Shown here: piece after piece, positions 1 to 64,000 of the stretch
How the letters are laid out: the number at the start of each line of letters is the position of its first letter
Numbering within the stretch: position 1 is the first letter of the stretch
NCBI GenBank assembly: GCA_026390115.1
Contig: JAPLGO010000021.1
Location: forward strand, 1 to 64,000
Source: Campylobacterales bacterium
GTDB taxonomy: Bacteria; Campylobacterota; Campylobacteria; Campylobacterales; Sulfurimonadaceae
Length of the DNA stretch: 64,000 bases
Direction: 5' to 3'
Notes under the pieces: generated by a model
The model's input: only the letters and a program-made list of their open reading frames with translations
Told to the model about the DNA's origin: nothing
Databases searched by the model: none
Program-made: the position numbers and the translations under genes

Positions 1-1
1 T

Positions 2-88
2 ATTAATAGTGGGATACCTGCAAAAGATGTTGCAATAGATTTAGGTGTTTCATTGGCAACGCTTTATAGGTGGATTCCAGCGACATAA
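2..88 (+). pseudogene. tnpR: Serine resolvase/invertase C-terminus (tnpR), cut by window edge
   Basis: An open frame enters from the left edge and ends in TAA. The 28 residues visible read as the helix-turn-helix DNA-binding tail of Tn3-family resolvases and Hin-like invertases: the pattern is G-I-P-A-K-D-V-A-x-x-L-G-V-S-x-A-T-L-Y-R-W-I-P-A. The catalytic serine domain would lie left of the window. The stop lies 3 bp inside a Tn3-type terminal inverted repeat, so this is probably the last gene of a transposon. Whether the full gene is intact cannot be judged. Confidence 0.75.
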
Positions 89-91
89 TTC

Positions 92-129
92 CTTAGCGTA
101 CTATATATTCCGTTTTCTCCGGGGACCCC
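92..129 (-). mobile_element. 38-bp terminal inverted repeat of a Tn3-family transposon
   Basis: Read on the minus strand, this 38-bp stretch begins GGGGTCCCCGG and ends TACGCTAAG. It has the length, the GGGG outer end and the TACGCTAAG inner end of Tn3/Tn21-family inverted repeats. The outer GGGG is at 129, so the transposon body lies to the left. A resolvase C-terminus abuts its inner edge. The partner repeat and the 5-bp target duplication lie outside the window. Confidence 0.8.
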
Positions 130-172
130 TAAATCAGCAGAAGCAGCAAACAAGAGCGATTTTTACATGGTT

Positions 173-226
173 AACTAAATTACAATATCAACATATCTTG
201 ATATTGTAATTTAGTTATGCTACAAT
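173..226 (+). promoter_or_regulatory. ars1 operator and promoter
   Basis: A perfect 18-bp inverted repeat (173-190 with 199-216, 8-bp centre) contains the ArsR-family operator ATCAA-N6-TTGAT at 187-202. The right operator half overlaps the -35 box TTGATA (198-203). This is followed after 17 bp by the -10 box TACAAT (221-226). A GGAGG ribosome site at 236-240 precedes the arsR ATG at 246. ArsR bound here would block RNA polymerase. Confidence 0.8.
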
Positions 227-245
227 TCTCCAAACGGAGGTAAAA

Positions 246-565
246 ATGGAAGTTTTTTTAAAAAGTATTTCAGCACTCAATGATGAGACAAGAGTGTTAA
301 TTTTGCGATTTATCGATGTTCATAGCGAGTGTTGCGTATGCGACTTGCAAGTATCATTAGAGATGATTCAATCGCGTCTTTCGCGTCATCTGAAAATATT
401 AAAAGATGCCGGTTTTTTACGCGTTGAGCGCAAAGGAACATGGGCATATTACTCAATCAGAACGCTGACCGTTTTCGCAGTGAAGCTTTAGAAGAGATTC
501 GGTACTTGCCAATCGAACTTCCGCCTTTAAAAAAATTATCTCAAACAGGAGAATGTAAAATATGA
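246..565 (+). pseudogene. arsR: ArsR-family arsenic repressor, frameshifted near codon 73
   Basis: ArsR repressors bind the ars operator and release it on As(III) binding. The winged-helix part is intact: the metal-sensing C-C-V-C-D-L motif is at about residues 29-34, followed by the recognition helix QSRLSRHLKIL. At about 465 the frame shifts, and the original frame stops at 491 after 81 residues. The ancestral C-terminus (DRFRSEALEEIRYLPIELP) is still readable from 467 in another frame. It ends at TGA 563-565, overlapping the arsC ATG. A loss of about 4 bp would explain this. The DNA-binding and metal-sensing part could still act as an 81-residue protein. The copy at 35257 is broken at the same codon. 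Confidence 0.8.
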
Positions 566-972
566 GTCAAAAAAAACATGTACTTTTTTTATGTACAGGA
601 AATAGTTGCCGCTCCATCATGGCGGAAGCTTTAATCAACGCTAAGTTAGGCGATTGCGTCGAAGCTCAAAGTTCAGGTGTTAAAGCGAGTGGAGCAGTAA
701 ATTCACATGCCAAAACTCTTCTAAAAAACAAAGGGTATTGGAGAGAAAGTTACCATTCTAAAGTAATAGAGAGTGTTTTAGATACGGCATTTGATTTAAT
801 CGTGACCGTATGTGACCATGCCAAAGAGACATGTCCGATGTTTCCAAAGGCAGTCAAAACTATCCATTTAGGTTTTGATGACCCTAGCGGTAAAGAAGTC
901 CAAGAGTATGAAAAAACATTACAACTCATTGAAACAGAGTTGTTACCTATAATAAAAAAGGAGCTTTGCTAA
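562..972 (+). CDS. arsC: Arsenate reductase, thioredoxin-coupled type
   Basis: Reduces arsenate to arsenite in the cytoplasm. It belongs to the low-molecular-weight phosphatase fold: P-loop C-T-G-N-S-C-R-S at residues 11-18, then C84 and C91 in V-C-D-H-A-K-E-T-C-P. This is the three-cysteine relay of the S. aureus pI258 type, which is recycled by thioredoxin. At 136 aa it is of usual family length. The ATG at 562 overlaps the stop of the ancestral arsR frame (ATGA), which suggests translational coupling. No efflux pump follows, unlike the second module where arsB is near. It is closely similar to the copy at 35498. Confidence 0.93.
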   Translation: MSQKKHVLFLCTGNSCRSIMAEALINAKLGDCVEAQSSGVKASGAVNSHAKTLLKNKGYWRESYHSKVIESVLDTAFDLIVTVCDHAKETCPMFPKAVKTIHLGFDDPSGKEVQEYEKTLQLIETELLPIIKKELC

Positions 973-975
973 ATT

Positions 976-1221
976 ATGTTTAAAGTAACAAATACGGAAA
1001 AAGGGGTAAAAGCCTTTATAACAGGATTTAAAACTGAGGAGTTGTCTGCAAGGATTGAGGAGTGTAAAAATGGTTCTTGCAGTTGCGACTGTGACCCTCA
1101 AATTATGCAAAAGATTGAAAATATAAAAGTTTCAAGCGAAAATGATGGAACAAGTATCACGATTACAGGAGATGTAGATGCTAAAGAGTTAGAACCATTA
1201 ATGAGAGAGTGTTTGTTATAA
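976..1221 (+). CDS. Small Cys-rich protein of the ars operon, unknown function
   Basis: An 81-residue protein I do not recognise. It has a cysteine cluster C30, C35, C37, C39 (C-K-N-G-S-C-S-C-D-C-D-P) and a C-terminal C79. All five are conserved in the second copy at 36910, along with nearly all other residues. No signal peptide or membrane segment is seen, so it is probably cytosolic. It follows arsC by 3 nt here, and arsP in the other module. The clustered thiols next to an arsenate reductase suggest As(III) or metal binding, like an ArsD-type chaperone; this is inference only. Confidence 0.75.
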   Translation: MFKVTNTEKGVKAFITGFKTEELSARIEECKNGSCSCDCDPQIMQKIENIKVSSENDGTSITITGDVDAKELEPLMRECLL

Positions 1222-1269
1222 AAACTGGTTTATACTTTTCCCTGAGCATTTGCCTTAGGTGGAGAGTAC

Positions 1270-2259
1270 TTAAAATTGATATGTAAACTTAAAACCCCCG
1301 ATTGTGTCTATCTCATTTTTTCCTTGAATATAGGAGGGTTGTGATTGATAAAAAAATGTTAACTTTTGCCCCTCATAATACAAGCTGGCTCCCGTATAAA
1401 GAGCAGCGCTGAAACCACTTTTATTAACCTGATACCCCTCTTTTCTGCTTCTATCTAAGATATAAGAGTAGCCCAACAGTTCGCCATTTATTCCGACATC
1501 GCACGACCAGCCAATGCCCTCATGTTTTTTGTACGATTGCAACAGAGAAGCTTCCTCTTTAAGATAGGGGTAATTAACATTAAAATTTTCTATGTAATTT
1601 TCACCAAAACGAAAGATTGTTCCGGCAAAAGCATCTGTTATATAATTGCCGGTCTGAATGCCGAAATGTGTAAATAAATCTGCATTTAATCCATTTTGAT
1701 AATGGTGTTGCCAGCTTTTTTGACCATGACGCAAAAGGAGATTTACTGTTAACTCTGTTCCTATTTGTGTCTCCCAGCCTTTGGGTTGTGTATTGCCGAT
1801 GATTTTATGTGTTGTAATCTGCAGCCACTCTGCACCGGACTCTTCTCCGACAACACCTAATTCTATGCGACGTTCGTCAAAACTGCTGTTGTCCCATTCA
1901 AACAGATACGATGATAATGCTAAATATCCGGCATATGCCATATCATTGTATTGTGGTGTAGATATTCGTGTATCGGTGGGAGTAATAATTATCTGTGTAA
2001 TACTTATTCCGGCATTATGTTGTCGCGATTCATCCATTGTAACAGGAGGAATCGCATTGGCAATATCAAACATAAGAGTGCTGTAACCGTTTGAAATATT
2101 ATTTTCCTTGTTCTCAAATGTGTTGTCCAGCCAACTAATACCGACACCGTTTGTAAAATGGCGATCTCTTCCGGCAAAGATATCGTTGTACCACAAAAAT
2201 GAAAACTGATTGGCATACAAGGTTTGTACAGATAAAAGCAGCAATAATTCATATTTCAT
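1270..2259 (-). CDS. lpxR: LpxR-like outer-membrane lipid A deacylase
   Basis: LpxR (DUF2219) is a 12-strand outer-membrane barrel that removes 3'-acyloxyacyl chains from lipid A. This 329-aa protein has a signal peptide ending about residue 15-16 (LYA-N). The family signature W-Y-N-D-x-F-x-G-x-D-R-H-F-T-N-G is at about 23-38, and a segment like Q-x-x-x-T-P-x-D ... D-x-A-Y-A-G-Y-L at about 88-111. T-H-K-x-I-G-N-x-Q-P-x-G-W carries the probable catalytic His. It ends in an aromatic residue, as barrel proteins do. It lies convergent to ars1 with only 48 bp between. Its action would alter the LPS surface; activity is inferred from family. Confidence 0.75.
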   Translation of the reverse strand: MKYELLLLLSVQTLYANQFSFLWYNDIFAGRDRHFTNGVGISWLDNTFENKENNISNGYSTLMFDIANAIPPVTMDESRQHNAGISITQIIITPTDTRISTPQYNDMAYAGYLALSSYLFEWDNSSFDERRIELGVVGEESGAEWLQITTHKIIGNTQPKGWETQIGTELTVNLLLRHGQKSWQHHYQNGLNADLFTHFGIQTGNYITDAFAGTIFRFGENYIENFNVNYPYLKEEASLLQSYKKHEGIGWSCDVGINGELLGYSYILDRSRKEGYQVNKSGFSAALYTGASLYYEGQKLTFFYQSQPSYIQGKNEIDTIGGFKFTYQF

Positions 2260-2403
2260 TTAACACTACTTTTAAGTTTTTCACATCCTCTCCTCAAGAT
2301 TTTCTCTTGCAACAAGCACTACTCCAGTAAAATTTCAACATGTTGAATAATATTACAATAATATCATACATATTTAATCTTTCCGTGCGCTAGTCTAAAA
2401 CTA

Positions 2404-2520
2404 TGCACTTTCAGTGCAAGGCTTTAGCATTTATTTCAATAGTTTTTAATAATAAATCCTATTGAAAAGTATTGAGTGGAATTTCATTCCACCTATGAAA
2501 CTTATGGACTTTCAGCTCAT
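2404..2520. repeat. Cluster of small hairpins sharing a TTTCA core, in a gene-free 440-bp stretch
   Basis: Between lpxR and yaiI (2260-2699) no gene is seen. The stretch holds four successive palindromes: TGCACT-TTC-AGTGCA (2404-2418); TTTCAATAG paired with CTATTGAAA (2434-2442/2459-2467); GTGGAAT-TTC-ATTCCAC (2476-2492); and an imperfect one, TATGGAC-TTTCA-GCTCATA (about 2503-2521). Three of them have a TTC or TTTCA loop. They may be extragenic palindromic repeats or a transcription end for yaiI and lpxR, which are both on the minus strand. Confidence 0.5.
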
Positions 2521-2699
2521 AGTGGTTTAGTTAGAAAAACACTCTATCACAAAAAAACTGAATAGCAATTTTGTCATTCCATCCTTTCCCGAGGCAGAAT
2601 GCCTATTGCCAAAATAGTTGCAACATTTTTTATGCTGTTGCATGACGTTTTAGATAAAATGAGTTGAGAGCTTTCATAATTGTTTCAAACTTCTAAAAA

Positions 2700-3164
2700 T
2701 CAAACTTTTTTATATTTTTGCATAAACATATTTAACTGATTAGCGAACTTTTCTACATCTTTTTGTGTAAAGGGAGGTGGACCTTTTGTGATTTCACCGC
2801 TCTCCCTCAATCCTTGCATCAGGTTTCTCATCGCTAAATACTGCTTTACATTATCTACGCTATAAAGCTCTCCCCTGTGGTCTATTGCATGTGCATTTTT
2901 ACTTATTACTCTATCTGCCAGCGGTATATCTGCGGTGATGGCTAGGTCGCTCTTTTGTATCAACTCTACTATTTTATTGTCGGCTTCATCCGCGCCAGCT
3001 TCAACTATAAGATATTGTATATTTTTAGATTTGCCCATACTTATCATTTTATTTGAAACCACAAAAGTTTGAATGTTCAGTTTTTCTATTGTACGGAAAA
3101 GTACCGGTTTTAAGAGGTTTGGAAGGGCATCACCGTCTATGTAAATAGTGAAAGTTTTACTCAT
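2700..3164 (-). CDS. YaiI/YqxD family protein (DUF188)
   Basis: A 154-aa member of the UPF0178 family. It begins with the family motif I-Y-I-D-G-D-A-L-P and has the A-D-E-A-D (about 78-82) and T-A-D-I-P-L-A (about 97-103) acidic segments of a PIN-like nuclease fold. It ends in the expected G-P-P-P-F-T-Q-K-D tail. The biochemical role of the family is not established; a nuclease activity would be inference. It stands alone between pyk and a gene-free stretch. Confidence 0.85.
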   Translation of the reverse strand: MSKTFTIYIDGDALPNLLKPVLFRTIEKLNIQTFVVSNKMISMGKSKNIQYLIVEAGADEADNKIVELIQKSDLAITADIPLADRVISKNAHAIDHRGELYSVDNVKQYLAMRNLMQGLRESGEITKGPPPFTQKDVEKFANQLNMFMQKYKKV

Positions 3165-3236
3165 TATGGATTTTTCCTAAAAATATTTATACATGCAACA
3201 TGTGACCGGATGAAACCCAGTTCACACTCGCAAATC

Positions 3237-4688
3237 TCAAGCATCATCCAGCAGACGAAAAAATTCCATTTCATGCTCTCTCAATACTCTGATTGTATTT
3301 GTAGAACCTTCAACACCTACAGGATCGCCGGCTGTTAAAATATAACATTTATCAAGATGCAGTACTTGTTTGTCAAATCCTTTGTTCATAACCTCTTTCA
3401 TCATCTGTCCCAAAGAGTCCCCTTTTACTAAAAAGGCAGGAACAACACCCCAGCAGATAGTTAAAAATCTGGAAGTTTTTAGATCATGCGCAACAGCATA
3501 AATATCACGGCGAGGACGATAGCGAGCCAGTCTTCTAGCCGATGCACCCGTGGTTGTGAGTGCGATTATTCCCCAAGCATCCACATCCTCACAAAGCCTT
3601 GCCGCCGCCTGATTTATACTATCGGTTGCATCGCAGACATGAAATTTTGAATATTTATTAAATGGATAAATCTTCTCTGCACCTTGAATAGTTTTGAGCA
3701 TTGTATCCACCGCTAAAACAGGATTGTTTCCGACTGCACTCTCTTCTGAGAGCATAACAGCATCCGTTCCGTCTAAAACTGCATTTGCAATATCACTAAT
3801 TTCCGCACGCGTTGCTCTCTCTTTTTCAGTCATAGAGAGTAGCATTTGAGTGGCAGTGATAACCGGTTTTGCAGCCTCGTTTGCTTTTTTTATAATCATT
3901 TTTTGAAGAGTCGGCACTTCATAAAACGGCACTTCAATACCTAAATCACCTCGAGCAACCATAATGCCGTCGCTTGCTTCTAATATTTCATCAATATTTT
4001 CGATGGCATCAAATTTTTCAATCTTTGCAAAAAGTTGAACATTACCGCCATGCTGTTTGATTATTTTTCTGGCTTGAATCATATCTTCTGCATTTTGAAC
4101 AAAAGAGATTGCCATAAAATCAACATCATTTTTAATTCCCCAGAGCATATCTTTTTTATCTTTTTCTGTAATTATTTCTATGCCTAGGTGTGTATTTGGA
4201 AAGTTTACACCCTTTTTCGAAGAGAGCATTCCACTATTTTCTACGATTACTTTTACGCTCTGCTCCGATGCTTCAATAACCTTTGTGCGAATCATTCCAT
4301 CGTATAGATATATGAAATCACCAATATTGAGTTGTTTTAATATTAAAGGTTGATTTATACATGTGCGGTAACTGTTTTTGCTCAGTTGAATACCTATAAT
4401 CTCCTCTGCAACGAACTCAACAGTGTCGTTTTCTGCTAGTTTAAACGGCTCATCAATCCTGCCGACGCGAATTTTTGGTCCGCTTATGTCTTGCATTACT
4501 CCAATAAGCAGTCCTGTATTCTTTTCGGCTTGGCGAATTCTTTGTAAAACATCATAGTGATACTCATGTGTTCCATGTGAAAAATTTAAACGAAATACAT
4601 TCACACCAGCTAAAATAAGCTTTTGAATGACTTCGAGTGAATCAGAGGCGGGTCCAATGGTCGCCAAAATCTTGGTTCTTTTTCTCAT
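3237..4688 (-). CDS. pyk: Pyruvate kinase
   Basis: Converts phosphoenolpyruvate and ADP to pyruvate and ATP in the cytoplasm. At 483 aa it has the family's length. The order is: R-T-K-I-L-A-T-I-G-P-A-S at the start; substrate segment R-L-N-F-S-H-G at about 33-39; B-domain; catalytic lysine segment A-K-I-E-K-F-D-A at about 221; G-I-M-V-A-R-G-D-L-G-I-E metal/substrate site at about 241; and P-V-I-T-A-T-Q-M-L. A C-terminal allosteric domain is present. It is transcribed away from flgA, with a 114-bp shared upstream region. Confidence 0.95.
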   Translation of the reverse strand: MRKRTKILATIGPASDSLEVIQKLILAGVNVFRLNFSHGTHEYHYDVLQRIRQAEKNTGLLIGVMQDISGPKIRVGRIDEPFKLAENDTVEFVAEEIIGIQLSKNSYRTCINQPLILKQLNIGDFIYLYDGMIRTKVIEASEQSVKVIVENSGMLSSKKGVNFPNTHLGIEIITEKDKKDMLWGIKNDVDFMAISFVQNAEDMIQARKIIKQHGGNVQLFAKIEKFDAIENIDEILEASDGIMVARGDLGIEVPFYEVPTLQKMIIKKANEAAKPVITATQMLLSMTEKERATRAEISDIANAVLDGTDAVMLSEESAVGNNPVLAVDTMLKTIQGAEKIYPFNKYSKFHVCDATDSINQAAARLCEDVDAWGIIALTTTGASARRLARYRPRRDIYAVAHDLKTSRFLTICWGVVPAFLVKGDSLGQMMKEVMNKGFDKQVLHLDKCYILTAGDPVGVEGSTNTIRVLREHEMEFFRLLDDA

Positions 4689-4802
4689 CTATTTCTCTCC
4701 TGATTAAAAATATTAGATTATATTATCATAATATCATTATAAATGAGTTACTTACTTTTAGTATACTTTGTTAAAATACAAAAAAATTTCTAAGTGGTTT
4801 CA

Positions 4803-5462
4803 ATGTATATAAAAATTTTCCTATCTCTACTCATCTCTTTACAGCTATTCGCTATTCCATTGAAAGAGGAATCCAAAATAGAATCAGCGATAAAAGAGTT
4901 GTACGAAAAATCGTATCAAGATATTAAAATAAATAAAATTTCTATATATTCGAGAGGAAGTATAAAATCTTTTGATAGTAACTACGATGTGAATATAAAG
5001 GAGAACAGTAGTCTCTCAAAAAAAGGGATTATTTACATACGAACAGAGAAAAATATAAAAATATTTTTTGATTATGTTATAGATGCAGAAGTCAGCGTCT
5101 ATTTCACAAGAAAAACTATAGAAAAAGGAGCCGAGTTATCGACTCTTAATATTATAAAGAAGAGTATTCCTCTTGATAAATTTAGATTTATGCCTGTACG
5201 GGAGAGTGATTTAGATGGTTCGCAAAGTAAAAATCAGCTACGAGAGAATCAAATTATTACACTCAAAGATATTGAGAGTGTCGTTTTGGTAAAGAGAGGT
5301 GAGGGAGTGAGTGTAAAAATAGATGATGAAGAGGTATCCGTTTCACTGAATGCAGAGGCTCTCAAAGATGGCAGACTTGGTGATATCATTACCGTTAAAA
5401 AAAGCGATGGAAAAAATTTAAAAGTAAAAGTTATAGGTCAAAATAGAGTGGAGATAAGATGA
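4803..5462 (+). CDS. flgA: Flagellar P-ring assembly chaperone FlgA
   Basis: FlgA is a periplasmic chaperone for building the flagellar P-ring. The protein is about 219 aa and has an N-terminal signal peptide (MYIKIFLSLLISLQLFA). It carries the SAF/FlgA domain in the C-terminal half: the T-I-E-K-G-A-E-L ... D-L-D-G-S-Q ... L-R-E-N-Q-I-I-T-L-K-D-I segment, then V-K-R-G-E-G-V-S-V. I chose ATG 4803, with AAGTGG 5 bp upstream; a GTG at 4794 is in frame but leaves no room for a ribosome site. It overlaps ubiX by 4 nt (ATGA), heading a flgA-ubiX-coaD-tmk operon. Confidence 0.85.
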   Translation: MYIKIFLSLLISLQLFAIPLKEESKIESAIKELYEKSYQDIKINKISIYSRGSIKSFDSNYDVNIKENSSLSKKGIIYIRTEKNIKIFFDYVIDAEVSVYFTRKTIEKGAELSTLNIIKKSIPLDKFRFMPVRESDLDGSQSKNQLRENQIITLKDIESVVLVKRGEGVSVKIDDEEVSVSLNAEALKDGRLGDIITVKKSDGKNLKVKVIGQNRVEIR

Positions 5463-5998
5463 AAAATCGTAAAATAGTTGTAGCAACAAGCGGTGCCAGC
5501 GGGGTGAATTTAGGATTAAAAACTCTTGAACTGCTTCCGGCATCCATCGAGAAACACTTTATAATGTCTAAAAACTCTCAAATAGTTTTAGATAAAGAGA
5601 TGAAAAATAGAGCAAATGTAACCCTGCATGAAAACGAAGACATATCTGCAAGCATCGCCTCCGGCTCTTTTGGGGTAGATGCCATGATAATCGCACCGTG
5701 CAGCATGAATACTCTGGCAAAGATAGCATGCGGAATCTCCGATAATCTTGTGACACGCTGTGCAGCCGTGATGATTAAAGAGCATAAAAAACTTATTTTA
5801 GCTCCAAGGGAAATGCCCTTCTCTGCCATCGCTTTAGAGAACATGCACAAACTGGCTTCTTTAGGGGTCATCATAGCGCCTCCCGTTATAGCATACTACT
5901 CGGAACAACTCACACTTGAAGAGATGGAAAACTTTATTATCGGCAAATGGTTTGATTTGCTTGGCATAGAAAACAACCTTTACAAAAGATGGGAATAA
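5459..5998 (+). CDS. ubiX: UbiX flavin prenyltransferase
   Basis: UbiX joins dimethylallyl phosphate to FMN to make prenylated FMN, the cofactor of UbiD decarboxylases. Seen: N-terminal V-V-A-T-S-G-A-S-G-V-N-L flavin-binding loop; central A-P-C-S-M-N-T-L-A-K-I-A-C-G at about 80-93; A-P-R-E-M-P-F-S at about 116-123. At 179 aa it is close to the usual length (about 185-190). It is translationally coupled to flgA and lies 1 nt before coaD. It probably serves menaquinone (futalosine route) biosynthesis, though no ubiD homologue is in the window. Confidence 0.9.
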   Translation: MKNRKIVVATSGASGVNLGLKTLELLPASIEKHFIMSKNSQIVLDKEMKNRANVTLHENEDISASIASGSFGVDAMIIAPCSMNTLAKIACGISDNLVTRCAAVMIKEHKKLILAPREMPFSAIALENMHKLASLGVIIAPPVIAYYSEQLTLEEMENFIIGKWFDLLGIENNLYKRWE

Positions 5999-5999
5999 A

Positions 6000-6491
6000 A
6001 TGAAAAAGATAGCACTCTACCCTGGGACTTTTGACCCTGTCACAAACGGACATTTCGACATAATTGAAAGGGCTTTAAGGCTTTTTGACGAAGTAATAAT
6101 CGCAGTAGCAATCTCGACAGACAAAAAGCCGATGTTTACGCTTGATGAGCGAATTGAGATGACAAAAGAGGCTGTGAAAAACTTGCAAAATGTAAGAGTT
6201 GTTGGTTTTAATAACCTCACGGTGGATTTGGCTCGGGCAAATAATGCGACTATTTTAATCAGGGGGCTTCGGGCACTCAGCGACTTTGAATACGAACTCC
6301 AATTAGGATACCTCAATAACTCGCTTGATGACACTATAGAAACAGTCTATTTGATGCCAAAACTTCAACACGCTTTTATAAGCTCTTCCATAGTGAGAAA
6401 CTTGCTCAAGTTAAACGGAAAAACAGAGCATCTTCTTCCAAAAGAGGTGCAAAAAATTATCGGGGGTATGACTGCATGTACATTACAATAG
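6000..6491 (+). CDS. coaD: Phosphopantetheine adenylyltransferase
   Basis: Catalyses the fourth step of coenzyme A synthesis, 4'-phosphopantetheine plus ATP to dephospho-CoA. It is a 163-aa nucleotidyltransferase-fold protein with Y-P-G-T-F-D-P-V-T-N-G-H (T/HxGH site, about 7-18), the R-G-L-R-A-L-S-D-F-E-Y-E segment at about 89-100, and I-S-S-S-I-V-R (ISSTxxR) at about 127-133. It overlaps tmk by 16 nt. Confidence 0.95.
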   Translation: MKKIALYPGTFDPVTNGHFDIIERALRLFDEVIIAVAISTDKKPMFTLDERIEMTKEAVKNLQNVRVVGFNNLTVDLARANNATILIRGLRALSDFEYELQLGYLNNSLDDTIETVYLMPKLQHAFISSSIVRNLLKLNGKTEHLLPKEVQKIIGGMTACTLQ

Positions 6492-7048
6492 AAGGGATTG
6501 ATACTGCCGGTAAAAGCACGCAAATCGAAAAACTCTCACAAGCATTTCCACATGCCATCATTACGAAAGAACCGGGTGCAACCCTAATCGGAAAAGAGAT
6601 AAGAGAGATGGTTTTAAGTGCAAAAGCTCAGAGTAAAAAAGCTGAATTTCTACTTTTTTTAGCAGACCGTGCCGAGCATATAAAAGAGGTTATTGAACCA
6701 AATCTAGACAAAATGATTATCTCTGACAGAAGTGTTGTAAGTGGCGTAGCTTACGCTTTGATTCAGGGTGAAATAAGCCAAACAGCTATACTTCATCTTA
6801 ATAGATTTGCTACAAATGGCATCTATCCCGAGAAAGTTTTTTTATTAAAATTGACAAAAGAGGAGCTTGAGTTTCGACTCTCACAAAAAGAGCTGGATGG
6901 AATCGAGTTAAGAGGTACCAAATATCTTCTAAAAATCCAGGATGCCATAATTGAAGCCTCAAAACTCCTTGGACTAGAGCTTGTAGTGATAGATGCAACC
7001 AAAAAGATCGATGAAATCACAAATGAGATATTAAAGAGTATCAATTAA
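6476..7048 (+). CDS. tmk: Thymidylate kinase
   Basis: Phosphorylates dTMP to dTDP. It is 190 aa with P-loop E-G-I-D-T-A-G-K-S-T at about 6-15, the D-R-S-x-x-S-G-V-A-Y segment (DRx family motif) at about 83-92, and a short LID. The start lies inside coaD (16-nt overlap), so the genes are co-translated. It is the last gene of the flgA operon; hisS follows after 115 bp. Confidence 0.93.
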   Translation: MYITIEGIDTAGKSTQIEKLSQAFPHAIITKEPGATLIGKEIREMVLSAKAQSKKAEFLLFLADRAEHIKEVIEPNLDKMIISDRSVVSGVAYALIQGEISQTAILHLNRFATNGIYPEKVFLLKLTKEELEFRLSQKELDGIELRGTKYLLKIQDAIIEASKLLGLELVVIDATKKIDEITNEILKSIN

Positions 7049-7163
7049 TAACATGTATTTTTGTAATGAAAGCGTAACCTTGTGTCAATTAAATAAAAGA
7101 TAAAAATGGTATCCTTTCGCTTCAAAAAAATCATATATAAAAAAGAAGAGAGTAAGGAAGCCG

Positions 7164-8375
7164 ATGATTAGTTCGCTACGAGGAATGAACGATATTTTAG
7201 AAGAGGATTATGAGAGGTTTACATACTTTATAAACACGGCTACAAAAATAGCTCAAAACTATGGTTTTCATTTTATACAGACGCCTCTTTTAGAAGAAAC
7301 TGCCCTTTTTAAACGCTCTGTCGGTGAGTCTAGCGATATTGTCTCAAAAGAGATGTATCAGTTCATCGACAAGGGTGAGAACGATGTCTGCCTTCGCCCT
7401 GAGGGAACTGCCGGAGTTGTCCGTGCTTTTATTCAGAAAAAGTTAGACAAAGCTGGCGGTATTCACAGATTTTTTTATCATGGGGCAATGTTTCGATATG
7501 AAAGACCGCAAAAAGGTCGTTTGAGACAATTTCATCAGTTCGGCGTTGAGAGCTTCGGGGTGGAGAGCGTTTATGAAGATGCGACCATGATTATGATGGT
7601 AGCTGATATTCTATCAGCATGTGGAATCGGTTACAGACTTCAGCTGAACTCTCTTGGCGACTTAAACTGCATGCCTCTATACAGAGAAAATTTAATCAAT
7701 TTTGTTAAAAATATAGAAGATAAAATTTGCGAAGATTGCGTCAGAAGAGTTGCAACAAACCCTATTCGTGTGCTTGACTGCAAAAATCCGACATGTCAAG
7801 AGTTGTATAAAAACGCTCCAAAACTCATCAATAATTTATGTTCAGGATGTAAAGATGATTTTGATACACTCAAAAAAATTCTTGATAAAAATGGCATCTC
7901 CTATGAGATAAATACAAATCTCGTTCGCGGGCTTGACTACTACTCAAAAACTGCTTTTGAATTTGTAAGTGACGAGATAGGGTCTCAAAGCGCTATTGCA
8001 GGTGGCGGAAGATATGACAGACTCATAGAATTTTTAGACGGTCGCCCTACTCCTGCAGTTGGTTTTGCGATGGGAATTGAGAGACTTATGGAGTTAATCC
8101 AGATGCCGGATTCTAAGCGAGAGGGTTACTACATGGGTGCGATGGATGAAGAGGCTGTGGATTTGGTGATGAGTTTGGCTCAAAAAAAGAGAAAAATAGA
8201 TAAAACAACTATAGATTACAAAGCAAAAAACCTTAAAAATCACCTCAAGGGTGCAGATAAAGTAAATGCGAGATTCTGTTGTGTTATTGGGACAAATGAG
8301 ATGGAAAATCAAACTATTTGGATAAAAAATTTGGAAAACAAAACAGAACAGACGCTATCCATAGAAGAGTTTTGA
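7164..8375 (+). CDS. hisS: Histidyl-tRNA synthetase
   Basis: A class II aminoacyl-tRNA synthetase charging tRNA-His. At 403 aa it is usual for this group. Seen: N-terminal L-R-G-M-N-D-I; motif 2 F-R-Y-E-R-P-Q-K-G-R-L-R-Q-F-H-Q at about 110-125; HisA signature L-V-R-G-L-D-Y-Y-S-K-T-A at about 253-264; A-G-G-G-R-Y-D at about 278-284; and an anticodon-binding C-terminus. The ATG follows an AAGGA-containing leader. speA lies 66 bp downstream on the same strand. Confidence 0.96.
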   Translation: MISSLRGMNDILEEDYERFTYFINTATKIAQNYGFHFIQTPLLEETALFKRSVGESSDIVSKEMYQFIDKGENDVCLRPEGTAGVVRAFIQKKLDKAGGIHRFFYHGAMFRYERPQKGRLRQFHQFGVESFGVESVYEDATMIMMVADILSACGIGYRLQLNSLGDLNCMPLYRENLINFVKNIEDKICEDCVRRVATNPIRVLDCKNPTCQELYKNAPKLINNLCSGCKDDFDTLKKILDKNGISYEINTNLVRGLDYYSKTAFEFVSDEIGSQSAIAGGGRYDRLIEFLDGRPTPAVGFAMGIERLMELIQMPDSKREGYYMGAMDEEAVDLVMSLAQKKRKIDKTTIDYKAKNLKNHLKGADKVNARFCCVIGTNEMENQTIWIKNLENKTEQTLSIEEF

Positions 8376-8397
8376 TTTGAAACAAGAGAGATTAACG

Positions 8398-8445
8398 ATG
8401 AGAGATATTTCATCAGAACTTCATAAAGTAGGAAAATATAAATGA
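8398..8445 (+). other. Possible 15-codon leader ORF upstream of speA
   Basis: ATG at 8398 opens a 15-codon frame (MRDISSELHKVGKYK) whose TGA at 8443-8445 overlaps the speA ATG at 8442 (ATGA). An AGAGAG stretch lies 6-11 nt upstream. The overlap would couple its translation to speA. It could equally be chance in a short intergenic stretch. Confidence 0.3.
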
Positions 8446-10271
8446 ATAATTTTGGTCTTGAAATTTGGTCTAATAACAACTTTATAGTTGAGGATGGGCA
8501 GTTAAAGTTAAACTATAAAAGTATGCCCTCTCTTTTACAAATCATAGAAGAGATTCGCTCGAATGATGTTAGAGGTCCTATTCTTTTGAGGTTTCCGCAT
8601 CTCATCAAAAAACAGATTAAAAGTTTGTACTCATATTTTGATAAGGCGATGACAGAAAATAGTTATGAAGGAAAATTTAGTGCTGTTTTTCCTCTCAAAG
8701 TAAATCAATTTCCAAATGCCGTAGAAGCAATAACATCGCAAGGTGCGCAGTTTAATTATGGTCTTGAAGCCGGTTCTAAAGCAGAACTTATTTTGGCCAT
8801 GAGTAAAACACCGGCCGGTGCGAATATTACCGTCAATGGTTTTAAAGATAAAGAGATGATTACTCTTGGGTTCATCGCAGCGCAAAGCGGACATAACATC
8901 ACTATCACAATAGAAGGTCTTGGTGAACTTGAAACCATTATAGAGGTAGCAAAAGAGTGTAATCTCAAAGTTCCCCATATAGGAATTAGAGTAAGGCTTC
9001 ATAGTGCAGGAAGCGGTATTTGGGCAAAAAGTGGGGGAATGGACGCAAAATTCGGTCTTACATCTACAGAAATAATAGAAGCAATTAAACTACTCCGAGA
9101 AGATAATTTACTCCAGCACCTAAGCATGATTCACTTTCATATCGGTTCTCAAATGTCAGACATAGCACCACTTAAACGCGCTTTGCGTGAAGCCGGAAAC
9201 ATCTATGCCGAACTCAAAAAAATGGGAGCCGAGTCGCTTGACAGCATCAATATTGGAGGTGGTTTGGCAGTTGAATATAATCAGCATACCCACTCAAAAT
9301 CTCGCAACTACTCTGTTGAAGAGTTTTCAAGTAGTGTTGTTTTCTTGCTTAAAGAGATTATGGATGCCAAAAAAGTACAACACCCCAATATATTCACAGA
9401 GTCAGGAAGGTTTATAGTTGCTTCACATGCCGTCTTAATCACTCCTGTTTTGGAGTTATTTACGCAAGATTATCAAGAAAAGCTGATTAATTTTAAAAAG
9501 GTAAATCCACCTCTTATAAATGAGCTTGTTGATCTTAATAAACTCCTCAATAACAAAAATTGTATAGAGTATCTCCATGATGCACTTGACCACATGGAAT
9601 CCATTTTAACTCTTTTTGATTTGGGTTATATTGACCTGCAAGACCGTTCAAATGCCGAAATTTTGGTGCATAATATTATCAAAAAAGCACTCTACCTCAC
9701 CTCTTCAAACCCTACAGATGAGCTTGAAGAGCTGCAAGTGAGACTTCAAGAGCGATATCTTATAAATGCTTCTATATTTCAAAGCTTGCCGGATTATTGG
9801 GGCTTAAATCAACATTTTCCGATTATGCCTCTTCATAATCTAAACTCTGTTCCGCTTCGCGCTGCTTCACTTTGGGATATAACATGTGACAGCGACGGAG
9901 AGATAGGATTTAACCCTGAAAAACCTCTCTATCTCCATGATGTGAATTTAGATGAAGAGGAGTATTATTTAGGATTTTTCAATGTTGGTGCGTATCAAGA
10001 GACGTTAGGCATGAATCATAACCTTTTTACGCATCCTAGCGAATATACAATTCATCTGAATGATACCGGCTATGAGATTACAAATGAGGTAGAGTCAAAA
10101 AATATTTTAGACATTTTAGCGTCTCTCGGGTATGAAAAAAATGAAATTTTAAATAAACTTAAAACAGATTTGAGCAACAGCAAATTTATAACAGAAAAAG
10201 AAAAAGATGATACACTTGCAAAACTTCAGATATTCCTACAGCAAAACGGGTATCTAAGAACTACATATTAG
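8442..10271 (+). CDS. speA: Biosynthetic arginine decarboxylase
   Basis: Converts arginine to agmatine, the first step of the agmatine route to putrescine and spermidine. The 609-aa fold-III PLP enzyme is typical of the SpeA family. It has the PLP lysine in F-P-L-K-V-N-Q at about 84-90, H-F-H-I-G-S-Q at about 229, a glycine-rich phosphate loop G-G-G-L-A-V-E-Y at about 275, and the SpeA C-terminal insertion. It follows hisS closely and precedes cysE by 10 nt, so hisS-speA-cysE is probably one transcript. Confidence 0.94.
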   Translation: MNNFGLEIWSNNNFIVEDGQLKLNYKSMPSLLQIIEEIRSNDVRGPILLRFPHLIKKQIKSLYSYFDKAMTENSYEGKFSAVFPLKVNQFPNAVEAITSQGAQFNYGLEAGSKAELILAMSKTPAGANITVNGFKDKEMITLGFIAAQSGHNITITIEGLGELETIIEVAKECNLKVPHIGIRVRLHSAGSGIWAKSGGMDAKFGLTSTEIIEAIKLLREDNLLQHLSMIHFHIGSQMSDIAPLKRALREAGNIYAELKKMGAESLDSINIGGGLAVEYNQHTHSKSRNYSVEEFSSSVVFLLKEIMDAKKVQHPNIFTESGRFIVASHAVLITPVLELFTQDYQEKLINFKKVNPPLINELVDLNKLLNNKNCIEYLHDALDHMESILTLFDLGYIDLQDRSNAEILVHNIIKKALYLTSSNPTDELEELQVRLQERYLINASIFQSLPDYWGLNQHFPIMPLHNLNSVPLRAASLWDITCDSDGEIGFNPEKPLYLHDVNLDEEEYYLGFFNVGAYQETLGMNHNLFTHPSEYTIHLNDTGYEITNEVESKNILDILASLGYEKNEILNKLKTDLSNSKFITEKEKDDTLAKLQIFLQQNGYLRTTY

Positions 10272-10281
10272 AGGTAATATT

Positions 10282-10983
10282 TTGGGACTTTTTAGTGATA
10301 TAAGAGAAGACTTTTCTAACGCTTACAAAAATGACCCTGCTCTAAATTCATGGGTTGATTTTATTTTCAACTATCCTGGAGTTTGGGCTGTTGCATGGTA
10401 TAGAATTGCTCATAAGTTTCATAATGCCAATTTTAAAAGAGTAGCAAGAATGATTATGGGTCTTAATCAAATTCTTACAAATATAGATATACATCCTGCA
10501 GCTATTATAGGAAGAAGAGTTTTTATTGATCATGGCACAGGTGTTGTTATCGGTGAAACAACCATTGTTGAAGAGGATGTGCTGATTTATCAAGGAGTAA
10601 CTCTTGGCGGAGTCTCTCTCAAACAGGGAAAACGACATCCTACAATTAAAAGGGGTGCGGTTATCGGTGCCGGAGCGAAAGTTCTTGGTAATATTATCAT
10701 AGGCGAATATGCAAAAATCGGTGCGAATTCTGTTGTCGTAAAAGAGGTTCCAGACTGTTCAACGGCGATAGGAATTCCTGCACATGTTATAGCAAAAGGA
10801 AGATGCAAAGACCCGTTTATGCATAATATGCTTCCAGATATTAACAAAGAGATGTTTGAATATCTTCTCAAGAGAGTTGCTGTTTTGGAGCATATTTTGA
10901 TGGAAGATAATAAAAATTTATTAGAGCAAGATTTACAGCTAGAAAACATTTACGAATCATTCATTAAAGCTATGAAAAATTAA
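10282..10983 (+). CDS. cysE: Serine O-acetyltransferase
   Basis: Makes O-acetylserine for cysteine synthesis. The 233-aa protein has an N-terminal helical region, then a left-handed beta-helix of hexapeptide repeats. Seen are D-H-G-T-G-V-V-I-G-E-T (catalytic Asp-His pair and acetyl-CoA site) at about 86-96, R-H-P-T-I-K-R-G-A-V-I-G-A-G-A at about 118-132, and G-I-P-A-H-V-I at about 173-179. It starts at TTG 10282 with AGAGGTAA upstream; no ATG fits. The C-terminal tail of about 50 residues is longer than in short SATs. Confidence 0.93.
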   Translation: MGLFSDIREDFSNAYKNDPALNSWVDFIFNYPGVWAVAWYRIAHKFHNANFKRVARMIMGLNQILTNIDIHPAAIIGRRVFIDHGTGVVIGETTIVEEDVLIYQGVTLGGVSLKQGKRHPTIKRGAVIGAGAKVLGNIIIGEYAKIGANSVVVKEVPDCSTAIGIPAHVIAKGRCKDPFMHNMLPDINKEMFEYLLKRVAVLEHILMEDNKNLLEQDLQLENIYESFIKAMKN

Positions 10984-11012
10984 TTATTTAGGCTTAAATT
11001 ATATTATTTTAG

Positions 11013-11018
11013 TATAAT
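11013..11018 (+). promoter_or_regulatory. -10 box of aspC
   Basis: TATAAT preceded by an AT-rich tract with no clear -35, as is usual for sigma-70 promoters in Campylobacterota. It lies 30 bp before the aspC ATG. Similar AGTATAATGCC cores lie upstream of dapD (61898-61903) and aspC. Confidence 0.5.
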
Positions 11019-11047
11019 GCCGAAAATTTTTCACCTAAAGGGTTTAC

Positions 11048-12217
11048 ATGCTAACAGACCGCATTAACACACTATCTGAATCAATAACAATCGCAATTAG
11101 TACGCTCGCTGGGGAGCTAAAAGCACAAGGCAAGGATATTTTAAGTTTTTCTGCCGGTGAGCCGGATTTTGATACGCCACAGGTTATTAAAGATGCTGCA
11201 ATCAAAGCGATTAACGAAGGTTTTACAAAATACACTGCCGTGGATGGAATTCCAACCCTTAAAGCTGCAATTGCAAATAAGCTTAAAAGAGATAACGGTT
11301 TAACGTATGCTTCAAACCAAATCATCACAAATAATGGTGCAAAGCACTCACTTTTCAATCTCTTTGCTGCAATTATTCAAAAAGGTGATGAAGTCATCAT
11401 TCCTGCTCCATATTGGGTAACTTATCCTGAACTGGTTTTATATTATGGCGGAACTGTTGTAGAAATACAGACAGACGATACAACTGCATTTAAAATAACG
11501 CCTGAACAACTCAAAAATGCACTTACTCCAAAAACTAAGATGCTGGTTTTAACTTCTCCATCCAACCCTACCGGTTCGGTTTACACAAGAGAGGAACTAA
11601 CGGCTATTGGAAGAGTTTTAGAAGGTACAGATGTAATTGTTGCAAGTGACGAGATGTATGAAAAACTTATTTATGACGGCGAATTTACATCAAGTGCTGC
11701 AGTAAGCGAAGATATGTATAAAAGAACCGTAACTATTAACGGTTTGAGCAAATCAGTTGCTATGACCGGATGGAGATTTGGCTACATGGCAGCTCACAAC
11801 ACTGAGCTTATCCAGGCGACTAAAAAACTTCAATCTCAAAGCACTTCAAACATCAACTCCATCACGCAAAAAGCTGCGATTGTAGGTCTTAACGGCGATG
11901 CGGATGCGGATATAGAGATGATGAGAAAAGCGTTTAAAGAGCGTCGCGATGAAGCAGTAAAACTCTTCAATGCAATCGATGGTCTGAGTGTTGTAAAACC
12001 CGACGGTGCATTTTATCTCTTTGTAAATATAAAAGAGGTAAGTAATGATTCTATGGAATTTTGTAAAAATTTACTAGAAAAAACAGGTGTAGCTGTAATT
12101 CCAGGTGTTGGATTTGGAAGCGAAGGGTATTTCAGATTCAGTTTTGCAACTGATATTGAGAGCATTCGTGCAGGAATTAAAAGAATAGAAAATTTCGTAA
12201 AAGAGTTAAAAGCATAA
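11048..12217 (+). CDS. aspC: Aspartate aminotransferase, class I
   Basis: A PLP enzyme moving amino groups between aspartate and 2-oxoglutarate. The 389-aa protein has S-A-G-E-P-D-F-D-T-P near residues 34-43, A-P-Y-W-V-T-Y-P-E at about 120, P-S-N-P-T-G-S-V-Y at about 174, and the PLP lysine motif S-K-S-V-A-M-T-G-W-R-F-G-Y at about 234. It belongs to the Ib subgroup, as in many Campylobacterota. It is monocistronic, with its own -10 and a hairpin behind it. Confidence 0.93.
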   Translation: MLTDRINTLSESITIAISTLAGELKAQGKDILSFSAGEPDFDTPQVIKDAAIKAINEGFTKYTAVDGIPTLKAAIANKLKRDNGLTYASNQIITNNGAKHSLFNLFAAIIQKGDEVIIPAPYWVTYPELVLYYGGTVVEIQTDDTTAFKITPEQLKNALTPKTKMLVLTSPSNPTGSVYTREELTAIGRVLEGTDVIVASDEMYEKLIYDGEFTSSAAVSEDMYKRTVTINGLSKSVAMTGWRFGYMAAHNTELIQATKKLQSQSTSNINSITQKAAIVGLNGDADADIEMMRKAFKERRDEAVKLFNAIDGLSVVKPDGAFYLFVNIKEVSNDSMEFCKNLLEKTGVAVIPGVGFGSEGYFRFSFATDIESIRAGIKRIENFVKELKA

Positions 12218-12224
12218 TTCACTC

Positions 12225-12266
12225 CCACATGCGCGATTAACACTGGGAAAAGTACGCAGCATGTGG
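12225..12266. terminator. Hairpin between convergent aspC and small gene
   Basis: CCACATGC (12225-12232) pairs with GCATGTGG (12259-12266) around a 26-nt loop, between two convergent genes. There is no long T-run, so terminator function is only plausible. Confidence 0.35.
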
Positions 12267-12282
12267 AAAATATTGTAAAAAA

Positions 12283-12486
12283 CTACTTGAGAGCTTTTAA
12301 AGCCTCAATCACTTCATCCAAATTCTCCATTGGAATATGAACTTTCCACTCCGGTCCTTCTGCATTTCCAGCCAAAGAGATACCGATACTAGCTACAGCA
12401 CCACTTTTTTCACCATACGGTTTTTCAAGTTTTATAATAGAAATAACACCTTTTTTTGTTCCACTGAGTTCAATTGTTTTTGACAT
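12283..12486 (-). CDS. Small conserved-looking protein, unknown function
   Basis: A 67-aa protein I do not recognise. It has an alternating hydrophobic pattern suggesting a small beta-sheet (G-V-I-S-I-I-K-L, S-I-G-I-S-L-A-G, W-K-V-H-I-P) followed by a C-terminal amphipathic helix (N-L-D-E-V-I-E-A-L-K-A-L). There is no Cys, signal peptide or membrane segment. It lies 21 bp upstream of lpxD on the same strand, with a good ribosome site (AAGGAA), so it is probably co-transcribed with the lpxD pair. Confidence 0.7.
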   Translation of the reverse strand: MSKTIELSGTKKGVISIIKLEKPYGEKSGAVASIGISLAGNAEGPEWKVHIPMENLDEVIEALKALK

Positions 12487-12507
12487 TTTATATTCCTTAA
12501 TTTTATT

Positions 12508-13458
12508 TTACTGCATGAGTTTAGCTATTTTCGCCTGAAGTTTGAGCCACAATTTATGCTCCATCAAAGGAAAACCTGAAAATGTTAAGCCGCTCTCTTT
12601 AATGCTTTTTGTAACACCGCTTCTCGCCGCCATAGTTGTAAATGGAGCGATGGTGAGATGTCCGGCAGTGGCGCTCTGCCCGCCCATAACAACATTTCTG
12701 CCCATGGTAGTTGAGCCTGATATTCCGGCTTGAGCGACAATAATACTATATTCGCCTATAATAGAGTTATGTCCAATCTGTACAAGATTATCAATATGAA
12801 CACCTTTTTTAATGAGTGTTGTGGCGAATGCAGCTCTATCTATAGTGGTTGAGCTTCCAATCTCGACATCATCTTCGATGACTACATTTCCATTTTGATA
12901 AATCTTTTTATGTTCGCCCATTTTGTTGGTTGCAAATCCGAAGCCATCACCACCGATGGTTGCATTTGCATGAATAATACAATTAGCACCGATTTTACAA
13001 TCTCGATAAACTGTAACGCTTGGATAGATAATGGTGTTATCGCCGATTACGGAGTTTGCACCGATGTAAACATGTGCCATAATAATGCAGTTTTTACCAA
13101 TAATGGCACCATTTGCCAATTCGGCTTTGGATGAAACTTTACTCCCTTCTCCTATCTTGGCAAGCGCAAGTGTTTCATCCTCTATATTGGGTGCAAAATA
13201 TTTTGAGAGCGTTGCCATCTGCCAATAAACTCCATCCACAACCAGAGCAGCGCATCCATCAGGAACAAAGTCTTTTGTAGTTTTGTCAACTATTATTGCA
13301 CCGGCATTTGAGTCTTGTATCTCTTTTATATATTTAGAGTTTGATACAAAAGAGAGTTCAGATTTCGAAGCGTCTTTGAGGGTATTCATGCCACTCACTT
13401 CAAAATTTTCACCAATCAGTTCTGCTCCAATTATTAAAGCTATCTCTTTTAAATCCAT
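12508..13458 (-). CDS. lpxD: UDP-3-O-acylglucosamine N-acyltransferase, copy A
   Basis: LpxD adds the N-linked hydroxyacyl chain to UDP-3-O-acylglucosamine in lipid A synthesis, as a cytoplasmic trimer. The 316-aa protein has an N-terminal uridine-binding domain (about 1-95), then many hexapeptide repeats (about 100-290) including [14 protein letters not shown] (catalytic His region at about 164-177) and [11 protein letters not shown]. It lies 10 bp from a second full-length lpxD, roughly half-identical by eye. Confidence 0.9.
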
Positions 13459-13468
13459 AATAAAATCC

Positions 13469-14419
13469 TTAAGAATTTAATTTTGCAATTTTACTTTGTA
13501 AGCGTCTCCACTCACGATGTTCCATCAGCGGATAACCGCTGTAAGTTCCGCCACTCTCTTTGATGCTTTTTGTTACTCCGCTTCGGGCAGTAAAGGTAGA
13601 AAACGGAGCAATATCGAGATGGTCAGAAAATGCACTCTGCCCGCTCACCACACAGTTTCTACCCAGCTTTGTTGAACCGCCAATACCTGTTTGCGCAACA
13701 AAAATAGAGTTCTCTCCAATTTCACAATTATGTGCAATGTGGATAAAATTGTCAAGTTTTGTCCCTCTTTTGATAATAGTAGAGTTAAAAACTGCTCTAT
13801 CTATTGCACAGTTTGCACCAATCTCTACATCATCTTCGATTACAACATTTCCATTTTGATATATCTTCACATGCTCACCCGTAGCTGTATGAGAAAATCC
13901 AAACCCATCTGCACCGATAACAGTGCCTGAATGGATTATGCAGTTCGCTCCAATGCTACAATCACGATAGATTGTAACATTTGGATAGATGGTAGTGTTG
14001 TCTTTTATAGTCACATTTGAACCTACGTAAGCACCGGACATAATGGTTACATGTGAGCCTATTTTCGCGCCATTCTCTACTTTTGCCATAGTATCGATGT
14101 AACTCTCATCTCCAACCTCGGCATGTGAAGATTTGAAATCTATGAGCTTAGGTGCAAAAAGTTTGGTGGCATATGCCATTGAGAGTGAAACATTTTCACA
14201 GATAATGTAAGATGCATTTTTTGGTAAGTATTCTACTAAATCACTAGAAATTAGAAAAGCATTTGAGCCTGAAGAGGATAAATCTGAAGAGTATTTTTTG
14301 CCGACTGCAAAAGTGAGTTCACCGTGGGATGCAAGAGCTAACTCATTCATAGAGTTGAGCTCTAAATCATCACCTGTTAAATCGTAGCCTAGGTGATGTG
14401 CAACTTTGCTAAAAAGCAT
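13469..14419 (-). CDS. lpxD: UDP-3-O-acylglucosamine N-acyltransferase, copy B
   Basis: The second LpxD, also 316 aa, has the same architecture: a substrate-binding N-domain, a beta-helix, [14 protein letters not shown] at about 164-177, and [11 protein letters not shown]. The catalytic His and the [12 protein letters not shown] tail are kept, so both copies may work. It differs from copy A chiefly in the N-domain. It lies 3 bp after ilvH, so it may share the ilvBH transcript. Confidence 0.9.
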
Positions 14420-14422
14420 AAA

Positions 14423-14902
14423 TTATCGCTCAAGTGCAACAGCACCGCTTCGAACTATCTCTTTAGGGTTATATTTTTTAATAACTCTTAAAAAGTTTTC
14501 TATTCTAACTGGCTCATCCGCAACCATTGCAATTATTACATTTTCGCCTACATTTACAATTTTGCCGTTATAAGCTGCACAAAGTGTGCTTATATCACTT
14601 AAGTTTTCAGAGAGTGGGAACTTTATAAGAGCCATCTCTTTCTCAACCAAATCGGCATGTTCATACACTCTAAGAACAGGAATAAGCTTATGAAGCTGTT
14701 TTGTAATCTGCTCTATTACTCTCACAGAACCTGAAGTTACGATTGTAAGTCTTGAATATCTGCTCTCAGGAATCGGGGCAACAGTTAAAGATGTGATGTT
14801 GTACCCACGACCGGAAAAAAGGTCGGTAATACGAGATAAAACACTCGCCTCATTGACAACAATAACTGAAATTACTCTTCTTTCGCTATTTTCAGTTATC
14901 AT
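14423..14902 (-). CDS. ilvH: Acetolactate synthase regulatory subunit
   Basis: The small subunit binds valine and stimulates the catalytic subunit. The 159-aa protein has an N-terminal ACT domain (V-I-V-V-N-E-A-S-V-L-S-R-I-T-D-L-F-S-G-R-G-Y-N-I) and a second ACT-like half from about residue 85. It overlaps ilvB by 4 nt, the usual coupled arrangement. Confidence 0.94.
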   Translation of the reverse strand: MITENSERRVISVIVVNEASVLSRITDLFSGRGYNITSLTVAPIPESRYSRLTIVTSGSVRVIEQITKQLHKLIPVLRVYEHADLVEKEMALIKFPLSENLSDISTLCAAYNGKIVNVGENVIIAMVADEPVRIENFLRVIKKYNPKEIVRSGAVALER

Positions 14903-16596
14903 TTTTTCTCCTTTTTCTCTAGTAACATCATATTAAAGAGTGAACCGCCTGATGGAACCATCGGCATAACATTCTCAAATCTCTCAACAAGTACCTCAAT
15001 AAATGCAACAACATTTTTCTCAACCGCATCTTTAAGAGCTGCATCGAACTCCTCTTTTGTATGTACTCTATAACCGATTCCGCCAAAAGCTTCCGAGAGT
15101 TTTACAAAGTCGGGCTGAACGCTCAAATCTGTTTCACTGTGTCGCTTATCGTAAAAAAGTGTCTGCCACTGACGCACCATTCCCAAAAAGTTGTTGTTGA
15201 GAATAATGTTAATTACGGGGAGTTTCTGTTCAACCGCCGTCATCAACTCTTGACAATTCATAAGAATTGAGCCGTCCCCTGTAAAGTTTATACTTATTTT
15301 TTCAGGAGTAGCTGCTTTTACCCCAATGGCTGCAGGAAAGCCAAAGCCCATAGTTCCAAGTCCACCAGAGCTTATCCATTGACGTGGTCTTGTAAATGGA
15401 TAAAACTGTGCAGCCCACATTTGGTGCTGACCAACATCCGTAGAGATATTTGCACTGTCTCCGAGCAACTCCCCTACCCTTTGTATAACCCACTGAGGTT
15501 TAAGCCTATCACTGTCTTCATGAAAGGTTAAAGGGTGTAACTCATCGAAGTTTTTTATGTTACTTCTCCAAGTTTTATACTTGTCTGCATCAATTAAATC
15601 AGATAAGCCAAGCATCTCTAACACAACATTTTTAATATCGCCAACAATCGGAAAATCTGCATTTACAAGCTTAGAGATGCTTGCAGGGTCTATATCAACA
15701 TGGATAACTCCAGCATTTTTTGCAAATTCGGATAGTTTTCCTGTTACCCTGTCATCAAATCTCGCCCCAAGCCCGATAACTAAATCTGTCTCGCTCATAG
15801 CCATATTTGCGGCATAAGAACCATGCATACCTAGCATAGAAATAAGAAGATCATCATCGTATGAAAGAGTGCCTCTCGCCATAAATGTCTCAACCGCAGG
15901 AATTCCGGTTTTGTGAACCAACTCTCTTACTTCATACGCAGCATTGGAATTTATAATACCGCCGCCAAGATAAAAGAGAGGTCTTCTTGCTTTTGCTATT
16001 GCTTCCATCGCTTTTTTTATCTGACGCGTGTTTCCTTTTACATTTGGTTTATAGGTCTCTAAATTTATTTCAATATCGTAGTTAAACTCTTCTATTTGGG
16101 CTGTAACATCTTTTGGAATATCGACATGAACAGGACCTGGACGACCTGAAGCTGCTATATAAAAAGCCTCTTTTAAAACGCGCGGCAAATCTTTTGCATC
16201 CGTTACAAGGTAGTTATGTTTTGTACATGAACGGCTGATTCCGACTGCATCAATCTCTTGAAATGCATCCGTGCCGATAAGGCTCATAGGAACCTGTCCG
16301 CTAATGACAACCAAAGGAATAGAGTCCATGTAAGCATCTGCTAAACCTGTTACTGCATTTGTAAAACCCGGTCCACTTGTAATGAGAGCAACACCCACTT
16401 TTCCGCTTGCTTTGGCATAACCCTCGGCAGCATGAACAGAAGCCTGCTCGTGGCGATTTAAGATATGGTGAAATTTATTTTGTTTGTATATTTCATCATA
16501 TACATTCATAATTGCCCCGCCAGGGTAACCGAATATTGTGTCAACACCCTCGGCAATTAAAGCTTCTATGACCATCTGTGCACCACTAATTTGCAT
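14899..16596 (-). CDS. ilvB: Acetolactate synthase catalytic subunit
   Basis: A thiamine-diphosphate enzyme condensing pyruvate to acetolactate, the first common step of branched-chain amino acid synthesis. The 565-aa protein has the three expected domains: G-Y-P-G-G-A-I-M-N with catalytic Glu in R-H-E-Q-A-S-V-H-A-A-E-G-Y-A at about 49-62; an FAD-binding middle; and ThDP motif G-D-G-S-I-L-M-N-C-Q-E-L with closing N-N near residues 445-475. A -10-like TATAAT lies on the minus strand at 16639-16644. Confidence 0.95.
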   Translation of the reverse strand: MQISGAQMVIEALIAEGVDTIFGYPGGAIMNVYDEIYKQNKFHHILNRHEQASVHAAEGYAKASGKVGVALITSGPGFTNAVTGLADAYMDSIPLVVISGQVPMSLIGTDAFQEIDAVGISRSCTKHNYLVTDAKDLPRVLKEAFYIAASGRPGPVHVDIPKDVTAQIEEFNYDIEINLETYKPNVKGNTRQIKKAMEAIAKARRPLFYLGGGIINSNAAYEVRELVHKTGIPAVETFMARGTLSYDDDLLISMLGMHGSYAANMAMSETDLVIGLGARFDDRVTGKLSEFAKNAGVIHVDIDPASISKLVNADFPIVGDIKNVVLEMLGLSDLIDADKYKTWRSNIKNFDELHPLTFHEDSDRLKPQWVIQRVGELLGDSANISTDVGQHQMWAAQFYPFTRPRQWISSGGLGTMGFGFPAAIGVKAATPEKISINFTGDGSILMNCQELMTAVEQKLPVINIILNNNFLGMVRQWQTLFYDKRHSETDLSVQPDFVKLSEAFGGIGYRVHTKEEFDAALKDAVEKNVVAFIEVLVERFENVMPMVPSGGSLFNMMLLEKKEKK

Positions 16597-16698
16597 GAAA
16601 AGTCTCCTCTAATTATTTATAATTTTAAAAATTCGCTTATTATAGGTAAAGAGAGCTATATTTGAGGTTAAAACTGGATGTAATTTATAACTTAAAAA

Positions 16699-18825
16699 CT
16701 ACTCTAAGATAGAATCCACTACCATAGATGGTCTCCACATGCTTAAAGAACCTTTTGTTAATAACTCAAGATTTAGTTTTGAATCTTTATATTGCTTTAT
16801 AAATATCTCAAAAAAACTTAAAATTTGGTCCTGTAAGCCAAAGTTTAATACATAGTTTCTTATTCCGCTTTCAATCGTAAATTTATCTTTTTTTTGTTTA
16901 ACCGCTTGTTCGAGTTGAACCATATAACACCAGCCAAAAACAGTTCCTAAAGACATATACTTTGAATTTATTGTCATATACTTTTCTAATGCCTTACGAA
17001 CACCTTGTACATCTCCCTCTACTGAGCATGATTCTGCTTTAGATAAATCATTATTCCACTGCTTTTGGAGTATTTTTCCATCTTCGGTGTTCTGTAAATC
17101 TTCCGAACTTGCCAACAGATTATATGCCAATGATATATCTTTCTCTTTTACAGCTTTAAAAAACTTTTGTCTAGTCGCAATATCAAGCATTAACTCTTTT
17201 GCTTCTTCTGTAAAATCACTAAAATCAGCCAAAATTCTTAATATTTTTATGGCGGAATGTGTATCGCCATTATGAATCAGGGTTTGTGCTTTCATATACA
17301 GACTGTCCCCATAATTCAAGAGCATCTCATACTCCGGAAACTCTTTTAAAAATGAATTTTGTTTAATCAACTCAAAGGTTACTTTAAAATTCTTTTGACC
17401 GATAGCAACACGAAATCTTTTATACACTTCACCTTGAGTAAAAAGGTCCTGCATGACTCTTGTTTTATCGCTAATTCCCCTATATGGAGCTAGAATTTCA
17501 CGAGCCTTCTCTGTTCCTTTTGGATCAAGTGAATATTTTTCTGCTAATACAAAAGCCTTCTTCCACCTATCTTCCATAGCTTTATATATCTTTGATGCCT
17601 TATACATAGGATGAGCATTTGCCAAGCTATATGCTAAAACTCTTTTGTCTTGGCCTGCGAGCAAAGCAAATTTATCAAACTCTTTATACTCTAACACAAC
17701 ATTTTGCATAATTTTATTTTTTTCAGGAACATTTTTAAAGTGTGAAAAAAGTGAAATAGCTGTTTTTTTATCTCCATTTTGAAGACATAAAGTAGCTTTT
17801 TCTAAAGTTTTCTCCCATAGATTTGATACTAAATAATATACTTTAGTATATGCCAAAAGTGGATTTACATCAACATACCTCTGTATTGAACTGTATTCCC
17901 TGCTTTGAAGCAGTGTCTTTATATGCTGTTCTCCTTCAAATATATCATAAAAGAATATATCACCGTTGTCTGATGCAACAATAAGGTGTTGCAATGTTTC
18001 ATCAAATTCAAGAGCGGTAATAGCTGAATCAATCTTTATATATTTTTTAGAGAGTTGTTTATAATTTTCTAATTCATAAACTAATATATATCCTAAGGAA
18101 GTTCCCAGAAAAAGAAATTTATCATCTCCTCCTATTACCATTTGCGTAACATCATCATACACGCCGCTCAGTCTCGTGATAATTTTTCCACTATAGATAT
18201 TCCATATGATTGCAACATTTTTCTTGTCTACACTGACAAGTCTGTTTTTGCTTAAAAATTTCATTTTCATGATTGGTGCCGAGTGGGCTTTGAGTCTATG
18301 TTTGGGTGTCATTGTCGCTAAGTTAAAAAGTGAAATATTTTTATCGTAGCCGGCAGTTGCTATCCAGTTTCCATTTGAGCTGAATGCAATATCATTTACG
18401 GCATCTGAATGAGCAGGCATAGTAAATGCTAATCTGCCGCTTTTAATATCCGTTGCAAATGTTTTGCCATCTTCGCCGCATGAGTACATATATTTATTAA
18501 GAGCATCAATACCTGTACAAGAACCCAAGCCTATATGACTGTCTATCACTGCAACGGTTTTTTTTGTTTTTGCGTTGTAGAGTTTAGTTTGGCGACGTTC
18601 TTCACTGAGTGATGAAAAATATTCACCATCACTGCTAAATGCAACCACACTGTTTTTATATCTTAAATGGTTAATATTAGCCTTGAAACCGCCGATAACT
18701 TCTAATGTATTTTTATTTAAAAATCTGATTGTTGTTGTTGCATCAATAACCAATAGAGTGTCATCATCCAAAATTTTTATTAAAATTATAGGCTTGTTGA
18801 ATTTTTTCTCTCTATTGGTCTTCAT
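16699..18825 (-). CDS. WD40-repeat protein with helical C-terminal half
   Basis: A 708-aa cytosolic protein with no signal peptide. About residues 1-310 form a seven-blade-like WD40 propeller; clear repeats are A-H-S-D-A-V-N-D-I-A-F-S-S-N-G and A-H-S-A-P-I-M-K-M-K-F. The remaining 400 residues are helical and TPR-like (for example A-L-A-G-Q-D-K-R-V-L-A-Y-S-L-A-N). The function is unknown; such propellers usually scaffold complexes. It lies 4 bp after ilvA on the same strand, but nothing ties it to amino acid metabolism. Confidence 0.8.
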   Translation of the reverse strand: MKTNREKKFNKPIILIKILDDDTLLVIDATTTIRFLNKNTLEVIGGFKANINHLRYKNSVVAFSSDGEYFSSLSEERRQTKLYNAKTKKTVAVIDSHIGLGSCTGIDALNKYMYSCGEDGKTFATDIKSGRLAFTMPAHSDAVNDIAFSSNGNWIATAGYDKNISLFNLATMTPKHRLKAHSAPIMKMKFLSKNRLVSVDKKNVAIIWNIYSGKIITRLSGVYDDVTQMVIGGDDKFLFLGTSLGYILVYELENYKQLSKKYIKIDSAITALEFDETLQHLIVASDNGDIFFYDIFEGEQHIKTLLQSREYSSIQRYVDVNPLLAYTKVYYLVSNLWEKTLEKATLCLQNGDKKTAISLFSHFKNVPEKNKIMQNVVLEYKEFDKFALLAGQDKRVLAYSLANAHPMYKASKIYKAMEDRWKKAFVLAEKYSLDPKGTEKAREILAPYRGISDKTRVMQDLFTQGEVYKRFRVAIGQKNFKVTFELIKQNSFLKEFPEYEMLLNYGDSLYMKAQTLIHNGDTHSAIKILRILADFSDFTEEAKELMLDIATRQKFFKAVKEKDISLAYNLLASSEDLQNTEDGKILQKQWNNDLSKAESCSVEGDVQGVRKALEKYMTINSKYMSLGTVFGWCYMVQLEQAVKQKKDKFTIESGIRNYVLNFGLQDQILSFFEIFIKQYKDSKLNLELLTKGSLSMWRPSMVVDSILE

Positions 18826-18829
18826 AGGG

Positions 18830-20032
18830 TTAGCACCTTAAGTAACCCTCTTTTTTTAGCGTACTTTCTATCTCTTGCTGATGTTCTTCACCCTTTGTCT
18901 CCATATGGACTGTAACGTTTGCATCACCATAATCCAACGATATAGAGGTTCTATCATAAGAGATGTGAACAATATTTGCATTTAAATCTTTTAAAATTTC
19001 AGTAAGTCTCATCAATGAACCTGGCTTATCAATCAAAGTCACAGTAACTTTCATCTTTCTTCCAGATTTCAGAAGCCCTTTTTCTATAATTACGGAAAGA
19101 AGAGTGACATCCACATTTCCACCGCTTAAAACAACTGCAACTTTTTTGCCCTTTAAATCTTCTAATTTATGATGTAAAAGTGCCGCAACGCCAACAGCGC
19201 CGGCACCTTCAACAACAAGCTTCTGTCTCTCGAGAAGAAACAAAATGGCACTGGCAATCTCTTCGTCATCGACACTTATAAATCTATCTACACTACCCAG
19301 CATGTAACCGAGTGTAATCTCTGAGGTATCACGCACGGCAATTCCGTCCGCGATTGTTCGCACACTTAAGCTGTCTACCGCTTTTTTAAGGTCAAACGAA
19401 TTTTTAAGTGCGGGAGCACCGACAGCACTCACTCCGATAACTTCTATTTTAGGATTCATGCTCTTAATTGCACAAGCCATGCCGGAGATAAGTCCACCGC
19501 CGCCTACGGGAATAATCACAGCGTCAATATCTGCACATGCATTTAAAATATCAAGAGCAACGGTACCCTGACCCGCCATAACATCGTCATCTTCGAAGGG
19601 GTGTACAAAAGTTAAAGAATTTTTTTCACCATAGGTACGAGCATACGCATACGCTTCATCATAATTTGAACCCGCAAGAATAACCTCTGCACCATAATGT
19701 TTTACACCATTCACTTTTGTAAGCGGTGTTGATTCCGGCATAACTATCACAGCTTTTATACCAAATTTTGAAGCCGAAAGGGCAACTCCCTGCGCATGGT
19801 TTCCGGCACTTGCGGCCACAACTCCACATGCCTTTTGCTCTTGGCTTAAAAGTGAAATTTTATTGTATGCACCTCTTATCTTAAAAGCACCCGTAATTTG
19901 CAAATTCTCTTTTTTTAAGAAAACTTCGCATCCCGATATTTCACTCAAATGGGGTGCGTAAGAGAATGGAGTATCAACTACAACATCTTTGATTCTTATT
20001 GCAGCTTCTTTTATTTTATTTATATCTAACAA
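18830..20032 (-). CDS. ilvA: Threonine ammonia-lyase
   Basis: A PLP enzyme turning threonine to 2-oxobutyrate, the entry to isoleucine. The 400-aa protein has the PLP lysine in I-T-G-A-F-K-I-R-G-A at about 46-55, A-S-A-G-N-H-A-Q-G-V-A at about 74-84, phosphate loop G-G-G-G-L-I-S-G at about 178, and a C-terminal ACT domain (about 325-395). This is the shorter single-ACT form. With ilvBH in the same direction nearby it supports isoleucine synthesis. Confidence 0.92.
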   Translation of the reverse strand: MLDINKIKEAAIRIKDVVVDTPFSYAPHLSEISGCEVFLKKENLQITGAFKIRGAYNKISLLSQEQKACGVVAASAGNHAQGVALSASKFGIKAVIVMPESTPLTKVNGVKHYGAEVILAGSNYDEAYAYARTYGEKNSLTFVHPFEDDDVMAGQGTVALDILNACADIDAVIIPVGGGGLISGMACAIKSMNPKIEVIGVSAVGAPALKNSFDLKKAVDSLSVRTIADGIAVRDTSEITLGYMLGSVDRFISVDDEEIASAILFLLERQKLVVEGAGAVGVAALLHHKLEDLKGKKVAVVLSGGNVDVTLLSVIIEKGLLKSGRKMKVTVTLIDKPGSLMRLTEILKDLNANIVHISYDRTSISLDYGDANVTVHMETKGEEHQQEIESTLKKEGYLRC

Positions 20033-20046
20033 ATATTCAACCTAAT

Positions 20047-20472
20047 TTATAAACTTCTATGTTCTACCATGCTACACATATTTTGAACAACCATAATACC
20101 AGCCTCTCTTGCTTTTTTGGCAGCTTCATTATTCACTATACCCTTTTGAGCCCAAAATACTTTTACATTCCCTTTAGCTATACAAGCATCGGCAACGGCA
20201 CTCAATGCGTCGGGTTTTCTAAAGATATTTACCATATCGACATCAAAAGGGATTTCTGCAAGCGAACGGTAAACCTTCTCACCCAAAATTGTCTCCTCTT
20301 TCGGATAAACAGGTACAATCTTAAACCCTTGTGATTGCAAATACTCTGCTACTCTATGGCTATCTTTACTCGAATCAGGAGACAATCCCAACACAGCGAT
20401 AGTCTTAACAGCCATAAAAATCTCTTTTATCTCTTGCTTATTTGAATTAATCAAAGGGAATTCACACTCCAT
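20047..20472 (-). CDS. YccU-like CoA-binding domain protein
   Basis: A Rossmann-fold CoA-binding protein (CoA_binding_2 family) of about 141 aa: I-A-V-L-G-L-S-P-D-S-S-K-D-S-H-R-V-A-E-Y-L near the N-terminus, V-Y-P-K-E-E-T-I-L-G, and W-A-Q-K-G-I-V-N-N-E-A. The family resembles the N-terminal part of succinyl-CoA ligase alpha, and its cellular role is unclear. ATG 20472 is preferred, with AAGG 7 nt upstream; a TTG two codons earlier lacks spacing. It lies 14 bp upstream of ilvA. Confidence 0.85.
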   Translation of the reverse strand: MECEFPLINSNKQEIKEIFMAVKTIAVLGLSPDSSKDSHRVAEYLQSQGFKIVPVYPKEETILGEKVYRSLAEIPFDVDMVNIFRKPDALSAVADACIAKGNVKVFWAQKGIVNNEAAKKAREAGIMVVQNMCSMVEHRSL

Positions 20473-20545
20473 AATCAAACCTTTTTTTTATTTCTATGTT
20501 AATGATTATAGTCAGATATAAATAAGGTACAGATAAAGTTTAGAG

Positions 20546-20701
20546 ATGATTGCTTTGTCCTCTTTCTCTCTCATGGATGAAAAACATGATGAATTTTTGG
20601 CTCCTTTTTCAAGCATTCAATCCTGCCCACCCAGTGAATTCATGCCTCTCTTTATAGACTCTCAACTTGCAATATTTTTAAAAGACCTTGGCGCCCCTTG
20701 A
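20546..20701 (+). other. Possible small ORF (51 codons), unknown
   Basis: In the 330-bp stretch between the CoA-binding gene and the next gene, one frame runs ATG 20546 to TGA 20701, containing L-A-P-F-S-S-I-Q-S-C-P-P-S-E-F-M and F-I-D-S-Q-L-A-I-F-L-K-D. The ribosome site is weak and I recognise no family. It may be a gene remnant; otherwise the stretch shows nothing. Confidence 0.25.
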
Positions 20702-20802
20702 AGGTAGAATGATATTAAAGTATAACTCTCTTCATTATTTATTCTGCATCATACTCATCAAAATGAGACTTTTGGTAATATTCTATTTTTTAAAGGATGG
20801 AC

Positions 20803-21162
20803 ATGAAATATATCATAGACATGATTGATGATATACGTGAAAATATACAAAATGCTGAGGACTATGCCCTTTTAGTTATGCTTATAAAAGAAGAGAGCGA
20901 TGGAAATTTACAAAATGCAGGTGAAAAAGCCATTACATCCTTCTATGTTGACCATAACACAAAACAGTTACAGTTGGGATTTTCAGATGAGAAGGTTACA
21001 ACAAAAGCCTTATTAAAGTGTGTAAACTCTTTAGAAATGCAGGCTATGATGTATGAAGTGGTGGTAAAAATTTTAGATAAACATCTGCTTATGCCTGTTA
21101 TCGGATTTGGTGAAAACCATGAACAAAAACAATACACTTTTTTTGTGATGAGTTTAATATGA
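20803..21162 (+). CDS. Hypothetical protein
   Basis: A protein of about 119 aa, unrecognised, probably cytosolic and alpha/beta. An N-terminal helix (I-I-D-M-I-D-D-I-R-E-N-I-Q-N-A-E-D-Y) is followed by strands. I chose ATG 20803 because AAAGG ends directly against the earlier ATG at 20797 but is 6 nt from 20803. It stands alone. Confidence 0.6.
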   Translation: MKYIIDMIDDIRENIQNAEDYALLVMLIKEESDGNLQNAGEKAITSFYVDHNTKQLQLGFSDEKVTTKALLKCVNSLEMQAMMYEVVVKILDKHLLMPVIGFGENHEQKQYTFFVMSLI

Positions 21163-21277
21163 ATGACCGCACATACAAAATATCGCAACATGCCAATACT
21201 GTTTTTATCTTAAGTAATAACTAAGAATATGCATAAAAGTGTGTGTGATACCTATCTTTAGACTAACTTAATCATTT

Positions 21278-21688
21278 CTATGCGTATACTGATAATAAAT
21301 ATTTTGATCTAAGTTCAGAAACCGTTTCTGAAGTATTATGCGATTTTAAAATAAGATTCTTATTGGTTTTCAGCTCATCTTTGATACTAGAAATTATTCC
21401 TAATGCAGAGCCTTTATCTTTTTTGTTTATGGAATCAGACAAAGTATCCAATTGTGTTTTGAGTTTATCTTGTTGTTGACTTATTGTGCTACTTCTTCTT
21501 TTAGAATTATTTGATTCCATCAATTTATTTGATTCTTCTAATAATGATTTGGCATTGTCAAAATCACCTTTTTCAATTGATTTTTTTATTTGATCTATGT
21601 ATGAATTTAATTGTTCTTTATCCTGCTGATATGGATTAGTAATAGTAGTAGTATTCAGATTATTATAAGAATTGCTTAGCGCTCTCAT
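21278..21688 (-). CDS. Hypothetical coiled-coil protein
   Basis: A 136-aa hydrophilic protein rich in Ser, Asn, Lys and Gln. Two long amphipathic helices are likely (about 25-55, Y-I-D-Q-I-K-K-S-I-E-K-G-D-F-D-N-A-K-S-L-L-E; and about 70-115). There is no signal peptide. A small number of such proteins are motility- or flagellum-linked, but nothing here proves it. Confidence 0.55.
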   Translation of the reverse strand: MRALSNSYNNLNTTTITNPYQQDKEQLNSYIDQIKKSIEKGDFDNAKSLLEESNKLMESNNSKRRSSTISQQQDKLKTQLDTLSDSINKKDKGSALGIISSIKDELKTNKNLILKSHNTSETVSELRSKYLLSVYA

Positions 21689-21836
21689 TGTTTTTCCTTC
21701 GTATGATTATGCTGAATATAAGCAAATAATATTCCACCTCTTAAAATAATATATGTTATTAGCAATTGTCAAACGAAGAATTGAAATTTGAACTAACTTT
21801 TTCATGTAAGCTAGAAAATAGGATATTTTTACTAAA

Positions 21837-22121
21837 TCATTTACCTAATTTTTGCATTCGTTTGACATCTAGGGTTTGGTGGGCTTTTTGTAAGCCTTCT
21901 GGCATTTTGTTTGGGTCGTAGAGTTGGGCTAGTGTTTTTTGGCTGTGTTTTTCTCGCTCATCTAATACACCCAATACTAGCTTGGTAATCTCATCTTTTT
22001 GTTTTTGTGAGATATCAGGAAATGGAAAAGTGTTGTAGCACATAACAGCAGAATATATATAATCAGATTTTAATCTACCAGCTAATAGATGGTCATAAAC
22101 TATTGCCTTGTGCTTTGATAT
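21837..22121 (-). pseudogene. C-terminal remnant of a type IIG (MmeI-like) DNA methyltransferase
   Basis: The 68 residues after ATG 22043 match the target-recognition/C-terminal end of MmeI-like restriction-methylases: Y-N-T-F-P-F-P ... V-L-D-E-R-E-K-H ... T-L-A-Q-L-Y-D-P-N-K-M-P-E-G-L-Q-K-A-H-Q-T-L-D. The frame continues upstream to 22121 with D-H-L-L-A-G-R-L-K-S-D-Y-I-Y-S, the motif that normally precedes it. It then meets TAA at 22122-22124. The catalytic domains are absent, so this is debris of a lost restriction-modification gene. Confidence 0.7.
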
Positions 22122-22228
22122 TTATCCGAAAATAAAATTTTTATATTCTACCAAAACTTACAACTATTCTTAGTGTTGTTATGTGTGATTGATTATTAAT
22201 AGATTTAAGCTATAGGGCATTTCCTTTA

Positions 22229-23302
22229 TTAAAACGAGATTCTATTTCTTCCGTTTTGTTTTGATTTGTAGAGATTGGTATCGCCTATTTTGACTACAGC
22301 TTCTAGGTCACTGCTACTTTTGCTATGGGTTGCACCAAGGCTGATTGTTACGCTTAAATCCAAATCTCCATATTTTACACTTTTTGATTCTATGGCTTTT
22401 CTTATTCGCTCTCCGATTTCTACCGCTTCATCCAAGCTAGTTTGCGGCAGTACAACACCGAACTCTTCACCACCTAATCTTCCTACTACATCCTTTTCTC
22501 TCGTCTCTTCTATGAGAGTGTCCGCTACCATCTTGATTACAATATCACCGGCATCATGACCATAGGTATCGTTTACTTTTTTGAAGTGGTCGATATCAAG
22601 CATAATGAAACTAAGCCCTTTATTTATAGCAAAAATACCTCTGGATTGGTCATACCAACTTCTTCGATTTAAGAGATTTGACAAAGCATCAATAGAAGAT
22701 ATTATATGCATTTGGTAAGCATTTTCATACGCTTCTTCGCCATTTTTTCTGTTAAGAGCAACAACAGCAAACACATAAATAGCCAAAGGAATAGAAAAAA
22801 TAGTGTAAATAAAAATCTCTTCAGAATTTTTATCAAAGAGTACAAATAAAATAAGAACGATTGAAATCTGATAACTTTCCATAATGATATAGATTTTTTT
22901 TGTTATTAAAGGTCCGAGCATGATAGTCGCTACAAGATAATAAACCCAGTTGTAGCCCACGAAATGTATATCATTGTTGAACGCTATATATCCATAAGTG
23001 ATAGCAGTATAGCCGAGTGTCCCAAAGAAAGTAATCGCCTCGACCCTGTGATTTTTAAAGGAAGAATGCGCTACTGCAACGATAACCATGACCGCAAAAA
23101 ATATTGCTATAAGCCTCGAAGCGAGAACACCATTCCAATATTGCGTATTTCCATAAACTTTATAGTCAAAGAGCAAATAGAGAGTTGCCAACACAAGACC
23201 CAAATAACTGAAAATCAAAAAAGTTTTGAGTATTCTTTTGCCATGAAACTCATCATAGCTATCAAAATTAACTAACCTATTGTGGCATATACCTTTTTCC
23301 AT
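22229..23302 (-). CDS. Membrane diguanylate cyclase (GGDEF)
   Basis: Makes cyclic di-GMP from two GTP. From ATG 23302 (GGGAG about 10 nt upstream) the protein is 357 aa; an in-frame ATG at 23404 would add 34 residues of doubtful value. About six transmembrane segments occupy the N-terminal half. The GGDEF domain follows with D-I-D-H-F-K-K-V-N-D-T-Y-G-H-D-A-G-D and the active-site loop G-G-E-E-F. An R-E-K-D inhibitory site lies five residues before that loop, so the product probably feeds back. The membrane sensor part is unrecognised; the signal is unknown. Confidence 0.88.
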   Translation of the reverse strand: MEKGICHNRLVNFDSYDEFHGKRILKTFLIFSYLGLVLATLYLLFDYKVYGNTQYWNGVLASRLIAIFFAVMVIVAVAHSSFKNHRVEAITFFGTLGYTAITYGYIAFNNDIHFVGYNWVYYLVATIMLGPLITKKIYIIMESYQISIVLILFVLFDKNSEEIFIYTIFSIPLAIYVFAVVALNRKNGEEAYENAYQMHIISSIDALSNLLNRRSWYDQSRGIFAINKGLSFIMLDIDHFKKVNDTYGHDAGDIVIKMVADTLIEETREKDVVGRLGGEEFGVVLPQTSLDEAVEIGERIRKAIESKSVKYGDLDLSVTISLGATHSKSSSDLEAVVKIGDTNLYKSKQNGRNRISF

Positions 23303-23433
23303 ATGATTGTTGCTCCCATGAATTTTACAATAACACACAATCATACTTTGCATTGTTTGCATTATGAAATTATTGTATCCCTTTTCATAACAAGTGTCAA
23401 ACAATATTTTTGTTTATTTAAATCAAATAAAAA

Positions 23434-23706
23434 TCACGGAATCAGATAATGTTCATTCATAGGATTACCTTTGACATAGAGTGTTTGGAGTGTTGGGATA
23501 TTTGCCAAAGTATCTGAAAAATCTGTGATTTTGTTTGCTCCTATTTCTATATCGAGTTCATAAAGTTGTCTGTACATTTATATCTCTTTTAGAGAATTCG
23601 ATGCATAACAAACCAACCTCTCCGAAGGCAAACTATTGATTTCGTAAACTTCAAAGATGTTAAAATATTTTTTTGTTACGCTTAACACCAAAGTTTTTAT
23701 CAGCAT
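23434..23706 (-). pseudogene. Leucine-rich-repeat protein remnant with in-frame stop
   Basis: On the minus strand one frame reads from ATG 23706 through about 42 residues (L-P-S-E-R-L-V-C-Y-A-S-N-S-L-K-E-I), meets TAA at 23578-23580, and resumes at once with L-Y-E-L-D-I ... N-K-I-T-D-F-S-D-T-L-A-N-I-P-T-L-Q-T-L-Y. It closes at TGA 23434. The spacing of Leu/Ile and Asn fits LRR units (LxxLxLxxNxIxxI). Both halves in the same frame on either side of one stop suggest a decayed gene. The rest of the 455-bp stretch upstream of the porin holds its promoter. Confidence 0.5.
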
Positions 23707-23797
23707 ATTTGCGTAACTTTGGTCAGCAATTTTAAAATTTCAGAAGTTGAAAAGCGCATAGGATCAGGAATAAATAAGAAAATAATCATAATTTATA

Positions 23798-23847
23798 TGA
23801 AATTGATTATCAAAACTATTGACTTGTAAAAACAAATAGTGTAGAAT
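23798..23847 (+). promoter_or_regulatory. Fur-like box and sigma-70 promoter of the porin operon
   Basis: TGAAATT-G-ATTATCA at 23798-23812 matches the 7-1-7 Fur consensus TGATAAT-N-ATTATCA at 12 of 14 positions. It sits just upstream of -35 TTGACT (23819-23824), 17-bp spacer, and -10 TAGAAT (23842-23847). Iron-bound Fur here would repress the operon. Fur binding is inferred from the motif. Confidence 0.65.
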
Positions 23848-23910
23848 TCTTCAAAACAAATGATTTTGATAGTTTCTATCATTATTATAGATAATAAAAG
23901 GATTTACAAA

Positions 23911-25134
23911 ATGAAAACATCAAAACTATCGTTAGCTTTAATAACAGCATTAGCACTCTCAGGTTCTGTTTATGCAGATGAGACATCTGAAATAGCAGAT
24001 TTAAAAAAAGAGATGAAAGAACTTCGTGAAATTACACAAACACTTGTAGAAGAAACAAGCGATTTAAAAACAGGTTCTAATTACACTACAGTAGATACGG
24101 AAAAATCACATAGCGGGCTTGGAAGCGCTGCATCAAAAGTGTACTATTCAAAATCACCTCTTTCAATTGGCGGTTACGGTGAGGCAATGTACACAAATAA
24201 TCATGATGGTTCAACATTGTCCGGAACTAAATTTGTTCCATATATCGGTTATAAATTCAGTGACAATATAATTTTAAATACAGAAATTGAATTTGAGGGT
24301 GGCGGTGTAGATCGTGGAGGGAATGCAGGTGATGAGGTTGTAGTTGAGTTTATGTATCTTGACTATTTAATTAATAAAAATGCTAATATCAGGGCGGGTA
24401 ATTTTATCATACCAATGGGACTTATTAACCAAAGACACGAGCCTACTCTTTACAATACAGTAGAGCGTCCCGACACTGAAAAATATCTTATACCTTCAAC
24501 TTGGACTGAGACAGGTGCGATGGCATATGGTAGAATTGTAGATAATTTAACATACAATTTTGCAACGATAAGTGCTCTAAAAACAGATGTAAATGGAAAA
24601 GAATGGCTTCGAGAGGGGCGCGGTGGTCCAGTGGAAAGATCAAATCCTAACCTTGGTTTTGCGGCAAGATTGGACTATACAGGAATAAATGGGCTTTTAG
24701 TAGGTACTTCGGCTTATTATGGACCTTCAATGGATGGTGTAAAATCGAATACATCCATATATGATATTCATTTAGATTATAAGAATAACGGTGCTAGAGT
24801 CTATGGAGTATATTCACAAGCAACGCGTTCTTCAGCCTCTAACATTGCAGCTAATGCTGTAGAGAGTGCTCAGGGTGGTTATATGAACTTGAGTTATGAT
24901 TTACTCTCTTTAACATCATCAATATATTCTTTACCGCTGTTTATGCAATATGAGAGTTTAAATCCAGAAGAAAAAAGAGCTGATGGAACTTCAGGAGATT
25001 CAACACATACGACAACTATGGGTATCAACTTTTTTCCTCATGAGCAAGTTGTGTTAAAATTAAATTATGCCATGAAAAGCCAAGGAACAATTGATGACAA
25101 AATAACAAGTGTGTCAATGGGCTTTATCTTTTAA
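23911..25134 (+). CDS. Outer-membrane porin-like beta-barrel
   Basis: ATG 23911, with AAAAGGA upstream, gives a 407-aa protein with a clear signal peptide (M-K-T-S-K ... A-L-A-L-S-G-S-V-Y-A). A short coiled coil follows (E-I-A-D-L-K-K-E-M-K-E-L-R-E), as in Campylobacterota porins. The rest is a beta-barrel with alternating aromatic strands ending in a C-terminal Phe (S-M-G-F-I-F). It resembles phosphate-selective-porin-type barrels (S-I-G-G-Y-G-E-A-M-Y; R-A-G-N-F-I-I-P-M-G). The substrate is unknown; the Fur-like box upstream suggests iron-related uptake or reduction. First gene of the FMN-binding operon. Confidence 0.8.
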   Translation: MKTSKLSLALITALALSGSVYADETSEIADLKKEMKELREITQTLVEETSDLKTGSNYTTVDTEKSHSGLGSAASKVYYSKSPLSIGGYGEAMYTNNHDGSTLSGTKFVPYIGYKFSDNIILNTEIEFEGGGVDRGGNAGDEVVVEFMYLDYLINKNANIRAGNFIIPMGLINQRHEPTLYNTVERPDTEKYLIPSTWTETGAMAYGRIVDNLTYNFATISALKTDVNGKEWLREGRGGPVERSNPNLGFAARLDYTGINGLLVGTSAYYGPSMDGVKSNTSIYDIHLDYKNNGARVYGVYSQATRSSASNIAANAVESAQGGYMNLSYDLLSLTSSIYSLPLFMQYESLNPEEKRADGTSGDSTHTTTMGINFFPHEQVVLKLNYAMKSQGTIDDKITSVSMGFIF

Positions 25135-25145
25135 AAGGAGAAATT

Positions 25146-25196
25146 ATGACAAAAATTAAAATTCAGTACAAGGAGGCACTAAATGCCAATTCTTAA
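25146..25196 (+). other. 16-codon leader ORF overlapping the FMN-binding gene
   Basis: ATG 25146, preceded by a strong AAAAGGAG (25133-25140), encodes MTKIKIQYKEALNANS and stops at TAA 25194-25196. That is 14 nt beyond the start (25183) of the next gene. The ribosome site of that next gene (AAGGAGG) lies inside it. A homologous 16-codon ORF with the same 14-nt overlap occurs at 57525-57575. It is probably a translated leader or coupling element. Confidence 0.55.
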
Positions 25197-25719
25197 AAAA
25201 TCAATTATATACATTATTCTTGTTTTTACACTTTCTTTGAGTGCAGAAGTCTTGACCTCCCCAATAGATGCCATGAAATATGCTTATGGACAAAACAGCG
25301 AAATAAGTAAAAATGATATTTTACTCTCCTCAGAACAAGAGAGTAAAATAAGTCAAGAAGCAAAAGTGGCACTAGATACTAAAATATTTAGAGTCTTTAA
25401 AGCCGTAGCAGATAATAAAATTTTTGGTTATGGCATTTTAATTAACAAACAAGTTCGTTCAAAAAATGCTGTTGTTCTTTACATGATTACTAAAGAGTCT
25501 CTATTAAAAGGCATAGAAATCATAGCTTTTAATGAACCTGTTGAATATTTGCCATCTAAAGAGTGGAGTTCACAGTTTCAGAATATAGAGACGACTCAAA
25601 TGTTAAGAATTTCTAAAGAGATTCCAACCATAACAGGTGCGACGCTCTCGGCTAAAAGTGTCGTAGATGGCTCACGAATAGCCTTTGCTTTTTACAATGA
25701 AATTTTAAAAGAAAAATAA
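25183..25719 (+). CDS. Periplasmic FMN-binding domain protein, flavinylation target
   Basis: A 178-aa exported protein with an N-terminal signal peptide (about 1-21) and an FMN_bind domain like those of RnfG, NqrC and NosR. The flavinylation motif T-I-T-G-A-T-L-S is at about 149-156; ApbE would attach FMN to T154. It is a one-electron carrier facing the periplasm. It lies between a porin and two membrane proteins (1-nt overlap with the next), with apbE 1.6 kb away on the other strand. Function in respiratory or iron reduction is inferred. Confidence 0.82.
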   Translation: MPILKKSIIYIILVFTLSLSAEVLTSPIDAMKYAYGQNSEISKNDILLSSEQESKISQEAKVALDTKIFRVFKAVADNKIFGYGILINKQVRSKNAVVLYMITKESLLKGIEIIAFNEPVEYLPSKEWSSQFQNIETTQMLRISKEIPTITGATLSAKSVVDGSRIAFAFYNEILKEK

Positions 25720-26192
25720 TGAAGTTCACTATCATTAAAGATTTAAATCAAGATAAAATGATGAAGCCGATTTTATCGGGCCTGCTCTTTTTCACCCTGC
25801 TCTATCTTCTATCGGATTTTATTGTAAAATATAACAGTTTCGGAATATTTCCGCATGCCGTACAAGCAACACTCTTTGGCGGCGAGGAAGAGTTCTTAGA
25901 CCCAATAATCAAAGCATCATTTTTAGAGTTTTGGCATGTGGAAATCTTTTTTATCATGATGATTCTATTTACTCTAAGCACCGTTTATATTCGGCTAAGT
26001 AAAGCTTCAAAAAGTGCTATAGTTGTAGTCAATCTAATGATGATAAGTGCAATTATTTCTCTCATTAGTTTGCCTCTTTCCTATTTTTTTAGCTCTGACT
26101 TTATAAATATTTATATTACAACTTTTTTTATCTGGCATATTTTTGCACTTTTTAGTGCACTTTATTCTCTCAAAAGGCTGCATTATGCATAG
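25719..26192 (+). CDS. Four-helix inner-membrane protein, unknown
   Basis: A 157-aa protein with about four transmembrane helices (about 18-36, 70-90, 100-122, 130-150). Histidines H46, H73 and H140 lie in or beside helices (F-W-H-V-E, F-I-W-H-I-F) and could bind heme. I do not recognise the family. It overlaps the FMN-binding gene by 1 nt and the next membrane gene by 8 nt, so the three are made together. Confidence 0.7.
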   Translation: MKFTIIKDLNQDKMMKPILSGLLFFTLLYLLSDFIVKYNSFGIFPHAVQATLFGGEEEFLDPIIKASFLEFWHVEIFFIMMILFTLSTVYIRLSKASKSAIVVVNLMMISAIISLISLPLSYFFSSDFINIYITTFFIWHIFALFSALYSLKRLHYA

Positions 26193-26640
26193 AGCATATA
26201 AAATTTCTATTCTTTATTTTGCTCTATTTACACTTCTCTTGTTAGTAAGCGGTTATATGATTTTTGAGTCTAAGATAGGCTTTGAAACACAGAGAGCTTT
26301 GGCTTACTATATGGGCAATAAAGAGCTGTTTATTGCTGCTAAAACGAATAGTGGCATTTTAAAATTAGTTCTGCCGCACATCTTTGGTTTTGCGCTTTTA
26401 TCCATGGTAATTTTACACTTTGTAATCTTCACAAAATTTAGAAACAGAACATTTGTAAAGGTGCTCCTGTACACAATTTTCATTTCTCAATTTTTTGAAA
26501 TCTTCACCCCGTTTCTTATAATCAATATCTCTGAAATTTTTATTTACTTGAAAATCATCTCATTTTTTATTTTTACGGGTCTCGTTCCGATTGTTTTATA
26601 TCTTCTTTTTGATAGTATTGCGCAAATAAAATTTAGATAG
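26185..26640 (+). CDS. Inner-membrane protein with bis-His helix, possible cytochrome b
   Basis: ATG 26185, with AAAAGG 7 nt upstream, gives a 151-aa protein; an ATG at 26143 is in frame but lies within the previous gene. There are about four transmembrane helices. H65 and H78 lie 13 residues apart in one helix (L-P-H-I-F-G-F ... V-I-L-H-F), the spacing seen in di-heme cytochrome b helices. Together with the preceding protein it could pass electrons across the membrane to the FMN protein. The family is unrecognised. Confidence 0.65.
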   Translation: MHRAYKISILYFALFTLLLLVSGYMIFESKIGFETQRALAYYMGNKELFIAAKTNSGILKLVLPHIFGFALLSMVILHFVIFTKFRNRTFVKVLLYTIFISQFFEIFTPFLIINISEIFIYLKIISFFIFTGLVPIVLYLLFDSIAQIKFR

Positions 26641-26651
26641 GAATTTTAATC

Positions 26652-27203
26652 ATGTTGGAAGTTTTTCTACTCTCTTTCGCTCTTAGTATGGATGCATTTG
26701 CAGTATCAATCGGTCTTGGAGTAAAAAATAAGTATTTTGATAAAACGCTGGCCCTTAAAGTTGCTCTTTTTTTTGGTTTTTTTCAAGCTCTAATGCCGCT
26801 CTTTGGTTATCTTGCCAGCCTTGGAATTGGAAGTTTTATAGAATCGATTGACCATTGGGTTGCCTTTGTTTTACTCAGTATCATAGGCGGAAAAATGCTT
26901 TATGAGAGTTTTGGTGAAAATACGGAAGATGAAATTGTAATAACAACCAACAAAGTACTTCTCATCTTGGCCATAGCTACAAGCATAGACGCTATGGCTG
27001 CAGGTTTCACACTGAATCTACTTCAACTGAGTCCTTATTTATCCATGATAATTATCGGTATAGTAACTTTTATATTCAGCTATTTAGGTGTCTTTTTCGG
27101 CTCAAGAGGCGGTGGCTATTTAGAAGGTAAAGCTGAGAAATTGGGCGGTATAGTTCTGATTGGCATAGGTTTAAAGATTTTGGCGGAACATACTTTATTT
27201 TAA
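26652..27203 (+). CDS. mntP: MntP-type manganese efflux pump
   Basis: A 183-aa protein with six transmembrane helices in two repeats. Each repeat carries the family acidic motif: L-S-M-D-A-F-A-V-S-I-G-L-G at about 11-23 and A-T-S-I-D-A-M-A-A-G-F at about 111-121 (DUF204). MntP exports excess Mn(II). It lies 11 bp after the membrane pair on the same strand, so it may share the Fur-controlled transcript. That would couple manganese export to iron status. Confidence 0.88.
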   Translation: MLEVFLLSFALSMDAFAVSIGLGVKNKYFDKTLALKVALFFGFFQALMPLFGYLASLGIGSFIESIDHWVAFVLLSIIGGKMLYESFGENTEDEIVITTNKVLLILAIATSIDAMAAGFTLNLLQLSPYLSMIIIGIVTFIFSYLGVFFGSRGGGYLEGKAEKLGGIVLIGIGLKILAEHTLF

Positions 27204-27227
27204 ACGCAAAATGAACAAAACAAGAGA

Positions 27228-27340
27228 ATCGCTCGCAAAGCGATGTTTCTTTAGAGTCTATTTTACTACACTAAGATCGCTTGGGTCACTAAAGCTACCT
27301 CTTTGAGGTAGGCGATTTCTTACAAATTTTGCAAGAAATC
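27228..27340. terminator. Three hairpins between convergent mntP and apbE
   Basis: ATCGCT-CGCAA-AGCGAT (27228-27244), CTACCTC-TTT-GAGGTAG (27295-27311), and GATTTCTT pairing with AAGAAATC (27314-27321/27333-27340). They stand in the only space between two convergent genes and probably end transcription from both sides. Confidence 0.55.
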
Positions 27341-27342
27341 TA

Positions 27343-28275
27343 TTAATATATTTTTAAATTTTTAACGAATTCGTTGATATTTTTGCTGATAATCAGTTTT
27401 CCGTTACTCTCTAAAATGATATACGCTATCGGCATCGAATTTAAAAAGATGTAAGTTTTCTCTTTTGGCATGACACTTGCAGCCGTCGCATATGCATCCA
27501 AGTCACTGCTAGGTATGTGGGAGATGAGTGTAATGGAACTAAAATTTTGCGCAGGCTTTTTCAGTTTTGGATTTATAAGATGGTTATTTTCTGTAGATTC
27601 TACATATCTGTTGTAATTTCCGCTCGTACTTACACTTGTTTCATTTTTTAACGTATTAAAACTCACTAAATAGTTCTCCGCATGTGGATTTTGAACATCT
27701 ATGTGACATTCATCAAGACATCTAATATCTCCACTTGCAGCAATTACGGCTTTGGTAACATTTTTGCTTTTAAAATAATCGGCAACCTTGTCCACTCCAA
27801 ACCCTTTGCCCATACCACCTAAATCTACTTTGATTCCCTCTTCCAAAGAAGCCTCTTTGATGTCGAACAACAGACCCTTAAAGTTGACATGAGCATCTTC
27901 AAGTTCATTGGCATGTGGAACTCTCTGGTTCTCTCCGAATCTGTACAAATCTTCCGTAATAGAGCCGACAGTTATATCAAAATATCCTTCCGTCTGCTCA
28001 TAATATTTCTTACTTAAAGAGAGGGCTTCATAGGTATATCGGTTTATGTATGTTTTTTTATTGTGATTTAGTTTGTATATCTGAGCGGTTATATCGTAAG
28101 AGGACAAGGAGAGTTCAACATCCTTCATAATGCTAAAGCCCTCTTCAATAGAGTCTTTGTTTTTTTCTTCAAGAGACAGAGTTATAAAAGTCCCCATTCC
28201 CACTTTTGTTCTGCTTATCATTTGCGCATCTAAAAAAATTACACAAATAAAAAGAAAAACTAAAAATCTAAGCAA
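27343..28275 (-). CDS. apbE: ApbE FAD:protein FMN transferase
   Basis: ApbE transfers FMN from FAD to a Thr/Ser of exported flavoproteins. The 310-aa protein has an N-terminal signal peptide (about 1-17), G-M-G-T-F-I-T near residue 27, the FAD-binding loop V-D-L-G-G-M-G-K-G-F-G-V-D at about 149-161, and the metal-binding S-D-L-D-A-Y-A-T-A-A region near 258. The obvious substrate is the FMN-binding protein at 25183. It lies 10 bp after ribB on the same strand, pairing flavin synthesis with attachment. Confidence 0.92.
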   Translation of the reverse strand: MLRFLVFLFICVIFLDAQMISRTKVGMGTFITLSLEEKNKDSIEEGFSIMKDVELSLSSYDITAQIYKLNHNKKTYINRYTYEALSLSKKYYEQTEGYFDITVGSITEDLYRFGENQRVPHANELEDAHVNFKGLLFDIKEASLEEGIKVDLGGMGKGFGVDKVADYFKSKNVTKAVIAASGDIRCLDECHIDVQNPHAENYLVSFNTLKNETSVSTSGNYNRYVESTENNHLINPKLKKPAQNFSSITLISHIPSSDLDAYATAASVMPKEKTYIFLNSMPIAYIILESNGKLIISKNINEFVKNLKIY

Positions 28276-28285
28276 AATGAAATCG

Positions 28286-29314
28286 TTATATATTAATGAC
28301 TTCGTTCACTTCCAAGCCAAAACCGATCAAGCCTACAAAATCTGTCTGTTTCAGAGAAGTGATAAGATTCATTTTAGAAACACCGAGAAATTTTAAGACC
28401 TGAGCACCTATTCCAAACTCTTTCATAGCTGCGTTATCCTGATGATTCGGCTTATTTATAAAAACTAAAACTCCACTGTTTTGCTTTAAATACTCTATTG
28501 AATGAATCAGATTATTGTATTTTGGCTGATTGAGAAGAAGCTCTTTATCTGAGATAACATTATGAACTCGTACATTGGCCACTTCGCCGGCTTTATAAAA
28601 AACTATTGCTGTGTGCTCTACATTATCATGGTCTAAAAATGTATGTTGCTTCACTTTCACACCAAAAAACTCTATCTCCTTAAGCTCAGTCTCTTTAACT
28701 AATCTCTCATTTGCTAAACGATACTCAACTAAATCTGATATAAAAATTGTTTTTAGATTGTGTGCATCAGCAAAGATATCAAGGTCATCTCTTCTCGCCA
28801 TAGTTCCATCTTCTTTAATGATCTCACAGATAACAGCAGATTCGCTAAGCCCTGCTAAACGGCATAAATCAACAGAACCCTCAGTATGCCCAGTTCTCAC
28901 AAGTGTTCCACCGTCTTTTGCAATCAAAGGAAAAATATGCCCCGGTTTTACAAGCTCTGTTGCATGACTGATAGGATTTGCCAATATTTTGATTGTCTCA
29001 TCTCTCTCAGCTGCTGATATTCCCGTCAATGCATTTTTCGCATCAACTGAGACCGTAAAAGCTGTTTCATAGGAAGAGGTATTTGAGCTTACCATAGGGT
29101 TCAACTCAAGTCTAGTCGCAATTGATTTGCTAAGTGCAACACAGATTAAACCTCTGGCATGTGTAGCCATAAAATTAACATGTGTAGGAGTTGAAAATGC
29201 AGAAGCATAAACTAAATCTCCCTCATTCTCTCTATCCTCATCATCTACCATGATGACCATATTTCCTTTTTTTATCTCTGCAATTGCTTCTAATACTCTT
29301 TGTGTAGGCGTCAT
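28286..29314 (-). CDS. ribB: 3,4-dihydroxy-2-butanone 4-phosphate synthase with degenerate GTP cyclohydrolase II-like domain
   Basis: Makes the four-carbon precursor of riboflavin from ribulose 5-phosphate. Residues 1-205 carry D-D-E-D-R-E-N-E-G-D, H-A-R-G-L-I-C and R-T-G-H-T-E-G-S-V-D-L. Residues 206-342 align with RibA but have lost the zinc cysteines: the usual R-V-H-S-E-C ... C-D-C reads R-V-H-N-V-I-S-D ... Q-P-K-Y-N. The second half is therefore unlikely to be a cyclohydrolase. This form is known in Campylobacterota, where a separate ribA exists. I saw no FMN riboswitch upstream. Confidence 0.9.
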   Translation of the reverse strand: MTPTQRVLEAIAEIKKGNMVIMVDDEDRENEGDLVYASAFSTPTHVNFMATHARGLICVALSKSIATRLELNPMVSSNTSSYETAFTVSVDAKNALTGISAAERDETIKILANPISHATELVKPGHIFPLIAKDGGTLVRTGHTEGSVDLCRLAGLSESAVICEIIKEDGTMARRDDLDIFADAHNLKTIFISDLVEYRLANERLVKETELKEIEFFGVKVKQHTFLDHDNVEHTAIVFYKAGEVANVRVHNVISDKELLLNQPKYNNLIHSIEYLKQNSGVLVFINKPNHQDNAAMKEFGIGAQVLKFLGVSKMNLITSLKQTDFVGLIGFGLEVNEVINI

Positions 29315-29404
29315 ATATTCTCTTTTTGATAATTTGATTTTATTATATAAAAATATTAATTAAAAAGAGTTCAAACTGTATTTGCAAATTCGGCATTAAA
29401 AGGC

Positions 29405-29433
29405 TTGACAATAAATAGTATTTTACCTATAAT
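29405..29433 (+). promoter_or_regulatory. Consensus sigma-70 promoter of the tRNA operon
   Basis: TTGACA (29405-29410), 17-bp spacer, TATAAT (29428-29433): a perfect consensus promoter 39 bp before the first tRNA gene. Confidence 0.85.
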
Positions 29434-29472
29434 TCCGCTCCATTAAACGCACTAGAAGCATTTAATTCGTGT

Positions 29473-29549
<77 letters not shown>

Positions 29550-29569
29550 AGTTTTAATTTTCTACATTT

Positions 29570-29644
29570 TGGGGTGTCGCCAAGCGGTAAGGCACTGGTT
29601 TTTGGTACCAGTATTCGGGGGTTCGAATCCCTCTACCCCATCCA
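29570..29644 (+). tRNA. tRNA-Gln (TTG)
   Basis: A 75-nt cloverleaf: acceptor TGGGGTG with CTACCCCA, anticodon loop TTTTGGT (anticodon TTG), T-arm GGGGGTTCGAATCCCTC, and CCA encoded. It lies between two identical initiator tRNA genes in one operon. Confidence 0.95.
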
Positions 29645-29680
29645 CAACACATTTTAAACCCCTATTTTTATAGGACATAA

Positions 29681-29740
<60 letters not shown>

Positions 29741-29757
<17 letters not shown>

Positions 29758-29806
29758 ATTCAATAAAAACCCCTATAATACAGACTTTTCAAAGAATCAA
29801 ATTACA
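29741..29806 (+). repeat. attL-like direct repeat
   Basis: Starts with TCCTGTTTCCGCAACCAA, the tRNA-fMet 3' end, and ends AAGAATCAAATTACA. It matches 62 of 66 positions at 31319-31384. Confidence 0.8.
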
Positions 29807-29827
29807 CACTGTGCCCAAATACTCCCA

Positions 29828-31156
29828 TTAAATATTATCTAAAAATGATGCTCTTTTAACATTTTCTCTTTTACGATATTTAGCATACATCTGTAATGTC
29901 ATTGATGAATCTTTGTGTCCAAGCATATTACTTACCCGTAATATGTCTTCACCATTTTCTATCATCATCGTTGCAAAAGTATGTCTCATCTGATATATTG
30001 TCCTATGCTCAATGTCACACTCTTTTAACAAGTGTTTCCATTTACTGTCTCTAATAGCTTTTATATCAAAATAGTGGTTATCTTTTCCATTGAGAAATAC
30101 ATAACTATTATTTTCACTCGTAAGTTCATACTGTTCTTGTAGATATGGCATCAAATTATCGAGTATATCGATGGTTCGTATAGAACTTTTTGTTTTAGGC
30201 GTAGAGACAACACCCATTCTTATTGCCCGATTAATGTGAATCTCTTTTTTATAAAAATCCACATTTTCCCATTTAAGACCAATAATTTCACCACTTCTCA
30301 AACCAGTAAAAAAACCCAATGCAACAAAAGCTTTTAAATCATTTTTTGCAGTTTCTATAATAAGTTTGACTTCCTCAAGTAAAAAAGACTTAGACTCAAT
30401 TTTTTTTATTTTTGGTGTTTTTATCTTTGAGATAGGATTACTTACTATAATTTCATCTCTAAGAGCATCATCAAAAATAGTGCTAAATGTAGCTCTAATG
30501 TTTCTTACTCGTCTAGGTTTAAACTTATCTAATAGTTTATTTTGCCAAAGTTGTATATCAGATGGTTTTATCTTATCAAGACTTTTTTTGCCAAATGTCG
30601 GAGATATATGCAATCTTAGCGATGCTTCATAATCGTACTTAGTAGATATTTTTCTACTTTTAGAGTGTAATTCAAAGCTGATTTTTGCATACTCATCAAC
30701 TGTTGGAACTTTGTTTTTCATTTCATTTTCAAAGAACTTACCTGAGTTTAACTTATAAGTTATTTCAGGTATTATTTTTTCAAGTGCCTGCTTGCGGTTA
30801 GCTTTTGTATCATCTAGATTTAAAGTTCTTATCTGTTTGACAGATGATAAAACGTTATCCACAATTTGCCGTTGCGCGTTATAAGTTTCATGTGTGTCCT
30901 TTTTGACCACCCAAGAATCTATTGCAACTCTATCAAAAAGTATTTTACCACTCTTTTTAAAAAAGTGTATCCCTTCGATAAGTTGCTCCTCTTTTATTTT
31001 ATAGATTCTATCTGATGAATAGCTAAGATAATTAGCTAACTCCTTTACACTTAACCATCTTTTAGTGTGTCCTTCTTCGAGTTGATTGTTTAACTTTTCT
31101 ATCAAAGCGAACATCTGAGGGAGGAGTTTTAAACTCTCAAAATCTACATTCATCAC
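29828..31156 (-). CDS. int: Tyrosine-type site-specific integrase
   Basis: A 442-aa integrase reading towards the tRNA, as in most tRNA-borne islands. An N-terminal excisionase-like HTH (S-V-K-E-L-A-N-Y-L-S-Y-S-S-D-R-I-Y-K) lies at about 36-53, and a SAM-like core-binding domain at about 155-250. The catalytic domain follows with R-S-G-E-I-I-G-L-K-W (first Arg at about 292), H-R-T-I-Y-Q-M-R-H-T-F-A-T (H-x-x-R-H) near 390, L-G-H-K-D near 416, and the nucleophile Y in Q-M-Y-A-K-Y near 425. All catalytic residues are present, so it may be active. It is flanked by TGTGCCCAAA repeats. Confidence 0.93.
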   Translation of the reverse strand: MMNVDFESLKLLPQMFALIEKLNNQLEEGHTKRWLSVKELANYLSYSSDRIYKIKEEQLIEGIHFFKKSGKILFDRVAIDSWVVKKDTHETYNAQRQIVDNVLSSVKQIRTLNLDDTKANRKQALEKIIPEITYKLNSGKFFENEMKNKVPTVDEYAKISFELHSKSRKISTKYDYEASLRLHISPTFGKKSLDKIKPSDIQLWQNKLLDKFKPRRVRNIRATFSTIFDDALRDEIIVSNPISKIKTPKIKKIESKSFLLEEVKLIIETAKNDLKAFVALGFFTGLRSGEIIGLKWENVDFYKKEIHINRAIRMGVVSTPKTKSSIRTIDILDNLMPYLQEQYELTSENNSYVFLNGKDNHYFDIKAIRDSKWKHLLKECDIEHRTIYQMRHTFATMMIENGEDILRVSNMLGHKDSSMTLQMYAKYRKRENVKRASFLDNI

Positions 31157-31202
31157 CTACTCCTAAAAAACATCATTTAAAAACATATTATAGATTTTGT
31201 CA

Positions 31203-31224
31203 TTGTGCCCAAACTGTGCCCAAA
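31203..31224 (+). repeat. Tandem TGTGCCCAAA repeats, possible integrase arm sites
   Basis: TTGTGCCCAAA and CTGTGCCCAAA lie head to tail just upstream of the integrase start. A third CTGTGCCCAAA stands at 29809-29819, directly inside attL and in the same orientation. Short direct repeats near both att sites are typical arm-type binding sites. Confidence 0.5.
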
Positions 31225-31318
31225 AAAAACTAATTATAAAGAAATTGAAAGATTTTGATAGAGTTACAAAGTCCTTGTTTTAGGTCTTTTGTAGTTTTTT
31301 ATATGTTATTAGAGAATT

Positions 31319-31384
31319 TCCTGTTTCCGCAACCAATCCAATAGAAACTCTTATAATACAGACTTTTCAAAGAATCAAATTACA
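31319..31384 (+). repeat. attR-like direct repeat
   Basis: A copy of the tRNA-fMet 3' end and following sequence (62 of 66 identical to 29741-29806). It marks the right edge of the integrase element. Confidence 0.8.
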
Positions 31385-31433
31385 TCATCAAGAAGCAGAG
31401 TCAAATTTTCGATACATTTTTCATGTTGCGCAT

Positions 31434-31812
31434 TTATATGTTTATTTCCACCATCTTGCCCATAGTTATTTCCGCAACCTCTCTTCCAAAAGCAAAGCAA
31501 GACTCCAACTCTTCTTCGGTCGGAATGAGTTTAATTTTTAAAGGTTTAACAAGAAGTCTAAATTTAAGCCAACGCATACGGTCATGTAACATCTCAGGTG
31601 CTTCGCCCGTCCAGCCATACAAACCAAACGAAGCACCGATTTTGCCTCCGCTCTCCAAATACGCCATGCAGCAAAGTAAGTCACAAGCAGGTTTCACTGC
31701 ATCACCATTTATCGTAGGTGAGCCAACCATAATGGCATCGAACTCTTCAAGGAAATCTATCATATTTTGCTCATTAGTGAGGCTAAATCGTGCATACTTG
31801 CAGCGACACCCT
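31434..31812 (-). pseudogene. C-terminal fragment of an FprA/NorV-type flavoprotein
   Basis: Residues after 31763 match the flavodoxin domain of A-type flavoproteins (flavo-diiron NO/O2 reductases): F-D-A-I-M-V-G-S-P-T-I-N-G-D-A, then F-G-L-Y-G-W-T-G-E-A-P-E-M-L and P-T-E-E-E-L-E-S-C-F-A-F-G. Just upstream, another frame reads G-V-A-A-S-M-H-D-L-A-S-L-M-S-K-I, which would join it after an indel near 31765. The diiron metallo-lactamase domain (about 250 residues) is missing. This is a dead gene, divergent from the activator remnant next to it. Confidence 0.7.
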
Positions 31813-31817
31813 ATAAA

Positions 31818-32855
31818 AAGAGGAGCTTACGGAGCTGAAAACTTACTATAAAGACCAAGCACTCAGCGAATATAAATTTGAGAGCATCATCGGCAGAAGC
31901 TCTAAAATGAGAGTGGTTTTTAGCATGCTTGAAACTGTAGCTCCGTCGGATGCGACAATTTTAATTCGAGATTGCCACAGCCGTACACAACCTCAGCAAA
32001 CGAAACAGTGCTCCTTTTATAAAACTAAATTGTGCGGCTATCAGTGAAACGCTGCTGAAGAGTGAACTCTTCGGGCATGAAAAAGGCGCTTTTACAGATG
32101 CCAAAGAGGCTAGAAAAGGTCGTTTTGAACTAGCAGACGGCGGAACACTTTTTTTGGACGAGATAGGCGATATTACACTCTCGCTTCAAGTAAAACTCCT
32201 TAGAATTTTGCAAGAGCAGGAGTTTGAGCGAGTCGGCGGAAATAAAACTATAAAAACCAATGTCCGTCTTGTAGCCGCAACCAACAGAAACCTCGAAGAG
32301 ATGGTTAGAAACGGTACATTTAGAGAGGATTTGTTCTACCGTTTAAATGTTATTCCCGTAAATCTTCCTCCACTCAGGGAGAGATATGAAGATGTAAAAC
32401 TGCTTGTTGAGCACTATCTGCAAAAGTTTATGCAGGAGCATCGTAAAGAGATGAGTTTATCAAAAACGGCACTTGAGATTCTTCTTGATTATCCATATCC
32501 GCGAAATATTCGTGAATTGCAAAATACGATGGAACGAATTGTTCTCATCTGCTCAAATGGGATTATAGAACTTGATATGCTCAACCATATCTTGCCTTTT
32601 AATTACCAAAAACTGTACATGCCACCGGAACCGACACCTGTTTATATTTCATAAACAGCTCCGGTGGCACCGAGCCATGAAAATACTCAACCTACTCCAA
32701 GGTTAACAAAAGCAAGCTTTTTAGACATGGAAAAAGAGTCTATCATTCAAGCATTGATTGAACACCGTGGAATTCAGACCAAAGCAGCCACACAACTTGA
32801 CATGATTGCCCGTAAAATAGGGTATAAAATACAAAAATACGGGATTGAGTTTTAA
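31818..32855 (+). pseudogene. Decayed NorR/NifA-type sigma-54 activator
   Basis: Three pieces of one gene. The first (about 31818-31968) has Y-K-F-E-S-I-I-G-R-S-S-K-M-R and [11 protein letters not shown]. The sequence then jumps to A-V-H-N-L-S-K-R in another frame, having lost the Walker A loop (G-E-S-G-T-G-K-E). The second piece has [22 protein letters not shown] and the rest of the AAA+ domain to an in-frame TAA at 32652-32654. The third, in the same frame, has the Fis-type HTH (G-I-Q-T-K-A-A-T-Q-L ... R-K-I-G-Y-K-I-Q-K-Y-G-I). The sensory domain is absent. Without Walker A it cannot hydrolyse ATP. Confidence 0.8.
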
Positions 32856-32946
32856 TTAAAAGACTTCTTGCAAAACTCAAAACTAAGCGAACAATTCTGC
32901 AGCAAAGCGAAGCCTTTGTGAGCGTGTTTTAAGTTTTGAAAGAAGT

Positions 32947-33840
32947 TTAAAGTTTAACAACCTCTTTATTATCACATCGATTATATTCACATTGAAATGT
33001 AACATGTGATATTTTAAACAGCACTCTGAGTTGATTTTCAAGTATATCGATGATTTTATTTGAAGCTTCAATTGTAATATTTTCATTAAAATCAAGGTGT
33101 GCTTCAAGATGGATGCGATGGTCGTCTAACTGCCACAAATGTATATGATGAGCATTCTCAATTTGAGGTACGTCAGTTATTATTTTCACAACTTCACTTA
33201 ACTCTATACCTTTTGGTACAAACTGCATCAACACAAAAGTTGCACCTTTCACTAATCCAAAGGAGGCCCAAAGAAGATACAAAGCTATTAAAATAGAGAT
33301 AATAGGGTCAATCCAAAAAATATGAAAATAATACATGAGCACACCGCCTATAACAACGGCGATAGATGTCATAACATCCGCTAAAAGATGCAAATAGGCA
33401 GCTTGCAAATTCATATTTTCTTCGGCATCTTCTTTAACCATCCAAACACTGAGTGCATTTACGACAATCCCTAAAGCTCCAAGGGCAATAACCCATGTCG
33501 AATCTATAGGCTCCGGATGATAAAGTTTACTACATGCTTCAATAATCAAATAGAAAGAGATACCGATTAAAACAGAGGAGTTAAAAAGTGCCGCCAATAT
33601 CTCTGCTCTATGGTAACCAAAAGTTTTCTCAGTATTACTCGGTTTGCTAGAGACTCTATTTGCACCGTAAGCAATAACCAAAGAAAGTACATCACTGAAA
33701 TTGTGCATAGCATCGCTAAGAAGCGCTAGTGAACCGGAGACAATACCTCCAATAATCTGGGCAATAGTAATAATACTGTTTAAAATAATTGTAATAAATA
33801 AATTTTTACCGCTTGCATGATGGTGATGGTGTTCGGACAT
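32947..33840 (-). CDS. CDF-family cation efflux transporter
   Basis: A 297-aa protein exporting Zn(II), Co(II) or Cd(II) in exchange for protons. A His-rich N-terminus (M-S-E-H-H-H-H-H) is followed by six transmembrane helices. The transport-site motifs are L-L-S-D-A-M-H-N-F-S-D-V (helix 2, about 39-50) and H-L-L-A-D-V-M-T-S (helix 5, about 151-159). A cytosolic ferredoxin-like ZT_dimer domain from about 205 carries H-L-W-Q-L-D-D-H-R-I-H-L-E-A-H. It looks like the CzcD/ZitB branch. It lies 42 bp after arsB on the same strand. Confidence 0.9.
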   Translation of the reverse strand: MSEHHHHHASGKNLFITIILNSIITIAQIIGGIVSGSLALLSDAMHNFSDVLSLVIAYGANRVSSKPSNTEKTFGYHRAEILAALFNSSVLIGISFYLIIEACSKLYHPEPIDSTWVIALGALGIVVNALSVWMVKEDAEENMNLQAAYLHLLADVMTSIAVVIGGVLMYYFHIFWIDPIISILIALYLLWASFGLVKGATFVLMQFVPKGIELSEVVKIITDVPQIENAHHIHLWQLDDHRIHLEAHLDFNENITIEASNKIIDILENQLRVLFKISHVTFQCEYNRCDNKEVVKL

Positions 33841-33882
33841 AGTGAGCTCACTTTATTTTATGTTTTTTAATAAAAATAGTAC

Positions 33883-35145
33883 CTAAATCAACCCAAGAAG
33901 TGCTGTAAGTAAAACAGGCGGTGTTATCACAAGCCCTACTTTCATGTACTCACCCCACCCTATTTTCACACCTTTTTGTGCGAGTACATGGAGCCATAAA
34001 AGCGTTGCAAGTGAACCGATAGGTGTCATTTTTGGTCCTAGGTTTGAACCTAAAATATTTGCATAAACCAGTGCTTCATGTCCAACGAAGCCCACTTTAT
34101 CAATCGCTATATCCATAATCATAATAGTCGGCATGTTGTTCATCACAGAACTTATAAATGCCGATAAAAACCCTGTCCCTATAATAGCTATAGTTGCTCC
34201 ATGTGTATTTAACTCCACAATCCATGAGGCAATAATATCTGTTAACCCTGCATTTTTAAGACCATACACAACAACATAAAGCCCAATACTAAACCAGACA
34301 ACTTGCCAAGGTGCGGCTTTGATTGTCATTATTGGCTTGACTGCTTTGAAGTGATTTGCTATGGCTAAAAACACCAAAGCTCCGCCAAGTGCGAAGAGAG
34401 AAACCGGCATGTGAAAATAATCGCCGATAAAATAACCCACCATCAAAAATGCTAAAAAGAACCAAGAAAACTGAAACATTGTTTGATTTTTTATGACGGA
34501 AGAAGCTTCCGGGAGTTGTGAAACATCGATGACAAAAGGAATATCTTTACGAAAATAAATCCACAATACAGAGACAGAAGCAACTATACTCAACAAGTTC
34601 GGTAAAAACATATTTTTTGCATACTCCACAAAACCTATGTCAAAATAGCCTATGGTTACGATGTTTGTAAGGTTTGAGATAACAAGCGGATTGGAAGCAC
34701 TATCGCCTATAAAACCACCCGCCATCAAGAAAGCAAAAATCGCTAATGGTTTCATCTTTAGGTATTTCATCTTTGCCAGTACAATCGGTGTTAAAATAAG
34801 TGCTGCTCCGTCATTTGCAAAAAAAGCAGAGACTATCGCACCTAAAAGTAAAATGTAAACAAACATTTTATGTCCGTTTCCACCGCTGAGTTTTGCCATT
34901 TTTATTGCAGCGTATTCAAAAAATCCTATCTCATCAAGAATCATTGAAAGAAGAATAATCCCAATAAATGCCAAAGTAGCATCCCAAACAATCCCTGTTA
35001 CAATGAGTACATCTGCAAAACTCACAACGCCTGCTAAAAGTGCCACAACTGCGCCGACAACTGCAGATGTTCCTATCTGTAAACCTTTAGGCTGCCATAT
35101 TATAAACAGAAGTGTTACTAAAAAAACGCTAAACGCTAAAATCAT
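33883..35145 (-). CDS. arsB: Arsenite efflux permease ArsB
   Basis: Extrudes As(OH)3 across the inner membrane. The 420-aa protein is closely like E. coli ArsB (F-I-I-W-Q-P-K-G-L-Q-I-G-T at about 14-26; F-A-N-D-G-A-A-L-I-L-T-P-I-V at about 108-121; S-N-L-T-N-I-V; Y-F-R-K-D-I-P). About 12 transmembrane helices. It is divergent from arsR2 across a 111-bp region holding the ars2 operator, so one operator may serve both directions. Confidence 0.92.
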   Translation of the reverse strand: MILAFSVFLVTLLFIIWQPKGLQIGTSAVVGAVVALLAGVVSFADVLIVTGIVWDATLAFIGIILLSMILDEIGFFEYAAIKMAKLSGGNGHKMFVYILLLGAIVSAFFANDGAALILTPIVLAKMKYLKMKPLAIFAFLMAGGFIGDSASNPLVISNLTNIVTIGYFDIGFVEYAKNMFLPNLLSIVASVSVLWIYFRKDIPFVIDVSQLPEASSVIKNQTMFQFSWFFLAFLMVGYFIGDYFHMPVSLFALGGALVFLAIANHFKAVKPIMTIKAAPWQVVWFSIGLYVVVYGLKNAGLTDIIASWIVELNTHGATIAIIGTGFLSAFISSVMNNMPTIMIMDIAIDKVGFVGHEALVYANILGSNLGPKMTPIGSLATLLWLHVLAQKGVKIGWGEYMKVGLVITPPVLLTALLGLI

Positions 35146-35197
35146 TTCATACCCTTTATTCTTCTATGTTGAAACTATATCCAAATAAAATCCATAA

Positions 35198-35237
35198 ATC
35201 AACATATCTTGATATTATAATTTAATTATGCTACAAT
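35198..35237 (+). promoter_or_regulatory. ars2 operator and promoter
   Basis: ATCAA-CATATC-TTGAT at 35198-35213 (ArsR-family operator), -35 TTGATA (35209-35214), 17-bp spacer, -10 TACAAT (35232-35237). Same design as ars1, but without the extended palindrome. Confidence 0.78.
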
Positions 35238-35256
35238 TTTTCAAACGGAGGTAAAA

Positions 35257-35541
35257 ATGGAAGTTTTTTTAAAAAGTATTTCAGCACTCAATGATGAGAC
35301 AAGAGTTTTAATCTTACGATTTATCGATGTTCATGGCGAGTGTTGCGTATGCGACTTGCAAGTATCATTAGAGATGATTCAATCGCGTCTTTCGCGTCAT
35401 CTGAAAATATTAAAAGATGCCGGTTTTTTACGCGTTGAGCGCAAAGGAACATGGGCATATTACTCAATCAGAACGCAAACACAGGAGAATGTAAAATATG
35501 AGTCAAAAAAAGCAGGTACTTATTTTATGTACAGGAAATAG
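35257..35541 (+). pseudogene. arsR: ArsR-family repressor, C-terminus deleted
   Basis: The first 72 residues equal those of the copy at 246 except one (S27 to G). After R-T the sequence jumps to the ribosome site of arsC (CACAGGAGAATG): about 85 bp are missing compared with copy 1. The frame then runs out of register into arsC and ends at 35541. The metal-sensing C-C-V-C-D-L and the recognition helix remain; the C-terminal dimerisation part is replaced by T-Q-E-N-V-K-Y-E-S-K. Activity is uncertain. Confidence 0.8.
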
Positions 35542-35911
35542 TTGTCGTTCCATCATGGCGGAAGCTTTGATAAATGCTAAATTAGGTGATTGCGTTGAAG
35601 CTCAAAGTTCTGGTGTCAAAGCCAGTGGAGCTGTGAATCCCCATGCCAAGGCTCTTTTAGAAAAGAAGGGCTATTGGCGGGAAAGTTACCATTCTAAAGT
35701 GATAGAGAGTGTTTTGGATACTGCCTTTGATTTAATTATCACAGTTTGCGACCACGCAAAAGAGACATGTCCGATGTTTCCAAAGGCAATAAAAACCATC
35801 CATTTAGGATTTTACGACCCTAGCGGTAAAGAAGTAGAAGAGTATGAAAGAACATTGCAACTCATAGAAGAAACCCTTCTCCCGATTGTTAAATCCGAGT
35901 TGTGTGATTGA
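35498..35911 (+). CDS. arsC: Arsenate reductase, thioredoxin-coupled type, copy 2
   Basis: A 137-aa paralogue of the protein at 562 with the same C11 P-loop (C-T-G-N-S-C-R-S) and the C84/C91 relay. It differs at about one residue in nine, among them F-D-D-P to F-Y-D-P near 105; the conserved D-P pair is kept. Its start lies inside the broken arsR frame, and its stop is followed at once by arsP. It is probably active and linked to thioredoxin-like genes downstream. Confidence 0.93.
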   Translation: MSQKKQVLILCTGNSCRSIMAEALINAKLGDCVEAQSSGVKASGAVNPHAKALLEKKGYWRESYHSKVIESVLDTAFDLIITVCDHAKETCPMFPKAIKTIHLGFYDPSGKEVEEYERTLQLIEETLLPIVKSELCD

Positions 35912-35913
35912 TC

Positions 35914-36864
35914 ATGTGGCACGACGCAGTATCTAGCTTAGTATATGGCACCTTTGGTTTTCCAAAAGGAGAGCGGTTTACGGAAGCATTGCATTTTTTC
36001 ATTTATGATACAGGTAAGATATTCTTTCTTCTACTTGTTATTATTTTTGCAGTAACACTTTTGCGCTCCTATTTCAAACTAGAAAAAGTACGATATTTTT
36101 TATCAGGCAAAAAAGAGATAACGGGCAATGTCCTAGCCTCACTGCTGGGCATTGTTACTCCATTTTGTTCATGCTCGGCGATACCTTTATTTCTTGGTTT
36201 TTTGCAGGCTCGTATACCGCTAGGGGTAACACTAAGCTTTCTGATTAGTGCGCCTATGAATAATGAAATTGCAATCGCAATGCTGTTTGGACTCTTTGGC
36301 TGGAAAATAGCCGGTTTATATATTGCTTTTGGTTTGTTTGTATCCATCACAGCAGGATATATTTTAGGGAAGATGAATCTGGAAAAATACATATTGCTAA
36401 AAGTTGAACCCATTGACGTGGAGGGAACTTTTGAGGACGAGAAAATACCGCTTTCAATGCGTTTAAGAGAAAGTTGGGAATACACAAGAGATTTGATACA
36501 AAAAATATGGATTTATGTAATCATAGGTATCGCACTTGGCGGTTTTATACACGGTTTTGTTCCCACGGAATTTATCGCTACCTACGCAGGTGGTAGAGAT
36601 TGGTATTCTGTCCCCTTAGCCGTTCTCATTGGTATGCCAATGTACTCAAACGCTGCAGGTGTTATTCCACTCATCGAAGTTTTAACCGCAAAAGGGATGG
36701 CAATGGGTACGGCATTGGCACTTATGATGAGTATCATTGCCATAAGTCCACCGGAAGCTATAATCCTTAAACGAGTACTTCATGTCCGCTTGATAGCAAT
36801 CTATTTTAGTATTGTAGCTATGGGCATCGTTGGTGTTGGATATATATTCAACTGGATATTGTAA
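35914..36864 (+). CDS. arsP: ArsP-like permease (DUF318)
   Basis: A 316-aa membrane protein with about eight helices and the family's cysteine motif T-P-F-C-S-C-S-A-I-P-L-F in one helix (about 84-95). ArsP exports trivalent methylated or aromatic arsenicals. ATG 35914 is preferred; a TTG at 35908 is in frame. It sits between arsC and the Cys-rich 81-aa gene, and is absent from the first ars module. Confidence 0.85.
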   Translation: MWHDAVSSLVYGTFGFPKGERFTEALHFFIYDTGKIFFLLLVIIFAVTLLRSYFKLEKVRYFLSGKKEITGNVLASLLGIVTPFCSCSAIPLFLGFLQARIPLGVTLSFLISAPMNNEIAIAMLFGLFGWKIAGLYIAFGLFVSITAGYILGKMNLEKYILLKVEPIDVEGTFEDEKIPLSMRLRESWEYTRDLIQKIWIYVIIGIALGGFIHGFVPTEFIATYAGGRDWYSVPLAVLIGMPMYSNAAGVIPLIEVLTAKGMAMGTALALMMSIIAISPPEAIILKRVLHVRLIAIYFSIVAMGIVGVGYIFNWIL

Positions 36865-36909
36865 AATATCTAAAATAACGCTCATTTTTTAATTTATAAG
36901 GAAAAAATT

Positions 36910-37155
36910 ATGTTTAAAGTAACAAATACAGAAAAAGGTGTGAAAGCCTTTATAACAGGATTTAAAACTGAGGAGCTGTCTGCAAAGATTGAGGCATGTA
37001 AAAATGGTTCTTGTAGTTGTGATTGCGACCCTCAAATCATGCAAAAGATTGAAAATATAGAAGTTTCAAGCGAAAATGATGGAACAAGTATCACGATTAC
37101 GGGCGATGTAGATGCTCAAGTGCTAGAGCCATTAATGAAGGAGTGCTTACTATGA
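36910..37155 (+). CDS. Small Cys-rich protein of the ars operon, copy 2
   Basis: An 81-aa near-twin of the protein at 976 (about seven differences, mostly conservative), with all five cysteines (C30, C35, C37, C39, C79) kept. It follows arsP by 45 bp with AAGGA upstream. It overlaps the truncated thioredoxin-like gene by 4 nt (ATGA). Preservation of the cysteines while arsR decayed suggests selection on this gene. Unknown function; As(III) binding is a guess. Confidence 0.78.
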   Translation: MFKVTNTEKGVKAFITGFKTEELSAKIEACKNGSCSCDCDPQIMQKIENIEVSSENDGTSITITGDVDAQVLEPLMKECLL

Positions 37156-37265
37156 AAATCGAAATTTTAGGAACAGGATGCAGTAAGTGCAAAACCCTTG
37201 AAGCAGTAACAAAACAAGCGGTAGCTCAAAGTGGCATCTTTGCTCAAAAGGAGAAAAATTTATAA
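37152..37265 (+). pseudogene. Truncated thioredoxin-like (redox-active disulfide) protein
   Basis: 37 codons: the first 32 or so match the protein at 38445 (M-K-I-E-I-L-G-T-G-C-S-K-C-K-T-L-E), including the C-x-x-C pair. It then diverges (A-Q-K-E-K-N-L) and stops where the second half of the fold should follow. It looks like a partial duplicate cut by deletion. The ATGA overlap with the preceding gene and the adjacent ATG of the next (TAAATG) suggest it still acts as a translational link. Confidence 0.7.
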
Positions 37266-37985
37266 ATGAATAATTTCTTTAAATATGGTGAAGAAGTAGA
37301 GGGTTATGATGTCAGAGTTGTAAATGAGCGTGAAGCTAGGGCTGGGGCCGGATTACTCTTTGCTTTTGGTCTTTTGAGTTTAACAAATAGTGTCATGTTG
37401 CACAATGTGATTTTTACAAAATACTTCATCACTTTTTTTACCTTTGACTTTTTAATACGCGTCATAAATCCAAGCTACTCCCCTAGTTTGTTGATTGGAA
37501 GATTTTTTGTGAGAAACCAGCTACCGGAATATGTCGGTGCGGCTCAAAAAAGATTTGCTTGGTTAATAGGCTTGGTGTTAGCATTGCCAATGTTTTATCT
37601 TCTTGTCATAGACTTTGCTCCAAATCCTATTAAAGTGATGATTTGTATCATCTGTTTGGTTCTTCTTTTCAGTGAATCTGCATTTTCAATCTGTTTTGGA
37701 TGTATGATATATAATTTTATAAACAAAAAAAAATCTAAAAATTGCCCAGGAGGTGCGTGTGAAATTAGACACATAGATAAAATACAAACTTTTAACCTAG
37801 CACAAAAAATTATTGTTATATTATTTACTCTGCTGATTACTTATGGTATGTACGCCTATATGACAAAAGTTGAAAATAAAACATTACTTATGAAGAAAGT
37901 AACACTTATGATGATGTCTGAAGTTGAGTTAAAAGCCCTTAAAGAGAAACAAATGCAAGAAGAGTTTGATAAAGCTGATTTTTAA
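37266..37985 (+). CDS. DUF4395 membrane protein
   Basis: A 239-aa protein with the DUF4395 opening V-N-E-R-E-A-R-A-G-A-G-L-L-F-A. It has about five transmembrane helices. A Cys-rich cytosolic loop follows (F-G-C-M-I-Y-N-F ... N-C-P-G-G-A-C, about 150-168), and a final helix with a charged tail. The family is often found with sulfurtransferases and thioredoxins; its job is unknown. It is embedded in a module with two thioredoxin-like genes and a rhodanese, which argues for handling of sulfane sulfur or thiols. Confidence 0.8.
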   Translation: MNNFFKYGEEVEGYDVRVVNEREARAGAGLLFAFGLLSLTNSVMLHNVIFTKYFITFFTFDFLIRVINPSYSPSLLIGRFFVRNQLPEYVGAAQKRFAWLIGLVLALPMFYLLVIDFAPNPIKVMICIICLVLLFSESAFSICFGCMIYNFINKKKSKNCPGGACEIRHIDKIQTFNLAQKIIVILFTLLITYGMYAYMTKVENKTLLMKKVTLMMMSEVELKALKEKQMQEEFDKADF

Positions 37986-38004
37986 AAGAGATAAAGGTGG
38001 TATT

Positions 38005-38448
38005 ATGAAAAAGTTATTAGTAGGTATGGTGTTATTTTGCAGTTTATTATATTCAGATAGTTTTGATGATTATCTAAAAAAATTTGACTACAAAGAGATA
38101 AAAGAGATGAAAATTAAAACCGTTGAAATGCTTAAAATGGTAGAGGACGGTACGGCTCAGGTTATAGATATAAGATTTCGTGAAGAATTTGAAGCTTGGC
38201 ATATGGGGTTTTCTAAAAACATACCTCTGAATGAACTTCCAAATCGTTTAAACGAGCTAGATAAAACCAAACTCATTATTACTGCATGTCCGCATAATGA
38301 TAGGTCAAATATTGCTAGAATGTTTTTAATGCTCAAAGGCTATAATGTAAAATACTTGAGTGATGGGCTTTTATCAGTAACGGATTACTTAAAAGGCAGC
38401 AATGCAAAAGACTTTATGGAAGAGTATAAGAGGGAGAAGCTAAAATGA
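38005..38448 (+). CDS. Periplasmic rhodanese-like protein
   Basis: ATG 38005, with GGTGG upstream, gives a 147-aa protein with a signal peptide (M-K-K-L-L-V-G-M-V-L-F-C-S-L-L-Y-S) and a single rhodanese domain: I-D-I-R-F-R-E-E-F-E-A-W-H, then the active loop A-C-P-H-N-D-R-S with the catalytic Cys. Rhodaneses carry sulfane sulfur as a persulfide. It overlaps the next gene by 4 nt. Confidence 0.87.
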   Translation: MKKLLVGMVLFCSLLYSDSFDDYLKKFDYKEIKEMKIKTVEMLKMVEDGTAQVIDIRFREEFEAWHMGFSKNIPLNELPNRLNELDKTKLIITACPHNDRSNIARMFLMLKGYNVKYLSDGLLSVTDYLKGSNAKDFMEEYKREKLK

Positions 38449-38681
38449 AAATAGAAGTGTTAGGAACCGGCTGTTCTAAATGTAAAGCCCTCGAAGAAGC
38501 AACAAAACAAGCAGTGGCTAAAAGTGGCAAATTTGCACAAATCGAAAAGGTGGAAGATATCCAAAAAATCATGGAGTACGGCGTAATGAACACTCCAGCA
38601 CTCGTCATAGATGGGAAGGTTCTTAGCACGGGGAAAGTTCTGAGTGTTGATGCTATTGTAGAGTTCATCAAGGTTCAATAA
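38445..38681 (+). CDS. Thioredoxin-fold redox-active disulfide protein
   Basis: A 78-aa member of the small thioredoxin/glutaredoxin-like family (MTH895/TM0996 type). C-S-K-C is at about 10-13, and the cis-proline loop M-N-T-P-A-L-V-I-D-G-K is near 49-59. It may pass electrons to ArsC or handle persulfides from the rhodanese. It overlaps the rhodanese gene by 4 nt. A truncated relative lies at 37152. Confidence 0.87.
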   Translation: MKIEVLGTGCSKCKALEEATKQAVAKSGKFAQIEKVEDIQKIMEYGVMNTPALVIDGKVLSTGKVLSVDAIVEFIKVQ

Positions 38682-38732
38682 GTGGAGAGTTTTTTTCTAT
38701 AATAATCTGCATTCATTAAAAGGAGTACGTTC

Positions 38733-39251
38733 ATGAAGAATAAAGTACCTAAAGAGTTCTTGTCCCCTCTAGCTGCAGGCTTAGGGCTCGGTTTAGCCCT
38801 TATGTTCATGTTTCTTATTACGGGACATGGGCTCGGTGCAAATGGCTTTTTTATCCGGCTGAGTGCATGGCTCAGTAATACGGTGGTGCCCCTATGGACG
38901 GAAAATAACAATTTTTTCTACACCATGAGGGGAGACGGTAACCCGCTGAATGCATGGATCAGTTGGGAGATTGCTGGGGTAGCCTTGGGCGCGCTGGCGG
39001 GGAGTTTGATGAGCAGACGATTTCGTTTCAAGATTGAACGCGGTCAAAGCATCGGAAGAATCACCCGATTAATACTAGCGATAAGCGGAGGAATCTTGAC
39101 TGGTTTTGGAGCACAGCTTGCACGCGAATGCACAAGCGGACTGGGACTCTCAGGCGGCGCAACACTGTCGGTGGCAGCATTTGTGTTTCTTATCGCATTT
39201 TTCGTTGCAGGGATAGTTGTCTCATTTATTTCACGAAGGATATGGCAATGA
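38733..39251 (+). CDS. YeeE/YedE sulfur-transport protein, N-terminal-type half
   Basis: A 172-aa membrane protein with about four helices and the family motif around a conserved Cys (R-E-C-T-S-G-L-G-L-S-G-G, near 130-141). YeeE/YedE proteins import thiosulfate (TsuA) or related sulfur compounds; many bacteria carry it as two half-size proteins, as here. It overlaps the second half by 4 nt. Confidence 0.85.
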   Translation: MKNKVPKEFLSPLAAGLGLGLALMFMFLITGHGLGANGFFIRLSAWLSNTVVPLWTENNNFFYTMRGDGNPLNAWISWEIAGVALGALAGSLMSRRFRFKIERGQSIGRITRLILAISGGILTGFGAQLARECTSGLGLSGGATLSVAAFVFLIAFFVAGIVVSFISRRIWQ

Positions 39252-39841
39252 ATTTTCCTCTTGAATACACCAGCGGTAGTATGATTATAATCGGCGGTTT
39301 TTTCTTCGGCTATTTTCTCGAAGTATCGGGGCTTGGAAGTCCTCGTAAACTCAATGCCCAGTTTACATTTAGGGATTGGAGCATTTTTAAAGTGATGTTT
39401 GTCGCTATTGTGGTGGCGGCAGTTGGTTTGTGGCTCTTTGATATCCTTGGATGGGTACGATTCGATGCGTTGAGAGTACAAACCACATTCTTTTGGGCGA
39501 TGGCTGTTGGTGGTGCACTCTTGGGTGCGGGACTTGCTGTTGGGGGATATTGCCCCGGTACTTCCGTAGTAGGATTTTTCAGCGGTCGATTAGATGCCCT
39601 CTTTTTTATGATTGGAATGGTAATTGGTGCTTGGATATTTGCTGCCGGTTTTGATGATTTGCAAGGGCTTTATTTGGCAGCGAAAGGGGTGAATAGAGAA
39701 ACTCTTAGTACATTGACTGGACTACCTACATGGCTGATTTTACTGTTTCTATCCGGTATTGCACTCGTCGGGTTCAAAATGGGAAGTCGAATAGAAGCGC
39801 AAGAGAATAGTGTCATTAAAGCAGCTGATTTGGATAGATAA
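39248..39841 (+). CDS. YeeE/YedE sulfur-transport protein, C-terminal-type half
   Basis: ATG 39248 (ATGA overlap, AAGGA 7 nt upstream) gives a 197-aa membrane protein with five helices. The conserved motif is G-G-Y-C-P-G-T-S (near 95-102). With the preceding gene it should form one pore whose cysteines relay sulfur. Its neighbours (rhodanese, thioredoxin-like, DUF4395) support sulfur import or persulfide transfer. Confidence 0.85.
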   Translation: MNFPLEYTSGSMIIIGGFFFGYFLEVSGLGSPRKLNAQFTFRDWSIFKVMFVAIVVAAVGLWLFDILGWVRFDALRVQTTFFWAMAVGGALLGAGLAVGGYCPGTSVVGFFSGRLDALFFMIGMVIGAWIFAAGFDDLQGLYLAAKGVNRETLSTLTGLPTWLILLFLSGIALVGFKMGSRIEAQENSVIKAADLDR

Positions 39842-39860
39842 CAATAAGGTTAAATCACCT

Positions 39861-40520
39861 TTATAAATGAACACTTTTGAGCTCTTTTCTAACTAGCTTT
39901 GCGTTTGTAATATACCTTTGCACTAAATTATGAAAATTTTTTGAGTGGTTCATATGGACCAAATGTGCCAGTTCATGAACTATCACATAATCAATAAGCT
40001 CTTTTTTTACTTTTAGCAGCTCAATATTGAGTGTTATAACTTTTTTTGAGCTGCAACTTCCCCATCTGCTTCGCATTTTTCTAAATTTTATCTCTTTATA
40101 TTCAAGATTCATGATTGCAGAAAAATGTGCAACTCTAGGAATCAAATACTTTGCTGCATAGAGTTTATAAAAATTGTCATAACAGCCAAGGATATTTTTT
40201 TGATTTGCTACTCTGAGCTTAAGCAGTAACTCCCTGAGTTCCCTAGCTTCTTCTATGTCGATACTATAAATATCGCCAAAAAGCAGAAATTCATCTTCTA
40301 AATTTACTGTTTCTGATTTATTGGATGCGATTTTTAGAAGATGTCCCCGTATCCAACTCTCTCTTTGTGTTAGTAAATCCGTTATGAATCTTTGAGATAC
40401 TTTTGGTGTTTTTAGAACTATCTTTGCATCTTTTGTAACACTTATGTAGCTATTTTTTAAACTGATTTTGCAGATATGTTCAATTTCTAAATCTTTGAAA
40501 ACAATTTTATTCATACTCAA
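39861..40520 (-). CDS. YgjP-like metal-dependent hydrolase (DUF45)
   Basis: A 219-aa protein with the zincin motif H-E-L-A-H at about 186-190 and a third ligand in N-H-S-K-N-F (near 195). It has the family segment R-K-M-R-S-R-W-G-S-C-S-S-K (about 152-164). The substrate is unknown; the WLM/M48-related family is predicted to be peptidases. It overlaps queC by 14 nt. Confidence 0.85.
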   Translation of the reverse strand: MSMNKIVFKDLEIEHICKISLKNSYISVTKDAKIVLKTPKVSQRFITDLLTQRESWIRGHLLKIASNKSETVNLEDEFLLFGDIYSIDIEEARELRELLLKLRVANQKNILGCYDNFYKLYAAKYLIPRVAHFSAIMNLEYKEIKFRKMRSRWGSCSSKKVITLNIELLKVKKELIDYVIVHELAHLVHMNHSKNFHNLVQRYITNAKLVRKELKSVHL

Positions 40521-41181
40521 TTGGGTCTGTAACTCCGGCTAATTTAAATCCATTTAATCTAAGTCTGCAGCTGTCACAAACTCCACATGCCACTTCTTCA
40601 TTTTTATAACAGCTCCAAGTGAATTCTAATGGCACACCGAATTCTAATGCTTTTTCAACAATTTGAGATTTTTTCAAGTGAACCAGCGGCATTTTTATCT
40701 CTATATTTGTTTCATCTTTTGTGCCAAGATTAATACTTTTTTCCATACTTTTTATATAAGTTTCTCTACAATCAGGATAGCCGCTGCTATCTTCTTCTAC
40801 TACACCGATAGTTATAAACTTCGCACCCTCTTTTTCTGCAATAGCCGCTGCCATGCTTAAAAATATACCATTTCTAAAAGGCACATAAGTTACAGGAACA
40901 CCCTCTTCTAGTCCATTTATTGGGATTTCTATGCTTTTATCTGTTAAAGCAGATGCACCAAGCTGTTTAAAAAAATCCAAATTTAGAACATATCTATTGG
41001 ATACATTTAATGCATCACATATCTTTAAAAAACATTCCAACTCTTTTGCTTGAGTTGTCTGCTCATAATTAAAATGCAATGCAACTATTTCACAACCGTC
41101 ATTTTTCATCATGTATGCACTCAGAGTAGAGTCCATACCACCGCTCATTACACAAACTGCTTTTTTACTTTTATTTTTCAT
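40507..41181 (-). CDS. queC: 7-cyano-7-deazaguanine synthase
   Basis: Makes preQ0 from carboxydeazaguanine and ammonia using ATP, for queuosine tRNA modification. The 224-aa protein has PP-loop S-G-G-M-D-S-T at about 13-19 and a C-terminal zinc site from C191 on (C-Y-K-N-E-E-V-A-C-G-V-C-D-S-C-R-L-R). Length and motifs are normal. Confidence 0.93.
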   Translation of the reverse strand: MKNKSKKAVCVMSGGMDSTLSAYMMKNDGCEIVALHFNYEQTTQAKELECFLKICDALNVSNRYVLNLDFFKQLGASALTDKSIEIPINGLEEGVPVTYVPFRNGIFLSMAAAIAEKEGAKFITIGVVEEDSSGYPDCRETYIKSMEKSINLGTKDETNIEIKMPLVHLKKSQIVEKALEFGVPLEFTWSCYKNEEVACGVCDSCRLRLNGFKLAGVTDPIEYE

Positions 41182-41274
41182 ATGTGTATTTTAACATACA
41201 TAATATATTTTTTTAATATTCATTAAATGAATTAAACAATAGAATGTGCGTATATTATAGGTAAAGGAAATAGC

Positions 41275-41457
41275 ATGGATGTATCATCTTCAACAGCGGG
41301 GTCTGTGAATAGTTCGACTCAGGTAGAGGCTTTAAAAAAAGCCATGGATGTTCAAGAAAAAAGCGTTCTGAAAGTTCTTGATAGTGCTAATGAACAAGCA
41401 AAGCAGGTGACAGCACAAAAAACAGGCGTAGGAAACAATTTAAATTTGACTGCGTAA
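41275..41457 (+). CDS. YjfB-like putative motility protein
   Basis: A 60-aa protein of the YjfB_motility type: an N-terminal Ser/Thr-rich stretch, then an amphipathic helix (V-E-A-L-K-K-A-M-D-V-Q-E-K-S-V-L-K-V-L), ending in G-V-G-N-N-L-N. It has a good ribosome site (AAAGGAAA) and a hairpin terminator behind it. The role is unknown; flagellar control (FliA-type) is plausible. Confidence 0.7.
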   Translation: MDVSSSTAGSVNSSTQVEALKKAMDVQEKSVLKVLDSANEQAKQVTAQKTGVGNNLNLTA

Positions 41458-41470
41458 TATATCTCTGATA

Positions 41471-41495
41471 ATCATGTACTTTTTTTGTACATGAT
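41471..41495 (+). terminator. Intrinsic-type hairpin after the YjfB-like gene
   Basis: ATCATGTAC (41471-41479) pairs with GTACATGAT (41487-41495) round a T-only loop, 13 bp after the stop. Confidence 0.55.
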
Positions 41496-41530
41496 TTACA
41501 AAAAATAAACCTCATTGGATAAATTTCTTT

Positions 41531-41950
41531 ATGATTGAATTAGATAATAGAACCTCACTTAAAATTGATGAAGTATTTTTAAATGCCATAGCTGATAAAT
41601 TTACTGATAAAGAGATAGAACTGATAATCACTTCAAACGAAGAGATAAGAGAGATAAATAAAGAACATAGAAACATCGATAAAGATACTGATGTTTTAAG
41701 TTTTCCTTATGTTGAAATGCCAATGTCGCCACTTGGCAGCATAGTGATTTCATCTTGGCATGTAGAAGCAAAGGCCAAAGAGTTTTCTCACACCTCCAAT
41801 AATGAACTGGCTCTGCTTTTTATTCATGGATTACTTCATCTGCTCGGGTATGACCATGAAGTTGACAGTGGTGAGATGAGAGAAAAAGAAACTGGTTTGA
41901 TTAAAGAGTTTGGGTTGCCCAGCAGTTTAATAATTAGAACACAAGGGTAA
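41531..41950 (+). CDS. ybeY: Endoribonuclease YbeY
   Basis: A single-strand endoribonuclease for 16S rRNA maturation and quality control. The 139-aa protein has the zinc motif H-G-L-L-H-L-L-G-Y-D-H at about 103-113 and D-K-D-T-D-V-L-S-F-P at about 55-64. It stands alone, convergent to mrdA. Confidence 0.92.
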   Translation: MIELDNRTSLKIDEVFLNAIADKFTDKEIELIITSNEEIREINKEHRNIDKDTDVLSFPYVEMPMSPLGSIVISSWHVEAKAKEFSHTSNNELALLFIHGLLHLLGYDHEVDSGEMREKETGLIKEFGLPSSLIIRTQG

Positions 41951-41971
41951 TATACCTTTGCTTAGGAAACA

Positions 41972-43762
41972 TTAATCTTTAGTAATATAACCCAGTTCCA
42001 AGAGTTTATTATATATTTTTGAGACTATATCACCAGAGGCAGAGCCACCGTGTCCACCATGTTCAACCATAACTAAAACGACATACTTTGGATTATCATA
42101 GGGTCCGTATGTTGTAAACCATGCATGTGAGCGATTATAATACTCCATGTCATGTTCCAATTTTCTCTTTTTTTCATCTTGTTTAATTTCTACAACCTGT
42201 GCTGTACCGGTTTTACCGGCTATAATTACTTTTGAATTAACATAATTTATCGCGGTCCCTCCCGGTTCATTACACACTCCGTACATCGCCTTTTGTATGA
42301 GTGGAAGTTTTGCTAACTCATTACTACTTAAAACCTCTTCCGCCTGTGGCGCATATGGCTTGTCTCCTATCATTTTAGCAAAATGAGGGACTGGTAGTTT
42401 TCCCGTTGCCATCAGTGCTGTAAAGCGTGCCATTTGAATCGGAGTAGTTAAAAAATCTCCTTGACCAATAGAGGTGTTCACAGTTTCTCCAAGCGTCCAT
42501 GGAAGATTATATTTTTCTCTTTTCCATTCTCTTGAAGGAACCGTACCTATGAACTCATTGGGTAAATCAATGCCGCTCTTTCTTCCAAGTCCATATCGCA
42601 TAAGTCCTTCGCTCATTTTTTCATTTCCAACAATAAGACTGCCCTTATAAAAGAAATCATCACAACTCTCTCTTATTGCTTTTATGATATTTGTACTTCC
42701 ATGTCCGCCCTGCTGTTTCCAACATCTAAAAATTCTATTACCGACAGGTAGTTCAGCAGTACAATTAACATTCCAATACTCATTTAACTTAGTTGTTATA
42801 TATATGAGTCCTAAACCCGTTTTTATTGTTGAACCTGGAGGATATAAACCGTTAATCAGCTTATTTGTAAATGGCTTATCCAGACTGGTTGACAACTTAT
42901 CCCACAGATCATAAGTAATGCCGGAGACAAATGTATTTAAATCATATTCAGGAAAACTGCCAGCGGAGAGAATTGAGCCATCTACATTCATAACAACCAC
43001 TGCTCCTGCTTGATCCGCAAAAAGGGTTGCAATATATTTTTCTAATTCTATATCTATATTTAAAGTTAACTTTTTATCTTCTAGGGGGCTTTTATATGAA
43101 ATTTCTTCTATCTCTTGATTACTGGCATTTACTTTTATCTCTCTATATCCGGATTCACCTTGTAAAAATTCGTTATACTGTTTTTCTATTCCTGTTTTGC
43201 CTATATAGCCGATAAGTTCTAATAAATCGTTATTCTCTATATCTTTTTTATTTGCACGAGAAACATACCCTATAACATGTGCACCGATTTCTTCATACGG
43301 GTAGTATCTTTTCGGAGCTGAGACAATTTGTATATTCTCTCTTAAATTAAGTATAGAATAGACAGGTGCTATCTCTTCGTAAGAGATAAATGGAACAATA
43401 TCTATGTAGTTATGATTATAGTACGAATCTTTCTTCTTATAATTTTTTATTAACTCACTGGACTTTAAACTAGGTAACAGTTTCGTTAATGCTGCTATCT
43501 CTTCATTAAATATTTCAATATTTTTCGTTTGTAATAAATTAGGCTTAAGCAATATTTTAAAGCCCAGTTTATTTATAGCAATCGGCTTATTGTTAACATC
43601 AACTATTTCACCTCTAACCGGCGCTATTTTTTCAATTCTCACAGTGTTATTGCGTGAAAGTTTTGAATAATAATTATTTGATTCAACAGCTAAAAAAAAG
43701 AGCCTTACTATTAAAGCCAACCAGATCGATGCAAATAGAGCTAGTATAAATTTTATTTTCAT
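41972..43762 (-). CDS. mrdA: Penicillin-binding protein 2
   Basis: A transpeptidase for side-wall peptidoglycan, partner of RodA. The 596-aa protein has an N-terminal membrane anchor (about 4-27), a dimerisation domain with R-G-E-I-V-D, and a transpeptidase domain with S-T-I-K (active Ser near 311), an S-C-D motif, and K-T-G-T-A near 517. It follows the mreD-like gene with a 4-nt overlap. Confidence 0.93.
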   Translation of the reverse strand: MKIKFILALFASIWLALIVRLFFLAVESNNYYSKLSRNNTVRIEKIAPVRGEIVDVNNKPIAINKLGFKILLKPNLLQTKNIEIFNEEIAALTKLLPSLKSSELIKNYKKKDSYYNHNYIDIVPFISYEEIAPVYSILNLRENIQIVSAPKRYYPYEEIGAHVIGYVSRANKKDIENNDLLELIGYIGKTGIEKQYNEFLQGESGYREIKVNASNQEIEEISYKSPLEDKKLTLNIDIELEKYIATLFADQAGAVVVMNVDGSILSAGSFPEYDLNTFVSGITYDLWDKLSTSLDKPFTNKLINGLYPPGSTIKTGLGLIYITTKLNEYWNVNCTAELPVGNRIFRCWKQQGGHGSTNIIKAIRESCDDFFYKGSLIVGNEKMSEGLMRYGLGRKSGIDLPNEFIGTVPSREWKREKYNLPWTLGETVNTSIGQGDFLTTPIQMARFTALMATGKLPVPHFAKMIGDKPYAPQAEEVLSSNELAKLPLIQKAMYGVCNEPGGTAINYVNSKVIIAGKTGTAQVVEIKQDEKKRKLEHDMEYYNRSHAWFTTYGPYDNPKYVVLVMVEHGGHGGSASGDIVSKIYNKLLELGYITKD

Positions 43763-44211
43763 AAAAGACTCGCTATCAAAAATTCAGCTACTATATAATA
43801 AACTATATAATAGTTTATTGTTGGCATAGGGAACAAAAACAGTTTAGACAGAATAACATTAAATAAAAAAAATCCAAAATATGCCAACAAAATGTATGAA
43901 ATTTTTACACATGAGTTACAACTAACATTTTGTATAATTTTTGGCATAATAAATTTGTACGCAATTGTAAAATATAAAATTGAAGTAAAAAGAGTATACC
44001 CTTTATCAGCCTCAAAGAGCAGTAAACATAATGATATAGTAAGTAAAGAAATAACATCCTCTTTGTTTAAAGCATAAACAAAGAGGACAAACAAAACACC
44101 AAAAAGCGGTGGTAAAAAAAAATATATACTGCTAAGACTCTCATATATTATAAAAAATATAATATATGGAAGTGGTGCTAAAGATTTTTTATGAGTGCTA
44201 TTTCGTTGCAT
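43759..44211 (-). CDS. Small membrane protein in MreD position
   Basis: A 150-aa protein with about five transmembrane helices and little loop sequence. Size, topology and position directly before mrdA fit MreD (rod-shape protein), but the sequence alone is too diverged to be sure. It overlaps both neighbours (34 nt with the GNAT gene). Confidence 0.6.
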   Translation of the reverse strand: MQRNSTHKKSLAPLPYIIFFIIYESLSSIYFFLPPLFGVLFVLFVYALNKEDVISLLTISLCLLLFEADKGYTLFTSILYFTIAYKFIMPKIIQNVSCNSCVKISYILLAYFGFFLFNVILSKLFLFPMPTINYYIVYYIVAEFLIASLL

Positions 44212-44639
44212 ACGGGAAAATGTTTACATTTAATACAATCAGCCCAGATTTTATGCTCTGGCAGTGACTCTTTTGAAATTTCTATAAAACCTAATCTTTC
44301 AAAAAATGATTTTTTATACGTCAAACTTAATATTTTTTGAAGTCCTAAAATATATGCCTCTTCAAGAGATTTGTTTACTAAATTTTCTCCTATCTTTTGT
44401 CCTCTGTATTTTTCCTTTACTATCAAAGACCTAATTTCGGCAAGGGAAGATGTGTGAATATGAAGTGCACAAAAAGCAACCAACTCACGACCATTAAAAG
44501 CAAGAGTATAAGATCTAATATTTGTAGCTATTTCATCTGAAGTTCTCATCAAAATAATGCCGGCTTCTACCTCAGGTGCCATAAGTTCTTGCATCTCATT
44601 TATATCGCTGAGCTTTGCTTTTTTATACTCAATCTTCAT
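44178..44639 (-). CDS. argA: GNAT acetyltransferase, probable short N-acetylglutamate synthase
   Basis: A 153-aa single GNAT domain with the acetyl-CoA loop V-K-E-K-Y-R-G-Q-K-I-G-E-N-L (about 74-87) and a C-terminal Cys cluster D-C-I-K-C-K-H-F-P-V-C-N-E. The domain and ending resemble the short-form ArgA (PF00583-only) that starts arginine synthesis in bacteria lacking long ArgA. Function by similarity only; it overlaps engB by 11 nt. Confidence 0.65.
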   Translation of the reverse strand: MKIEYKKAKLSDINEMQELMAPEVEAGIILMRTSDEIATNIRSYTLAFNGRELVAFCALHIHTSSLAEIRSLIVKEKYRGQKIGENLVNKSLEEAYILGLQKILSLTYKKSFFERLGFIEISKESLPEHKIWADCIKCKHFPVCNEIALIKNL

Positions 44640-45255
44640 CTATACTCTCTTCATTCTCTTGCAAAATATCATAAATAATTTTTATTGCCTTTTCTAAACC
44701 TCTTTTTTTAGAACTAGAAACCATAATGGCATGTGGAAATTCTTTTCTTAATGCACTCTGCTCTTTTTGATTGAGCTTATCTATTTTAGTAAATATCTGA
44801 AGTATATATTGATTTTTTCTTATATTGCTTAGTAAAAATTCACTTACGGATGTATCAATCTCTAAATCAGGATGTCTGGAATCAATTAAATGTATAAAAA
44901 GCTTAATCTGTTCTCTTTGTTCTATATAATCGGTTAAATTTCTCTCCCAATCATATTTCATCGACTTAGCAACTTTTGCATACCCAAAACCAGGTAAATC
45001 AACAAACTTTGCAGTGCTTTTTTTTTCACTATCCCTATCAATAAAAGTTACATCGAAATAGTTAATAAGTCTCGTTTTACCTGGTGTTGAAGAAACTTTT
45101 GCCAAATTTTTATGGTTTGTCAGTGCATTTAAAAGTGAACTCTTACCAACATTCGATCTTGCCATAAATACCACTTCATCTTGAAGTAATGAATCCGGTG
45201 CGTTAAGTACATTTGGAGCAGAAGTTATAAATTTTGCATCAACAATTTCTATCAT
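44629..45255 (-). CDS. engB: Ribosome-biogenesis GTPase EngB/YsxC
   Basis: An essential GTPase of large-subunit assembly. The 208-aa protein has G1 A-R-S-N-V-G-K-S-S (about 32-40), G2 P-G-K-T-R-L-I-N, G3 D-L-P-G-F-G-Y-A, G4 T-K-I-D-K and G5 S-S-S-K. It lies 2 bp after lptA. Confidence 0.93.
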   Translation of the reverse strand: MIEIVDAKFITSAPNVLNAPDSLLQDEVVFMARSNVGKSSLLNALTNHKNLAKVSSTPGKTRLINYFDVTFIDRDSEKKSTAKFVDLPGFGYAKVAKSMKYDWERNLTDYIEQREQIKLFIHLIDSRHPDLEIDTSVSEFLLSNIRKNQYILQIFTKIDKLNQKEQSALRKEFPHAIMVSSSKKRGLEKAIKIIYDILQENEESIDED

Positions 45256-45257
45256 AA

Positions 45258-45725
45258 TTAATTTTTCTCCTCTGGTAGTTCAAATATCATAATAACAGGC
45301 TCATTTTTGGCACTTTTTGCATAAGCTTTTCCCTCTATACTTTTAAGAATAACTTCTTCTCCGATAATTTCTTTTTTTTCATCTATCTGTCTTAGATGTA
45401 CATTTTGAAAAAAGTGATACTCTTTAGTTTCTGGGAAATAGATGACTTTTTCTGCTTTGCCTTTATAGATAGAACCCTCTTTTGTGTAAAGAGTAAAAGA
45501 AGTATTTCCTATTGCCATAAACTTTGTCGGCTGATGCTGAGCATCTGTATAAACAGTAACCTTTGAAGCATTAAGCTCATCATTTCCTTTAACGACATTC
45601 ACATTGCCTTCAAAAATTGAAATACCGGATTTTTCATCACCGTCAAACGAATCCGCTTTTATCTTTAGCTCTTGTGAAACTAATGTTGATGCTAAAAAAA
45701 TAGTAAAAAATAGTAAAAATCTCAT
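45258..45725 (-). CDS. lptA: LPS-transport periplasmic bridge protein LptA
   Basis: A 155-aa OstA-like protein with signal peptide M-R-F-L-L-F-F-T-I-F-L-A-S-T-L-V and repeated beta-strand motifs (F-E-G-N-V-N-V-V-K-G-N-D, A-S-K-V-T-V-Y-T-D, F-F-Q-N-V-H-L). It forms the bridge carrying LPS to the outer membrane. It lies 2 bp after lptC. Confidence 0.88.
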   Translation of the reverse strand: MRFLLFFTIFLASTLVSQELKIKADSFDGDEKSGISIFEGNVNVVKGNDELNASKVTVYTDAQHQPTKFMAIGNTSFTLYTKEGSIYKGKAEKVIYFPETKEYHFFQNVHLRQIDEKKEIIGEEVILKSIEGKAYAKSAKNEPVIMIFELPEEKN

Positions 45726-45727
45726 AA

Positions 45728-46258
45728 TTATCTCTCTTCTAGTTGATAGTTTGCAACAATGTTTTTTGACTCAATCTTTTTTAAAACATTATTATATGTG
45801 AGTGATGAGCCGACAACTCTATTTTTACCTTGATATGAAACATAGTCACTATTGGTGTGTGCGATCTTTGTTATGTTATTGTAATCTGCTGTTTGCGACT
45901 TAAATATTAAACCATCTTCTCTTGTATAAACAACATCTCCTTTTAAATCAATTATCTCATTTTGATAAAGCCCGTCACTTGCCTTCATGTTCGCCCTATA
46001 CCCTTTTGAATTGTCTGTATAATCTATATTTGCAACTTTATAGCGGTCGCTATATCGCACGGCATTATTCCCAGTCATAAGAGTTATTAAATTTTTATCA
46101 TCAAACTCTAAGAGGGTAAATGAGGACATCTCGAAGAGAGGAACATCTATAAAATTTTGCTCTCTTATATTTAATGGCTCAAAGAGAAAAAAAATCATCA
46201 TCAGACTACTTGTAATAAAAAGAAAAAAAACATTTATATTAATAGTACCCACCTTCAA
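45728..46258 (-). CDS. lptC: LPS-transport protein LptC
   Basis: A 176-aa protein with one N-terminal transmembrane anchor (about 5-27) and a periplasmic LptC fold with OstA-like strands (L-K-G-D-V-V-Y-T-R-E-D-G; A-H-T-N-S-D-Y-V-S-Y). It is the inner-membrane acceptor from LptBFG to LptA. Order kdsC-lptC-lptA is standard. Confidence 0.85.
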   Translation of the reverse strand: MKVGTININVFFLFITSSLMMIFFLFEPLNIREQNFIDVPLFEMSSFTLLEFDDKNLITLMTGNNAVRYSDRYKVANIDYTDNSKGYRANMKASDGLYQNEIIDLKGDVVYTREDGLIFKSQTADYNNITKIAHTNSDYVSYQGKNRVVGSSLTYNNVLKKIESKNIVANYQLEER

Positions 46259-46270
46259 GACTCTTAAAAT

Positions 46271-46789
46271 TCAACTACTTATAAAGTTGTCTTTTTTAAT
46301 CCAAACTTCCATAAAATTTTCTCTTTGATTATTTTCATCCACTAAAATATCTATCATCTCTCTTACTGCACCATCTCCACCATCCAAAGAAAGTATAATG
46401 TTAACTATATTTTTTATCTCTTTTACCCCATTTTTTGGAGTAAAACTTCTTCCGACAAGGCTCAACATCTGAAAATCGTTTAAATCATCACCAACTGCTC
46501 CAACCTCTTCAAAGCTAAGTCCGAGCGATTTTACTAACTCTTTTAAAACTCTATCTTTATCTTTAATCCCTTGAAAAACATGCTGTATTCCCAATTCTTT
46601 TGCTCTTTTTTGAACTATTTTAGAATTTCGTCCGGTGATAATAGCCACCTGATTTCCAATCTTTACCCAGCTACTTATTCCAAGACCATCTTTAATGTTA
46701 AAACTTTTACTCTCAATACCATTTTCTGAATATGTGATTTTACCATCAGTTAAACAACCATCAACATCTAAAACAATTAATTTAATCAC
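46271..46789 (-). CDS. kdsC: KDO-8-phosphate phosphatase
   Basis: A HAD phosphatase releasing KDO for LPS core. The 172-aa protein has motif I D-V-D-G-C-L-T-D-G (about 8-16), I-T-G-R-N-S, K-D-R-V and D-D-L-N-D (about 101-105). It overlaps hisB by 4 nt. Confidence 0.9.
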   Translation of the reverse strand: MIKLIVLDVDGCLTDGKITYSENGIESKSFNIKDGLGISSWVKIGNQVAIITGRNSKIVQKRAKELGIQHVFQGIKDKDRVLKELVKSLGLSFEEVGAVGDDLNDFQMLSLVGRSFTPKNGVKEIKNIVNIILSLDGGDGAVREMIDILVDENNQRENFMEVWIKKDNFISS

Positions 46790-47358
46790 AGAACATCTTT
46801 GGTACTCGGAATTCCTATTCTTTCATTTCTCATCATCGCACGACGCAGAGCTACAGCTAAAGATTTAAAAGCTGCCTCTATTATGTGATGTTTATTCTTT
46901 CCTCTTAATGCAGTTATGTGTGCACTTATTTTTGCATTTAATACAAAAGCTCTGAAAAATTCTTCAACAAGTTCCGAGTCAAACTGCCCTATTTTACCAT
47001 CTACTTCTACTTCATAAACTAAGTATGGTCTGTTGCTAAGATCCAAATCACAACTCACACAGGCTTCATCCATGACAATATTTGCGCTTCCGAATCGTTC
47101 CATATTTTTAACCGGATAGATTGCTTCATGAAGCAAAGAGCCTAAAACAATCCCGATATCTTCAACGCTATGGTGATCGTCTATATGCGTATCACCTTTG
47201 CATTCAATGTTTAAATCAATCAATGAATGTTTTGAAAAACTCTCTAACATATGGTCTAAAAAACCTACCCCAGTATTTACATCACTTGCACCGGTTCCAT
47301 GTAGGTTAAGTGAAATTTCTATATCTGTCTCTTTTGTTACTCTAGTTTTACTAATCAT
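46786..47358 (-). CDS. hisB: Imidazoleglycerol-phosphate dehydratase
   Basis: Sixth step of histidine synthesis. The monofunctional 190-aa form has the two metal-binding H-H motifs: D-D-H-H-S-V-E-D at about 60-67 and N-K-H-H-I-I-E-A-A-F-K at about 155-165, plus G-F-L-D-H-M-L near 37. It is placed among LPS genes, as usual in Campylobacterota. Confidence 0.94.
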   Translation of the reverse strand: MISKTRVTKETDIEISLNLHGTGASDVNTGVGFLDHMLESFSKHSLIDLNIECKGDTHIDDHHSVEDIGIVLGSLLHEAIYPVKNMERFGSANIVMDEACVSCDLDLSNRPYLVYEVEVDGKIGQFDSELVEEFFRAFVLNAKISAHITALRGKNKHHIIEAAFKSLAVALRRAMMRNERIGIPSTKDVL

Positions 47359-47359
47359 T

Positions 47360-48151
47360 TTAATCCTCTTTTACTATAAATGCGTTTTCAAAACTACTAT
47401 TTGAAGCTAGATAATCTTTTGCTTCCTGTTCACTTTTAAATCCTTGCAAATAAACTCTGAACAATCTATTATTATCTTTTTCAACATCTTTTATTACTGT
47501 ATGGTAACCGCCTATTTTATCATATTTTGCCTGCGTTTTCATCGCCCCACTGATGTTTGAAAAAGAGGCTATTTGCAGAGCGAAGCCATCTACCTCTTTA
47601 TTTTGCGGAGCATTTTTGAGCTCTTTATCAGTTGGAATATTTTTTCTGCCAACTGTATTAAAACCTAATACTTCAAGAGTAACAGGTGCTGTTCCCGGTC
47701 CAATTATATTTAATTTATCGGCGGCTGATTTTGATAAATCTATAATTCTTGTAGCAACAAATGGGCCTCGGTCATTAATTCGAACAACTGCACTGCGTCC
47801 ATTATTCTTGTTTGTTACTTTTACAATAGTATTCATAGGCAGAGTTTTGTGCGCTGCTGTCATGTCATACATATTATATATTTCGCCGTTTGAGGTTGCT
47901 TTGCCATCAAAAGTAGGACCATACCAACTAGCATTACCTTGAAACTCATCACCGACACTCACAACCGTTGGACAATATTTTATTCCTCTAATCTCATAAG
48001 GCCGCATTGTAGGATGAGAGTATGCTTTACTATCAGTGGCTTGACAATATTCACCTTTATTATCAGAATAGATATGTGTCCCCCCCTTTATGCTACATCC
48101 GCTAAAGAGTAAAATCAAAGAGACAAAAAATAAAAGAAAGAGTCTATTCAT
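47360..48151 (-). CDS. rlpA: RlpA-like septal-ring lipoprotein
   Basis: A 263-aa lipoprotein (lipobox L-F-S-G-C at about 15-19). The double-psi beta-barrel reads A-S-W-Y-G-P-T-F-D-G-K-A-T-S-N-G-E ... R-I-N-D-R-G-P-F ... I-D-L-S. A C-terminal SPOR domain (about 188-260) binds denuded glycan. RlpA is a lytic transglycosylase acting at division sites in some species. It starts 2 bp after hisB's reading direction neighbour. Confidence 0.9.
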   Translation of the reverse strand: MNRLFLLFFVSLILLFSGCSIKGGTHIYSDNKGEYCQATDSKAYSHPTMRPYEIRGIKYCPTVVSVGDEFQGNASWYGPTFDGKATSNGEIYNMYDMTAAHKTLPMNTIVKVTNKNNGRSAVVRINDRGPFVATRIIDLSKSAADKLNIIGPGTAPVTLEVLGFNTVGRKNIPTDKELKNAPQNKEVDGFALQIASFSNISGAMKTQAKYDKIGGYHTVIKDVEKDNNRLFRVYLQGFKSEQEAKDYLASNSSFENAFIVKED

Positions 48152-48161
48152 TCAGATACCT

Positions 48162-49226
48162 TTAACCTGCTCTTCTTATGGGAATAATTAGCTTTTGATT
48201 CAGTGTCAAATTTTTACTTTTTATGCTGTTAAAATCTTTAATAATTTTATAAGATATTCCATATTTTTTACCTAATTGAGCCAAACTCTCACCTGATGAA
48301 ACTAAATGCACTTTATAAATCTCTCCGATAGGCTCTTCATGATACTTTTGTTTAAATTCCGAAAGTTTGATATATGGAATATATATATCGTAACTCTTTG
48401 CATGTGGAGGCATAAAGTCATATTTCAGGTGTTTATTTAGCTTTTGCAACTCTTCAAGAGGAATTCCTATAAGAGTAGCAACTCTACTTAATGACTCTCC
48501 CATCGGCAACTCAACTGTTGAGATAGAGTAAGCATTTGCTCTATTTAGAAGATATTCATATTCGCTCTTAAGCATAAACTGCTCATCATTTCCAATAAAC
48601 GCCAAGGCAATAATTTTTCTTATATAGTCTCTACTCTCTTTTGGAATATATTTTTTATTTTCATTAAGCAAAACAGACAATTCATCACTTCCTGCTTTTT
48701 CTATAGCTTTCTCTAGTTTCCCCGCACCGCAGTTATAAGCTATAGCAGCTAAATACCATTTACCAAATTTTTTATGCAAGTACGAAAGATGTTTTGCAGC
48801 AGCCTTTGTTGATTTAATCAAATCTCTTCTCTCATCCACGCAATCATCAATTCTTAGATGATAAAGATTCGCAGTATCTGGCATAAATTGCCAAAAACCA
48901 GATGCACTTTTTTTGGAGTAGGCTCTGGTATGAAAATTAGATTCTGCCATTGCTAGATATAAAAACTCTGGAGGAATTGCATAATCACTGAGAAGATTTT
49001 TTACTGCAGGTATAAATAGATATGCATCTTCCATCGCTTGAAAAAACTCTTTATCTCTATTAATTGCAGTCTGGCTATTTCTCATATTATTCATTATGGG
49101 ATCGTACAAAAATGATGATTCAATATCAAAAGAGTCTAAAATTGAAAGCTCTTTATTATGATTTGAAACATATGTTAAATTTGCAGCAAGCAAAATAGGA
49201 AATAGTAAAAATAATAAAAACTTCAA
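48162..49226 (-). CDS. MltD-like lytic transglycosylase with LysM
   Basis: A 354-aa exported protein: signal peptide (about 1-15), SLT domain with catalytic Glu in M-A-E-S-N-F-H (about 92-98) and S-G-F-W-Q-F-M-P (about 108-115), then two LysM-like segments (about 240-300 and 305-350, V-S-S-G-E-S-L-A-Q-L-G-K-K-Y-G-I). It cleaves peptidoglycan glycan strands. It lies 10 bp upstream of rlpA, so it is likely co-transcribed. Confidence 0.9.
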   Translation of the reverse strand: MKFLLFLLFPILLAANLTYVSNHNKELSILDSFDIESSFLYDPIMNNMRNSQTAINRDKEFFQAMEDAYLFIPAVKNLLSDYAIPPEFLYLAMAESNFHTRAYSKKSASGFWQFMPDTANLYHLRIDDCVDERRDLIKSTKAAAKHLSYLHKKFGKWYLAAIAYNCGAGKLEKAIEKAGSDELSVLLNENKKYIPKESRDYIRKIIALAFIGNDEQFMLKSEYEYLLNRANAYSISTVELPMGESLSRVATLIGIPLEELQKLNKHLKYDFMPPHAKSYDIYIPYIKLSEFKQKYHEEPIGEIYKVHLVSSGESLAQLGKKYGISYKIIKDFNSIKSKNLTLNQKLIIPIRRAG

Positions 49227-49330
49227 TATTCACAACTTTTCGTATTTGGATTTTGGAAGTTTTCATTCTATCTTAAAAAGCATTAATATTCATAAAAATC
49301 TATAATCTCAATATTTTCACTGTTATTATA

Positions 49331-50107
49331 TTAAGAAATATCAAAGAGTTTAAGGGCATTTTGCGTAGTAATTCTTTTAATATCTTCAACTGACATATTT
49401 AGAAGTTCAGAAATTTTTTTTGCTACAAAAGTTGTATATAAGGGCTCATTTCTCTCTCCTCGATAAGGAGCCGGAGTCAAATATGGTGCATCAGTTTCTA
49501 TAAGTAATTTCGCATGTGGGATTTTTGGTAACACATTTACTAGCTTTTTTGCATTACTAAATGTTAAAACTCCGCCTATTCCAAAATAAAAACCGCTGCT
49601 TTCTAAACTTAAAAGCTCCTCATCTGCATTATAGCAATGAAGGACTCCGCCCACCTCATATGCATTATGCTTCAAAAGCAGTTCTTTTGACTCTCTTGAA
49701 GCATCTCTTATATGGACAATCAAGGGCTTTTTATATTTTTTTGCGAACTCTATTTGAGCTATAAAAACTTCTTTTTGTCTCTTCATTTGTGCTTCTCTCT
49801 CTTCATCACTCCCTTCAAGTCTGAAGTAATCCAATCCGCATTCGCCCACAGCAACACATTTTTTATGTTTTAAATACTTGTCAAAATCAAGCTCTTCAAA
49901 TGAATTCATATCATAAGGGTGAACACCGACAGCAAAATAAACATCCTCATGACTCTCTGCAATTTTAACTGCCCTATCAACTGTTTTTGGATCGGCTCCT
50001 GGGATTATAAACCTTTTTACTCCACCCTCTCTTGCTCTATCTAAGACTTCATCTAAATCTTTATCATATCTGCGGTCATCTAAATGTACATGTGTATCAA
50101 CTATCAA
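49331..50107 (-). CDS. tatD: TatD-family DNase
   Basis: A 258-aa amidohydrolase-fold metal-dependent DNase: D-T-H-V-H-L-D-D (about 4-11), G-E-C-G-L-D-Y-F near 90, H-I-R-D-A near 133, H-C-Y-N near 158, and E-T-D-A-P-Y-L near 204. It starts at TTG 50107 with AGAGAAGAG upstream. The start overlaps the end of a small membrane gene, which suggests coupling. Confidence 0.9.
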   Translation of the reverse strand: MIVDTHVHLDDRRYDKDLDEVLDRAREGGVKRFIIPGADPKTVDRAVKIAESHEDVYFAVGVHPYDMNSFEELDFDKYLKHKKCVAVGECGLDYFRLEGSDEEREAQMKRQKEVFIAQIEFAKKYKKPLIVHIRDASRESKELLLKHNAYEVGGVLHCYNADEELLSLESSGFYFGIGGVLTFSNAKKLVNVLPKIPHAKLLIETDAPYLTPAPYRGERNEPLYTTFVAKKISELLNMSVEDIKRITTQNALKLFDIS

Positions 50108-50276
50108 GCTCTTCTCTCTTTTTATTTTTTAAATTTTTAACAAATAGTATATTTTTTATCATTATATAGATAAAAATAGCTGAAACAAGAAAAGAACCTG
50201 TTGCATAGAATAAGTTATTAGCCATAAAAAAGTTATAACCAAGAGCTAAAAAAACTATTGAGATTACAAAACACAT
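50097..50276 (-). CDS. Small two-helix membrane protein between recN and tatD
   Basis: A 59-aa ORF (ATG 50276, TGA 50097) overlapping recN by 13 nt and tatD by 11 nt. Two hydrophobic helices (C-F-V-I-S-I-V-F-L-A-L-G-Y and F-L-V-S-A-I-F-I-Y-I-M-I) are followed by a Lys/Glu-rich tail. The tight two-sided overlaps and coding-like composition argue that it is real. Unrecognised. Confidence 0.55.
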   Translation of the reverse strand: MCFVISIVFLALGYNFFMANNLFYATGSFLVSAIFIYIMIKNILFVKNLKNKKREELDS

Positions 50277-51808
50277 CTATTTGCTTCCAAAAGCTCTTTT
50301 GCAAACTTTTTGGCCTCATTTGAAACACTTTCACCACTTATTATTCTTGCAATTTCATTTACTTTACTCTCAAAATCAAGCTCTTTTGCAAATGATTCAT
50401 CACCATTTTTGTAGATTAAAAAGTGCTGATCTCCCATGGAAGTAAGCTGTGGCTGGTGTGAAATAACAAATATCTGAAAATGTTTTGAAAGTTCTCTTAA
50501 AACCTTTGCAACACTCATTGACTCCTCTCCGCTAAGATTTGCATCTATCTCATCAAGCATCAAAACACCGCCATTTTGGCTCATATGTTCCGATTTTAGA
50601 GCCAATATTGCAAGTCTCAGTCTGTTAAATTCGCCAGTACTTACTTTTTGAAGTTCAGTGTTGTTTAGCTTAAGTATGATTTCATCTTTTCCTAAACTGT
50701 TGTACTCTGTCTCATTTATTTTTACCTCTGCTTCTCTTAAATACAGCTCTTTTAGATATCTGTTTAAATCCTTTATAAAAGAATTTAGCTCTGCATGTCG
50801 AAGTGCACTCATCTTATCAGCTAACTCTCTTACATTTTGCTCCAAAATTGCACATCTTTTTTCTAAATCATCCTTTGTAAACTCTATATTTTCATATTCT
50901 GCTAACTCATCCTTCTTCATTTGTCGATACACCAGTGCCTCTTCTATGCTTCCATATCTTTTTTTCAGGCTGCTAATCTCTTCAATACGATTTAAAACAT
51001 CTTCAACATCTACATCATCTAGTGCACTAAACCTTTCCTGCGCATTATCTAGAACAACCCTGAGTTCATTCATGGCATCATTAAAAAATGTGCTATCTAT
51101 GTCTAAAGAGTCAAGCGCACTGAAGACATAATGCTCATAATCAAAAATCGAATTTGCAGATGAGATATTTTCCAGTACTTTCTCTTTTTTTGAGAGCTCT
51201 TTTTTAATTTTAAGTAACTCCTCATCCTCTGAAACTACAGGATTAATATCTTCTATCTTTTTAATTTCAAACAATAGAAATTCTTTGAGTTCTAAAAGTT
51301 TACCCTCTTCTTTATTTAGTTTTTCAAGCTTTTTGGATGACTCTACAAAATCGTTAAAAGAGCTTAAATACTCATCTTTTAACTTACTTATGTTTTTAAA
51401 TTTACTTTGAATTCTTAAATCTAATATTGATATTAAATTTGAATTCTCAAAGTCGCTATAATCTTTTAGGCTTAGGTGTCTTAAATAGTTGGAGCTCACT
51501 TCACTCATAGTTTTTTTAGAGATACTTTGATTATTTATAAAGTATCTTGATTTTTCTTTTTTGATATGTTTAAAAATATTTATTTCATCATTTTCTATAC
51601 CCATCTCTTCTGCGTCAAGATTCCATGTGACACTAGACTCACAGAGAGTTGCTTCACAACCGCTTGCACCAAGCGATGAGAGTATTGAATTCATCAATAT
51701 AGATTTACCGCTTCCGCTAGGACCTGTAAAAACAATAAGCCCACATGCTAAATTTAACTCAACCTCTTTAAAACTAAGATACTCTTTTAAATAAAATCTT
51801 TCTATCAA
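50264..51808 (-). CDS. recN: DNA repair ATPase RecN
   Basis: An SMC-like double-strand-break repair protein. The 514-aa sequence has Walker A G-P-S-G-S-G-K-S at about 30-37, a long coiled coil (about 140-370), the ABC signature V-S-T-G-E-F-N-R-L-R-L-A, and Walker B V-L-M-L-D-E-I-D-A-N at about 427-436. It is somewhat shorter than E. coli RecN (553), as in Helicobacter and Campylobacter. It lies 2 bp after nadK. Confidence 0.9.
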   Translation of the reverse strand: MIERFYLKEYLSFKEVELNLACGLIVFTGPSGSGKSILMNSILSSLGASGCEATLCESSVTWNLDAEEMGIENDEINIFKHIKKEKSRYFINNQSISKKTMSEVSSNYLRHLSLKDYSDFENSNLISILDLRIQSKFKNISKLKDEYLSSFNDFVESSKKLEKLNKEEGKLLELKEFLLFEIKKIEDINPVVSEDEELLKIKKELSKKEKVLENISSANSIFDYEHYVFSALDSLDIDSTFFNDAMNELRVVLDNAQERFSALDDVDVEDVLNRIEEISSLKKRYGSIEEALVYRQMKKDELAEYENIEFTKDDLEKRCAILEQNVRELADKMSALRHAELNSFIKDLNRYLKELYLREAEVKINETEYNSLGKDEIILKLNNTELQKVSTGEFNRLRLAILALKSEHMSQNGGVLMLDEIDANLSGEESMSVAKVLRELSKHFQIFVISHQPQLTSMGDQHFLIYKNGDESFAKELDFESKVNEIARIISGESVSNEAKKFAKELLEANRCVL

Positions 51809-51810
51809 CT

Positions 51811-52665
51811 TTATTCTCCCCAGTTAAGTTTTTGTTTTAAAACATCAAAATAGTTAAACTCTTCTCTATGAATTAATTTTGCTGTTTTTGTAGCCAACTT
51901 GATATGAACGCTATCGCCCTGTTCAAACTCGTGCATATCCTGCCCATCTATAATCATCAAAGCTCGATTGTTGGGTGTTTTCATCTCTATGGAAAATGTT
52001 CCAGGAAGAACAACAGGTCTTTGTGTGAGCGAATGTGGACAGATTGGAGTGAGTGCAAAAACATTTGTCAGAGGAAAAAGTACAGGACCACCGGCTGAGA
52101 GATTATAAGCCGTTGAACCTGTTGGAGTAGAAACTACAACGCCATCTCCATAATAGGTATTAAAAGCTTTTCCATCAACTAAAGTTTCTATGGTTATCAT
52201 ATTTGAGATAGATGGTCTTGTTAAAACTACATCATTAAAAGCATACATTTTTATCTCATGTCCATTTTTAGTAAGATTAGCTTCTAGCACGGCTCTTTCA
52301 TCGATACGATACTTTCCACATGCCAAGTTTGCTACAAAATCATCGAGTTCGTCCATGCTTACATCTGCTAAAAACCCCAAATTTCCAGCATAAACGCCAA
52401 GTACAGGAATATCATAGTTGAAAGAGCGTCTTACAACTGAGATGAGTGTACCATCTCCTCCAAGCGTTAAAAGAATGTCACATTGTTGACATAAAATCTC
52501 AAATTCCATGCCCATAACATCTATCATACCACCACTGATACTATCAATATAAACCTCTATGTTGTGTTTATTGAAAATCTTTTCAAGTTTATAAAAACCA
52601 CTCTTGAGTTCTGGAGTGGAGGGTCGTAAAATCACACCAACTTTTTTAATGCTATTTGTTTGCAA
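51811..52665 (-). CDS. nadK: NAD kinase
   Basis: Phosphorylates NAD to NADP. The 284-aa protein has L-T-L-G-G-D-G-T-L at about 66-74 and the conserved region S-T-P-T-G-S-T-A-Y-N-L-S-A-G-G-P at about 180-195. First gene of nadK-recN-small gene-tatD. Confidence 0.93.
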   Translation of the reverse strand: MQTNSIKKVGVILRPSTPELKSGFYKLEKIFNKHNIEVYIDSISGGMIDVMGMEFEILCQQCDILLTLGGDGTLISVVRRSFNYDIPVLGVYAGNLGFLADVSMDELDDFVANLACGKYRIDERAVLEANLTKNGHEIKMYAFNDVVLTRPSISNMITIETLVDGKAFNTYYGDGVVVSTPTGSTAYNLSAGGPVLFPLTNVFALTPICPHSLTQRPVVLPGTFSIEMKTPNNRALMIIDGQDMHEFEQGDSVHIKLATKTAKLIHREEFNYFDVLKQKLNWGE

Positions 52666-52787
52666 AATAAGTCCTATTATTAAATTCTACATATATTAAA
52701 TATTTTGAGTGATTATACACATTTGTGGTAAAAAAAATAAAAATCTTTCAATTTGTCATATTTTTATTAACTATTGCAAATAACACC

Positions 52788-52812
52788 CATAAGGGATTTT
52801 GAAGCCCTTATG
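52788..52812. terminator. Hairpin upstream of the integrase fragment
   Basis: CATAAGGG (52788-52795) pairs perfectly with CCCTTATG (52805-52812), 9-nt loop. It lies between divergent nadK and the integrase remnant, so its role is unclear. Confidence 0.4.
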
Positions 52813-52872
52813 AACTAAATAAAAATATGGCACTTGTAACACTTTTGTATTATACTTTAGAATTAACATGCA

Positions 52873-53517
52873 ATGCAAAATATCTTCAAGCGAAACAAGA
52901 CATTTTATATTAGATTGTCTCTTGATTCAAATCTGCAACCATACTTTAACAATAGTGCTTCTTATATTAGAAGCTTACGAACAAAAAATAAGAAAACCGC
53001 TACAATAATCTCTAAATATTTAGTCGCTAAATTTAACTACATAAAGAGAAGTGCAATGATTTTATCAGCAAAAGACATAGGCATATATATTGATGAGTTT
53101 AAAAAAATAAGCTATGACGATATCATAAATCGTAACGGCTACTTAAGCGTAGAAGAGATAGATACTTCGATTAAAGAGTTGAGTGATGATATAGCAATTG
53201 ATAGCATTCTAATCAAACAAGAGCTGCATGATTTAATGCAAATGCTTGATTCTCAACATAACCTTAATTCTATGTTTGATTTTGATGCAGAGGATGCAGA
53301 AACCTTCAAAAAATATATCATTCAAATCAAAATAAATGCTCTCAGCGAAGTTAAAAAGACTATGCAAAAAAGCCTATCTCAAATCTCACATGCCCTGCAT
53401 GCTTCTGCACCAGCCACAAACGGCGTTACCATCAAAGATGCAATACAAGAATATATTCATTCAAAATCTGGCATATCTAAAGCTGTTGCCAAAAGCAATT
53501 ACAATCAAAGAACATAA
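52873..53517 (+). pseudogene. N-terminal fragment of a tyrosine integrase (DUF6538 type)
   Basis: 214 residues with the DUF6538-like opening (T-F-Y-I-R-L-S-L-D ... Y-I-R-S-L-R-T-K-N-K-K-T-A) and a helical linker. The core-binding domain is just beginning (I-K-D-A-I-Q-E-Y-I-H-S-K ... S-N-Y-N-Q-R-T) when it stops. The catalytic domain, with its R-H-R-Y residues, is missing. A good -10 (TATACT 52851) stands upstream. Remnant of a lost element. Confidence 0.65.
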
Positions 53518-54019
53518 ATGCATTAGAAGAGCTAGAATGAGAGATAAAATAACACTGGATGGATGGTATCAGTTACGATTGCAAGCGATACAATTGGTAT
53601 AACTTAATAGTAATAATAATTTTAAACTAAAAAATGATTGATACCTTGATTTTAAATTGTCTTTGTACTGATTTAATAACAAACAATATTGACCTTGAGT
53701 AGTTTTTTAAAACCATTCAATTAATTATCATTTCTATCGACACAGAGCAAATAATCAAAAAGTATCAAATAAAATTAACTAAAGTCGTGCTGACTTAATA
53801 AAGAAGATGTTACACTTTGTATTATAAAATTAACTTAAAAAAGGAAATATTCCAAAGTATAAACATTTTTACAAGCCTTATTTTATGGATTTTGCTTAGT
53901 TATGATTTTTAAAAATATTTCAATTTGTCATAAATTTTCATTTTTACAAACTTCTTGGTAGCGAATTTGTTGTATAGTAGGATTTTGACGCGACTTGAGT
54001 AAGAGTATATTTATCCTAA
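53518..54019. other. Gene-free stretch, about 500 bp
   Basis: No convincing gene. A short frame reads R-M-R-D-K-I-T-L-D-G-W-Y-Q-L-R-L-Q near 53536-53600 without a start or family. The rest is AT-rich and holds the right members of the direct repeats noted above. It probably marks a deletion scar. Confidence 0.5.
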
Positions 54020-54550
54020 CTACTCTTTTTTTGTAAATGTATAAAAATCTTGTTTATCGTGAAAATAGATAATGACATCCAAGTCTATTTTTGCTTTTTG
54101 AAAAACGCTTTTTATCAGTAAAAAAACTTTCTCTTTTTGCAATCCGCCTACGCCACAGCCAAGCAAAGGAATTACCAGTTTAGGATTTAGAATCTTCTCA
54201 TCTTTGACTCTTTCTTCCACAATATTTAAGATGGAATTTAAGGCTCTTTGTATTTGAACGTAGGAAGGATATGGCGGTTTTGAACTGTCGCTGTAGTTCA
54301 TCACAGCGACATGTAAAGCGTATTTAAAGTTTATTGCACTGCCTGAACTTGAGAGTAGTACATCACCCTGCTCTATAACTCCAAACTTTTTTTTAAGCTC
54401 ATAAAGCTCCTTTTGATACTCTGTACCACCGCAATATTCGCTAAAAGCATGTGAAACACCGCTTCCCAAAGTAAGTTCTGTGTTTGATGCATTCACTATA
54501 AATGTAGCATTTTCTTCAATCAAATTTCCATCTTTTATTTCAAAGCGCAT
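54020..54550 (-). CDS. Macro-domain protein
   Basis: A 176-aa single macro domain that binds or hydrolyses ADP-ribose derivatives. Seen: I-V-N-A-S-N-T-E-L (about 18-26), G-S-G-V-S-H-A-F (about 29-36), and P-L-L-G-C-G-V-G-G-L (about 128-137). It overlaps the upstream methyltransferase by 11 nt. The partner substrate is unknown. Confidence 0.85.
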   Translation of the reverse strand: MRFEIKDGNLIEENATFIVNASNTELTLGSGVSHAFSEYCGGTEYQKELYELKKKFGVIEQGDVLLSSSGSAINFKYALHVAVMNYSDSSKPPYPSYVQIQRALNSILNIVEERVKDEKILNPKLVIPLLGCGVGGLQKEKVFLLIKSVFQKAKIDLDVIIYFHDKQDFYTFTKKE

Positions 54551-55289
54551 TTAGTTTCTTTCTTATGGTGAATGGAATCAGCATCGGAGTGGTATTCATA
54601 TACTTTTTGTACTCTTCACCGAAAGTTTTTATCAAGCTTTTTTCTTCATAATAGAGACCTATTAAAACATAGATTGTCAAACCTACACTTAAGAGTAAAT
54701 GACCATAACTCATAGACGGTGTTGCCCATAATCCGATGAGTGTTCCCGATTGAATAGGGTGTCTAATGTATTTATAAAAAAATCTTACCTGAAATTTCAC
54801 TTCTGGTTCAGGAAGATTTTTTAAAGCTCTATACCCTTGATGTAAGCCAAAAAGTTCAAAATGGTCTATAATAAAAGTAGCAACAAATGCACTCAGCCAC
54901 CCTATAATGTAGAGCATTGTAATACTCCAAAATAGTACACCATTTTGAAAATTCCAAACATATCCCTCTATTGACTGCCAAAAATAAAATATCATTATCA
55001 AACAAATGGATGAAGCCACAGAATAAGTAGCAGATTTCAGTGCACTTGAGATATTTTTTAGCAACCCATCTTTAAAAAAACTCCTCGCCATAAGGGAGTG
55101 TTGCAAGCCAAAAAACAGCAATAAAGCTGTATTTATTAAAATGGGATTTATGTCTATAGTCAGAATAGGAGTATCAATATTGAATGGCATAAACGTCCAT
55201 GGATAAACCCATAAAATTAAAAAACTTAAAGTGATGATAGAAAGGATATAGCCGACTAAGGAATATGTGAACGTTAGGTATTTTTTCAA
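54540..55289 (-). CDS. mddA: MddA-like methanethiol S-methyltransferase
   Basis: A 249-aa integral membrane methyltransferase with about six helices, of the NnrU/isoprenylcysteine-methyltransferase superfamily. The pattern fits MddA, which methylates methanethiol to dimethyl sulfide: Q-H-S-L-M-A-R-x-F-F-K (about 64-74); F-I-I-D-H-F-E-L-F-G-L-H-Q-G-Y (about 140-154); I-R-H-P-I-Q-S-G-T-L-I-G-L-W (about 175-188); and the SAM-site E-E-K-S-L-I-K-T-F-G-E-E-Y near 220. It fits a sulfur-metabolising host. An NnrU-type role is the alternative. Confidence 0.7.
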   Translation of the reverse strand: MKKYLTFTYSLVGYILSIITLSFLILWVYPWTFMPFNIDTPILTIDINPILINTALLLFFGLQHSLMARSFFKDGLLKNISSALKSATYSVASSICLIMIFYFWQSIEGYVWNFQNGVLFWSITMLYIIGWLSAFVATFIIDHFELFGLHQGYRALKNLPEPEVKFQVRFFYKYIRHPIQSGTLIGLWATPSMSYGHLLLSVGLTIYVLIGLYYEEKSLIKTFGEEYKKYMNTTPMLIPFTIRKKLNAL

Positions 55290-55767
55290 TTTTTTGGTTT
55301 CCTTGATGAAGTTTGCTCGTTACTAAACTCTAAAATTGTGTATGTTCTCTTTAATTGCACAGGCTTTTATATATATTCTCATCGATACGATGGAAACGAG
55401 TTATATCTATTAAACCTTTTTTACACATATTATTTCTTAATAAGATTTTATTTTTATCATAATTAAATTTATTAAATACTAATAGATAATGAAATTCATT
55501 AAGATTAATATAAAATTCTTTAGTATGTAAAAAAATTTTAAACTCATGTTTAACATAATCAACTATAACTATTTATGAATTCCCATTATAGTGAACTAAT
55601 ACTGAATATTAATAATTAATAGAACACAAAAAATGTTCTATTTAAAGGGCATGATGTCCTTTTCTCGTTCTACTTCTAAGCAAAGAAACCATCAAAAAAC
55701 AACGCTACTATTTTATAAGTAGATTTTAGATATAATCGCGAAAATTTTTTATAGGACTTAATATATT
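55290..55767. other. Gene-free 478-bp stretch before aspS
   Basis: No gene seen. It is very AT-rich. AGAACA-TGTTCT (about 55621-55640) and AAAGGG-CATGATG-TCCTTT (about 55644-55663, followed by TC) can fold; the second resembles a terminator. The aspS -10 lies at its right end. Confidence 0.5.
55731..55736 (+). promoter_or_regulatory. -10 box of aspS
   Basis: TATAAT 31 bp before the aspS ATG, in an AT-rich tract without a clear -35. Confidence 0.5.
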
Positions 55768-57525
55768 ATGAGAAGTCATTATTGTACAGATTTAAATGAA
55801 ACAAATGTAGGGCAGGATGTTGTTCTAATGGGTTGGGCGAACAATCATCGTGACCATGGTGGGATTGTTTTTATAGATTTACGAGACAAAACAGGTCTGA
55901 TTCAACTTGTTTGTGACCCAGCGGACAGTGAACAAGCACATAAACTTGCAGATAGTGTAAGAGATGAATTTGTTCTGATCGCTAAGGGGAAAGTGCGTTT
56001 TCGTGGTGAAGGTTTGGTGAATCCACGCCTCAAAACCGGTGCAATTGAAATCGTAGTACACGAACTTATTATTGAAAACAAAGCCGCTCCTCTGCCATTT
56101 GTGATTGGTGACAAAAATGTAGGTGAAGAGACAAGACTCAGATACCGCTATTTAGAGCTTCGTGACCCTGACATGTATGAGACTTTCCGTCTTCGTTCAA
56201 AAGCGGCGATTGCTGCGAGAAATATCCTTGATGCAAACGGCTTTTTAGAAGTTGAAACTCCAATTCTCACAAAATCTACTCCTGAGGGTGCAAGAGATTA
56301 TTTAGTGCCATCTCGTGTGCACAGTGGAGAGTTTTACGCACTTCCTCAATCTCCGCAACTTTTCAAACAACTTCTCATGGTTGGTGGATTTGATCGCTAC
56401 TTTCAGATAGCAAAATGTTTCAGAGATGAAGATTTAAGAGCGGACCGCCAGCCAGAATTTACTCAAATAGATGTTGAGATGAGTTTTTGTAACCAAGAAG
56501 ATGTTATCAAAGTTGCAGAAGATTTACTTGTTGCAATGTTCTCGGCATGTGGACATGAAATCAAACCTCCATTTAACCGTATCACTTACAACCATGCGAT
56601 GGAATTTTATGGTTGTGATAAACCAGATTTACGCTACGACCTGAAAATGGTAGATGTTATTGATATATTTGAAAGATGTACGAATGAAATCTTTACAAAC
56701 ATTGCTAAACATCCACATACGAACCGCATTAAAGCTCTCAAAGTTCCTGGTGCGGATTTAGTATTTTCAAAAAGAGAGATGCAAAGTTTTGAAGAGTTTG
56801 TACGCAAATTTGGTGCACATGGTCTTGGATATTTTCAACTTAAAGAGGACGGATTAAAAGGTCCACTTATAAAATTTTTCTCTGAAGAAGATATTCAACT
56901 CATCATTGAGAGAACTGACCTTAAAGTAGGCGATGTTGTTTTCTTTGGTGCTGGAGATAAGAAAACTGTCCTTGACTACATGGGAAGATTTAGAATTTTT
57001 ATCGCTGAACACGAAAAAATGAACCTCATTGACAAAGATAGATTTGAGTTCGTATGGGTTGTTGATTTCCCTATGTTTGAAGTGGAAGATGGAAGAGTAA
57101 AAGCTCTGCACCATCCATTTACAATGCCTAAAGATACAGATAAAGAGAATGTGGAAGAAATAGAATCTATCGCGTACGACATCGTATTAAACGGCACTGA
57201 GCTTGGCGGTGGAAGTATTCGTATTCACAAATCAGAAGTTCAAGAAGAGGTTTTCAAACTTTTAGGCATCGAAGAAGAAGAAGCAAAAGAGAAGTTCGGT
57301 TTCTTACTTGACGCACTCAAATTTGGCGCACCTCCACATGGCGGTTTTGCTATAGGATTTGACAGACTTATGATGCTAATTTCTAAAAAATCAAGCATTC
57401 GTGATGTTATCGCATTCCCTAAAACACAAAAGGCTTCTTGTATCCTTACAAAAGCACCAAGTCCTGTGGATGCAACACAACTGAGAGATTTACATATCAG
57501 ATTACGCGAACAGCCTAAAGCATAA
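55768..57525 (+). CDS. aspS: Aspartyl-tRNA synthetase
   Basis: A class IIb synthetase, 585 aa. It has an N-terminal OB anticodon domain (about 1-110), motif 2 [16 protein letters not shown] near 213-228, the GAD insertion (about 280-410), and motif 3 G-F-A-I-G-F-D-R-L near 528-536. In organisms without asparaginyl-tRNA synthetase it is non-discriminating. Its TAA overlaps the ATG of a 16-codon leader ORF (TAATG). Confidence 0.96.
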
Positions 57526-57575
57526 TGATAAGAATTAAAATTCAATACAGCAAGGTAGTTAATGCCGAGTCGTAA
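57525..57575 (+). other. 16-codon leader ORF overlapping the adenylate kinase-like gene
   Basis: ATG 57525 overlaps the aspS stop (TAATG). It encodes [16 protein letters not shown] and ends at TAA 57573-57575, 14 nt past the start of the next gene (57562). It is homologous to the leader at 25146 in protein (M-x-x-I-K-I-Q-Y-x-x-x-x-N-A-x-S), DNA and geometry. Confidence 0.55.
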
Positions 57576-58140
57576 AAAACTATTTTTAATTATCGGAGCG
57601 CCCGGCTCAGGTAAGACTACAGATGCAGAGTTGATTGCACAACAAAACGATCTAATAACACACTACTCTACAGGTGACATGCTTAGAGCAGAAGTTGCAA
57701 CTCAAAGTAAACTTGGACTTGAAATAGACCAATACATATCTAAAGGTTTAATAGTACCTATCGATGTGGCTATCAAAACTATCACAAACGCTATTAAAAA
57801 TGCTCCTACTGACATAATTATCATTGATGGATATCCAAGAAGCATGGAGCAGTTAAATACTTTAGATGAATATCTGAACAGTGACACATTTTTAGAACTT
57901 TGCAGTGTCATAGAAGTACATGTAAATGAAGAAACTGCCCGTGACAGAGTCCTAGGTCGTAACCGTGGTGCTGATGATAATAACGAAGTGTTTGATAACC
58001 GTATGAAAGTTTATATGGAGCCTTTAGCAGATATTCAAGCTTTTTACAGTGCTAAAAATCTTTTACATGTAATTTCTGGAGAAAGCACTATCGAAGAGAT
58101 AGTTCACGAGATGGGAAGTTTTATAAACTCTAAAATATAA
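57562..58140 (+). CDS. adk: Adenylate kinase, short Campylobacterota type
   Basis: Interconverts ATP, ADP and AMP. The 192-aa protein has P-loop G-A-P-G-S-G-K-T-T (about 12-20), AMP-site Y-S-T-G-D-M-L-R-A (about 36-44), D-G-Y-P-R-S (about 87-92), and a short LID with G-R-N-R-G-A-D-D-N (about 129-137) instead of the long zinc-type LID. This is the usual Adk in Campylobacter and Helicobacter. It is convergent with a second, different adk. Confidence 0.85.
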   Translation: MPSRKKLFLIIGAPGSGKTTDAELIAQQNDLITHYSTGDMLRAEVATQSKLGLEIDQYISKGLIVPIDVAIKTITNAIKNAPTDIIIIDGYPRSMEQLNTLDEYLNSDTFLELCSVIEVHVNEETARDRVLGRNRGADDNNEVFDNRMKVYMEPLADIQAFYSAKNLLHVISGESTIEEIVHEMGSFINSKI

Positions 58141-58174
58141 GTTAATTATCCAGAGTTTATTCTGGATAATTAAC
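58141..58174. terminator. Bidirectional hairpin between the two adenylate kinases
   Basis: GTTAATTATCCAGA (58141-58154), loop GTTTAT, TCTGGATAATTAAC (58161-58174): a perfect 14-bp stem exactly between convergent genes. Confidence 0.8.
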
Positions 58175-58192
58175 TTAAATGGAAAAGTTTTA

Positions 58193-58927
<735 letters not shown>

Positions 58928-59043
58928 TCATTAAGTTGCAAAAATCAGCTTTATAAACTTGACTCATATACAGCAAATGAAAAAAATGTTAAACTTCGAA
59001 CTGTTATAAAAAGTAAAATTTGAGTGTGAGAGGTGGTCTGTTT

Positions 59044-59187
59044 ATGAAAAAAATTTTTGTATTATCATCGATTTTAGTTGCTATTTTGTTTATGAGCGGA
59101 TGTTCTTCAACATGGGAAGGTGTCAAAGAAGATACGAGCAACGCGTGGAATAACACCAGAAAAGGTATTCATAGCGCTACTGAGTGA
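59044..59187 (+). CDS. Small entericidin-like lipoprotein
   Basis: A 47-aa protein with a lipoprotein signal (I-L-V-A-I-L-F-M-S-G-C, lipid Cys near 20) and a short mature part T-W-E-G-V-K-E-D-T-S-N-A-W-N-N. This resembles the entericidin A/B family. AGAGGTGG precedes the ATG and a strong hairpin follows, so it has its own transcript. Confidence 0.7.
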   Translation: MKKIFVLSSILVAILFMSGCSSTWEGVKEDTSNAWNNTRKGIHSATE

Positions 59188-59192
59188 TTTTA

Positions 59193-59222
59193 TTTTATTT
59201 CCACAATCATGTGGAAATAAAA
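59193..59222. terminator. Strong hairpin terminator
   Basis: TTTTATTTCCACA-ATCA-TGTGGAAATAAAA: a 13-bp perfect stem between the lipoprotein gene and the convergent acidic-protein gene. A/T runs on both sides suit termination in both directions. Confidence 0.8.
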
Positions 59223-59235
59223 TTAACTTTTAAAA

Positions 59236-59526
59236 CTACTCTTCTTCTTCAAATCCAAAATCATCGTCATCGTTCTCTTTTTGAGCTTCCAAAATATCAT
59301 CTATTAGCTCTTGACACTCATCTTCTTCTATATCGCCACTTTCAATATCAGCTAATACATCTTGTAAATCAGCTTTAAATTCACGAAGCTCTTCTATCTC
59401 TTCTTTTGCATCATCACTCGCTTCTTTGCTATCTGCAATCTCTGCAAAAATTTCATCCAATCTCTCGTCAATATCAGGAATAACACTTTTTGTAATCAAC
59501 TCTTCTAATTTTTGTGCATAAGACAT
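59236..59526 (-). CDS. Acidic coiled-coil protein, unknown
   Basis: A 96-aa very acidic protein (over a third Asp/Glu), mostly amphipathic helix (L-D-E-I-F-A-E-I-A-D-S-K-E ... I-E-E-L-R-E-F-K-A-D-L) and ending G-F-E-E-E-E. No motif recognised. It has a good ribosome site (AGAGGTAAAT). Confidence 0.6.
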   Translation of the reverse strand: MSYAQKLEELITKSVIPDIDERLDEIFAEIADSKEASDDAKEEIEELREFKADLQDVLADIESGDIEEDECQELIDDILEAQKENDDDDFGFEEEE

Positions 59527-59621
59527 ATTTACCTCTTTAATTCATTTATGAAATAATACACAAAAATAGAGTATCATAAGCTTTATTCCACATATAAATA
59601 ATAAATAGAAGGGTGTAAGTC

Positions 59622-60356
59622 ATGAATTTTTATGCAATAATAATAGGAACTGAAATTTTAAATGCGAGAAGAGAAGATAAACATTTCAACTTTGTTCGCA
59701 CCGAGCTTCACAAATATGGACATGAACTTTTTGCATCCTTTATTATAAAAGATGATGAAGAACTCATTGCAAGAAGTTATGAACTTGTAAAAAGCGATAA
59801 AAACTCAGTTTTATTCTCTTTTGGCGGAATAGGTTCAACACCCGATGATTTGACGAGAGAAATTTCTGCAAAAGTTTTTACTTCCAAGCCTTTAACTCTT
59901 CATAAACAGTTTGAACAGGATATTATTGAAAGATTTAGAGATGATGCTTATCCTCACAGAATTCATATGGCGGAGTTACCGCAAAATTCTGGATTGCTTT
60001 TTAATCCGGTAAATAACATGTCAGGCTATTCTCTAGAAGATAGATTTTTTTTTGTACCTGGGTTCCCGGAAATGGCACATCCCATGATAATCAATGTTAT
60101 AAAAACTTACTTTTCTAGGGGAGCAGAAAAATTTAGATATACACTTGTAGCTCAAACCAGCGAAAACACTCTTATATCATTAATGCAAAACACTCCCTTG
60201 GACATAGAACTTTCGTCTCTTCCCATGCTAAATAAGGGCAAACCATCTGTTGAATTATCACTGAGCGGATTTGATAAATCAAAGATTGAACACCACTTTA
60301 ATCTATTTTGCAAAGAGTTAAATAGTAAAAATATCCCCTACATGTTAATGCAGTAA
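59622..60356 (+). CDS. CinA/MoaB-like molybdopterin-binding domain protein
   Basis: A 244-aa protein with the N-terminal MoCF-binding fold of CinA: I-I-G-T-E-I-L-N-A-R-R-E-D near residue 7, F-S-F-G-G-I-G-S-T-P-D-D-L-T-R (about 66-80), and F-V-P-G-F-P-E-M near 146. The C-terminal deamidase domain of full CinA is absent. Possibly involved in nicotinamide-nucleotide repair or molybdopterin handling. Confidence 0.8.
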   Translation: MNFYAIIIGTEILNARREDKHFNFVRTELHKYGHELFASFIIKDDEELIARSYELVKSDKNSVLFSFGGIGSTPDDLTREISAKVFTSKPLTLHKQFEQDIIERFRDDAYPHRIHMAELPQNSGLLFNPVNNMSGYSLEDRFFFVPGFPEMAHPMIINVIKTYFSRGAEKFRYTLVAQTSENTLISLMQNTPLDIELSSLPMLNKGKPSVELSLSGFDKSKIEHHFNLFCKELNSKNIPYMLMQ

Positions 60357-60523
60357 TAGTTTTTGTCGATATTATTTGATAATAAGTCAAAGAAATCAAT
60401 CATCGTGGTTTGATAATTGGTACTTTTTTTGCTTTATGTTTATTAAGTGTGTTATTTTTTAGTTAAATGAAAAAATAGCTAAAAACAGATAACGCTATAC
60501 CTTGAAAATTGAGAGAGATTAAA

Positions 60524-61297
60524 ATGGCAATTAATATGAATAATCATGTCTTTAAAGGACATAAAACATTACTTGGTAGTAAATATGTAACCTATGGCGA
60601 AGTGGAACTTCCTTTAAGATATGAGCTTTTTTCTAAATCAAAAAGTGGTTTTGACTGGGGAACTGCTGGTTCAGGGGCAATTCAGCTATCTTTTTCAATG
60701 CTGTTTCAGTTGAGTAATTTTGATATAGCAAGCAGAAATGCTACTAAATATGCCTTGGAAACGGTAAGTCATCTAAATTCCAGAGATTGGCTGGTTACTG
60801 CACTGGATGTCTTAGCTTGGCTTGAACTCAATGAAGAAAAAGTAGAAGAGAAGCCGGTATTTAAAATAGAAAAGAAAGTAGAAGAGAAAGTGGTATTTAA
60901 AGTGGAAGATATACCGGAGATAAAGTTAATAAAAAGAGTAGCAGTAAAACCAGAGGAGCCGAAAATAGAAGAGGCGACAGAAGTAAAAACTGAGGAAGCA
61001 CAAATAAAAGACAAAGAACCGGCACAACTAGAACTTTTAGTTCTGACTAATCCTGTCAGAAAAGTCAAAAAAACAAAGACAAATGTAGTAAAAAGTGTAT
61101 GTCAAGAACTTCATATTACACAAAAACACCTTGCAGAAATTTTGGAAGTACCCGAAGGAACAGTGAGTAGCTGGGCTGTAAAAAATGAAATACCGAGACT
61201 TGGCAAAAAAGCCATTGAGTTTTATGCATTAAGCACCAAAAATCAAAAAATTGTTGACAGTTACAGAAGCTTTGTTCACCTTTTAGATGTTTCTTGA
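60524..61297 (+). CDS. DUF6166-like protein with C-terminal HTH
   Basis: ATG 60524 (GAGAGAGATTAAA upstream) gives 257 aa. N-terminal about 100 residues resemble DUF6166 (L-F-S-K-S-K-S-G-F-D-W-G-T-A-G-S-G-A-I-Q-L). A Lys/Glu/Pro/Val linker with near-repeats (V-E-E-K-P-V-F-K-I-E-K and V-E-E-K-V-V-F-K-V-E) spans about 112-175. A helix-turn-helix ends it (T-Q-K-H-L-A-E-I-L-E-V-P-E-G-T-V-S-S-W, about 208-226). It may be a DNA-binding regulator; role unknown. Confidence 0.6.
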   Translation: MAINMNNHVFKGHKTLLGSKYVTYGEVELPLRYELFSKSKSGFDWGTAGSGAIQLSFSMLFQLSNFDIASRNATKYALETVSHLNSRDWLVTALDVLAWLELNEEKVEEKPVFKIEKKVEEKVVFKVEDIPEIKLIKRVAVKPEEPKIEEATEVKTEEAQIKDKEPAQLELLVLTNPVRKVKKTKTNVVKSVCQELHITQKHLAEILEVPEGTVSSWAVKNEIPRLGKKAIEFYALSTKNQKIVDSYRSFVHLLDVS

Positions 61298-61344
61298 TAG
61301 TTTGGAACGGTAAAAGAAACCAAAAAAAATTTAAATTTATTATT

Positions 61345-61848
61345 TCACCTTGTATATGCAGTATTTTTATGGCTACTTTTATCAAAATCAAGCAGTTCTA
61401 GAACACTCTTTTTATTCATTTTTCTAGCAAAATCAGTAGCAGTAAAACCTTTAATATCCACTGCATACTGATTAGCACCCTCCTCTAATAATATTTTTAC
61501 AATTTCAACTCTACCATAACAAGAAGCAGCCATTAATGCAGTAAAACCACTTCTTCGTTTCGTTTTGTTAACATCAACCCCATTCTTTATTAAATATTCA
61601 ACTAATTCTATATTGTCATATGTAATTGCCATGTCGAAAATGCTGACACCCTCGTTGTCAAAATCAAATATATCAGCACCACTCTCAATAAGTAGCATAA
61701 GTAACTCCATATCACACCTGCTTCGAATTGCAAATGCTAAAACAGACTCTCCAATTTCATTTGAATCATTTAAACTAGCACCTTCCCTTATATATTTTTT
61801 GACACTCAAATAATTATTATTTTTTAAAAGTTCTATCCACTTATTCAT
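61345..61848 (-). CDS. Ankyrin-repeat protein
   Basis: A 167-aa protein of about four ankyrin repeats (for example I-G-E-S-V-L-A-F-A-I-R; G-F-T-A-L-M-A-A-S-C-Y-G-R-V-E-I-V-K-I-L-L-E-E-G-A). There is no signal peptide, so it is a cytosolic binding protein of unknown partner. Confidence 0.85.
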   Translation of the reverse strand: MNKWIELLKNNNYLSVKKYIREGASLNDSNEIGESVLAFAIRSRCDMELLMLLIESGADIFDFDNEGVSIFDMAITYDNIELVEYLIKNGVDVNKTKRRSGFTALMAASCYGRVEIVKILLEEGANQYAVDIKGFTATDFARKMNKKSVLELLDFDKSSHKNTAYTR

Positions 61849-61897
61849 TAAATCCCTTTATTAATTACCCTAGAAAAAGTAATTAGTATTTTTTAAG

Positions 61898-61903
61898 TAT
61901 AAT
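61898..61903 (+). promoter_or_regulatory. -10 box of dapD
   Basis: AGTATAATGCC context, 30 bp before the dapD ATG; the same core and spacing as upstream of aspC (11013). Confidence 0.5.
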
Positions 61904-61933
61904 GCCACAAATAAATCATTTAAGCGAGAATTC

Positions 61934-63133
61934 ATGGAAATTATTCAAACAGCTGACGCTTTTAAGGCGTTAATTGAAGAAATTAAATCAACAATGGCAG
62001 GATACAAAGATCCACTGGCTTTTGGAATATGTAGAGTAGATTTGGGGCAATTAAATGTAGACAAATCTCTTCAAGCAACCTATCCTGTAATTAACTGGAA
62101 TGAAAACTTCGGAAGTGCTGCGATCTTTGTTAAAGCTTTAGCAGAGCAAGGTACTCTTGTTGATTTTACTCTAGATGAAGTTGTTTGCAATGTTAATTTA
62201 GATTTTTTAAGAAGTGCTTTGGCTGCTTTTACTCCCTACTCTGATGAAGCGTATGGTGATGCTCACAAAAATATTCAAGTTGTCTCGGCACTCTATAATC
62301 AAATGATTAGCAGTGGAAGCTTAGAGGGAGAATTCAAAGTAACATTTATTTACAATGATGCTCCTCTTAAAAGCGTAGAGGCAACTTATTTAAAATTATA
62401 TGCCTTATCTCAAGCAAAAGTACAAATTAGAGGAATTAACCTAAATGGTGCTTTTGGTGCTTTACCTAATGTTGCTTGGTCAAATGGACAACCGATAGAA
62501 CTTGATTATCTGCGTGAGTTTGAAATTGAGTTAAAACTTTCAAATGAGTATCCTCATATTGATTTTATAGATAAATTCCCAAGATTTTTACAACACATCA
62601 TTCCTGCAGACAATACAAGAATATTAGATACTTCTAAAGTGAGATTTGGCGCACAACTAGCAGCTGGAACTACAGTAATGCCGGGAGCTTCTTATATAAA
62701 CTTCAATGCCGGAACAACAGGACCGGTTATGGTTGAGGGAAGAATTTCTAGCTCTGCGATTGTTGGAGCAGGCAGCGATGTTGGCGGCGGCGCTTCTATT
62801 TTGGGAGTACTAAGCGGAACGGACGGGAACCCTATCTCAATTGGACAGAATACTCTTTTGGGTGCAAACTCAACATGTGGAATTCCAATGGGTGATGGCT
62901 GTATTTTAGATGGTGGATTGGCAATATTTGCCGGTACTAAAGTTTTTATTGATACAAAAGAACTCTCAAAAATAAAAGAAGTAAATCAAAATAGTAAACT
63001 TTCCGGCGAACTCTTTAAAGGCAAAGAACTAGCAGGGCTGAATGGTCTTCACTTTAGACAAAACTCACAAACTGGTCAAATTACGGTCTCTCGCTCAACA
63101 AGAGAGATTAAATTAAACGCTGAACTTCACTAA
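61934..63133 (+). CDS. dapD: Tetrahydrodipicolinate N-succinyltransferase, long type
   Basis: A step in the succinylase route to lysine and diaminopimelate. The 399-aa form is the longer DapD found in Campylobacterota. The N-terminal half is a dimer-type domain. The left-handed beta-helix starts near 230 (V-R-F-G-A-Q-L-A-A-G-T-T-V-M-P-G-A) with I-V-G-A-G-S-D-V-G-G-G-A-S-I-L-G near 280-295. A short hairpin follows the stop. Confidence 0.92.
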   Translation: MEIIQTADAFKALIEEIKSTMAGYKDPLAFGICRVDLGQLNVDKSLQATYPVINWNENFGSAAIFVKALAEQGTLVDFTLDEVVCNVNLDFLRSALAAFTPYSDEAYGDAHKNIQVVSALYNQMISSGSLEGEFKVTFIYNDAPLKSVEATYLKLYALSQAKVQIRGINLNGAFGALPNVAWSNGQPIELDYLREFEIELKLSNEYPHIDFIDKFPRFLQHIIPADNTRILDTSKVRFGAQLAAGTTVMPGASYINFNAGTTGPVMVEGRISSSAIVGAGSDVGGGASILGVLSGTDGNPISIGQNTLLGANSTCGIPMGDGCILDGGLAIFAGTKVFIDTKELSKIKEVNQNSKLSGELFKGKELAGLNGLHFRQNSQTGQITVSRSTREIKLNAELH

Positions 63134-63140
63134 CTCTTTT

Positions 63141-63166
63141 GCATGTGGAAGTTTATTTTCACATGC
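63141..63166. terminator. Hairpin after dapD
   Basis: GCATGTG (63141-63147) pairs with CACATGC (63160-63166), extended inside by A-T pairs. No strong T-run. Confidence 0.4.
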
Positions 63167-63235
63167 TACTTTCAAATCATAAACTTGCATTTATAAATTT
63201 AGTAATAGAATTTTTGAAAGCACAAGGAGTGTAGT

Positions 63236-63541
63236 ATGAATATCTCAAGTAATATTTCGTCAATACAATCGCATCAAACCATGTTGAATGTAAATGCAAA
63301 TAATGTTGCAAATATAAATAGTGACGGTTTTGTTCCATCAAGTGTGAGAATGACTAGTAATGGAAATACTGTGAGTATAAACAGTCGCATGTCTGATAAT
63401 AATAGTTCATTAAAAAGCCAAACAGATTTAACAAAAGAGATTCCAGACCAGATTGTGGTGCAAAAGGCGACAGCCGTAAATATAAGTGCAATCAAAACAC
63501 AAAATGAGATGTTCGGCTCACTTTTGGATATAAAAGCTTAA
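63236..63541 (+). CDS. Flagellar rod/hook-like small protein
   Basis: A 101-aa protein opening with the flagellar axial-protein N-terminal pattern (M-L-N-V-N-A-N-N-V-A-N-I-N-S-D-G-F) and closing with a helical C-terminus (A-V-N-I-S-A-I-K-T-Q-N-E-M-F-G-S-L-L-D), the D0 pair of rod and hook proteins. It is shorter than FlgB/FlgC (about 130-165), so it is a reduced FlgC-like protein of unclear place. AAGGAG upstream. Confidence 0.7.
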   Translation: MNISSNISSIQSHQTMLNVNANNVANINSDGFVPSSVRMTSNGNTVSINSRMSDNNSSLKSQTDLTKEIPDQIVVQKATAVNISAIKTQNEMFGSLLDIKA

Positions 63542-64000
63542 TCTCTCTTAGTTAAAATATTCATGCTCGTTATATTTTTTAGCAACTCTGCATTTGGGTC
63601 ATAGTTTTCTTGCTCTTTTCCCAATTTAAGGGTGCTAAAAATTGTTTTGCCAATTACCAATCTACCCTCAACACCATTTTTCATAGTTTTGATTCCCCAT
63701 GTGTTATGAAAGATAATTATCTCATCATTATATATTCCGACATAGAGCATTATATGACCTTTTTTATGTAATAATGTCTGAAATGGGATAGCTTTTTCTT
63801 TTATTAATGTTATCTTTTCATCATCTGCTAAATTTTTTAGACTAATTATTTTTCCTATCTTACCCTGTTCTGCAGAATTTCTTGGCAACCACATGCCAAA
63901 AGGCGCAAACAAATCACGTAGAGATGAAGAACAATCTCTCTGTTCATAGATGCCACCCCAGCCATAACGCGACTTTAAAATTTCGCTCATAATTTTATTT
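63538..64000 (-). CDS. NlpC/P60-family peptidase, partial at window edge
   Basis: The frame is open through the right edge; an internal ATG at 63990 lacks a ribosome site, so the gene probably continues (its SH3 part would lie beyond). Seen: R-D-C-S-S-S-L-R-D-L-F with the catalytic Cys, L-P-R-N-S, and K-G-H-I-M-L-Y-V-G with the catalytic His, then F-H-N-T-W. It likely cleaves peptidoglycan stem peptides. It is tail-to-tail with the flagellar-like gene (4-nt overlap). Confidence 0.75.
   Translation of the reverse strand, partial: NKIMSEILKSRYGWGGIYEQRDCSSSLRDLFAPFGMWLPRNSAEQGKIGKIISLKNLADDEKITLIKEKAIPFQTLLHKKGHIMLYVGIYNDEIIIFHNTWGIKTMKNGVEGRLVIGKTIFSTLKLGKEQENYDPNAELLKNITSMNILTKRD

What the first reader, a model, noticed from the sequence alone, without database searches (positions are those of the whole stretch)
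25146..25196. Homologous 16-codon leader ORF in front of two unrelated genes
MTKIKIQYKEALNANS (25146) and [16 protein letters not shown] (57525) are both 16 codons. Both overlap the start of the next gene by exactly 14 nt, and both carry that gene's ribosome site inside the ORF. Aligned without gaps, roughly three quarters of 55 nt agree. The next genes (FMN-binding protein, adenylate kinase) are unrelated. The first leader has its own strong AAAAGGAG; the second begins by TAATG overlap with aspS. This looks like a portable translated leader or coupling cassette rather than chance.
Basis: seen in the sequence. Interest (0 to 1): 0.72.

Follow-up and report, generated by a model that had tools for sequence, protein, structure and literature searches.

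The report
Mobile mini-insert that replaces start codons
A 46-letter DNA element scattered through sulfur-oxidising Sulfurimonas, Sulfurovum and related bacteria has inserted right after the start codon of many unrelated genes and appears to hand each gene a new ribosome site and start codon, so the gene seems to survive the hit.

Summary
The two leaders agree at 43/55 nt; Markov nulls of the window give no pair at 40/55 or better. They are copies of a dispersed ~46-nt, two-hairpin element. A model of it hits 83 of 135 genomes of the genus (Sulfurimonas) at E<=1 and a few other genera of the order. Of 170 distinct copies with an internal ATG, 145 lie at ORF starts, before 71 protein families (the sample is biased to starts). 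Empty orthologues of adk and purA lack exactly these 46 nt after the start codon. The old start becomes the leader; the element brings an SD, a new ATG and three codons (PSR, PNR, PNL) in frame with the gene. The hairpins covary; the leader peptide is not conserved as a peptide. Insertions are scattered on gene trees. Related copies lie in frame inside recG and between genes, as Rickettsia palindromic elements do. I read it as a new RPE/REP-like mobile repeat family with a start-codon-capture mode I did not find described. Use of the new ATG and the mobilising enzyme are inferred, not shown.

The parts
25146..25148 (+). Inferred original start codon of the FMN-binding-like protein gene, now the start of the 16-codon leader
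   Evidence: Orthologue L032 (G056) has AAAAGAGAAATT-ATG-AAAAAG with no insert; window has AAAAGGAGAAATT-ATG-[46 nt]-AAAAAA
25149..25194 (+). Copy 1 of the 46-nt element
   Evidence: R1 71.9 bits, E 3.1e-11 in its genome; boundaries by analogy with adk and purA empty sites
25153..25164 (+). Hairpin 1 (AAAT-TAAA-ATTC; outermost pair A-C, not standard; not in the predicted MFE fold of this copy)
   Evidence: alignment A2 and pair counts; single-copy fold
25172..25176 (+). GGAGG ribosome site carried by the element
   Evidence: sequence
25175..25187 (+). Hairpin 2 (GGCA-CTAAA-TGCC) holding the new start codon
25183..25719 (+). FMN-binding-like protein with a hydrophobic N-terminus, new start MPILKK
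   Evidence: Pfam FMN_bind E 0.00098, 20.2 bits against a cut-off of 22 (a weak call)
25194..25196 (+). Leader stop TAA, formed by the element's last T plus AA of the gene
   Evidence: sequence; T+AA/AG/GA in 140 of 145 gene-start copies
57525..57527 (+). Inferred original adk start codon (overlaps aspS stop, TAATG), now the leader start
   Evidence: empty orthologue L053 has TAATG-AAAAAACTATTT
57528..57573 (+). Copy 2 of the 46-nt element
   Evidence: R1 71.7 bits, E 3.4e-11; 46-nt difference from L053
57532..57543 (+). Hairpin 1 (GAAT-TAAA-ATTC)
57552..57555 (+). AAGG, weak ribosome site of the new start
   Evidence: sequence
57554..57566 (+). Hairpin 2 (GGTA-GTTAA-TGCC) with a U-G pair; holds the new start codon
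57562..58140 (+). adenylate kinase, new N-terminus MPSRKK where empty relatives have MKK
   Evidence: Pfam ADK; adk orthologues
57573..57575 (+). Leader stop TAA
   Evidence: sequence

Best explanation
The two leaders are copies of one small dispersed, very probably mobile, repeat of Campylobacterota. The standard form is 46 nt: ATAAG-hairpin 1-AATGCAGGGA-hairpin 2-GAGTCGT. It has inserted directly after a gene's start codon (less often one or a few codons later) in the gene's orientation. Because 46 = 1 mod 3, the old start codon now opens a leader, 16 codons in the standard case, that ends on T|AA 14 nt into the gene. The insert carries a Shine-Dalgarno sequence and an ATG inside hairpin 2, followed by 9 nt (PSR, PNR, PNL), in frame with the gene. 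Translation of the gene is thus restored from a start supplied by the insert. Shown: the insertion, its length, position, phase, recurrence and hairpin covariation. Inferred: that the new ATG is used, that leader and gene are translationally coupled, and that the copies move by a transposase acting in trans (an IS200-like enzyme on hairpin DNA would be a natural candidate, with no direct support here).
For: Empty and filled sites of adk and purA differ by 46 nt after the start codon. 170 distinct ATG-bearing copies from the held loci: 145 at ORF starts in 71 protein families; 89 insert right after the start codon, 29 one codon later; SD-like core before the new ATG in 141 of 145 (partly built in, since copies were chosen by likeness to a consensus that has GAGG). 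Leader stop T+AA/AG/GA in 140 of 145, against 0.525 of second codons in 40 window ORFs. 4 filled adk genes need 4 label changes on the gene tree, 7 filled purA genes need 6. Hairpins covary: 106 double changes against a shuffled maximum of 58 over 150 distinct rows; one search agrees on 17 rows. Residue 4 is Leu in 17 of 20 families with a hydrophobic N-terminus and in 6 of 51 others, p 8e-9, as expected if the element's codons are translated as the gene's N-terminus. Related copies: 48 nt in frame in recG, 45 nt in frame after the start codon, intergenic, tandem.
Against: No mobilising enzyme was found. Y1 transposase genes occur in 72 of 135 genomes, but G025 (6 copies) is listed with none and G130 (10 copies) is not among the 72. 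No R1 match lies in 23 loci around Y1 genes. No clear target duplication. Copy number is low (at most 13 per genome), and 52 of 135 genus genomes show none at E<=1. The census is biased to gene starts, because R1 and the DNA pattern were made from gene-start copies. The stop-forming right flank is not confined to starts: 18 of the 25 other copies have it too, so it may be a target preference rather than selection. Six of those 25 lie 10-35 nt before an ORF that does not use that ATG. Trees cannot tell gain from loss, and many branches are weak. No ribosome or proteome data.
Confidence: 0.8

Rival explanations
1. A domesticated, portable regulatory leader: a riboregulator or protein-binding site (for example CsrA, with RUACARGGA-like letters over the SD) that controls the genes it heads, by uORF coupling as in E. 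coli iraD.
For: Two covarying hairpins with TAAA loops and the start codon in hairpin 2; consensus AAUACAGGGAGG resembles the CsrA motif (recalled, not tested); uORF coupling through CsrA is known (PMC5574718, abstract and passages).
Against: The genes are a mix of unrelated housekeeping and exported proteins; orthologues in related genomes lack it; the GGA core is often lost (AGTGAGG, AGCAAGG); the same core sits inside recG and between genes.
Confidence: 0.2
2. The 16-residue peptide itself acts, as an arrest or leader peptide.
For: Same length and reading frame at the commonest kind of gene-start copy (89 of 145 insert right after the start codon).
Against: Third codon positions are no more variable than first and second (0.64 against 0.57 and 0.68 bits) and the synonymous share is 0.147 against 0.243 expected; the frame follows from keeping the new ATG in phase with the gene.
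Confidence: 0.05
3. Spread by homologous recombination of whole start regions (horizontal regulatory transfer) rather than by insertion.
For: Moving regulatory DNA between genes and strains is a reported idea (search listing only).
Against: Sequence upstream and gene downstream resemble the resident empty orthologue, e.g. purA L351 against L368, adk window against L053; between the unrelated genes of the window likeness ends with the 55 nt.
Confidence: 0.08
4. Chance or convergent similarity of AT-rich start regions.
Against: No pair of this quality in nulls; 214 matches at E<=1 in 83 genomes (table, summed), 56 of those listed below 1e-10.
Confidence: 0.01
5. The insert is bypassed by the ribosome from the old start (byp-like hopping) and the new ATG is a landing site, not an initiation site.
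For: Hairpins and a short insert in coding DNA; bypassing is a known phenomenon (listing only; byp elements recalled).
Against: An SD at the right distance makes plain initiation enough; recG copies keep the frame open, so nothing needs bypassing there.
Confidence: 0.02

Closest known systems
Rickettsia palindromic elements (RPE)
   Same: Small palindromic repeats inserted in frame in unrelated genes, with a conserved encoded peptide (PMC10969869 passages; PMC3733652 passages and section 15). Here the copies in recG and in a phage-like gene (SASEALNAESYK and ANASEALNAESYK) do the same.
   Different: ~46 nt rather than ~150 nt; two 4-bp hairpins; different phylum; most sampled copies sit after a start codon and supply a new start. 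No direct sequence comparison with RPE was run.
REP / REPIN repeats (GTAG- and CGTC-tagged)
   Same: Short dispersed stem-loops, clusters, intragenic copies. The paper notes REPs at ORF N-termini and that translation may there begin at downstream sites (PMC3733652 section 15). Sulfurovum NBC37-1 is reported to have both tag types. In 7 of 12 composite loci picked by eye, a 9-10 bp hairpin followed by CGTC (4) or CGTT (3) stands at the same place just behind our core; shuffles gave it in 2-12 of 100.
   Different: The core has no GTAG/CGTC tag at its end, its stems are 4 bp (CGTC repeats 8-9 bp), and it was not found beside Y1 genes. Among the 25 other copies only 1 has such a hairpin (0.7 expected), and 7 of 145 gene-start copies.
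Enterobacterial RU/ERIC mobile sequences with ORFs
   Same: Small mobile repeats fused in frame to host genes (PMC2759123, abstract and passages).
   Different: No start-codon capture in the passages read.
Putative mobile promoters / horizontal regulatory transfer
   Same: One upstream sequence shared by unrelated genes.
   Different: Those carry transcription signals (recalled; one search gave listings only); here the moving part is the ribosome site and start codon, inside the gene.
uORF translational coupling, e.g. iraD (CsrA)
   Same: A short ORF overlapping the next start, with the SD in a hairpin (PMC5574718, abstract and passages).
   Different: A single regulated leader, not a dispersed insert.

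Membership tests
RPE-like intragenic palindromic repeat (works like) | dispersed in unrelated genes, presence/absence between relatives | tested here: met
   71 families; empty sites; scattered on trees
RPE-like intragenic palindromic repeat (works like) | in-frame insertion inside ORFs | tested here: met
   recG, 48 nt, L303 and L339 against L345; 45 nt in L321 against L322; a phage-like protein gene L252 without an empty site shown
RPE proper | ~150 bp Rickettsia sequence families | tested here: not met
   46-48 nt core, seen in Campylobacterota genomes (one record titled Caldiserica); no sequence comparison with RPE was run
REP (GTAG or CGTC) | terminal GTAG or CGTC tag | tested here: not met
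   core ends ..GAGTCGT; a tagged hairpin lies next to it in 7 of 12 chosen composite loci
REP (GTAG) | association with RAYT/Y1 transposase | tested here: not met
   0 R1 matches in 23 loci round Y1 genes; no Y1 match in G025
MITE | long terminal inverted repeats and target-site duplication | tested here: inconclusive
   no evident TSD at adk or purA; outer inverted repeats seen only in some composite loci
structured RNA of Rfam | match to a curated model | tested here: not met
   no match at E<=1 in 12 loci; in 20 other loci 7 tRNAs and one group II intron, all in L198 and none over the element
translationally coupled leader | downstream translation depends on leader translation | not testable with these tools
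   geometry only

The most novel reading that the evidence does not exclude
A mobile element that is aimed at translation starts: its machinery recognises start regions (or start-region RNA or single-stranded DNA), and the element has evolved length-tuned subfamilies: 46 nt with its own ribosome site and ATG for insertion after start codons, 45 nt for in-frame N-terminal tags, 48 nt for insertion inside reading frames, and a Leu-coding variant for exported proteins.
Probability: 0.3. Interest if true: 0.9.

Novelty: new variant of a known kind. Interest (0 to 1): 0.78.

Why it matters
Insertions at the start of genes such as adk, purA or hemE should be costly. Here a 46-nt element carries its own way round that: a ribosome site and start codon in phase with the host gene. 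If confirmed it is a way for mobile DNA to live in key coding genes, a source of new N-termini and of short upstream ORFs, and a natural set of start-swap experiments (same gene, same position, with and without insert). It also affects annotation: start sites and N-termini of these genes in Sulfurimonas and Sulfurovum differ from those of their orthologues.

Tried and rejected
Chance: rejected. Known Rfam family: none over the element. Conserved leader peptide: not supported by codon statistics. CsrA site: noticed, not tested; the GGA core is not constant. Y1/RAYT as mobiliser: no adjacency and no strict co-occurrence. Plasmid or phage carriage: one copy (L022's 54 nt) used as query found no match in the phage and plasmid collections; one IMG/VR contig carries a copy before a phage portal gene. 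Bypassing: considered, not needed. Literature: eight searches listed no paper that I recognised as describing this element; subscription papers are largely not held.

Full report
What was claimed and what is there. The two 16-codon ORFs exist as described: same length, same 14-nt overlap, 43 of 55 nt alike without gaps. An all-pairs scan of the window on the + strand found 21 merged pairs at 40/55 or better. Three first-order Markov nulls gave none at 40/55 or better.

It recurs in front of other genes. Blastn of 81 bases round the first leader in 99 genomes gave hits down to E 2e-11 in the same genus, in front of different genes. From 17 copies (alignment A2) I built covariance model R1. It matches 83 of 135 genomes of the genus at E<=1, 214 matches in all (summed), up to 13 in one genome. 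At E<=1e-4 it matches 16 of 298 genomes drawn from the order (5 of 81 genera) and 10 of 249 from the phylum (4 of 55 genera); these two draws overlap. Contig lengths identify the genus as Sulfurimonas (G034 contig 149 and JAMORM010000149.1 are both 4611 bases; G017 contig 220 and DAOVJL010000006.1 both 15124). Copies occur in single-contig genomes (e.g. G011, G032, G160, G161), so assembly error is not the cause.

It is an insertion. In adk the empty orthologue L053 reads TAATG-AAAAAACTATTT; the window reads TAATG-[46 nt]-AAAAAACTATTT. In purA, L351 reads AATAGGAAATATATA-ATG-[46 nt]-AAAGCAGATTTAAT and L368 AATAGGAAATAATAAT-ATG-AAAGCAGATTTAAT. For the FMN-binding-like gene, orthologue L032 has ATG-AAAAAG with a closely similar upstream sequence. 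The old start codon, with its own upstream region, therefore becomes the leader start, and the leader frame is simply the old gene frame running into a 46-nt insert.

How the gene survives. The insert carries GGAGG (or a relative of it), 6 nt, ATG, then 9 nt that mostly read PSR, PNR, PNL, PSL or PTR, then the gene. Over all held loci I collected 170 distinct copies with an internal ATG. 145 stand at the start of an ORF of at least 80 aa (or an open one of at least 40); 25 do not. The 145 fall in 71 blastp families. Insertion is directly after the start codon in 89, one codon later in 29, 3 to 5 codons from the start in 8; the other 19 are long forms, composites or without a start in frame. 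The start was taken as the nearest ATG, GTG or TTG in frame, so a few may be wrong. An SD-like core precedes the new ATG in 141 of 145, which the likeness filter favours. The old frame meets a stop at the junction in 140 of 145; in 40 window ORFs only 0.525 of second codons would give one (the p printed there, 1e-32, ignores relatedness). But 18 of the 25 other copies show such a stop too, so a target preference for AA/AG is as possible as selection. Six of the 25 lie 10-35 nt before an ORF that does not use their ATG. Identified host genes include serA, hemE, purA, pyrC, coaD, asd, lpxA, waaF, hemH, trpA, fabD, rpiB, purN, bioB, miaA, nfo, pdxA, carA, mnmA, surE (gene names from Pfam domains) and a phage portal gene. 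Bias to note: R1 and the pattern were made from gene-start copies, and this script required the ATG. In the exact-pattern set alone, 89 of 122 copies head an ORF of at least 60 aa or an open one, 33 do not; there 81 of the 89 and 23 of the 33 read a stop at the junction.

Evidence that the new ATG is used. Residue 4 of the new N-terminus is Leu in 17 of 20 families with a hydrophobic N-terminal segment, and in 6 of 51 others (Fisher p 8e-9; the two other thresholds give 9e-9 and 5e-8). The two window copies fit: MPILKK before the FMN-binding-like protein, whose N-terminus is hydrophobic, MPSRKK before adenylate kinase. Families are not fully independent, since one subfamily of the element may account for part of this.

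Structure, not peptide. Hairpin 1 (GAAC-TAAA-GTTC, also GAAT/ATTC, GAGT/ACTC) and hairpin 2 (GGCA-CTAAA-TGCC, also GGTA/TGCC) covary: 9 double-change cells against 3.1 in shuffles on 17 rows, and 106 against a shuffled maximum of 58 on 150 distinct rows. Against this: the number of further pair types was not raised (8 against 8.2); three of the 11 pairs hold in only 71-76% of the rows; only 3 of its 15 top coupled column pairs are helix pairs, so subfamily structure is also present; and single-sequence folding is not exceptional (z -0.9 to -1.3). The leader codons show no peptide conservation: entropies 0.57, 0.68, 0.64 bits at positions 1, 2, 3; synonymous share 0.147 against 0.243 expected.

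Other forms. An 87-nt form has an extra hairpin in the loop of hairpin 1; a 75-nt form has a longer hairpin 2 with a second SD. A 45-nt in-frame form adds MTRTKVQCNKPLNGLF-like residues to N-termini of putative exported proteins (not family-tested), one of them in the window's own genome (C8:218356). 48-nt in-frame inserts lie in recG: SSGDKHLKCSASEALNAESYKKPHF in L303 against SSGDKKPHF in L345; in L321 against L322 the difference is 45 nt (the recG match of L303's genome also has one TAG elsewhere). Tandem copies occur. Others lie behind tpx-like genes, before sucC-like genes (recalled names), or inside larger repeats. In 7 of 12 such composite loci, picked by eye, a hairpin followed by CGTC or CGTT stands at a fixed distance, a possible link to the CGTC-tagged repeats reported for Sulfurovum (PMC3733652; passages, section 15). 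It is not general: 1 of the 25 other copies and 7 of the 145 gene-start copies have one.

Dynamics. On an adk tree of 32 rows the 4 filled genes need 4 changes (3.9 in shuffles); on a purA tree of 32 rows the 7 filled genes need 6 (6.5 in shuffles). Two filled adk rows and three filled purA rows were added by hand to the best-matching loci. Many branches are weak: well supported ones force at least 2 and 4 changes, and counts do not separate gain from loss. Still, many different genes each filled in few genomes, with clean empty sites nearby, make repeated gain the simpler reading. L369 (ATG-AGC-CGT-AAA-GCA) may be a deletion scar.

What is not known. No mobilising enzyme was found. Y1 transposases occur in 72 of 135 genomes; G025 has 6 copies and no Y1 match, and no R1 match lies in 23 loci round Y1 genes. 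Whether insertion is aimed at start regions, or start-region copies are just those that selection allows, cannot be decided from a census biased to starts.

Verdict. A new family of small, very probably mobile, palindromic repeats that works like RPEs and REPs, with a start-codon-capture mode that I did not find described in the eight paper searches made.

Noticed in passing
window 57562-58140 (+) and 58193-58915 (-): Two different adenylate kinase genes lie tail to tail; only the second matches the ADK lid domain.
   Followed up: no
window 173-1221 and 35184-37155: A duplicated gene cluster (regulator-like, phosphatase/arsenate-reductase-like ORFs; names recalled) in two places of the window; 55-mers 82-100% alike, three extended stretches 87-97%.
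   Followed up: partly
window 29473-29549 and 29681-29757: Two tRNA-Met genes with a tRNA-Gln between them; their first 62 bases are identical.
   Followed up: partly
window 29741-29795 and 31319-31373; 37163-37242 and 38456-38535: Two further short isolated repeat pairs (51/55; 62/80 alike), not explained.
   Followed up: no
L226, L237, L190, L240, L198, L264, L176: Larger composite repeats, largely from Sulfurovum MAGs, that contain the core element followed by a hairpin and CGTC or CGTT.
   Followed up: partly
L175, L177, L188, L199, L244, L256, L263: In MAGs of Helicobacteraceae (as far as titled) the core recurs behind a conserved stretch ending ..TCTCTGACGCGACAGAGA; the six of these seven that were scanned (all but L256) have no Rfam match.
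   Followed up: partly
L369: purA starting ATG-AGC-CGT-AAA, possibly the scar of a deleted insert.
   Followed up: no
L126, L127, L139: 75-76 nt variant with ..CCCTCAACCAAGGAGGACATGATG.. or similar in hairpin 2, giving a second ribosome site.
   Followed up: no
L193, L211, L217, L241, L276: Composite of the in-frame 45-nt form followed by part of the start-capture form, as if one element had landed in or beside another.
   Followed up: no
L291 908-927: A viral contig (IMG/VR) carries the element before a lambda-type portal gene, a possible vehicle.
   Followed up: partly
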